From assembly GCA_009602725.1 (NCBI GenBank), contig WELB01000306.1, forward strand, positions 27,353 to 70,906: a DNA stretch of 43,554 nucleotides. Reading direction: 5' to 3'. Position 1 is the first letter of the stretch. Every line of letters begins with the position of its first letter. The stretch comes from Spirogloea muscicola. Lineage: Eukaryota > Streptophyta > Zygnematophyceae > Spirogloeales > Spirogloeaceae. This document shows, piece after piece, positions 1 through 43,554 of the stretch. The position numbers and the translations under genes are program-made. The notes beneath the pieces were generated by a model. That model was not told where the DNA came from, did no database searches, and saw only the letters and a list, made by a program, of their open reading frames with translations.

Positions 1-119
<119 letters not shown>

Positions 120-307
120 ACCCTCCCTCCCTTGCTCGCGCGCACACGCGCATGTCAGCTTGTGCTCTTGCATTTTTGCTGCTTCTCCTCTTCCCCCCCT
201 CTCTTCCGCCAGTAGATTCCTCTGGGGCTGCCTCAATCTGCTCACACACTGCCTCCTCTTGGGCATTCCATCCACCCTCTTGCGGTGTGGGCGTTCAACC
301 TGGCCAG

Positions 308-1734
308 GCGACCAACGAGAAGGAGTTGCCAAAAGAAAGAGGAAGGAAGACGATGGCAGCCACGAGGACGCAAGTGCAGGGCCGATCAGAAAGGCAGGGC
401 CGCTGGTTGTTGTGCTGAAGAAGAACAAGAAGGCCGGCGGCGCGCCCACGCAGGACCAGGAGGGGCGGGAGCGGGAGCAGCGGCGGCGCGATCGCGAGCG
501 CGAGGGCCGCGCCGTGCGAGCATACCTGGAGGGCTATGGCCTCTGGTGATTGTCGCACCCTCCCTGAAATTCCCACGCCATGGCTGCTGCAGCTGGGATG
601 GCAGCGTCTGCCCTCTGAGCTCACAGTCAATCAACTTTGTGTCCTTTTTCTGAACTATTTCATTCACCATGAAGCCCCGTAGGAGTCAGTGCGCGCTCAT
701 TTCCAGCATAAGTCAACCCGTTCAATGTTTATGCCTAAGTTCGTGATGCCCTGGCGGCCAGGATTGTGGGCCATGAGGACGGCTGCGAGTGCGAGGACTG
801 CAGCGAGGGCCGCGTGCTGGCGAAGCGCCTGCGCAAGATGTCGCGCGACAAGCGGAAGAAGGAGGTGGCGCGCGTCCGCCTCAAGCGCCAGATGGCTGAG
901 CGGCTCCGCCGCGGCTTCCTCGGCCTCGGCAGCGCCCCCGGCGGCGAAAGTGAGGAGGGCGCCGGCGAGGCTGAGGGCGGAGCGCTGGATGGCGCCGCTG
1001 CTGTCCGCGTGCCAAAGGCCGCCAAGGTGAGAGCGCCAGGCCGCCATGCTGCAGAGTCCATGCAAGCTCCGACTTGATGCTAGAGCAGCTCGGTCTAACT
1101 GCTGCTCTTACATGCATCTTCACACTCCCAGCCGCAGCTGCGCGGGATACACAAGGAGGCCTGGGACCTCGCGGAGTCGCAGTCGGTGGCTCGCACTGCT
1201 GATGGCACCGGCGGCCTGCCGGCGTGGCTGGCTGCCGAACGTGCCGCCAGCGAGGCGAGGGCAGCTGCCGGCAGCAGTGGCGGTGGTGCAGGCCCTGGCT
1301 TCTTGAACTTGTCCGGCATTCAGGAGGTGCGTCACAACTGCAGCATCGAGATGCGTGACACCGCCGCTGCATGATTTCCGGTTCTTATGCCTCACCTCGC
1401 TGCCCCACAGGAGGACGACCCTGCACTGAAACTCCCGCCACGGCGGCTGCCAGCCGACTTCCTGGCGCTTGGCACCTGCCTCTTTGCCACGCCCCCACCG
1501 CGCAAACAGAACGACACTGGAGGAGGGACTAGTGAGCTCGTCGACTGGCCGGCGGCAGTGATCAGAGCAGCGGTGCGGCAGTGCCTCCTTCCGAGCGGCA
1601 GCAAGGCCTCGTCGAGCCTCTCTGCTGTGACAGCATGGCACTCACGGCCTCGGCGAAGAAGTGCACTCCACCCACCACTTAGCTTGTGGCGGCTGCCCGC
1701 CTTGACAGCGGCCTACATGAACAGTCTACCATGA
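308..1734 (+). CDS. unrecognised basic protein with a CxCxxC motif (5' end missing)
   Basis: I do not recognise this protein. Four exons join in frame: up to 545, 762-1026, 1132-1326 and 1411-1734 (stop TGA). The first visible exon opens at or before an acceptor ending at 307, after a pyrimidine-rich stretch, so the start codon is probably upstream. The 545/762 junction gives the sequence AYLEGYGLWIVGHEDG followed by CECEDC, which supports the splice. The product is very basic: KRKRK and KKNKK clusters, an Arg/Glu helix in the first exon, and a Lys/Arg-rich segment after the CxCxxC motif. This suggests a nuclear or nucleic-acid-binding protein, but that is inference. Exon 3 has two in-frame acceptors six bases apart (after 1131 and after 1137). 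The 3' end is uncertain: exon 4 may instead splice to an open frame at about 1757-2017 that holds a Cys/His cluster (HACKEHGCAQGHLC). Confidence 0.5.
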
Positions 1735-2122
1735 CTGCTCCTGTGGTTCATGACAGGTGGTGGGCTGCCAGCAGGACGGCATGGAGGCGCAAGGCAAGGA
1801 CCAGGTGGATGACCCCTTCCATGCATGTAAAGAGCATGGTTGTGCTCAGGGGCATCTGTGCCCGTATCTTGCCAGCGACATGGCTGACATTGACAGGGGA
1901 CTTCGTGGTGAAGTCTTTGGGGCCATGATGATCTCGTCTAAGCCTTGCCAGAGTCGCCTATTGCCTCTGCTTACCAATCTCTCCTCACTGTCCCAGCCCA
2001 CTATGTCAATGTCATAGCTGCCCTGGAGAAGACTGGTCTGCCTGCACTCGTTATGGAGCACATATGAGACCCACTTTGAGGATGAATACCACCTATGTAT
2101 TCCCACACAACAGCACGAATTT

Positions 2123-2310
2123 GACCTGGTGCCTTCGTGTGTTACCTCGAGCAGTAAATTATATACGGAGCGGCCTTGCACATACAAGAGCCACCATGGG
2201 AACTAGCACTACCTACATTTCCCTCTCTATTGCAGTACATAGTGACCTGGTGCCTTCGTGGTTTACCTCGAGTTCCCATAGAGCATATACAGAGCGGCCT
2301 GCATGCGCTT
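2123..2310. repeat. imperfect direct duplication, two copies about 121 bp apart
   Basis: A segment of about 65 bp starting GACCTGGTGCCTTCGTG at 2123 recurs at 2244. Both copies go on to a TTACCTCGAG element and then to GAGCGGCCT, with small differences between. It lies downstream of the first gene. No coding function is visible, and the rest of 1735-2740 holds nothing else I recognise apart from the possible alternative exon at 1757-2017. Confidence 0.7.
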
Positions 2311-2746
2311 CGTCAAGCAGTGGCCAACTGTTGTGGCTTCAGAATCAGCAGATGGCTGCCAGAAAGCTAAGCATCAGCTGGTAGAAGTCGCCTGAGCGAC
2401 GAGTGTTACCTGGCTACAGAGGAAAAGTGAATTACTTGTCTCACTGGCACTGTTCAGATGAGCCTTTAGTCCACCACTTTCCGGCGCCTCCGAAGCTTGT
2501 CCTTGCAATCTCTTTGGCTGGCCCTGCACAGCCTTCGCCCCCCGATTCAATGTAAGCTCTTCCAAAGAAAGCGAGAGGCTCTTCCAGTAGAGGGCAATGG
2601 CTGTTAGCGGCGCGAGTGCTCTTTAGAACAAAAGAAGGGAGAAATGGCAGTGGTAGATACGGGCTTTTCTAAAACCTCCTATTGTTCTCTTTCGCAAAGA
2701 CTGATATAATAAGAAGAATATTACCTGTCTAATGGGCATTGAAGAG

Positions 2747-2983
2747 ATAGTCTCTGCTATTAGTGTTAAACGTGCGAAAAAATCCAGGTCATTCTGTTCT
2801 TTTCTTGATCTTGGTGGTCTGCAACACCTCAGGCTGACTGGATTTATTAGGACTCGACTTGCCATGATCTTCTCAGTAGTATACGTAGGAGCTATTGCTG
2901 TGTTATTCCTCTTTGTAGTTATGATGTTAAATGTCAAGACCGCTGTGATTCATGACAATGTTCTTCGATATCTTCCTATTGGG
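2747..2983 (+). pseudogene. nad6: nuclear insertion of mitochondrial nad6 (NUMT), frameshifted fragment
   Basis: The translation contains VVYVGAIAVLFLFVVMMLN followed by NVLRYLPIG, the hallmark core of NADH dehydrogenase subunit 6 of respiratory complex I. This subunit is normally encoded in mitochondrial DNA. Upstream, in other frames, come IVSA, then NPGHSVLFLILVVCNTSG, an in-frame TGA where Leu is usual, and LDLLGLDL. The order is therefore right for nad6, but at least two frameshifts and one stop break it, between 2758 and 2762 and around 2850-2860. No N-terminal start or C-terminal third is recognisable. The block is richer in A+T than the neighbouring genes. It lies between two nuclear genes and is best read as a decayed NUMT. 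The edges of the insertion may extend to about 2640 on the left and 3060 on the right. Confidence 0.9.
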
Positions 2984-2994
2984 CGCAGAAGAGC

Positions 2995-3027
2995 AATGAA
3001 GCTCTCCCAGAGAGGGAGAGCTTCATT
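2995..3027. repeat. perfect 14-bp inverted repeat (hairpin)
   Basis: The left arm AATGAAGCTCTCCC (2995-3008) and the right arm GGGAGAGCTTCATT (3014-3027) are exact reverse complements around a 5-nt loop. The hairpin sits 11 bp after the last recognisable nad6 residue. It may have come in with the mitochondrial DNA, since short hairpin repeats are common in algal mitochondrial spacers. Confidence 0.85.
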
Positions 3028-3054
3028 CAGGAGAGACTCTTCCAGAAGGAAAAT

Positions 3055-3181
3055 GCGTGTATATTAAGAGATGGGGAGGCCATGTGTGGCCAAGTACAAA
3101 GGCAAGCACATTGGACAAATGTACGTCACCTGCTGCTAAGCTGACCCGCTCAGTAACCACGAGTCAGCACATAGAGGTCGC
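3055..3181. repeat. dispersed repeat, copy A
   Basis: This stretch aligns with 43107-43226 near the other end of the window. Shared blocks in the same order are GCGTGTAT, GGCCAAGTACA or GCCAAGTACA, GGCAAGCACAT, ACCCGCTCAGTAA, GTCAGC and AAGGCCGC or GAGGTCGC, separated by small gaps. Copy A lies between the nad6 remnant and the M18 gene. It may be a fragment of a transposable element; no terminal repeats or ORF of recognised type were found. Confidence 0.65.
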
Positions 3182-3738
3182 TTGCTGACGCTCGAATACC
3201 GGACGGCAATTGACTAGCTCTTGTGCCAGCAGCTAAGGCTCGACCAGCTTTCTGATGCAGAGCATGCGCCTGAGCTCGTTGCAGACAGGTTGACACTCGA
3301 CGTCGCAGAAATGACAGATCGGCTGCCGGCATACCCATCTGGGCTGGGAGCATATCCTCGCGTCGTGCATATCCCAGACTCGCTATGTTCTCGAGTAGGG
3401 TATGGAAGCGAGGACCCAAGCAGCCGAAAGTGTCGATTGCGGCCGGGAGGAGGTGGTCACTGCGGGGGTAGTCTGAGTAGTGTCGGAGCTTTTTCTGCTC
3501 AGCACCTCCCACTGCGTGGCCAGCAATGTGTGTGGAAGCTGAACTCTTGTATGCCTCAGAAGGGGGGGGCTCTTCCAGCTGCTTCCATTATTGAGGAGGT
3601 TGGCTTCTTGAAGCGGACTCGTGAGACTCCAGACCCAGAGCCCCAAACCCCGGACCAGAACCCTAGGACGTCCCCCCGGGCCGGGCCGCCCCGGGAGTTG
3701 CGGCGCCATCTGCGGCGGCGGCGGCCGCGGCGGCGGCG

Positions 3739-6700
3739 ATGGCGGCGGNTCCGGCGGATCCGGCGGTGGCGGCGGAGCTGGTGGAGTTCCTCAATGCCGC
3801 CTGGACGCCGTTCCACGCCGTCGGTGGGTCCGCCGGGGCTCCGCCGCCGCCGCCGCCGCCGCGACCGGAGACTCAGCTGGAGTGCGGCGCTCGCCCGGCG
3901 CTCGCACTACCTCAGTCCTAAATCTCAACCTTAAGCCCTGAGCCTCCGCAGAGGAGTGCCGGAGGCGGCTCATGGAGGCGGAGTTCGAGGAGCTCTCCGA
4001 GCGCGGCGCCGACTGGGGCCTGGGCCCGCCGCTGCAGCGCGGCGGGCGCTACTTCTTCACGCGCGGCGGCTCCTCGCTCGTCGCCTTCGCCGTCGGCGGC
4101 CGGTGCGCTGCGTTACCCGCCCCGGCTGAGGGTCAGGGTCAGAGTTCGAGTTTTCTGGTCAAAGGTTCCCGTCACTCGGCCCACAACCCTCAAGCTTGGC
4201 GCTCCGGAGGTGTGCAAAGCGAGAGCTCGGAGCTCCGGAATCAACCAGTTTGGACAAGGCACCACTCCGATTTCCTGGATGTCCTGAAACCTGACTTCAA
4301 TGCCCGAATCAGAACCCTTGCCCTGAGGCGCTTGACTTGATGTCAGGAGCATGTGTCTTCTAGTACCCCACGCACATTCTGAGGCTTTTAGTCCTACTTG
4401 CTACACTCCGTCATACCACGGCCAGAGACTTATCAATAGGGTCATATGGATTATTTATGTCAGACCAATACGGTCTGCGTCGTGCACTCTCGGCGTTGAA
4501 GTGCCGGGCTGCGGTTGTGGGTAGTCTCAAGTCGGCGTCCTTTTACTGCATTCTGCACTGACACCTGAGCCCTGACTTCTGGAGTCCACGCTCGCCTGTG
4601 GCCCTGGTCTGCTGCCGTCACTAGCAAGTGTTCAGTCGATCTTGGGGCTCTCTGGTTCCCCGGTCTGCCCAAACTCTTGACCTTGACCCTCGCACCGGGG
4701 GTTAGCCCTCCTCACTCTGACTCACAAGACTCAAAAAAGGGCCGGACTCCCAAGCTGCTCAAAACCTCTGCAGTCCTGCTGTTGCCCGTATTGGTGGTTA
4801 CAAGCTAGGCTTGCCTACGCTCTAGCTACTGACCTCAAGGGCACGGCGCCTTCCCCAAGGCTCACGGGCACCAATCCTAACTAGCTTGCCGCGGCATACT
4901 TTCGCTCGCAGATACGAGGCTGGCGGGGGCTTTTACATGATAGGCGCGCACACTGACAGCCCCTGCCCTAAGCTCAAGCCCATCTCCAAGGTCCGCCACG
5001 CTCGTCTGGCCGCCTCCTCTCACGGCCCACTCCTGCCTCCTGCGCCAGCTTAATGACGGTTGCAGTTTTCTTCACATACCCCTGCATGCAAGACCGTGTC
5101 GTGGCTAGGTACTCTAGGCTTGATCACATAGACGTATTGGGTATCAAGGATCTACATCAGGTATCTCGATGCTACTTTGGGCAAAAATGCAGGTGATTGA
5201 GGGTTTACTTTGGCCAGGAATGCAGGGCTTGGAGCCAGGTTTCTGGATGCAAATCCTACATGTGTCCATTCAATTCTTCACAAATTGCTTGTATGCACTA
5301 CAGCTTCACACTGTATCTTTAGGATTTCAAGTGTAAGGTCTACGAGGTAAGTCAGTGGCCATTCCTTCTCGCGGTGTGCAGGCCAGCAAGGCGGGTTTCC
5401 TGCAGGTCGGCGTGCAGACATACGGGGGCGGCCTGTGGCACACCTGGTTCGACCGCGACCTCGGCGTTGCTGGCAGGGTGCTCGTCCGCCGGAAAACAAT
5501 CAAGGGCGGCGAGTACATCAGTCCTGAGCTGGTCAAGATTGGGAGGCCGATCATGCGCATTCCCACGCTGGCAATCCACCTTGACAGGTGCGTTGAGTAA
5601 AGCTTAGAGGGCCGACAACTCAATACCATCCTGCATGTGGCATGAACCATAGCTGACGTGTTCAGATGTAGTGTTGTTGCACTCCTCTCTTCTGGAACGT
5701 CAAAACAACATTTACGTGTCTCAGCAATGAGCTGCAAGTGCTCTAATTGTTGCAGACCACAAGCAGAGCCTGATTGCAACCTGTAGCCCAGCTGAATCTG
5801 AGTCCGAGTGACAACAGGACGGTGAATGAGACGGGATTCAAAGTTAACACACAGACGCACCTCGCCCCTGTCCTTGCAACATCAATCAAGGTGCTTGCCT
5901 CTTCCGGAATGTGCAAAGTGCATTGCTGCCCATGATGAGAGCTGCTGCTGCTTGCTAACTTGTGCCGCCTGGCCTCGCAATCAGGCGGAGCTTGACAAGA
6001 CGACCCGAGTGGGAGCTGTCCCCGAGATCGAGGACAGCCAGCCGGCAGGCGAAGCCAAGGAGGCTGCCATGCCACACCATCCAGTCCTCCTACAAGTACT
6101 TAGACAAGAAGCATGACCTGAGCCCGTTGACAGCAGGTTTGCGCACCAGGGTTCAAGCGGGTCAAGTCGTATTGGACTGATCTCAAATGCAGAACACAAG
6201 GACATGTGCCTACTGATCTTGACTGGCCATCCAAATGATGCCATGCAATGCTGGCACACAAAGTGAGCTCGCTTACAGGTGAGATGGCTGGCAGGCAATC
6301 GCAGCGGAGCTCCAGTGCGACGTGGCGGACATCTGCGACTTTGAGCTGCAGCTGTGCGACGTGCAGCCGGCTGCTTTGGGTGGTGTCCTGGGCGAGTTTG
6401 TCTTCTCTGGCCGCCTCGACAACCTCTGCATGTCCTTCTGCTCCCTCAAGGTGACCACACGGAGCATCCGTCATTTACAGCACATAGTCGCTGCACTCCT
6501 TGGATTGACGTAGCACTGCAACAGTGCCGACAGAAGTCAAAATCGGATGATGTCAACCCTCTCTGAATATACACACTTGGCTGCCTGATGACGCAGTAAC
6601 AGAAGCTACAGGCTTGCATGTGAGAATGGAAGGACTTAATGGACTAAATGTGCCATCATGTGCAGGCTCTGATTGACTCGGTGAAGGAGCCCGAAAGTCT

Positions 6701-7938
6701 GGAGCATGAAACCCATGTCCGGCTGGTTGCGCTGTTCGATCACGAGGAGGTGGGGTCTGCATCGACGCAGGGTGCCGGGTCACCGCTGCTCCAGGACACG
6801 CTGCAGCGAGTCACGGCCTCCTTCAGTGACAGCGCGCCGGCCATGGGCAGAGAGGTCGCCCACGCCCTGAACCTGAGTCCATTATCCGTGCCCCAACTTG
6901 TGGGCTCAGCATCACCTAGTAACACTTGCACCAGTTTTCTTCACCAGCTTCGCTCCTACACATCCTATGCTGCGTGCTGTCTCATGTGGCACGATCTGGC
7001 CACTTGTAGATAGTCAATCATGCTGTACGGTAGTTGCGGCTCTGAGGCCATGCTATCTCTCCTTTGCGTACAGGTCTTGTACAACGCCGCCGTCCAGAAC
7101 AGCTTCCTTGTCTCAGCAGACATGGCCCACTGCCTGCACCCCAATTATGTGGTCTGCATGCTGAAGCACCCCTTAAACCTTCTGCTATGTTGAATGCAAA
7201 GTTGCTGAGATGTGCTTGTGGTCGTCAGGCTAACTCGTACTATGACTCTTTGAACTGTAGCTACCTCTCTATATATTAGCTCCTAACCTGAGTATACTGC
7301 TGGCTTAAAACAGGACAAGCACGAGGAGGCGCACCAGCCAAAGCTCCACAAAGGCTTGGTGATCAAAACTAATGCCAACCAGCGCTACGCGACCAATGCT
7401 GTCACGTCCTTTACGTTCCGCGAGATTGGCCGACTGCACAACATTCCATGTCAGGTCAGATGTGCCCACGATCTTTGCTCTGCACTTGCTGCCTCTGCAT
7501 GCATCACGTCTCCGACGTGTAGATGTAGGGATGTTTATGTGAAGAAAGAAGAGCTCGTCGTCACCTCCCCTCCACTGTTGTGTGACAAGTGCACCTACCA
7601 CTAGCTATGCACACACGTTCCTTTCTGCGAGTGTATCTCTGTGCAAAGGGCTTGTGCTAAAGATCGGGGTAAGATCACCCGTCTAAGACTGATCATATCA
7701 TGATCCACGAGGCACGCAGGACTTTGTCGTGAGAAACGACATGGGATGCGGGTCAACTATTGGGCCAATTCTGGCGAGTGGCATGGGAGTCAGGACCGTG
7801 GACGTCGGCGCTCCGCAGCTGTCCATGCACAGCGTGCGCGAGATGTGCGGCGTTGATGATGTGGCATATGCTTACCTCCACTTTCGAGCCTTCTTTGAAA
7901 CCTATGGCGATCTATTTCTAAGAATCACTGATGACTGA
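3739..7938 (+). CDS. DNPEP: aspartyl aminopeptidase, peptidase family M18
   Basis: This metallopeptidase removes N-terminal Asp or Glu from peptides and acts in the cytosol in most eukaryotes. Eleven exons join in frame to 494 residues, the usual M18 length: 3739-3823, 3952-4102, 4912-4990, 5382-5587, 5818-5890, 5985-6095, 6295-6450, 6666-6854, 7074-7148, 7314-7454, 7720-7938. All metal and catalytic residues of the family are present: His92 in AHTDSP, Asp277 in GRLDNL, Glu314-Glu315 in DHEEVGS, Asp366 in SADMAH and His459 in LSMHSVREM. The opening FLNAAWTPFHAV and the closing YAYLHFRAFFETY are also typical. The start ATG at 3739 fits the family length. A single N at 3749 makes residue 4 unreadable. 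The green-algal polyadenylation word TGTAA occurs 100 bp after the stop (8039). I see no plastid transit peptide, so a cytosolic enzyme is likely. Confidence 0.97.
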
Positions 7939-8514
7939 GTTCCCGTACTGACTCTTCTCGACTAAGCAGTCACAATAGTATCACTTTGCTGCTGCTGCAG
8001 GCATTCATATCGTTTCTTTCCTAGCCCAGGCGCTCTGCTGTAAGGGTAGTGATATCTGAAAAGCTCATTTAATAGCAAATTATAATAATTATAATAAGAA
8101 TGAATCTATGTTCCACAGTGTTGACTATCTGATTGGGCTCAGGAGTGGTGAGATGGAGTGTCAGATGGGGCTACTGATGGCTGCACAGGCAGGCACAGAG
8201 CCAGCCGATCTCAGAGTGCACGGGTTGGGGCAGTCACTAGTCTGACTGCGCTGTACAGTCTGCGCTGCTACCTTACGACTATAAGGACTGTGCGGCTACC
8301 TTACAGAGGTTCGCTACGCCGACCGATGGTCGGCCTCCCACTGGCGTAACCAGCAGTATAGACACTTGCCACTCAAGCGAGCTATCGTGCGATCGAGGAC
8401 GGACCATAGGTCTGTGTCGAGCGCTGCTGAGAGTCACTCTGAGCCTCCATGAGAGACGAGCGAGTCCCGAGCGGGGGCGCCATCGTCCAGCTCAAAGCGG
8501 GGGGCGACGACTCC
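7939..8514. other. intergenic region between convergent genes
   Basis: These 576 bp separate the 3' ends of the M18 gene and the universal-stress gene. The stretch holds an A+T-rich patch near 8080-8100 and a possible TGTAA signal at 8039. No gene or RNA was recognised. Confidence 0.6.
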
Positions 8515-9480
8515 TCAAGCGGCGGCGACGTTGTCGGGCAGCACGCGGTGGCCGCTGCGGGCGGCGCCGGTGATGGTGATGGTCTTGCGCAGCTCGATGG
8601 TGCGGCGCAGCGCCCGGAACAGCGGGCTGGCCATCTGCTCCGCGTCGTCCAGGTCCTCGTCGCTGGCCGACTGCGACGACCCCTGCCGCGCCAGCACCAG
8701 CGGCGGCGGCGGCGGGAGCGGGTGCAGCCCCGCGGCGTCCAGCGAGCGCGACCGCCACAGGCTGCCCTTGGCCTTGAAGTACGGGAGCACCGGGAGGGAC
8801 GACGGCTGCGGCGGGCTGCCCTCGGGCGTGGCCTCGTCGCCGGGCGAGGACGCCGAGGACGCCATGGAGGAGGTGCGCGAGATGGGCGGCGACGGCGTGC
8901 GGGAGCTGTGGCCATGGCCGGCTGCGGCGTGGTGGTGGAGCTGCTGCGAGCCGGCGTCGGCGTGGCACAGCAGGCGGCCGCGCTGGACGACGAACACGGC
9001 GCAGGCGTCGGGGCGGTGGCGGAGGACGTGCAGCGCGCGCTCGCCCAGGCCGCGCGTCGCCAGCTCCCGCATGCCGCGCGCCAGGAACTCCCGCGGCCGC
9101 GACAGCGCCAGCGGCGGCTTCCCCAGCACCAGCGCCGCCGTGCCGAGCTGCGCCGCCGCGGCGGCGATGCCGGCCCCCGCGCAGTCGCTCACCGCCACCT
9201 TGAGGTCCACGGGGACGCCCAGCACGGCGTCGCAGATGGCCTTGAGCTGGTGCAGGTATGGCGTTATGACGTGCCGGACGTGGGCTGCGACGGTGGCGGC
9301 GCCAGCCTCGCTCGGCCGCACGTCCGCCTCGAAGCCGTCGCGGCACGGCACCCGGTCCACGACGTGCAGCAGCGTGAGGGCCTCCCCGGGCGCCGCCGCG
9401 TTGGCGGCCGCCCACCGCACCACGTCCAGGCTGCTCGCCGTCTCCTTGGTCACCACCACCGCCGTCCCGCCGCCGGCCAT
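8515..9480 (-). CDS. universal stress protein (UspA-fold) domain protein, plant-kinase-N-terminus type, no kinase
   Basis: A single uninterrupted frame of 321 residues, unlike the exon-rich genes around it. Residues about 5-155 look like a UspA-like nucleotide-binding fold: strand TAVVVTKET, helix, strand ALTLLHVVDRVP, later VDLKVAVSD, AALVLGKPPL and a final CAVFVVQRGRL. The last strand resembles the CTVYVI end of the USP domains that precede plant receptor-like cytoplasmic kinases. The usual Gly-rich ATP loop is not clear, because KPPLALSRPREF replaces it. The remaining 165 residues are His-, Ser- and Pro-rich and look disordered; no kinase follows. The start at 9480 has a good context (GTCATGG). 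Very G+C-rich, so long shadow frames exist on the other strand. The function is not known; a signalling or stress-sensing role is inference. Confidence 0.75.
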   Translation of the reverse strand: MAGGGTAVVVTKETASSLDVVRWAAANAAAPGEALTLLHVVDRVPCRDGFEADVRPSEAGAATVAAHVRHVITPYLHQLKAICDAVLGVPVDLKVAVSDCAGAGIAAAAAQLGTAALVLGKPPLALSRPREFLARGMRELATRGLGERALHVLRHRPDACAVFVVQRGRLLCHADAGSQQLHHHAAAGHGHSSRTPSPPISRTSSMASSASSPGDEATPEGSPPQPSSLPVLPYFKAKGSLWRSRSLDAAGLHPLPPPPPLVLARQGSSQSASDEDLDDAEQMASPLFRALRRTIELRKTITITGAARSGHRVLPDNVAAA

Positions 9481-10220
9481 GACTGCGCGCTCGGCGCCGG
9501 CGCGCCGCGCATCCGCGGCTCGCTCGAGCTCTCTCCGCGCAGTGCGGCAGCGGCGCTGGCAGTGGCAATGGCTGGCGAAGAGGTCGCGGCGGCGGCGGCG
9601 GGCAAGGAAGGTCCTGCTCGGGCGGCGGCGATGGCGGAACTGGAGGAGGGGGGTCGGGCAAGGGGCGAGGGAAGGCTGGTTGGGGCGGGCCCGGGCGGGG
9701 GGGGTCTTTGCATCGGAGGCCCCCCTGGGCGGCGCCCGCGTCGCGTAGTGCCGGGCCCTGGGGGCCCAATGCCGCCCGACCGCGCCGTGACAAGCTCAAG
9801 GGGGCCCTGCCAGGAGCCGCGGCCGCACGGCTTTGTCGGGAGCTTGTCACCCCGGCCGCCCGCGAAATCGGATCCAATCGCGGCTCGCCGCTCCTCGCAA
9901 AGTCCCGATTTACTCGCTCGCGTGCATTTGACGACGCATCTCGGAGGGAGGCTCCGCGCACGTGCCGCTAGCGGCCGGCCAAGTCTGCACCCTGAAGTGC
10001 CACGTGGCAGCGCACAGCAGGGGGAGGCGCGCCCCCTCCCGCCCGTGTGCCTCTACCGACGCGGTCCACTGGCAGCTCCTGGTCAGACCCGGCGCACAGT
10101 CCCCCTCCGCGTGGTCAGCTGCTTAGCTGCCGCGTGGCGGAACCAGGGGANGCCCCCCCGGCTCCGGCCGCTCGCGAACCACCCAACCCGGCCGTCGTGG
10201 GCGGCACCTCCCGAGCGGCC

Positions 10221-10307
10221 ATGACGGCTGCCGTGGCGCTTTGGGAGCCCACGACCACCTGCATGGCCTCCATGGTGGCCCCGACGACTAAGTGGATGTC
10301 CTACAGG
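10221..10307 (+). CDS. possible first coding exon of an unidentified gene
   Basis: An ATG at 10221 opens 29 codons (MTAAVALWEPTTTCMASMV and on) and runs into a good donor (CTACAG/GTATTT) at 10307. It lies head-to-head with the universal-stress gene, downstream of a G+C-rich region like those in front of the other genes here. I could not find a continuing exon before 11516. It may therefore belong to a non-coding transcript or be chance. Confidence 0.2.
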
Positions 10308-11364
10308 TATTTGTCAGCCTACTCTAGCGCTCAGCGCTTTCCCATTCTGATTTGCCCATGCTGACGAGCGGTTCTTGGGCGCCTCTTGCTGACGTCTTGG
10401 AGAGTCGTGTCCTGCTTCCTGCGCCATCCGGCCGTCTCAGACCTTCTCACAGCCATTCCCGTCGATTGGAAGCGCTGTTCCCATTCTGGGCTGGCCAATC
10501 ACAGCCCCCGCGCTCTCTCTGGGAGAGCTCACTCCTATTTCTTCTATTTGGCCCCTTCGGACCTTGTCAGTTCTTTTCGTGCTGGCCTTTCACAGCCCTC
10601 GCCCCCAGGTTTCTTCGGAGACACACTTCTTCCAACGGCACGTCGGGAAGTTGGCTTGATGCGGGACATCTCAGGCTGAGGCACAGCTCTCCGATCTGTT
10701 CGTTCTGGACACTGGCATGGACAAAATGAATTGGAAAGAGACCCATCCAAACTTATGTAACCAGCACGAATGTCGCACAGGCATGTTGTAAAAGGTCTGT
10801 TTCATCATTGGGTGCCAGGATGTCCTGCGACTGAATGATGAGGTTGCCCCCGTGCCTTGATGCAAGGAATTGCAGTGCTTCTTGAGGCGACTGCTTTGTC
10901 CAGTATTTGTGGCACATTGCAGCAGAACGGAACTTGTGTTGACCCTGTACTCAACCTAAGATGCAGCAGGCACTAGCACATGGACCTTACTGACACCTGA
11001 AGAATTTTTCATTCCATTTTATGCTCGGACTTACCCTAATCAATCCGTGGTTGAGAAGTATGAGCACCTGAAAAGCGGTCATTCAGGTAGTCAAAGTGAA
11101 GTCCTCGGACTCCGTCTCTTAAGTGTCACTATTGGTCTCCTCTCCGGCTATATCACATTTAACCCGGCAAACATGACCTCCTTTCTCATCAGGCATGTGC
11201 GTTGTGTGATGCAGCCCATCAGCAATCTCTCTGATCCACTCATCAACGTCACACGGCAGACAACACTGTATTACACGACAGTGCCGGCCATGGTGGCGGC
11301 GGCCAGCCCAAGCTGGCTAACATCCCTCCTCCCCCACCGTCCAACCTTCCTCGGTGGCTGCAAA

Positions 11365-11416
11365 GTCTGCCGTAGTTTTTGGCAGGCCAAGTCTGCCGTA
11401 GTTTTCGGCAGGCCAA
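11365..11416. repeat. tandem duplication of a 26-bp unit
   Basis: Two adjacent copies of a 26-bp unit beginning GTCTGCCGTAGTTTT (11365-11390 and 11391-11416) differ at one base. They lie about 100 bp downstream of the stop of the minus-strand RNA-binding gene. Confidence 0.85.
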
Positions 11417-11516
11417 GGGTGCAGCTGAGCAATTTTGACGTAGGCTGCCAACCCGGATATGAGCACCGAAAGACAGCAGTCCCAATTGTCTCAGACGAAG
11501 CACCACCTGCGAGCCC

Positions 11517-14500
11517 TCAGACGGGTGGCACAGCGGGCTCTGGCTGAGCACCCGACATGCCCCCGTTTGGGGATGCGCTGTAGGGAGCAGGCCTGACGTA
11601 GGAAAGGGAACGCTTCAGCGGACCTACTCGGGCTGCCACTGGCTTGCCCGTGCCTGCAGCAAAGGCCTTCAGGCCGTTTGGTGCCGCCTTCCATGAGCCG
11701 CCAATGCCCACAGCCGGCGAGCCCAGTGACACGGCGGAGCCTGCCAGCTTCGCCTGCTCGCGCTTCCACTGCAGGTTGCTGAGCGCCACCTGCGGCTTCG
11801 GAGCAAAAGTGGGCACACCGGGGGACCCACGCGGGCTGCTCGCTGGCATGTTCGCTGCCGCCTCCGACTTTGGAACCACCTGATCAAGACACAGCCCGGA
11901 AGAAGTAAGCAAATGAGAAGCTACACATAGTCTAGGCCTCTGCAGACGATACAAATTATAGCCAGATCCTAACCAGCGGTGCTAGGCAATGGCAACACAA
12001 TCAACAACCGCAAGAACCTGTCTTAACCTGCGCTCTTACCTTAAGGGTCCTCGATAGTAGAGATAGATTGGTCTGGGCAGCGGCGGCCTGACTGGACTGC
12101 CTGCTTGCAAACTCCACATATGCACACCTGGTGAACAGCCCCAGTCCGGTCAGTCAATATGAGCATTCGCACCAAAAAATCTCACATAGCCAGGAGCTGC
12201 CCTTGGCATGATCTATCTGAGGATCACGCAAGCAAACAACTTATGGAGCAACAGACAAGACGGGACAGCTCTTCTTGCAGGCAGCAGCTGCATGATGGCA
12301 ACCCAGGCCGTGGGCAATCATGACCTCACCCTCGCGCCTTGCCAGAGGGCTCGGTCAGCAAAGTAACCCGGACAACCTGTCCAAACTGGCCGAAGAGCAC
12401 AGCAAGCATCTCCTTGGTGGCGGCGAAATGCACCTGTGTAGCGCAGCTGCCAGTGTCATTCTTACATGGTAAAAGCGTGTCGGCTGTGTGCGACAAGACG
12501 TGCTAACAACTGTCAAGAAGGCCAGCCCCCAATGACATGCCTCCTTCATTTCGCTTGCCAAGAAAGTTGCTGATTGAGCATCCTGAAACAGATACATAGG
12601 TCTCCTCACATTGCTGACAAAGATGGACCGCGCAGTCACGTCCTCTACACTCGCCAGCATCAGCAAGGGCTTTGCAGAACCTGCACGGTACATGTACATT
12701 GACAGTAAGAAAATTGGATGAGTTTCATGCTCATTTTTCCTTGGCATAGAGCAGCGAGCAGGCAGCATGCTTCACCTGGCACGCTACTTTGAGCTGGACC
12801 GTCCTTCTTTGAGGCTTCCGCCTGCCGCGCCTTCAGCTTGATCATCTCCAGCTCCACCTGCCTCATCTTCTTCTTCATCACCGTAACAGCCTGTCCTCCC
12901 ATACAAATAGCGCCGAGAAATACTGTCATTCTCTGGTTAACAGAAGGCCGCAAGATTCACAAAGCTGGTCAAGATCAACCGCAACCGCATCGTCAGCAGA
13001 CCAAGCTGACAACATACGATGGAACTTTGTCAACTGCATCAGCAACCAGATCTGATCCATTTGGTAAGACGACTTCACAAAGGACACAAGCCTTTGCACA
13101 CTACCGTATCAGCTTCAGTGTTCTGCTCCACCATCACAGCATCCAACTGTCGAGCAGGTAGACCGAGCCGGCTCTTCACGGACTGCCTCGCAGGAATTTT
13201 CACATTGGGCCCTCCTGCCAAGGCAAGGAGCAAGGGAGGTATGAAGGGCCATACAATTGCTGCGCCACATGTTGCGGCGCAGAAGCTGAGGATGCTGTGC
13301 AAGTATGTGTTCTGGACAGAATGAGTCCAGCCTTCTTATATTCCACTGCCAAGCAACACATCAGCGGTGCCCCAGGGCACTGGCGCTATCTGACCTTCGG
13401 ATTCAGGATCTGAGCCGCGACGAGAAGGGCTGCTCTCAACGTCCGCCGCAGCTACAAGCTTGACTTGCAAGCTTTGCTCTGATCCAGGCCGTCTCGTGAC
13501 GCTGACCACTCTCCTCCCCATCGATGGCCTCTGCGCTGACCTCTGGTCCTCTGCAGTCCCCAATCGATGCACAACAGATGTGCGGGATCTCGTGCCAGGC
13601 TGCATGTGATCAGCAGCAGTCTCCTCCATCTTCGCACCTTCTTGCTGCTCCGCAGCATCTTGAAGGAGGTCGTTGCCCTGCTGTTCCTGCTCAGCCTCCT
13701 CAGCCGCCTCATCGTACCGTGCTTCCACTCCGTCTGCAGTATCGGGCTGCCATCGGCCTCCACCTTGTTGCCCAACATCTCCGGCAATACCATTGTTTGT
13801 TGGGTCCGCTTCCCCTTCCTCCAACTGCTCATCCTCGTCGTCAATCTCCTCCTCCTCTACCTCTGGTCGGTCCACATCCTCGACCTCGGTGATCATGGGT
13901 ACTCTGTCCCTGTCCTGCCGCCTTAACGGTTGCTTGCCCCTCGTAATCGTCGCCCCTCCCTGCCCCACACTCCTTGCTGCCGCTGCCGCAGCCCTGAGTG
14001 CCACATCTCTGCCTGCCAAGGCCGTGCCTGCCTGTAGGCTCCTCCGCCGCGGCACCTGATCTGCTTCTTCGGGCTCCTTGCTTGCCTCTTCAGCAACTGT
14101 ACAAGGTCACAGTCAAAACGTCCACGTTATGACACTTAAGCAAGTGATGTGCTGGAGCTTGTTACACCCTTATATGTGCAATGCTCTACAAGTTACAAAT
14201 ACATAAATACAAGTCAGTCTGTGATGCTTGCCGGGCGCATCAACCTGGTCTGCTCGGCTGGAACGGCAGTACCTTCTGCAGGCACAGGCAGCAAACGTCT
14301 CCGTTTTGCTTCCGACTCCACCATCTGTTTGCTTGTCACGCCAATTGCATCCCGCATGGCTGACTGGAGCAGAAGTGCTGTCGGATTGAAGGTTCCTCGG
14401 CCTCTCCGCCTCATGGGCTGCACAACAATAGCAGTCAGCGGAGATATGTCACTCAAATGGTCAGTGAAATCGCATTCTCTTAGAGCCCAGCTCCCACTTT

Positions 14501-16541
14501 GAAAAACGGGGCAGGATGCAAAGAGTTCTGCCCCTCTTCAAACATGCTTGTATATTCCTGCTAGAACACGGCAATAGCAACTGGTTATACTTGAGCACAC
14601 ATAGGCAAACCACCTTCTGCTCTTGGCAGTGCTAAAGTAGGAGGTACGCAAATGGCAACAATGACTGTGACGAGACACAGAGCTGGCAAAAGTGCATGGC
14701 TGCCACTATGCTGTGTAGGGGACTTGCGGCCACTCCGCAGAGATATGAGACTGAAAGCCACATCAAGCATACCTCCTTCACTCCCTCTTTCATCTCCCTG
14801 TCTGCATACAGTGTATGGTCGTCACCAGCACCATCCCTGCTGGTAGCGAAGGTCTGATCGTCTCTCTTCCTTCGGCCAGCGCGTCCACCTTGTATAAGCC
14901 CCCGAAGATCCCCGTCCACAGCTACATCATGTCCTTCTCGGTGGCCACGTTGGCGCTCCTTCCTTGCCCTCCAGTCTGCTGCATTGTCGCCAGCTGGGCC
15001 CTGCTCGTGGCCCCTGCCCGTCTCCATGGCAGCGTAGTCATGGCGGCCGTGACCATCAGGGGCCCTGCCCTCGCGAGGACTATCTCTCCTGCACCGCTCG
15101 TCTTCGTGCACCTCAGTCCCAGGCTGCTCGCTGCGATCGCCCTCCCAGCGGCCTTTCGCAGGACCATACTGCTCCCTGTCCCTGCCCCAACCGTGCCTCT
15201 CTGCAGCCCTCTCCCGCTCCCGGCCCCCCTCTCTCTCCCTCTCCCTCTCCCTCTCCCTCCCACCCTCGCGCGGCCTTGCTTCCTGGGGCTCGGCGAACCT
15301 GCGCGACCGCCGGCCCTCAGCTCCGGGGCTGACTATCTCGCTGGCCGGCCCCCTCCTGGCCTCCACTCTTGGCATGGCGGGCTTGCCGCTTGCTTCTTCC
15401 ATCTGACGCTCGTCTCTCCCAGCGGCTGCATGAGTTTGGGTTTGCTTGGCTTCCTTGACGTCCTGGATGACAGCCCCACCACAGACCTTCAGCAACACGA
15501 GCACTCCCCTAAATCACGAGCGCAGATGCAGGAGCAGCAGCACCAAGTGACTGCTGCAAGTTGCTCATCAAAGCCCAGCAGACATTCTGTCAAGAAGCTG
15601 TAGAGTACAGTATGGGACCTGCTCTGGGCGGTCCTCGGCGACCGCCTGCTGCTCCTTGCGGTCATCTGTCTTGTTGCCATTCTCACCGTCCTCAGCGTCC
15701 TCGTCGAGCGGCTCTGCTGACTCGTCAGGCAAGATGTACAGGTGCTTGTTTGCAGAGAGGTGCTCCCACAGCCTACAAGACACGGGGAAAGCATCATCCA
15801 ACCGGCCTTCGAGACCAGCTCGAAGAAGCTGCGCCTACCCTTGATCACCGAGAGGGCAACCATCGTGCTGAGGCAGCAAACATAGTAGCCTAGTGGCCAC
15901 AATCTCACGGTTGTCAACCGTCTGCATCTACTGACACTTTATCATTTCATGCCAATGTCAAGTTTGCAAAGCCATACCAGCTGACAAACTTCTTGGTCTT
16001 CTCCCCAAGAAACGCCTCAAGGTCGGCCGCGGCCTGCGCTTGCTGCTTGCCGTGGCCTACCAGGACCACCACATACTCCTGCCAGCCCCACGACCAAGGC
16101 CGAGGATCTCGAGTCAGTCAGCGCCTGACTCTTCGGAGGGGCTCGAAGCGACGTGCTTGTGACTATCTCGCCACTAACGTGCCCGAGCACCATAGCACAT
16201 CCCCTGGCCGCTCGACTGGCTCGACAAAGCTCGTCCAGCCTGAAAGTCCAAGTGACGAGCTCTCGAGCTCCACAGGCTGTGCGGACGAGCAACGCCCGCC
16301 ATACCGGCACCGCCAAGCTAGCCATGACCTGTCGTGACAACGACCTGACTGGCGAGCATGTCTGCCGCCATCCGGAGATCAGAGGATCTGACGAAGCCGG
16401 CAGCGGCGGCAGCGCTGCTCTCACCGCGAGGACCTCGTCGGTGTTGCTGCCGAGCAGCTCCGCCAGCTTGGCTCGGACCGTCTGGCGCAGGCGCGTGGCG
16501 CCCCCACTCCGCACGTCCAGCGGGAATGTGCGGCTCTCCAT
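11517..16541 (-). CDS. Nab2/ZC3H14-like N-terminal domain plus PABPN1-like RRM protein
   Basis: Twelve exons on the minus strand join in frame to 923 residues: 16541-16425, 16078-15978, 15772-15619, 15486-14773, 14417-14273, 14096-13395, 13214-13105, 12890-12788, 12680-12610, 12433-12330, 12127-12040, 11879-11517. Residues about 10-95 resemble the PWI-like N-terminal fold of Nab2/ZC3H14, an mRNA-export and poly(A)-binding protein (EYVVVLVGHG, then DLEAFLGEKTKKFVSWLWEHL). Residues about 198-220 are an Arg-Glu repeat, followed by long charged, disordered stretches with an SVKSRLG motif near 660. A short coiled coil (KKKMRQVELEMIKLKARQ) precedes one RRM at about 732-805, with RNP2 IFVSNV and RNP1 RGCAYVEF. 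The coil-then-RRM order and EDVTARSIFVSN match nuclear poly(A)-binding protein PABPN1. No CCCH fingers follow, unlike animal ZC3H14. The start at 16541 gives a domain beginning like Nab2. The likely role is nuclear poly(A) RNA binding and processing; this is inferred. Confidence 0.85.
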
Positions 16542-16730
16542 CGAGCAGCGGCGACGAGGAGACAGCACTTAGCGCCGGACGTTGCGGCGTCGGCGGCGGC
16601 GGCGGCGGCGGCGGAACTGATGACGGCGGGGCAGCTGCAGCAGCAGGCTGCGTCGAGGCAAACGGCAGGGCGGCGCGGCGAGGCAGCGAGGACTGACGAC
16701 GGCCCGGCCAGCCGCCGCCGCGNGGCGCCT

Positions 16731-16768
<38 letters not shown>

Positions 16769-17845
16769 GAGATGGAGTGTGTGCTGAGTGATGGCGAGGG
16801 TTGAGCAGCAGCGCAGCCAGCAAACGGGATTAGGGCTGGGAATGCTAACGGCTGAGCATTCCCGTTAGCCAAGCGAGTCCATTAGCCGGTGAGGAAAGTT
16901 AACATCCTCCACTCGAGCATTCAACCGGAAAGCCAATGTGGGACGTTGCGAGGGATGGCAGAGCCAGGCGAGGGCTCAAAGCCCCAAGCCCAGACCCATG
17001 CCATTTTGGCCTTCAATTGTTTCAGATACACAAAAGGTTTTCCTCAGCCACAAATCTGCTCTTTGCATGCCATAGCAAGCAGACTTCCTGCAGCTCCTTG
17101 TGTACACACCATCAAAGTGCGACATCCGTGTGTTTTGGTTGCTGGAAAGTGGGGACAGCTAGCACACGGACGTTCAGAGGGCAGACCTAGGGCGACTGCA
17201 GCAGCGCTGGCAGCGCTGCATGCTGTCCTCGTACAGGGCTTGGCAAAGGCTTCTGCCAATGCACCCACTTAACTGCAGGTTGCGCTTGATGCTGCTGAGA
17301 GAAGCTCATTCTGTTCTTCAGTGTGAATATTGTGGGTGCTAGTTGCAATAATGGCGTAGCCATTACACAGACTGCACTTCAACACTGCCAACCTCTCCAG
17401 CGCAGCTTGCTGCCCAGAAGCAGTCGTGCCGTCTCCTTCCGGGCAAGACAATGCAACAAGAAGGTCCTACAGCGCTCGATAACCTTCTTAGAGGGCACTT
17501 TGTCCCTTGTCAAGCACAAACGTAGCAGCACCTCGATCTGAGATGCTGAGCTGATATCATGCTCTACTTACGCGTTTCATGACCATTAAGGCTCAGAGCA
17601 GCCTCCCACTGTAGCTATCCCTCAAAGATGTGGAGTACACAATAAAGGGAGTGCTGACTACAGGCTCCTGAGAAAGGTGGAGGTTGCGGATAAGGGGGAG
17701 AACATATCAAATACAGGATTCAGCGCAGCAGAGCCTGTTGTGTCCAGACAGCCACCTGAGACCAAACCTTTACACGACCTTAAGAGGAGGGCCACACCTA
17801 TACCTTCTAGCTGCTCTGAGCAGTCTAAATGTCCCAGCTCTATTA
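16542..17845. other. intergenic region: 5' side of the Nab2/RRM gene and 3' side of VPS20
   Basis: The left 300 bp is G+C-rich with trinucleotide repeats and a single N at 16723, and is the presumed promoter and 5' leader of the minus-strand RNA-binding gene. The rest, 16900-17845, is ordinary sequence and probably includes the VPS20 3' UTR; TGTAA on the minus strand (17774-17770) lies about 70 bp after the VPS20 stop. No further gene was recognised. Confidence 0.5.
16591..16766. repeat. CGG trinucleotide repeats
   Basis: Two blocks of CGG/GGC repeats, about 8 units at 16591-16614 and about 12 at 16731-16766, lie directly upstream of the Nab2/RRM start codon. A single N at 16723 suggests unresolved length. 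Confidence 0.85.
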
Positions 17846-19532
17846 TCATGCTAACTCCGCAACTCGCTCTTCTTGTCTTGTGGCTGCAACAAGAAACTGT
17901 TCTGTCAGCAGAATCTTCTCAACCAGCATGATTGCGAGGCTCCTGCGAGGTGACAATGCTGACTGCTTGTTCCAAGCGCAAGTCCATGATGAGGACAGAG
18001 AGTAGTAAACGTTGATGATATATTGCGAGGCACTAATGCAGTCAAGGCAATAAAGCAATATGCAGGGAACACATTCCTCTTTGCTGCCTCACTATGCCAC
18101 AAGACCAAGCATGTTGCAACAAAGTCGATCACGAGACAGGAGCATACCTGTTGAGCTAGGAAGCTTGGTAGGAGCTGAAGCATGTGACTCTTCAACAAAA
18201 CCGTTGACTGGTCTTGCTGGCTCTTTTGTAGGAACGTCCGGAAGATCAAGAACCTCCTCTTCTTCCTTCACAGGCACGTCTGGCATCTGCTCCTTGTTCA
18301 GCTGTCAACAAATGCCAAAATAGGTTAGTTAATAGTACATAGAGTACTACCCAGCCATAAGCAGCCTATCTCTCAGCTTGCAGTTGCTGTTTCTGATGCT
18401 GATGCTTATGCTGATGTGGAGGAGCCATCACCAGGCTACAAGACCTTGCTTGTCACCCAGGTTGCTCCCCACAAAGCTGAGACAAGGACATAAGCACCAC
18501 TTACCTCCAACTCAAGCTTGTCCAGCTCAGCAAGGACAGCACTCTCGTCTTCTTCTGAGAGTTGCTGTCCCAGGACAGTCTCAATCTCCTGCCACCAGTA
18601 ACCCAAACGGAACCATTGAACGACCCAAATGGCATCTGAACAAAGGCATGAAAGAAGCCTTCCTTGCATTTGGCAGCCACGACTACGCCAGTACTTCAAG
18701 TGACAAGTAGAGGAGGCAGACATGAGAGCCACAATTCATTCCCGCGAGAGGCAGACATGCTGTCATGGACCTCCGACCTGCTGGTATGCCTTGGCTTCGG
18801 CGCTGTCGTCCATGAGCTTCTGGACATCCTCCAAGGACGTCTCTGCTTGCAGCTGCTTGATTGCCTGGTGGCCGGCCTTGAGGCTCGCAAATACGGCGTT
18901 CTGCTTGCTCGTTATCTCAATGTCTGCTAGCTGCACGCAGAAGACTGACTACCTTCAATCAGAACTTGCATTCCAAGGCCAAGACGGAAACGACTGTGGA
19001 CCACTGTGTGAAAGAGAGCTAGATGGGCACAATTTGCACACCAATGAGGTCTGTCTGAGCCCGTGTGAGGGTCAATAAGCCGACGAACCGCACCTGCTGC
19101 TCCACGTTCAGGAGCCAGACCTCCACCTTCTGCAGCATGTCCTCCTGCGCGCGCTTCTTTTTGAGGGCCAGGATGGCGCGGCTCTTGCGCTTCTCCCGGA
19201 TCAGCTCCCGTGCGACCTCGGTCTCGCGCGCCACCACGGCCTCGACCTGCGCCCGGGGCGGGCCGAAGGCAGCGCCTGAGGCGCAGCGGCGGCAACGGCG
19301 GCGGCTGCCGCCCGTCGCGCCCTTAATAGTAGTCCTAAACCCTACATCTAAAGCCTTTCCTCGCCTATCCCTTTCTCCGCCGCCCCGGCTGCTCCGGCGG
19401 TACTCGCGCCGGAAGCCTCACCTTCTTCTGGTAGTCCGCCAGCTTGCGGCGCTGCGTCTTGAGCGTCAGGATCGCGCGGTCCACGTCCGTGATGCGGGCC
19501 TGCTGCCGGCCCCGCGAGAAGAGCTGCCCCAT
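17846..19532 (-). CDS. VPS20: ESCRT-III subunit VPS20/CHMP6
   Basis: VPS20 (CHMP6 in animals) links ESCRT-II to ESCRT-III at endosomes, where it helps to start Snf7 polymerisation for inward budding of vesicles. Six exons join in frame to 230 residues: 19532-19422, 19246-19094, 18930-18778, 18588-18505, 18301-18148, 17883-17846. The N-terminus MGQLFSRGR carries Gly2, the myristoylation site of the family. The basic helix with [18 protein letters not shown], then the long helices ([29 protein letters not shown]) and the acidic [19 protein letters not shown], follow CHMP6 closely. The last third ([18 protein letters not shown]) corresponds to the autoinhibitory, partner-binding tail; the protein is slightly longer than animal CHMP6 because of this tail. 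The gene is head-to-head with the CBM protein across an unsequenced gap. Confidence 0.95.
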
Positions 19533-19573
19533 GGCCGGCGCCCGCGGCCCCGCCCCGCGCGCGGCGCAGCCGG

Positions 19574-20298
19574 NNNNNNNNNNNNNNNNNNNNNNNNNNN
19601 NNNNNNNNNNNNNNNNNNNNNNNNNNNNNNNNNNNNNNNNNNNNNNNNNNNNNNNNNNNNNNNNNNNNNNNNNNNNNNNNNNNNNNNNNNNNNNNNNNNN
19701 NNNNNNNNNNNNNNNNNNNNNNNNNNNNNNNNNNNNNNNNNNNNNNNNNNNNNNNNNNNNNNNNNNNNNNNNNNNNNNNNNNNNNNNNNNNNNNNNNNNN
19801 NNNNNNNNNNNNNNNNNNNNNNNNNNNNNNNNNNNNNNNNNNNNNNNNNNNNNNNNNNNNNNNNNNNNNNNNNNNNNNNNNNNNNNNNNNNNNNNNNNNN
19901 NNNNNNNNNNNNNNNNNNNNNNNNNNNNNNNNNNNNNNNNNNNNNNNNNNNNNNNNNNNNNNNNNNNNNNNNNNNNNNNNNNNNNNNNNNNNNNNNNNNN
20001 NNNNNNNNNNNNNNNNNNNNNNNNNNNNNNNNNNNNNNNNNNNNNNNNNNNNNNNNNNNNNNNNNNNNNNNNNNNNNNNNNNNNNNNNNNNNNNNNNNNN
20101 NNNNNNNNNNNNNNNNNNNNNNNNNNNNNNNNNNNNNNNNNNNNNNNNNNNNNNNNNNNNNNNNNNNNNNNNNNNNNNNNNNNNNNNNNNNNNNNNNNNN
20201 NNNNNNNNNNNNNNNNNNNNNNNNNNNNNNNNNNNNNNNNNNNNNNNNNNNNNNNNNNNNNNNNNNNNNNNNNNNNNNNNNNNNNNNNNNNNNNNNNN
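19574..20298. other. assembly gap (725 N)
   Basis: A run of 725 N separates the 5' ends of VPS20 (-) and the CBM coiled-coil gene (+). Flanks on both sides are very G+C-rich. The gap therefore hides most of the shared upstream region, and possibly a 5' exon of the CBM gene. Confidence 1.
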
Positions 20299-20458
20299 GG
20301 CCGCCTGGCCCGGCGGCCGCGGCGGCCGCTTCGAGGCCTCCGCCGAGAGCCAGCTGGAGCCGCGGCAGGCGCAGCGCCTGGGCCGCCGGGCGTGAGGCCG
20401 CCTGCGATGTGAGACAGCTGCAGGGGTTTGCCGCGTCCTGGCAGTGCCTCGATCCGCC

Positions 20459-23400
20459 ATGTCCGCCATGGGGAGCTCAGTCCCGGAGCGCAGTGTAGCG
20501 CCAGAGCGCAGCTTCTTGAGCAGGCAGGGCGCCGGATGCGGCCAGGATCGCGGCTGCCGGGCGGCGGTCGTCCACCTGAGCGAGCGAGGCTGTGCTCGAG
20601 CTGCGGCAGCCTCTCGCAGAGCTCGGGCAGCCGCGACCTGGACGGCCGCGGATGGCGCTGCGAGGAGCAGGAAGCTGGCCAAGGCGGCGGAGCAGCTGCC
20701 AGCCACGCTGCTGTTTGGAGCCGGATTTCACCGGCGGCGCAGGAGCAGGAGATGCCAAGCAGTCTGCCGAGGCCATGCCATGGACTCTGGCCTGCAGGCC
20801 GTCGCCGGAGCGTCCGCTGTGTACGGGTGCACGGAGCAGTCCCGCGACGAAGGGGAGACGCTCCAACAGCTTGTAATCCTGGCCGACAGGTGCGCTTGAG
20901 TCCACACTATTATAGCATGCTGACCTCCAAAGCCTGCTTGACCGTCAGGTGTGTGGAGATGGTCACAGTTAGTCCTATCACCGCTGCCCTTGCTTCACCG
21001 AAAAGCTGAGACTACCGGAAAGAAAGCGGCTTTCATAAGCCTCTGTGACAGTTGGTTTGAAAGGAAACGTGTGTCCGATTATACCGAGATGTGTCCAAAT
21101 TGCACCTAACTTTCAAGGCCACTCAATTTGCTGATTGTCTTATGGACCAAGTTGCACTCAACGGTTTAGGACAGTCAAACTGCTGACTGTTTCATGCACC
21201 AACAATAGCACTATCTACACTGAGACGAATTGCTTGGCACAGTTGATCGTCTGACAAGTACGCCTGACATCTGAGCAGTGTAAGGAGCTTGAAGGAGGCA
21301 GTCAGCGTCAGCGACCGAGGAGGGGATGACGCCGGCACGTTCCGGCCTGGCCTTGAGATGAGGGACAGGGTGGACAGGCTATCAGATCGAATCTCAGTTC
21401 TGCAGCAGTATGCTTCACAGCACGCCATGACAGAGGGCCGGGTGCCTACTCAAGTCACTGCCACGCTTAAGGTACAAGCTACCCATGTCTCCATCATGCC
21501 TATGTGCTACGTGATGCTTGCTTATAGAAAGTATGGGTTCAATGATCATGGACAGATCACATGTAGTGTTGCTTATGCGGCTGATTGTGTTTTGAGGGAA
21601 TGTGAGCCGTACCTCATGTGACAAGTAGGTGGGGTCTAAATGTCTTTGTGCCCCCTTCTTGGTGCAGGCTCTGCAACGTGAGCACACTTCGCTTGCAAAC
21701 ATCATACGGATGGCCAGTGAGGCTGCAGGGAAGTCGCCATTCAGACCAAGAGTTGAGCGTGCTTCTCTATCCAAGAGGAGCCTTTATGATGAGGATGACA
21801 GGGACGGAGCAGTGGCCAATAGCATGCATCCAGGCAAGGGCGTCAATGGTACCCCTGGTACAGGTCCGCCAGGGATGTCAGGTATTGCTACGCCAACGCG
21901 AAGAGATGCTGAGGCAGCTGTTAACGGACACACCAGCCAGGATATGAAGCTTATGGCTCCCACTAGCACAACATCAAGCACAAACTTCCCAGCCGCGCCT
22001 GACAGTCAGGCTAGGTCACCTGCACCGTACAATATGACTTCGACTGCAGGCTCAGTAAGCACTCAAGTGACCACTTCTCATAGTTTCGCTTTTACCTGCT
22101 GAGATAGAGAGCATGATGTCTGCAGGACAGGACAAGCAAGGCGAATTGCAGAGCAATAGTGAGCAGGAAGTAGAGCTTGGAAATTGCTGTACTTGGTACC
22201 TGCATATCAGCTGATTGGATGTCATGGCAAGGTCAGATGCAGTAAGACAATCATATCTAAATTGTTACATTGAAAAGAATTTGGTGTACAGCGTGCTAAT
22301 GCTGTTCTCCTTGCATCCTTCCGTACAGAGTACCTCACCATTAGCTGCCTTCCGAGCTGAGATTGAGAGACGAGTAGTTGAGCAGGTGAGCAGCTGAAGT
22401 GCCTCTTAGGAGGCAAGGCTAACCCACATACTCTTTGGGGTTCTTGCCTTGTTGTCTCAAGCCCTCTCTGGCTTCTCTGTTTTCTCTGTTGTACATTTTA
22501 GCGAATCACATCTGCAGAACTCATTGTCCTGTCTGAGATAGAGTATGTAGCAGTTGGTGTCTGCTTTACCTCTAGCTGTGATTGGGTGCGCCTCACTGTT
22601 ACAACTTCGTCCTATTGCAGCTCGCCGGACAACGACCTGGAGGGCAAGGTCCACCCCCAAGCCCTCAGACGCAGACTGCCAGCAGTCCGACAAGCTCTTC
22701 AACTCCTCCTCCAACAACGAACCAGCCATCATCAAGGACATGGCCTCCAGCCAATGTGTCAATTAGTCAAGCTCAGCAGAATATGAATGGGCAGGATACG
22801 AGTAGCGTGAACGGTGTGAGGAGGCGTACAGCGTCTAAGAAGGGTGACAGTAGGTCAGAGACGTTCCAGAGCGGTGTCGAGAGTGCTGGGCTACCCCAGC
22901 CTCAGCGTGGCTGGTTCGTGGAGCCCCCAAATGGCCCTGCTCTCCAGCAAAGGCAGGGCGTTAGGCCATCCGTTCCGGGGGGTTGGGTGCCGCATATGTC
23001 AGAGGCAGTTGGCAGTGTGGTAGATGGTGAAGTGGGTCAAGTGAGGAGAGTTGAGGGGATGAAGGGCGCAGCTCAGGATGTCAACGGCAGGGCGTCTCGC
23101 GAACACCCATACGGCACAATCAAGGTGAGAGACATTACCAATGCACACCATGTGCTCATAAGGACGCTGAAAGAATGCCACTGTGGTGCTATTGAGTGGC
23201 AACAGTATATTGTGTCTGCTGTTGAAGTTCTCGTGCACATAGATTGACAATAGGCTGCCTAGCTTGCTACACAGGGGCCTTTGCCAGGTCAAGACGCCAA
23301 GGACTTGTGGTTCTTGGGCAACCCCCATTCTCTCAGGTCATACTGTCACTGTGGCAATCTTGCTGACGTGGCATGTGCTTTTCTTTGCTGCAACGTATGC

Positions 23401-26400
23401 ACTGTGCTAGGTTGGCCTGTTTGAGATGCAACGCATTGACGTCTGTGAGATGCAGATTGCACTGCTAGGCTGCTGATTCTGCACATCTTGTTGGCTGCTC
23501 TTAGGGCTGTGGAAGTCGAAAGGAAAGCAAGGATCTTGGCGATGGACGAAGTTGTGAGGACTGCAGAAGTAGAGCGGCTCAGAGAGGAGCTTGAGAGGTC
23601 AAAGTGGGAGATGAAAAATGTGCGACAATTGGAAGCGATTCGTGCCGATAAAGCTGAGGGTCGAGTACGGCAGTTGGAGAAGGAGCTTGCACAGAAGGTC
23701 CCAATGGAGTTGCATGCTGAGCTGGTGCGTATTCATCATCCACCACTTGATTGCTTGGTAGTCCTTCTCCAGTCCCACAATCAATGACTGATACTGGTGC
23801 ACTGACTACCTCCACTACCCCTTGGAGGAGCCCATCCTCCTCTCCAGGCGTCTTGTCTTCGCAAAAGCATGTCAATTATAGATTGTTGTCATTACCTGTT
23901 ATGTTGTTGAATGCTTGCAAGGCCACAAGTCAGAGATTCCTGTCTTGCCGGAATGCTACTGTTAGCTGGAATATCACAAGCATGTCAACTTATATAAGTG
24001 GCACTGTGCAGGTGAAGAAGGTGAGGGAGCCCCTTGTTGCTGCTCGCCTCGAAGTAGTCCAGCTGGCAGGGGAAGTCCGGGAGAAGGAGGCTCTCCTTGG
24101 TTCTGTGAAGAGCGAGCTTCTTCAAGAGAGAGAGCACCTGGTGGAGAAGGTACAGTTACATCTCTTACCTATACATATTTATATAGCCGTATATTCATTC
24201 CCTAGCGATTCAGTGGACAAGCCGTTGTACAAGCATGTGCTGCAGTTGGCATTGCATGTCTTGCCTGCAACACACATAGCAAGCTGAGATTATGTCTGAC
24301 GCCAACTATCCGCTTTTCAGCCATGCCCTGTGTCCAACTCAACTTCAAGCAATCTCTCAGGAGGTTTGTGCTGACCAAGCCTCATAATGCTGGTGTGATT
24401 GAAGGTGCGGGCTTTGACAGGAGATGCAGCAAGGATGGTCACACTGGATGAGATGGAAACAGCAGTCAAAAGAGCCGCCGAGGAAGTGGAGCGGGAGTTG
24501 GTGAGGACGCAGGAGCAGGCTGCCAAGCTCGTCGTGGAGCTGGAGAGGAAGGAGCGAGCCCTGCACTCCTTCCGGGCTGCCTGGGGGGCCGAGCGGCAGA
24601 GCATGGTGAACGAGCTCAACGCCACCAAAGAGAGGCTGGCGGCGCTGGAGAAGGAGAGACTCGAAGAAGGGCCGAGCGTGCTGCGGAGCTTCACTGGTGC
24701 CAGCAAGACGCAGCAAGTCAAGGCCGAGGCCTTGCAGGAGGAGCTGGCGAGCATGGAGAGCGAGATGGCGGTCCTGGACTTCCGGCTGGAGACAGAGGAA
24801 GGCTTGCTGGCGACTCTCGAGACCATGGAGAGCGAGGAGGGCAGCGAGGATGAGATTGCGATGAGCGCCGACAGCCTCAACGCAATGCTCAAGCAGGAGA
24901 GCAAGTCCGGGACGCTCGAAGGGAACGAGGTGGGCATCAGGCTCGAGGCGCTGGCTGCTGAGAAGGCCGACAGCGCCGTCGCGAAGCTAGTGGCCGACCT
25001 TTCCGCGCAGCTGTCAGAGGTCAAGCGGGAGGTGAAGACCCTGGAGAAGGCGAGACAGGAGGCGGAGGAGAAGGCAGCCAAGAGGGATGGCCTGGCTGAG
25101 CTTCTCGCCCGCCGGCTGCGGAAGGTCCTGCCGACCTTGCCGGGCCTCCGCCAGATGGCTGAAGCAGGGCAGCTGGGCTCGCTGCTGAGCAAGCTGGAGA
25201 CTGCAACAGGAAATCCCAACTTGTGGAAGGAGAATGTCGATGGTGCCGTCAACCGGGTGGAGGCAGTCATGCAAGAAGCCTCAGAGGCTGCCTTGCAGTC
25301 TGGGCGAGCCTCTGGCGAGGTCACAAAGGGCGACATCAACGGGGGAGGCGCGGGGTCCGGTGCAGGGAAAACTTCACGCGTGTGGTGGGACGTGGCGAGC
25401 CCGGGGGAGTGGAAGCTCTTCAGGGACGGGAAAGAAGTGGGGAATGACAAACAGCAGGATAGTGAGGTGCCGCACACCGAGGACGCTAAGGAGAAGCCGA
25501 CCACAAGCAACGGCATGGTCATGGGCGCCCAGGACATCCCTGCAGCTGAACAAGCAGTAGCTGAAGTAGATGACCAGATAGGAAGAGAGATAGAGGAGGC
25601 AGACCATGACCAAGCATTGGCAGAAGGAGCTCTTGTTGAAAGCGAGTCGCTCGAGCAACCTGCAATTGAAGGTAAGATTCATCAAGTTTCTGCTTGACTT
25701 TTGTTTCATAGGCATTGCAGCAATAGCATGCTGTGTACAACACTAGGACATGGGGCGCTCAGGACAGTGCAGTGTACACGAGAGTGTGTGCTCCAAAGCT
25801 CACTCATGTGCTTTTGCAGAACAAGGAGGAGGGACACCAGAGATGGAGTCTGAAGTTGGCGGGGACGCGGCCTTAGTGAGTGACGTGGTCCCCGCAACTT
25901 CAAGCATCACGCTGCTCTACGAGACTGGATGGGAGCAGGCTTACCTACATTATTCAGCCGATCACGGGAGGTATGAGCGCACCATGTCAAATGCTCTGAC
26001 AAGTGACATGCACACCTTGCTCTGACATACCTAGAATATTTTGTGTCCAGACTGACGGTATGTTATGAGCTGACATGCAAGCACTTCCCTGCCTTCGATG
26101 TGGGGGCGTGAGAGTTTGATCCTGAAAGTTGGGCCCCACCCATGTCTTGGTGCATGCTTGCTGCCTGATCACATGCCATCCACTGAGGTTAGCTATCTTC
26201 TGGCTTTCTCCTTAATTACGCTAAGCCGGTACCCTGATGCAGTTGGACGGAGCCTCCGGGGTTGCTCATGGAGGACGTTGGAGAGGGCCTGAAGGTGAGG
26301 CAGTTGCAGGAGCCCTCTGCAGTTGCTTGCAGCAGCCATATACTTTGCACTTGTCCTGGTCAATTTAGTAGTCTACACTGTGCTGACATGCATTAGAGCG

Positions 26401-26842
26401 TTGGCGTTTTGGTGCAGACTGTGACTGTTCCTGCTGCGATGCTCGAGTTTGTCCTCACCAATGGCTCAGGAAGTTGGGATAGGTGAGGCCTTCTGCCGAG
26501 TGCTTCAGCTTGACATACCTCGAGGCTGCATGGCCGCATTTCTTTGTCTCCAGAGGATCAGTAATGGCATTACCAGTACAGGTCAAGCCATCAGCTCACA
26601 GCAGTGAGGTGCCTGAGTTCCCGGAGCATCCGCGCAACTCAGGCGCGATGCCTGGCAAGACAGTGTGGCCATGTAAGCATGGTCCAGTCAAGAGTAGACC
26701 TCATCAGGCCTGTCCATATTGATTTGTGGTTGTCCTCTGCCCTGTGTGCAGCTTGCCAGGAAGCTCGAACTACTGGATTGAGGAGGGGGCCCACTTTCAT
26801 CTCTCATCAGGCCGCATCAGCAGACTTGGCGGGGAGCCATGA
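20459..26842 (+). CDS. coiled-coil protein with transit-like N-terminus and C-terminal CBM25-type starch-binding domain
   Basis: Thirteen exons join in frame to 1205 residues: 20459-20889, 21279-21471, 21668-22054, 22329-22385, 22621-23124, 23275-23336, 23505-23724, 24012-24149, 24405-25671, 25820-25970, 26243-26294, 26418-26482, 26752-26842. Residues 1-110 are rich in Ala, Arg and Ser and poor in acidic residues, like a chloroplast transit peptide. Residues about 340-545 are Pro/Ser/Gln-rich linker, ending in LWFLGNPHSLR from a 62-bp exon. Residues about 546-905 form a long coiled coil. A Trp-rich patch (WWDVASPGEWKLFRDG) lies near 990. The last 90 residues are a CBM25-type module: SSITLLYETGWEQAYLHYSADHG, split over exons with WTEPPGLLMEDVGEGLK, FVLTNGSGSWD and a final NYW. 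CBM25/53 modules bind starch. Together these features suggest a plastid scaffold that binds starch granules; no catalytic domain is present. The start is uncertain because the gap lies 160 bp upstream. Confidence 0.85.
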
Positions 26843-27947
26843 AGGCCTTGCCTGGGCGCCGCTGCTTTAAGAAAGCATTGTCGCCTTGTAGTCCCGTTGA
26901 GCAGCATTTGCAGCCGGTCTCCTGGCAACGAGGCCCCCCACGCCGGCGGTTTGAGCTCTTCTTCAGTGTGCAAGTAGCTCGCAAGGGCGTGCCATGGGGC
27001 ACTCCCTTCTCTCCACGCTCCCCCTTTGCCTCATTGCACCCCTCTTAGCATGACTAGCCAGCCTCTTTACCTGCACAACCCGTCAAGTTTAGACAGAGTT
27101 CATGTACGTGGTGCCCGCCTGAGATAGTGATTGCCCTGGCGGACTGTATGATGTGCACTCAGTGTCATCTGTGTTGTCAAGAAGTGAAGTATTCGACTTC
27201 TCACAAACTTGTTGGTCAGCCAATGCTGACTGCAATGCAAGATTGAGATGCAAAGCAAGCAAAGAATGTGATGACTGATGGCAACCTCTGCACTTCAAGC
27301 TTTCTGGCAGTTGTCAACCATCCCGCATGTCATTGTAGTGGAGTGCTTTAGTCTGCGCCAATGTCTTTCTGCAATGCAGCCGTGCTGTACGTGGTCTTCA
27401 GACAGGGCACTGTCACCCAAACCTACTATTTGCAGTTGTATCACAAGTAGAAGGCGGAAGGGCAACCCATGTAAGGCTGCACTCGTGCATGGTAGGAGTT
27501 GGAATCGCACTCCGTCATGCATGCCAGATCCACGGCAGCAAATAGTGCAGAAGTGCACCTAGCCCTGGCTATGAGACACTGTGTACTCGTAAGTACAGTT
27601 GTGCCTGTGCAATTACTATGAGCAAGCTCGACATACCCAAGCGAATGTGCAGTTGAGTTCACAGTCTACATGAATAGGCAGTGCCAAGTATTGCGAGTCC
27701 TATATCCTGTAGGTGTCCGCGCTCATAATTGTTGGGTGAGAATCAACACAGCTTCACAGTAGTCGTGTGCGGTTGCTCTGGTGTATGCTTCTGAGCAACC
27801 TATACTCTGACAACTGCCTTCCTGCTCAGTATTTCTCCTTTTTGCTTTGACAATATGTTGTTTAGAACGCCTGGAACTAAGGTTGGCAGTTGTTGACCAT
27901 GCAGCTACTCAATAGAGGGCAGTAGCGAATCCCGACAGCGGGGCTAC
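26843..27947. other. intergenic region between convergent genes
   Basis: These 1.1 kb hold the 3' sides of the CBM coiled-coil gene and the phosphohexomutase. No exon, RNA gene or clear repeat was recognised. Confidence 0.55.
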
Positions 27948-30900
27948 CTAGGAGTTGGTAGACAGGAGATTGTCAAGTGAAGAGACGTCCAATGCGGGGA
28001 AGGCCTTGACCACCAACCGCACAAAGTCGGCAAGCTTCCGCGCCTCAGCCTCGCTGGGCGCCTGATCCAGCAAGAGAGCAAGAGTGAGAGCAAGAGCAAG
28101 AGAGGCTAGCCCCACATTACTTGGAGCAGCGACAAGATTACCATGCGCCAGCACACAGAAGGCAAGAATGCATGCCAAGCACTAGTGATTTTGTCAAACC
28201 TGTCTTACCACAAATCTGACAACTTCTGACAACTTTATCCACTCCTTCCAAGGAAAGCCACAAGGCTGTATCTCACCTCAACATTCAAGGGAAGAACAGG
28301 ATCGTGCAGTGACAACCGAAGGAGGAACCAACCTCCATAACCAGAAACTCTGACCTGCAATGCATCAGCGGCAGATCAGCTCTGAAAGAAGTAATCGTCT
28401 GACAGTGTTCAGCAAGCCATGAGACGATGCTGACTGCCACTGCCAGGCAACAAGAAGAGACGACAATAGATGTAGGAATTGGACAAGAAATGGACACCCG
28501 CTCGATCCAGCGTGCAGCTACGAAACAGAAGCTCCTCAGTAACTTTGGAGACTGTATCCTTGTCAAACTGCAAGCTTGAGTCTTCGTGATTTCCTTACGC
28601 ACCCCTTCATGATTCACAGGAGCCTTTTGGAGCTGTGGGTTGGTGGGTAGCAGCTCCTCAAGCTTCACAAGGACTTGCTGCCCATACTCCTTGAAGCCCC
28701 TATAAAACCACACCAGGGGACATCAGTTGCCGGTGTCATGTAAGTCTACCGGCATCGATCATGGTCATGAATAGAGCCACTACAAAGGGTTATAGGCAAT
28801 GCCAGAAAGGAAATGCCTCAAACCCCAAGAAGTCATGCCAGTGGACTGCCAGGTATCGGTTTCCTGGGATATTATAGGTCATGGAAGGACTCGCCAACCA
28901 GTCCTACAGATGTTGAAATTTACCCTGCTGGTATGTCCTTGTGGTCCTGGTTGATCTTGAATCGCATTTCAGTGCTGTAACCAGGTTGCTCCAGATCTGC
29001 TATCATCCTAGTGAGAACCTCACTGCCCTTGCCTTCTCCAGCAGCGGCCGCTGCGGCCAGCTTGATGAGCAGCTTGACCTGAGAGCCCAACCATCGGCTC
29101 ACTATATCAGCTGACACGAACTTGAGAAGTCACACTACATTGAGGCGGCTAGATGGAAAATGCTCTCAGCCCACACTTCTTCACAAAAGAAAGGCGGCTA
29201 GATGGGACTGCTCTCTGACTACACCAGTCTACAGAAAAGTCACTGTTCCTTTGCCCGTCTCTTGTATTGCCTTGTCATTTGTATCCTTGGTCAAAGTGAC
29301 TGACTGTATGTTAAGAAGACTATTGGGCGTCAACTAATGGCTTACCATCAAGTAGGCACCATCATCAAGCCAATGATTTTCTTGCATAGCTCCATGGCCA
29401 CTAGTCTCAATAGCTAGATGGCATTCCTCACCGCTTGCATTCTGTGTAATCAAGTTGATCACAGCACAATATAAGGATAGCTTCAAAAGAAATGCCCGTA
29501 TTCAAGCCAGTTCACATGACAGGATATGAGGCTGACTTAAGCAAGGCTCCCCAGGCAAGAAAATAGGTGATAGTAGCTAGGAGATAGTAGCAGGAAGGGG
29601 ACGTAAGATGAAGGTGATGGGTACGAGATTGAAGAGGTGACAAACCAGTCTGACACCCTCATCAATGACATTCTTGTATCCTCGCTTGAAGCGATGGTGC
29701 TTGCCTCCTGCACTTGGCAGCCAAAAGGACTGACAGAGACAGTGTTAGTGCTGGACTTCAAGTCCTCTGCCAATCCTCTTAGATCACAAGCAAAGCAGCA
29801 AGGGATCCGGTGAGTGCCACAATAAGATGATATTCTGACAGCATACCAAGCTTCTTCTCGATGAAGTTGGTAAGGCCATCAGAAGTGACACTGTCAGTCA
29901 CTATTGTTGTCCCGGGGTGCTGTTTACCACGCCACCAAGGTGCAGCAAAGTGGTCACAGGCCGGCTGTAAGTGAGATGAATTATCCCTGCTAGCTAAGTA
30001 GCTAACAAGCAGTATTTTACATTGAGCTCTTGTTCTCTGCGAAGGAGCATTTGGAAGAGGTTGAGCAGCCGTTCCCCTTTCAGCAGTAATCACAATATGC
30101 AAGCAGCACAAGCAGTAAGCTTTTGCTGGAGCAGAGAGGGCATTGTACCTGTTCCAGCACAATTGCTGCCATAAGGGCTATAAGACCATTACGATTGATT
30201 TCAGAACCACCAGAATCAACAGCTGCAGCTCTGCGATGCCCAAACGGAGGACACTACTTCAAGAGCACGTACGTGATGAGATGCTTGGACTACATGCTGC
30301 TCCTGCCAGAAAGTACACTTACAGTCATTCTCAGTATTGGCCCCATGCTTGTACATCCCCTATGACCTCCTAACGCCATAAGCTTTGCACATAAAGAAGG
30401 CATTGTTACACTTGTCTTACCTGTCAACATCAGTGTCAAAGATGATGCCGAGGTCAGCCTTGTTGTCGAGCACTGCTTTTGTGACAGCAGCCATGGCCTT
30501 CTTGTCTTCTGGGTTGGGGATATGATTGGGAAACATCCCTGCCATCGCATACAATATCATGACTGAATCATTGTCGCACTTTGCGTTTTCAAGCCCACAA
30601 ACCTATAGCATGTCATGAGGTGTACCTCATGCATTCACAGTAGGCTGCTTGACGATGGCACACCTAACTCGTGCAACAACTGCACAAGCCGTATGCAAGG
30701 CAGTTTTTTTTATCCTTATCCACAAGGCGACACTACCGAATGAAACAGACTCTGACAAAAGGAAAGAAGAAGGGTACCATCAGGGTCAAGGAACTGACTG
30801 CCGGTTGTTATGGCACCCAGAGGCTCAAGCACAGAACCCTGCCCAAGCCAAGATGACCTTAGTGACCGTGCCCATTGGTTGCGCTCGAGTCTAAACCAGT

Positions 30901-33141
30901 AGAAGATGTCAAGCAAGAGCGTGCAGTCTCGCAGGCATGCACTTACCGCAAAGAAACCACCTGCACCGTTGCCGGCATCCACTAAAATGTGAAATCCATC
31001 CAAAGGTCTCTCTGCAGAAAGCTCATACAAGGCAGGGCGTCGGAACTTGCCACTGAAATAAGAGCAGCACAGTAGCATAGACATGCCAACACGGTGCTTC
31101 ATTGAGACCTAAGCCAATGTCATTACTCACTCTCCAGACGGGCAGCCCATCTTAAGCTGCTTGTCCCTAGAAAGTCTCAGGAGAAGTAGCGGCCAGTCTT
31201 TCCAGGCAACATAGCAAGTACAGCATGGATCTTGAGGTCGTAGTACAAGGATCCTCCTCACCTTTGCCTTGAGCTCCTCGTCGGACAGCCTCGACAAGGT
31301 CTGACGAGTACCTCTCCATGTAATTAACTGATGGCACAGAGCCCTCACGTTCATTGGTCCGAGCACTACTTGTTGACATCTTGTCGTAGACTGAGGCTGC
31401 TCGAGCCAGGATGTCAGCGATGTCGCCTTTGCTGGCCCCTCCCTTGGACGTGAAAAACTTGAGTCCATTGCGATTGTAGGGAAGGTGACTTGCTGATGGA
31501 GGAGAAAAACAGGGCCACAGCCAAAATTAGAGATTGAAAATGCAGGAGGTGCAAGTTGGTGATAATCGAAGGCGTCTGTTATGATTGAGCTGTGAGGCTA
31601 CCGTTGCGCAGTATATTTGAAGGACGTAGCAGACCTGTAATCATGATGGCTCCATCTGCAGGGCACAAAAGGCTCTCATCTTGAGTTATGGTGCTATTGA
31701 ACATTGCCGGTGTGGATGCCAAGCTGCAATGACAACTTCAATCTGATAAGTAACATTGGCCACATACGTACACTTCATCTCTGCATCCACTGTCTTGTAT
31801 ACCTCAACACCTGCTGAGCTTACAACACTGCACATAGCAGCACAGGGCAGCTTCTTCGTAACTGCTGAAGGACATGAGGAGTATAATAATGATAAATCCT
31901 CTCAAGGACAAGGTGGCAAGAGGATGTGCATTAAAGCACACTATCTGGAGCACACTAGAATATGCAGAGTCCTGGCTTCTGATGACTGGCTGCTTCTATC
32001 TTAGGATAGGAGCTTCGACAACTTTAGGACGGTCTTGGTGAATCATACCCATAGAAGACAACATCCTGACCAGCAGAATGTATTCCACGAGCTGCTGCTT
32101 TCTGCATGACAGTAAGAATAGCATATAAAGACACTTGCATGAACTTCGTCAGATGCGGAGCTTGTATTGAAAGACACCTTACGGCATCAGCAAAGGATAT
32201 TAGCAAATAGCTGCTGGGATGCTGGCAAGATCAGTGTGCAGCATGCAACCTTGAGCTTGTCGGCAGATATCCGTGAGTCATGACCAATTGATATGACAAG
32301 CTTGCGGTCGCCAGCCTGAAGCTTCTCAGACAGGAATGATGCAAAGGCAGCTCCAATGGCCTCCGTTGCAGCCTCGGTCAGGTTCACATGTTCCCCTTCC
32401 ACTCCCTCCAGAGCAACACCACGAATGTCGCTGCAGTATTCGTAGTGTAATTCCAGTCAGGTGCACAAAGCAGTCAATGACTGTCCTCAAGCTTGTGAGG
32501 CGGCACAATGGACCTACTTGCAGTCGCAGAAGACACAGACGCGAGGAAGCAGAGAATGATACCTGCCATTTTGCAGCTTCTCAAGATTGACCTTCTCCAT
32601 TGCTGCAGGTTGATCTGCAGTAGACACTGCTGCTGCAAAGCAATGGGCAAGAATGCACATGAGATGAACAGGTGATGTGCAGCTTCTGTTGGCCATGACA
32701 GTCTGATGAAGCGGCTTCCAGCTATCTCCAAGGGAGTTCATGGACCATGAAGAATGAAGTTGCAATGGCTTCTTCCAAGTTGGCAAATTTGCACTGACCC
32801 TGCACAAGTGGTGATCTAGCAAGCGCCCTCTGTTTGAGCCAGAGCTGGCCCGCTATGGGAGTGGCCGCTGCCAACTGAAGTTTGGATGGCTTGACCGCAG
32901 GTGCAGACAAAGGACCGCGCACACGGACAGTCTGGGTGCGGGGCAATGCCAGCGCAGCCTGAGAGGAAGGGGCTGCCGAGGTGGAAGACGCAATTGTACA
33001 GACGGCGGCAGCTTTAGCTGTAACAACCAGTCGAAGACAAACTGCTTCAGACGTCAACTTATGTGACCATGAGGCAGTCACGTGTGCAGGGATGCTGCCA
33101 CCATCTAAGCTCAGACTGGGAAGGTTCCACGACCAGAGCAA
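27948..33141 (-). CDS. phosphoglucomutase/phosphomannomutase-family enzyme, plastid plant type (5' end unresolved)
   Basis: Alpha-D-phosphohexomutases move a phosphate between C1 and C6 of a hexose through a phosphoserine. Sixteen exons after the first join in frame: 32632-32563, 32430-32250, 32101-32049, 31723-31635, 31492-31262, 31011-30947, 30838-30778, 30538-30421, 30230-30149, 29919-29847, 29707-29646, 29441-29346, 29078-28924, 28699-28603, 28354-28277, 28061-27948. Family signatures are present in order: the active-serine loop MITASHLPYNRNG, the metal loop IIFDTDVDR, the sugar-binding loop IETSGHG and the phosphate-binding end VRVSGYGG. VDAGNGAGGFFA and VTDSVTSDGL match the plant plastid group (Arabidopsis At1g70820 and At5g17530, by memory). 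Exon 1 ends at 32799 and encodes an Ala/Ser/Arg/Pro-rich transit-like stretch, but its frame holds no ATG before a TAG near 33217. A further upstream exon is therefore needed; an ATG at 33256 is in another frame. The substrate is not determined by the sequence. Confidence 0.93.
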
Positions 33142-34062
33142 ACACTTGCAGCCAGAGTCTAGATGACTCCCGGACGAATGCCTCGGACTGAACCAATGCT
33201 AGCAGAGCAGAGAACGAACTTAGGCTGACCAAGCCTGGTGCAGACACGACCTCCATAGCTATCGCGCTTGGCTCTAGCTCAAGCCAAAGTGCTAACCAGC
33301 AGTTTGCTGCCGGCACTTCGCCAAGTCGACGAGGTACTGATCGAGGAAGCAGCCGTTAATTGGCCACCATTCCACCATCAGGCTTACTAGCAGAGCCACA
33401 GCAAAGATCCTAGTGAAACCAGCTCTACCTGTTGGGCGTGGACAGACCGCCACAACAACTACGTGAGTTGTTGTTCGTTACCAGCCATGCCGAGCCGCTG
33501 CACCGGGATGGGAAGGAGCGAGTATATGAGACTCCAAAAGCGCGCCTTCACGCTCGTAGCGTCCTCCTTTCCACGAAGAGCGGTCTGCCAAGTGGCCAAG
33601 CCGCAATGACCGGCCGAGCGCCGTTCGGCAGGCCACTGCCAGAACCGGCAACGCCGCGACCGCGATCCGGCCTGGCGTCGGCCTGCTCTCCGCCGCCGCA
33701 GGAGCCGCCGCCGCCGCCGCTGCCGCCGCCGCCGCCGACTCGCACCAGCGCCGTGGCAGCCTGGAGCCGAGCTGAACTGACGGGCGCTTAGCTTGACGGC
33801 GGCCCGGAAGCCGGCCGGTCGTCAGCTATGGGCCACCGTCAGCCAACGTGGCCGGCCCCGAATCCCCAAACCGACCAATCAAAGGTCCCCCCTGCGCGAG
33901 GGGCCGCAACTCATTATTATATTAGCCCAAAACGAAGCATTCTACCATGATAGCCGTTATCTGACCGGCGGCAGCTCGGCATTGGATCACCGTTCCACTG
34001 GCCTGCCACGCTGTAGCCTCCGTGGCACTGCGGGAGCCCGGATATCGAACCCCGCCGTAGCC
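33142..34062. promoter_or_regulatory. divergent upstream region between phosphohexomutase and rhodanese genes
   Basis: This region lies between two genes transcribed away from each other and probably contains both promoters and the missing first phosphohexomutase exon. It contains a G+C-rich block with a GCC repeat near 33700-33740. No conserved box could be assigned. Confidence 0.45.
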
Positions 34063-36146
34063 ATGGCCGCCGCCGTCGCCTCGACCGCCTCCGCCGCCGC
34101 CGCCGCCGTCGCCGCGGCGGCCGGCCNGGGACCTCGCCGTCCTGCGCAGCGCCGCCACTCTGCCGCCGCGGCTGAGGTGAGCTCCGCCGGCAAGCTGCGT
34201 CCGCGTGAGCTCCGACTTGTCGCAGTCGCTTCCTCACGCCCTCTTTGCGCTGAGCTCGAGCTCCACCCTCGCGCCACCTCTTGGTAGCTCTTGGTGGCAA
34301 TGGAGGTGCCTAGAAACGACAAGTTTACGCTGCTGTGCTGTGCTATCCAACCTTCAGCCTGTCGGCCTGTGGCTGGCAGAAGAGTCCTCCACCTGCACCT
34401 CCTCTGACCATTGATATAGTTGTGCGGGCGCCAGAGCTCGAGAACGCGGTCACGTCATTTTGTCACTCGCTTCGAAGCTCTTCCTTGTGTTGAATACTCA
34501 GCCCTTGAGACTGTTGCAAGGTGGCTGCATTAGCAGCCATATATGTTCATCAGTTTATCCCCTTCCAGCACTGAACGCCCACGGCTTAAATTCACTCATA
34601 ACACGTACTTCGCGTGCAGGTCCTCGACCCTGCCCTGTCGTCTTGATCACAGATGCAGACGGCTGGTGGTCGGCAGCACGTCCAGTGCGGATGTGTACAG
34701 TTCAAGCGATGCGAAGTTGCAGTATGTGAAGCCTGATGTGGCCAAGAAGCTAGTCGACACGGAGGGTTACACAGTTGTGGACATCAGGGACGAGAGGCAG
34801 TACAAGAAGGCCCACATTGTCAACAGTGAACACATTCCACTGTTCGTTGAGAACACAGACTCTGATATCGGTGAGTGCCCTAGGACAGTGGGTTAACTTA
34901 TTCTGCACTTTCAATCTCCTTGCTGTGTGCACGCGTACTTAAGGAGGCCCTGGCAGATAGTCGTAATCAAATTTTATCGTTCTTCGTGTTGCTGTCGTGC
35001 ACTGTCCCTGCATCTACTTGCTACGTGTCATGGACAAGGTGGGGTGCTGTGTTTGCTGGCTTGCTCAGCGACTTTGGTTCGGAGGCAGGCGCACAACAAC
35101 TTCGCAGGGTTGCTATACGGCCTCGCCTTCACGAAGGACAATGACAACTTCATCTCCACATTTGAGCAGAAATTTCCGAAGGATAGCAAGTTGCTGGTCG
35201 TGTGCCAGGAGGGTTTAAGGTATGATTGTGTAAGCTTGCAACTATTTATCCAATCATAAAGGACTGCGACAGAAGAACTATGCAGTCAAGATGCTGGAGA
35301 TTGATCGCTGCTCCATGGAGCTTGTAGTCGTACGCAGAGAGACACACTAGGTCTTCTGATACTGTGTAAATCTTGGAGCAGGTCAGCATCAGCGGCTGAC
35401 AAGCTGAAAAATGCTGGCTTTAAGGATGTTGCCATCATCACCTCAGGCCTGCAGAAAGTGCCTAATGGTGAACAAACTCAATCAGCATGCAGCATACAGC
35501 ATGCATGATGCTAGTCGTTTCAATAGCAGCAGGAACTTTGCAAGAACTTTCTATTAGACTCAGGGCTTGTAGGTTTGGTTCCTCTAACATTGTGTTCTGG
35601 CATCCTGGGGACTGCCAAGAATGCAATTGCGCTTCACTGTCCATAATAGCACTGCCAACCCTCAGTGGTGCTGCCTTCTCCTCTTCTGCAGGTCTCTTCC
35701 CCAAGGAAGGCAGGACGGAGTTGAAGGACGCTGGCAAGGGTGGCATTGTCTCGATCCAAACTCCAATCTCTATCGTTCTTGCCACTCTCCTCTTTGGTAA
35801 GTCATGGAAGGTTTGAGAGTATTTCTGTTTGGAGGCCTGCTTGGGCTTTCACAGTCACTCAGTAGTATATGCCGAGCTCACTACTATGACGAGCTTTTGT
35901 CTGAGGCGGTTGACTTGCTTCTTCAAGTGTGACGACCTTGCTGATGGGCAGCACTCCTGCACTTGACGTGCCTTCTCAGGCCCCAATGGCTCGCTAGCCA
36001 TGTCAAAGCCTGTCGCTGACATTATTGCCTATGCCCAGCTCGTTGCTGACTGCTAGCACTATCATTTGTTGTGGGATGCAGGTGCTTACGCGTATATTAG
36101 CCTCTTTCCTGAGCAGGCTGCCGAGCTACCAATCTTCCGGCAATGA
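34063..36146 (+). CDS. STR9: plastid rhodanese-like (sulfurtransferase) protein, STR9 type
   Basis: Rhodanese domains carry sulfur on an active-site Cys; the STR9 group of plants is plastid-located and its role is unclear. Exons: 34063-34176 (transit-like, Ala-rich), about 34620-34870, 35069-35219, 35382-35467, 35692-35796 and 36082-36146, roughly 250 residues. The domain runs from KLQYVKPDVAKKLVDTEGY and VVDIRDERQYKKAHI through HIPLF and HNNFAGLLYGLAFTK to the catalytic loop VVCQEGLRS, with Cys present, and AGFKDVAIITSGL. A single hydrophobic helix (ISIVLATLLFGAYAYISLF) then ends the protein in the same order as STR9. This points to a membrane-anchored, probably thylakoid, protein. The exon 1 to exon 2 junction cannot be phased because an N at 34127 interrupts exon 1. 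All later junctions keep frame. Confidence 0.93.
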
Positions 36147-38460
36147 GTGGTCAGGCTCGGCAGACAGGTCTTTGTGTCTGATTAGAATGGCAGAGGGACT
36201 TACTAGGGAGGGTGCTCCACTGACCTATTTAGACCAGTACTGTATAGCAGTCTTTGGCTCTCCCCTCTGCCATAGTGGTGCAAGTAGCTTTCCAAATTCA
36301 CTCTGCCATCCAAGCAGGGCTGGCAAAGTGGTCAGAGATCTGGGTCCAAGCTTAAGTTCCTGATAATTGATTACCACTGTTATAAGTGACGACCAACTCA
36401 TCTTACATTGTCATATGCAAGTTTTATCTTGCCTCCTCAGCAACCTTGCTACTCGGAGCTCCACAGTCACTTTTGTCTGTGGGTTGTACAAGCCCATGCA
36501 TGCATATTGATGAGTCGCGTGTTTATTGTTACGTTGTGCAGAAGACCTTGCTTTCAAATCTGCAAGTTATCAGGGCTCTGGTAGAGCAGAGGATATCTCC
36601 CACCCAATTGGAGCCGGGACTCCTTGCCATTGGTGTGCAAGTGACTGTGGGTGGTGCCTCGCAAGTGGCTTCCTCTAAGTTTTGCGCTAAGGTCAGACGT
36701 GGGGGAGGCTCCTCTCTGAGTCCATGTGTCAAGGGCTCCTGTTGGCAGGACTGCACGTGTACCAGGTGTGGACACAATTGCAAGATCCTCGAGGCGATCA
36801 CAGTGAGGGTGTAGGATGGACTCCTTCAGTGCCCATGCGCTTATGGTGGTCAAGAACTTTGCATGGTGGTTCAAAGAACTTTGCCTTGTATCAAAATTCG
36901 TGAAGGTCACCGGCTTCCCTCTACTAGTCTGCTTCTGCAATACCTTCAGAACAGAAAGTGCCTGTGCTGCGAGGAATGGCGCATGACCCAGTGGGAAAGC
37001 CAGAGCGCCAGACACCATACAGGCTCGGGTGACTCAGGAATTTCGACTTACTCGAGGCCTGGCATGTGAGCACGCCGACGAGTGGCAATGTCAGACGGGG
37101 ACGTACCGTCAGCAGGGGCTGCCTCAGGCAAGAGAAGAAGCAAGTGGGCCTCAAAGTGGCAGTAGACACAATGAGGGGCCGAGCCCACGGGGGAAGGGAA
37201 GTCCCACGAGCCCCACCGGAGGAGTGGACGGTCCCCGCAACGAGGGCCGGCGAGAGCGCCAGCGCAGACCGTCGGCGAAGCTCCACGGGAAGCCAATGAA
37301 GCCTCCAAACTGACGTCACACGCCCCGCCATGGCGAGGGTTGGCTACGCGGGGCGTCTGAGCGTGTGACGCCATTGGCGAGGTGGGGGGTTTAAGGAGAG
37401 GTTTTAGCGGTGGGAGGTTGGGGGCCCGCCCCTCGGAGATAGCGTCGCCAATGGCCGCCGTTGACGTGTCGGCACGTTCGAGAATGATGGGGGGGGGCAT
37501 ATCGCAGCTGCTGGGTGCCAGCTCGAGGCGAATCGGGATCGATCCCCCTCGCAGCCGCGTGATCGTGACTGAACCCCGGCATTCGCCGACCGATCCGATC
37601 AAAGTCCGGAGGGGGGGGTCGGCGTCGCCCTACGGCCGGGCGGGATGCGGATCGCGCAGCATGGATTCGCGCACAGATCCGGCGCGGTCACATCCGGGGG
37701 GGTGGCATTTGACCACGGACTTAATCTCGGGGGGGTTTCGCTAACCGGGCCCCCCCCGCGACGTGGCCGGGGCGGGCTCCACCCGCGCGGCGCCTTCCGC
37801 CGCCCGGCGGGGAAATCTTCCGGGCTGCCCGGCTGCAGCGGGCAGCGGGGGCGGGGGGCCGCTCGGCGGCCGAGGGTTTCCACGGGGCTGCCCGAAACCG
37901 CCCCGGGCAGCGCGGAGGAAACAACCGCCCACCCCCCCCCCCCTCCCGGCGCCGCCGCGGGCAGCCCTGCCCGGGCCGGAAATTCCTCTCACGGGCAAAC
38001 CGGGCGGGACATTTCGGGGCGGGGCTCCTCTGCGGGCCCAGGCGGCCCGAGAGGGCACGCGAAGGGGAGCACGGGGCCGGAACCCGCAGAGGACTTTCCC
38101 CCCCGCCACCCTTCCCTGTGGGCCGGCCACCAACGCGGAGTCCAACAGCCCTCCGCCCGTCTTCCACGCCGCGGCGGCCGCCGTCGCCGTCGCCGCCGCC
38201 GCCGCCGCTGCCGCCGCCGCCGCCTGCAACAGCTTCCTTCTTGGGGAGCTGGAAGACGGCGAGGAACCACCGCCGCNCCGCGCGGGCAGGGCTCCCTCGC
38301 CCCGTCGTCGGCCCTCGGTCGAGGGTCGCGGACAAGGCGCCGCGGCCGCCGCGGCGCCGGAGGACAGGCCCGGCACAGGCGCCGCCTGTGGGCGCCCAGC
38401 GGACCTCGGCGGTTAGAGCAGAGTAGAGCCGCGGAGCCGGCGCAGGCGGCGGGCTGCGCC
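36147..38460. other. intergenic region, G+C-rich upstream of the A20/AN1 gene
   Basis: The left kilobase is the 3' side of the rhodanese gene with nothing recognised. From 37300 on the sequence is extremely G+C-rich with long G- and C-tracts, GCC repeats at about 38170-38222 and a single N at 38277. Long open frames occur on both strands there because stop codons are rare in such DNA. One runs in frame into the A20/AN1 gene, but its peptide resembles nothing known. Confidence 0.5.
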
Positions 38461-39449
38461 ATGGCGCAGGAGAGCTGGAAGCGGGACCAGGAAGAGACCG
38501 GCTGCCAGCCCCCCGAGGGCCCCGTGCTCTGCTCCAACAATTGCGGCTTCTTTGGGAGCGCCGCCACAGGTCCGCTCCTTCTCCGCTTGCTCTTTGTCGA
38601 TGTCCCTGGCGACGTCGCTTCGGTCGCGCGCGCATACCGGCCGCCGAGTCCGGTGGTGGCATGGGCAGCCCTTGTGTCGCTGCCACAACGATGGTGGCGG
38701 CTTGCCACAGGCCTTGGACCCCTTTTAAATAGAAGAGTGCATGGCCCTTCCTCCGCCCCCCTGTTTGGCTAGTTTGTAGTTCTCCCCTCGCCCCCGGCCC
38801 TGTTGGGATGACGTACCATAGATGAGCAACTTTATCGTGGCTTGTCATGGTATTCTACCATGACTTGTCATGGTATTCTACCATGACTTGTCATGGTGAG
38901 ACTGTCATGATACAACATGACATGGTGGTATCGCTGATGTTCTTGACATCCTGGTTGATGTGGGCAGGGAACATGTGCTCCAAGTGCTACCGAGACACGG
39001 TGGTGAAGCAGGCCAAGGAGGCCTCGGCCATGGCCGCCGAGAAGGCGTTTGAGAAGGCGGAGGCAAAGATGATGGGCTCGCTGTTACCGAGCCGGCAGTC
39101 TGTGGCGCCGTTCTTGCCCCAGCCGGACGATGCGGCCATGTTCGAGGCATCGGAGCTTGTGGTCGATGCTGCTGCTGCCGTGGCTGCAGCCTCTGCGGCA
39201 GGCCCGACTCCTTCCTCGTCCGCAGCGGCTGCCGCGCCGGCTGCCCCTTCGCCGCAGCCAAACCGGTGCGCGCTTTGCAAGAAGCGCGTCGGCCTGACCG
39301 GTTTCAAGTGCCGCTGCAACAACACCTTCTGCAGCCTTCACCGATACTCTGACAAGCACGGCTGCACGTTTGACTACAAGGGTGCCGGGCGGGATGCCAT
39401 CGCCAAGGCCAATCCTATTGTCAAGGCCGACAAGGTGGACAAGATCTGA
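38461..39449 (+). CDS. A20/AN1 zinc-finger stress-associated protein (SAP)
   Basis: Two exons, 38461-38569 and 38968-39449, give 196 residues. The start [14 protein letters not shown] is the same type of opening as plant SAPs, which fixes the ATG although the frame is open far upstream. The A20 finger is [21 protein letters not shown] (C-x3-C-x11-C-x2-C), split by the intron. An Ala/Ser-rich linker of about 90 residues follows. Then comes the AN1 finger with [29 protein letters not shown] and the tail [21 protein letters not shown]. Plant SAPs bind ubiquitin through A20, and some have ubiquitin-ligase activity; many are induced by cold, salt or drought. Neither property can be shown here. The intron carries a tandem repeat. 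Confidence 0.96.
38841..38897. repeat. 23-bp tandem repeat, about 2.5 copies, in the A20/AN1 intron
   Basis: The unit begins CTTGTCATGGTATTCTACC. Two exact copies (38841-38863, 38864-38886) are followed by a half copy. Each unit is partly palindromic (TCATGGTA ... TACCATGA), so the array can form hairpins on either strand. Confidence 0.9.
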
Positions 39450-41377
39450 ACGTTCAAGGGCCTGCACAGAGGCCTCCCCCAGTGACCATCCCGCCTTAGA
39501 GAGTGGCGTAGGTCTTAGACATCAAGCCGCTGTCGCAGTCATGTGAGCATTGCCTCTGGCGTCTACCTGACATCATTGCCAAGCTCTGTACTATTCTGAA
39601 CCACAGCTGCATTACTCTCTCTCAATCACTCCTGATTTGCTCGCCCAGCAGATGTTGGCCCTGCATGGACCTTGTGCAGCGGGTGTGTCTTCTCTTGTGT
39701 ATGGGATCAGATGCCTCGGATATGGGGATGCTTTGCAGCGCAGCTGGTGCTATGTTCTCTTTAGGCACATAGTCCCACTTGCCTTCAAGGTTCCGTGCAG
39801 AGCCAGTATAGCTGCAGTTGAAGTCCTCACAATAAACGCATTATGTATCAACCATAAGTTGCGTGCCAATCAGTTGCTGGGGAGTCAAATCAGATGCATG
39901 TATTGGTCAACAACTATAGCAGCAGGCAGCAGGATTTTATATGAGTGTGGCACATGCTTTGAAGGATTGCAGGGGTGCCAGTGCATGATAGTGGGCGCTT
40001 GCTCCAACTTGCAACGGGTTTGGTAGGCAATGTGCTCCCAGATTGTTTTTAGTCACTCATGTCTTAGGGGTGCGATCTGCATTGAATGTGCAAATCAATT
40101 GACCAAGCTGATCATTTCCAAGCTGACTTGAGTGTAGAACATTGGGTCGATGGGCAAGTGCTGAGTTGGTGCACAGTCCGAGGTTATATGGACACCCTTG
40201 ATTGCGGATGATCTTGTCTCTGTACATCCAGTCTCATGCCACCTCTAGTTACTATGAAGCAGACATTCAGAAGTTTCACGACATAAGAGATCATGCCAGT
40301 ACCAGGCTCACTTAGGACATGAGTTTCACACCAATATCAGGTTCTCTGGGTTGCTCCTTGTGAGGTAATCAGTGAGTTCCAGCATGTAACAATAATGACT
40401 ACTGGTCCAGCATAGACGAAGAATAAGCCCACAGCCTGCAGAGATTGTGGTGCCTGGTCTACTCCAGCTTAATTGCTTCTTTGCATACACCAATACCAAC
40501 ACCAGGCCTTCCAATTCGACAGCGTCAAATTGCTTGGCGTGCTTTGCCCCACACAACGGTGTCCCTGTGCAATCTTCTCTGCCTGCTTTCACGCTCTACA
40601 ACAGATATACATCACAGATGGTGGCCCCACAATCACAAAGAAGTATCGTTGTGTCCCCATCCTTGCCTTCTCGTACGAATTGGTGTTCTGGGCTTTGCTT
40701 GACACTGACTATACTCAGTTGAGCTACTACTAAAAGATGCTTGCTTGCAGAATGTCATCTGCATAGACTTGCAGCACTTTAGCTCTCACAAAAGTCTCGT
40801 TAAGAAAGGATAGCTTTTGGACAAACATCTTGCAAGTTCATGCCAATGACAAGCACACAGACTTCCAGACATTTCAGGAGGAAAGAAGTGGGGCGTCGCA
40901 ATCATAGCAAGGTCCATGCATCTCAGCACTGACTTTGAACTGGTTGGTTATTTAAGATGGTTATTTAAGTCCTGCCTGGCGATACCTGAAATAGGTCTTG
41001 TGGTTGTCTTGGTGCCTACATCGTAAGCCCAGTGGCACTGGAACTCAAGATGCGCAAGTGGTGGTGTATCAAGCAGCAGCCCTCCAAGGGAACAGACGTG
41101 TAAGCATTCACCGTCTGCACAGCTGAAGGACCTGCCGTACTGTTGCCGACGCGGTCATGCATTGCTCGCCCTGCGCTCCAAGGGGCACATGAGCGTGCAA
41201 ACGTGGTCACAGAGCAGTGCAAAGACCTCAAAGGTGACTAAGATCAGCACCTGTTTAAGATTGCTAGGTCTCTATCAGAGATAAAGTATTAAGGAAGTAA
41301 TCAACGTCCAATGAGCGCATGCTCTGGTTGGGTGCTCTGGTTAGCCGGCTACTGGGCTGTCTCCGGGCTGGCAGTGC
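39450..41377. other. intergenic region between convergent genes
   Basis: These 1.9 kb lie between the 3' ends of the A20/AN1 gene and fibrillarin. Short open frames occur on both strands, but none has splice support or recognisable content. The composition is that of ordinary non-coding DNA, without strong repeats apart from an 11-bp duplication near 40945. Confidence 0.5.
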
Positions 41378-43554
41378 TTAGGTCTCCTCAGTGGCCTTCT
41401 TCTTCTTGGGCATCCTGTAGCCCCCGACAACGCAGGCATGGTCGCGCTCAAACGGCTCCAGTGTCAGCTGCTCCGTCGGCTTGAACTGCTCCTGCTGCAG
41501 CTTCTTCACCTCCTTTGCAAACACCGCCTCCGCAGGCACCGTGGAGTCAATGCAGTTCGCCTGGCGGGATCCATGGCGAAGGAAAAAGCCAACAACACGT
41601 TAGCCTCCTGAAGTGTGTCTCACAGTCTGATCAAACCAATACTGCTTGATACTAGTTGTCCCACTTCCGGCATGCAGCCTTGCAAGTATGCCATTTTGTC
41701 AAGGTCATGAACTGCAAAAAGACGTCACTACATTGAAGCGTTCTGCCCTACTTTCTGATTGTTGTGCGGCGGTGGATATGATGCTGCAGAAGGCTGCCAA
41801 GCAGGCAAACGGTGCAGAGGCAGACCTTGATGGAGATGACAAAGTGGCCACCATTCTTGAGAAAATGGTGTGCATTCAGGGCCAATATGCGCGCCTGCGG
41901 CCAACGAAAGAGCGGTGCACCGAGAGGGAGGGAGGGGGGCCGCAAAGTTATGGTTTTTCTGAGGCAGCATCAAGATTAATGAGCCACAACTACCAACACG
42001 AGCAAACAAGGGGCAAGTGTAGTATGTCTGCCCCTTGCTAGAGATTATGGAGGTTGGCCCTCAAGAGCAGGCAAGAGTTGCCGGCAAAAGCGTCAGAGCG
42101 TGGTGCTCTCAAGTACAGAAACCTGAAGGGGAATCCACTTGCCTCCTCATTCGCTTCATTTGACTCTTATCTTCCAGTATATTTATGCGCTGAATTTGAC
42201 TCTTATCTTCCAGTATATTTCTTTCTAAGTACAGTACTTGTAGCTAGGGAGTAACGGCTTGACGACAGACAATTGCTGCCAGATGCCAAGAAGCAGACCA
42301 AGATTGGCTGACAGCACTGTCTCAGTGCTGGTCGGCTGTCGAGGCGGGCAGTGGACTAGTCACCTGGTCAGGCTGCGCAACGTCGGCGAACACCGTGTCG
42401 ACCATGCCCACGAGCATGCGGTAGCGCGTGGGGTGCCGCGCATCCTCGATGATCGGGATCACGTTTGTGCGCTTCTTGGCCATGTTCACGAGGTCGCGCC
42501 CGCTCCGGTGCGAGAACTCCACCGCATACACCACGCCTGTCTGGAGGTGGGGCGCAGAGTTGAGGTCAGACGACACAAAGCTGGCCCATAGACAGTGTTC
42601 GGCTGAGGCAACGCAAAAGTCAATGAAGCCTTATGCTGACAAGAATCTGTGCATCCGTGAAGTGGCGGTGCACGAGAGGACGTACGGGGCCGATCACGTC
42701 GGAGACGTGGGAGACGGTGGTGCCAGAGGCTGCGCCGAGGTACAGCACGTGGTCGCCGGGTTTCTGGGTGAGGCGGCGCCGCGCTCAATCACATGTGGGC
42801 GTGCACCTTACTGTGGCGGCAAGCCCAGCATTGGCGCGCACCGCCAGGTCGTTTGGCAATGGAGGGCTCACGATCCAGATGTTGTCGACGCCGCCGAGGA
42901 TGGCGGCGGCGAGCTTGGAGCGGAACGGGTTCCACACGCGGTACTCCGTCTTAGTCCCCTCCTCCACCTGAACCCCCAGCAAGCCGCAACCACCTTGAGC
43001 GCCCAAGACATGGCTTTTGCGTCGAGCTTGGCGACGTGGGTCTGCTTAAGAAGCTCGACGGAGGCGGCTCCAAGCAGCGGCGGCAGCGGCAAGGACGGAA
43101 AAGCTTGCGTGTATTGAGATAGTGAAGGCCAAAGTTGCCAAGTACAGTGGCAAGCACATCTGCTGACGTGCATTACCCACATTACCCGCTCAGTAAGGTA
43201 ACCGCGGGTCAGCGCATAAAGGCCGCTAATTGATAAGCATCAAGCGCTAATTGATAAGCAGAGGGGGAGGCCGCACCTCGACGTTGATGCGCTTCTCGCC
43301 GTAGACGCTCTCGCCGGCGACGAGGTTGCGCGTCACCAGCGCGTCCTCCTTGCCGCGCGCGATGAACACGCCCTCGTGGCGGTGCTGCTCCACCAGCACC
43401 CGCGCGCCGCCCTGCAGTGGCGGTGGGGCTCAGAAGTTTAAGGGTTTGAGGGTCAGCTGTGGGCACGGCGGGGACTGCGGCGGCGGTCATGGCGGTGCAC
43501 CTTCATGCCACCGCGCCCGCCGCGACCGCCGCCGCGCCCGCCGCCGCGGGGCCT
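41378..43554 (-). CDS. FBL: fibrillarin, rRNA 2'-O-methyltransferase (N-terminus cut by window edge)
   Basis: Fibrillarin is the methyltransferase of box C/D snoRNPs in the nucleolus; it methylates rRNA ribose 2'-OH groups guided by snoRNA. Seven exons are visible on the minus strand: 43554-43501 (partial), 43411-43277, 42967-42872, 42763-42686, 42540-42364, 41894-41826, 41560-41378, giving 263 residues. The first visible exon is Gly/Arg-rich ([14 protein letters not shown]), the end of the GAR domain, whose start lies beyond the window. Then follow [39 protein letters not shown], the SAM-binding [43 protein letters not shown] and the end [20 protein letters not shown]. All junctions are in phase. 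Four introns were scanned for C/D boxes and none was convincing. Confidence 0.97.
42158..42220. repeat. 27-bp direct repeat, two exact copies, in a fibrillarin intron
   Basis: A 27-bp segment beginning ATTTGACTCTTATCTTCC occurs at 42158-42184 and again at 42194-42220 without mismatch. It is in the intron between the fifth and sixth visible exons of fibrillarin. Confidence 0.9.
43107..43226. repeat. dispersed repeat, copy B, inside a fibrillarin intron
   Basis: This is homologous in the same orientation on the + strand to 3055-3181. The shared blocks are GCGTGTAT, GCCAAGTACA, GGCAAGCACAT, ACCCGCTCAGTAA and GTCAGC. In this copy it lies within the intron 42968-43276, antisense to fibrillarin. 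Confidence 0.65.
43224..43260. repeat. 16-bp direct repeat adjoining dispersed repeat copy B
   Basis: CGCTAATTGATAAGCA occurs at 43224-43239 and 43245-43260 with 5 bp between. It starts at the end of the dispersed repeat and may mark its border. Confidence 0.85.

Follow-up and report, generated by a model that had tools for sequence, protein, structure and literature searches.

The gene described here, from the alga Spirogloea muscicola, probably encodes a scaffold made of a long coiled coil and a starch-binding module, which is nucleus-encoded and probably imported into the plastid and which would place starch synthesis or starch granules. It lies in a stretch of 43,554 nucleotides, analysed as a whole and called the window below (contig WELB01000306.1, here C306). 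The parts of the mechanism already in hand are the structure of the gene, the purifying selection that acts on it and the membership of its C-terminal module in family CBM25, with the ligand-site residues. The features of the gene are as follows.

20459..26842, + strand: whole gene, 13 exons, 1205 residues; spliced here, structure common to two homoeologues
20459..20782, + strand: residues 1-108, Ala/Arg-rich, transit-peptide-like by composition
20783..21781, + strand: residues 109-246, exons 1-3, near-invariant block
21782..23322, + strand: residues 247-540, linker rich in Pro, Gly and Ser that contains tryptophan motifs, defined by composition and dN/dS
23323..25307, + strand: exons 6-9, residues 541-965, extended helical region resembling a coiled coil, defined by dN/dS, a heptad test and AF2
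25368..25457, + strand: residues 986-1015, KTSRVWWDVASPGEWKLFRDGKEVGNDKQQ, invariant island within a variable acidic linker
25900..26842, + strand: residues 1114-1205, exons 10-13, CBM25 module and tail, defined by Pfam, PDB and alignments

Gene structure and genomic copies

Splicing of the gene reproduces exactly the model of a sequence-only reading that had proposed 13 exons in frame and 1205 residues: the ATG is at 20459, the stop codon ends at 26842 and 12 of 12 introns are GT-AG. A run of N at window positions 19574-20298 lies directly 5′ of the gene, and the promoter region is partly unreadable. The genome searched (153 Mb, 471 contigs) holds three copies. With the protein as query, 39 matches were obtained among the best candidates scored, confined to contigs C306, C224 and C62. 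In addition to the window copy, they define copy A on C224 (L021) and copy B on C62 (L022), loci that share 87-91% DNA identity with the window. Projected onto these two loci, the exons encode 1203 and 1196 residues, each with a single terminal stop, and splice sites, exon boundaries, frame, start and stop are kept in both. In all three copies the ATG is preceded by 21 open codons and, further upstream, by an in-frame TGA.

Exons and introns have changed in different ways. All length differences between exons of the three copies are multiples of three, corresponding to in-frame indels, whereas 9 of the 12 introns display at least one difference that is not divisible by three (introns 3, 4 and 5 differ by multiples of three only); all 36 introns are nonetheless GT-AG. 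Exons that preserve the frame, introns that drift and a low dN/dS together provide strong evidence, independent of RNA data, for one coding gene. The gene is real, and the observation made from the letters of the window is confirmed. Matches to C224 extend through the fetched flanks of the window (10.4-19.6 kb, 20.3-37.2 kb and 41.0-43.5 kb), so that the window and C224 are homoeologous segments; a tandem array of these two copies is ruled out by the matching flanks.

Selection along the protein

Constraint is unevenly distributed along the protein. Values of dN/dS were calculated by the Nei-Gojobori method with our own script and are given in the order window-A, window-B, A-B; for the whole gene they are 0.24, 0.19 and 0.25. 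The p values come from a column-shuffling permutation of the longest invariant run per region, with six regions tested and p uncorrected.

Residues 1-108: dN/dS 0.54, 0.19, 0.47; p 0.03
Block 109-246: dN/dS 0.02, 0.00, 0.02; p 0.47
Linker 247-540: dN/dS 0.35, 0.32, 0.46; p 0.17
Helical region 541-965: dN/dS 0.07, 0.10, 0.05; p 0.03
Acidic linker 966-1112: dN/dS 0.63, 0.43, 0.48; p 0.02
CBM and tail 1113-1205: dN/dS 1.21, 0.22, 0.46; p 0.78 (CBM)

The first 108 residues comprise 21 basic and 6 acidic residues (net charge +15), with 19 arginines and 23% alanine. The N-terminus, described as transit-like in the sequence-only reading, is thus positively charged and rich in Ala and Arg, and would be compatible with a plastid transit peptide. 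It is followed by the most constrained part of the protein, block 109-246, in which a single one of 138 columns varies among the three copies and which is absent from the feature list of the sequence-only reading. Searches with this block gave no credible match in the PDB (best E 0.068) and no Pfam family over cut-off (best E 0.016). Among the tryptophans of the protein, 14 of 15 are invariant in the three copies.

The region 541-965 is probably helical, with breaks. A home-made heptad test, with half-overlapping windows, reaches z of at least 2 in 9 of 30 windows starting at residues 547-953 against 2 of 55 elsewhere. AF2, run on exon 9 alone from a single sequence without alignment (mean pLDDT 58.6), models long helices at roughly residues 666-758, 765-806, 812-831, 839-905 and 935-966. 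Taken together, model and heptads support, but do not prove, a broken coiled coil. The long helical region proposed from the letters alone is supported; the clean single rod of about 360 residues has to give way to about 425 residues (541-965) with breaks. Weak Pfam matches to TssC and PriC in this region both remain below their cut-offs. CBM_25 is the sole Pfam family over cut-off in the whole 1205-residue protein, and no recognised enzyme domain was found over cut-off, in agreement with what had been claimed.

Beyond the helices, residues 986-1015 form an invariant run of 30 residues in the acidic linker (permutation p 0.02). This island contains WW...PGEW...DGK, shows weak short strands in the AF2 model (at low confidence) and corresponds to no known family in the Pfam search of the protein. 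Given that six regions were tested, the island is suggestive only.

The CBM25 module

Profile and structure searches agree on the nature of the C-terminal module. In the whole protein PF03423 scores 30.6 bits (E 4.6e-7, residues 1116-1188, cut-off 27.3), and 37.7 bits (E 2.8e-9) against the domain alone; the modules of the three copies reach 37.7, 40.0 and 36.0 bits, all over the 27.3 cut-off. In the PDB, three solved CBM25 chains are matched, with E from 1.6e-12 (2c3v) to 2.2e-9: 2c3v, the CBM25 of Bacillus halodurans (PMC3398936), comes from an alpha-amylase G-6, and 2lab and 2laa are two modules of a beta/alpha-amylase. Identity amounts to 34-41% with the solved CBM25s and up to 44% with other bacterial ones over the best segment. 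Residues H1130, W1138 and W1174 (H17, W25 and W61 of the domain) are the same in all six sequences aligned, the three copies and the three solved modules. They align with chain positions 26, 34 and 74 of 2c3v, which we take to be the His/Trp/Trp ligand-site residues of BhCBM25.

When genomes of bacteria and archaea were scanned, 418 relatives were found among 577 stretches. The same His/Trp/Trp residues occur in 80 of 80 bacterial modules, these being the best 80 of the 418, with the reservation that H1130 and W1174, but not W1138, are in part imposed by the patterns used for searching. The CBM25 module read from the sequence alone is confirmed; the tryptophan of ‘NYW’ is however not required, since W1184 is replaced by leucine in copy A. 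By sequence, the C-terminal module is a member of CBM25, and its predicted binding to starch is well supported. Transfer of CBM25 from bacteria to the alga is possible. Viral contigs searched with the CBM, as a single sequence and as an alignment, contained no relatives. A PF03423 search of the whole genome gave no match, which in our reading results from introns that split the domain. The 14 control genomes gave none either, and for this reason the genome-wide zero is no proof of absence.

Selection on the CBM is weaker than on block 109-246 and on the coil region. Between the window copy and copy A, the CBM has accumulated 12 non-synonymous and 3 synonymous changes, which may indicate weak selection on starch binding in copy A. 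The CBM of copy A is the most drifted of the three, yet its three ligand-site positions are unchanged; judged from these substitutions, a relaxed or diverging function is possible. An adapter for starch breakdown, or a binder of another glucan, e.g. of the cell wall, with a CBM25 whose ligand has changed, is improbable. A precedent is found in the CBM53s of Arabidopsis starch synthase III (SSIII), which bind xylan, pectin and cellulose at least two-fold better than starch in vitro (PMC6243121), but the algal protein retains the CBM25 ligand-site residues, and inspection by eye reveals no signal-peptide-like hydrophobic stretch at its N-terminus.

Distinction from starch synthase III

SSIII resembles the algal protein in that coiled coils and starch modules are united in a single protein, and differs from it by carrying CBM53s and GT5/GT1 domains, neither of which the algal protein has. 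The border between CBM25 and CBM53 deserves attention. The Pfam CBM25 model has been used in one study to retrieve starch synthases (PMC6109180), which implies that the families are related and that their border is blurred by that model alone. Direct comparison separates them. Against the algal module, the best bacterial CBM25 scores 64.9 bits and six CBM53 pieces of the same genome at most 3.6 bits, a comparison that covers 6 of the 9 CBM53 matches (the three on C27, with loci on the other strand, were dropped) and in which some pieces are cut by introns, which depresses their scores. PF16760 (CBM53) matches neither the protein nor the modules of copies A and B; an SSIII exon of the same genome gives 45.2 bits against it. 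The profile check proposed for the module has therefore come out for CBM25, with the CBM53 model unmatched. By sequence, the module is a CBM25 proper, distinct from the CBM53 that the SSIII of this genome carries. A recent origin of the CBM by copying out of SSIII is rejected on the scores of these 6 of 9 pieces.

Two neighbouring genes misjoined into one model, or a broken SSIII deprived of its catalytic half, is a very improbable origin. The N-terminal part of SSIII also contains coiled coils and CBM53 modules (PMC6109180), which gives the idea its appeal. Against it, the frame stays open across intron 9 in all three copies, as the claim of one gene had implied, and the stop codon after the CBM is conserved in all three. 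Moreover, the module is a CBM25, the CBM53 triplets with their GT5 exons sit on other contigs, and downstream the first gene encountered, of PGM/PMM type, runs convergently.

Genomic setting and starch machinery

This convergent neighbour (window 28923-32456, - strand) encodes PGM_PMM domains I and II, of the phosphoglucomutase/phosphomannomutase type; that a sugar-phosphate enzyme adjoins a starch-binding protein is possibly due to chance. A fibrillarin exon occurs at window 42325-42630, - strand (PF01269, E 5.4e-29), and open frames at 41381-43429 may be part of the same gene. Overall, a Pfam family was found in 4 of 7 neighbouring pieces and none in 3 of 7. On C224, a starch synthase exon (KVGGLGD, PF08323) is located 18.8 kb downstream of copy A on the same strand (C224:90323-90391 and lower coordinates, - strand). 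Its linkage was left uncounted as a conserved one, the C306 stretch beside the window reading N.

Starch synthase (GT5) exons are present on 13 contigs. In our own grouping by match pattern, C39/C42/C8, C27/C282/C418 and C31/C92/C218 form triplets, C50/C90 resemble a pair, and C214 and C224 are single. CBM53 gives nine matches in the genome, three each on C27, C282 and C418, where they adjoin GT5 exons as expected for SSIII. The ten CBM20 matches come mainly in threes, with one single. AMPK1_CBM, a Pfam family that presumably takes in the PTST modules, gives 22 matches, 11 of them over cut-off, among which there may be PTST, LSF1 and kinase subunits. Because exons for CBM53, AMPK1_CBM and CBM20 are present, the protein probably supplements the usual machinery and replaces none of it.

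The same genome searches bear on the identity of the host. GRAS domains give 92 exon matches in the genome and none in 14 control genomes (those named being bacteria and archaea). Among green algae, GRAS genes point to Zygnematophyceae. Together with the contig triplets, they suggest that the host is most likely a streptophyte of this class and not the chlorophyte that the sequence-only reading implied. That interpretation is therefore partly supported: one gene, the long helical region and the CBM25 stand, the host is corrected, and plastid import and a role at granules or pyrenoid stay predictions. Genome triplication has been reported for Spirogloea muscicola (PMC7994812).

Comparison with known systems

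SAGA1 and SAGA2 have no known enzyme domain. PTST3 carries a CBM48, and in both PTST2 and PTST3 the starch module is C-terminal and the protein shorter than 1205 residues. As in the algal protein, a coiled coil is combined with a starch-binding module in SAGA1/SAGA2 of Chlamydomonas and in PTST2/PTST3 of land plants (for SAGA1/SAGA2 and PTST2, PMC13167743). Differences lie in the accessory parts: the SAGA proteins, described in Volvocales only, have CBM20 and Rubisco-binding motifs (PMC13167743), and PTST2 has CBM48 (PMC6243121), whereas the algal protein has a CBM25, an N-terminal block and a length of 1205 residues. In Pfam searches, it has no match to CBM20 (PF00686) nor to CBM48/AMPK1_CBM (PF02922, PF16561), in line with the early claim of a module unlike those of SAGA1/2 and PTST2/3. 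Lacking CBM20, CBM48, CBM53 and GT5 alike, it is placed in none of the SAGA, PTST and SSIII groups. Bacterial CBM25s (2c3v, 2laa, 2lab) share the module itself, but the solved ones belong to amylases and the algal one sits on a coiled-coil protein. The best reading by analogy is that the protein would work like SAGA1/2 or PTST2, but with a CBM25.

These analogies suggest two narrower versions of the scaffold reading, whose probabilities overlap with it. One is a granule-initiation factor like PTST2/PTST3 that brings an SS4-type starch synthase to malto-oligosaccharides independently of a pyrenoid. PTST2, which associates a coiled coil with a CBM, binds SS4 and malto-oligosaccharides (PMC13167743), and GT5 exons occur on 13 contigs; on the other hand, with AMPK1_CBM exons in the genome, PTST may already serve. 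This version is possible, if unlikely. Slightly more doubtful is a convergent tether of the pyrenoid starch sheath, in which the CBM25 would anchor the sheath and Rubisco or a pyrenoid linker would be bound by the conserved N-terminal block or by the tryptophan motifs, much as SAGA1/2 act with other modules. Mougeotiopsis is reported as the only known zygnematophyte without pyrenoids (PMC9632326), and a 2026 paper by the SAGA authors speculates that algae outside Volvocales use unrelated counterparts with carbohydrate-binding domains (PMC13167743). The invariant tryptophans and the island 986-1015 would fit such a tether. Conversely, the known Rubisco-binding motif is described from Volvocales alone (PMC13167743, PMC10473226), linker 247-540 has no invariant run longer than chance would give, and a pyrenoid is itself presumed for this alga.

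Proposed mechanism and significance

For the general scaffold, the following sequence of events can be envisaged. The nucleus-encoded protein would be imported into the plastid, where its long coiled coil would form an oligomer. Several C-terminal CBM25s of low affinity would then together grip alpha-1,4-glucan, either malto-oligosaccharide or the surface of a granule. The near-invariant block 109-246, and perhaps the island 986-1015, would hold a partner protein that serves as the address, with the outcome that starch synthesis or granules are put at a chosen site. Work on bacterial modules is consistent with this scheme: a single CBM25, with one ligand site, binds granular starch with a Kd of about 30 uM, and a CBM25/CBM26 pair with a Kd of 0.63 uM (PMC3398936). 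With low affinity for a single module and a gain upon pairing, one CBM25 on a long coil makes sense as a multimer. In potato, an expressed tandem CBM25 accumulates in starch granules (PMC5715617).

Among the open-licence papers listed in searches for this architecture, none describes an algal protein that joins CBM25 to a coiled coil, and none of the titles listed deals with how streptophyte algae position their starch. With three gene copies now at hand, direct testing becomes possible. A review of starch-biosynthesis enzymes names CBM20, 45, 48 and 53, and CBM25 is not among the families it names there (PMC6243121); CBM25 on a coiled-coil protein in a eukaryote that makes starch would therefore extend that list by one module.
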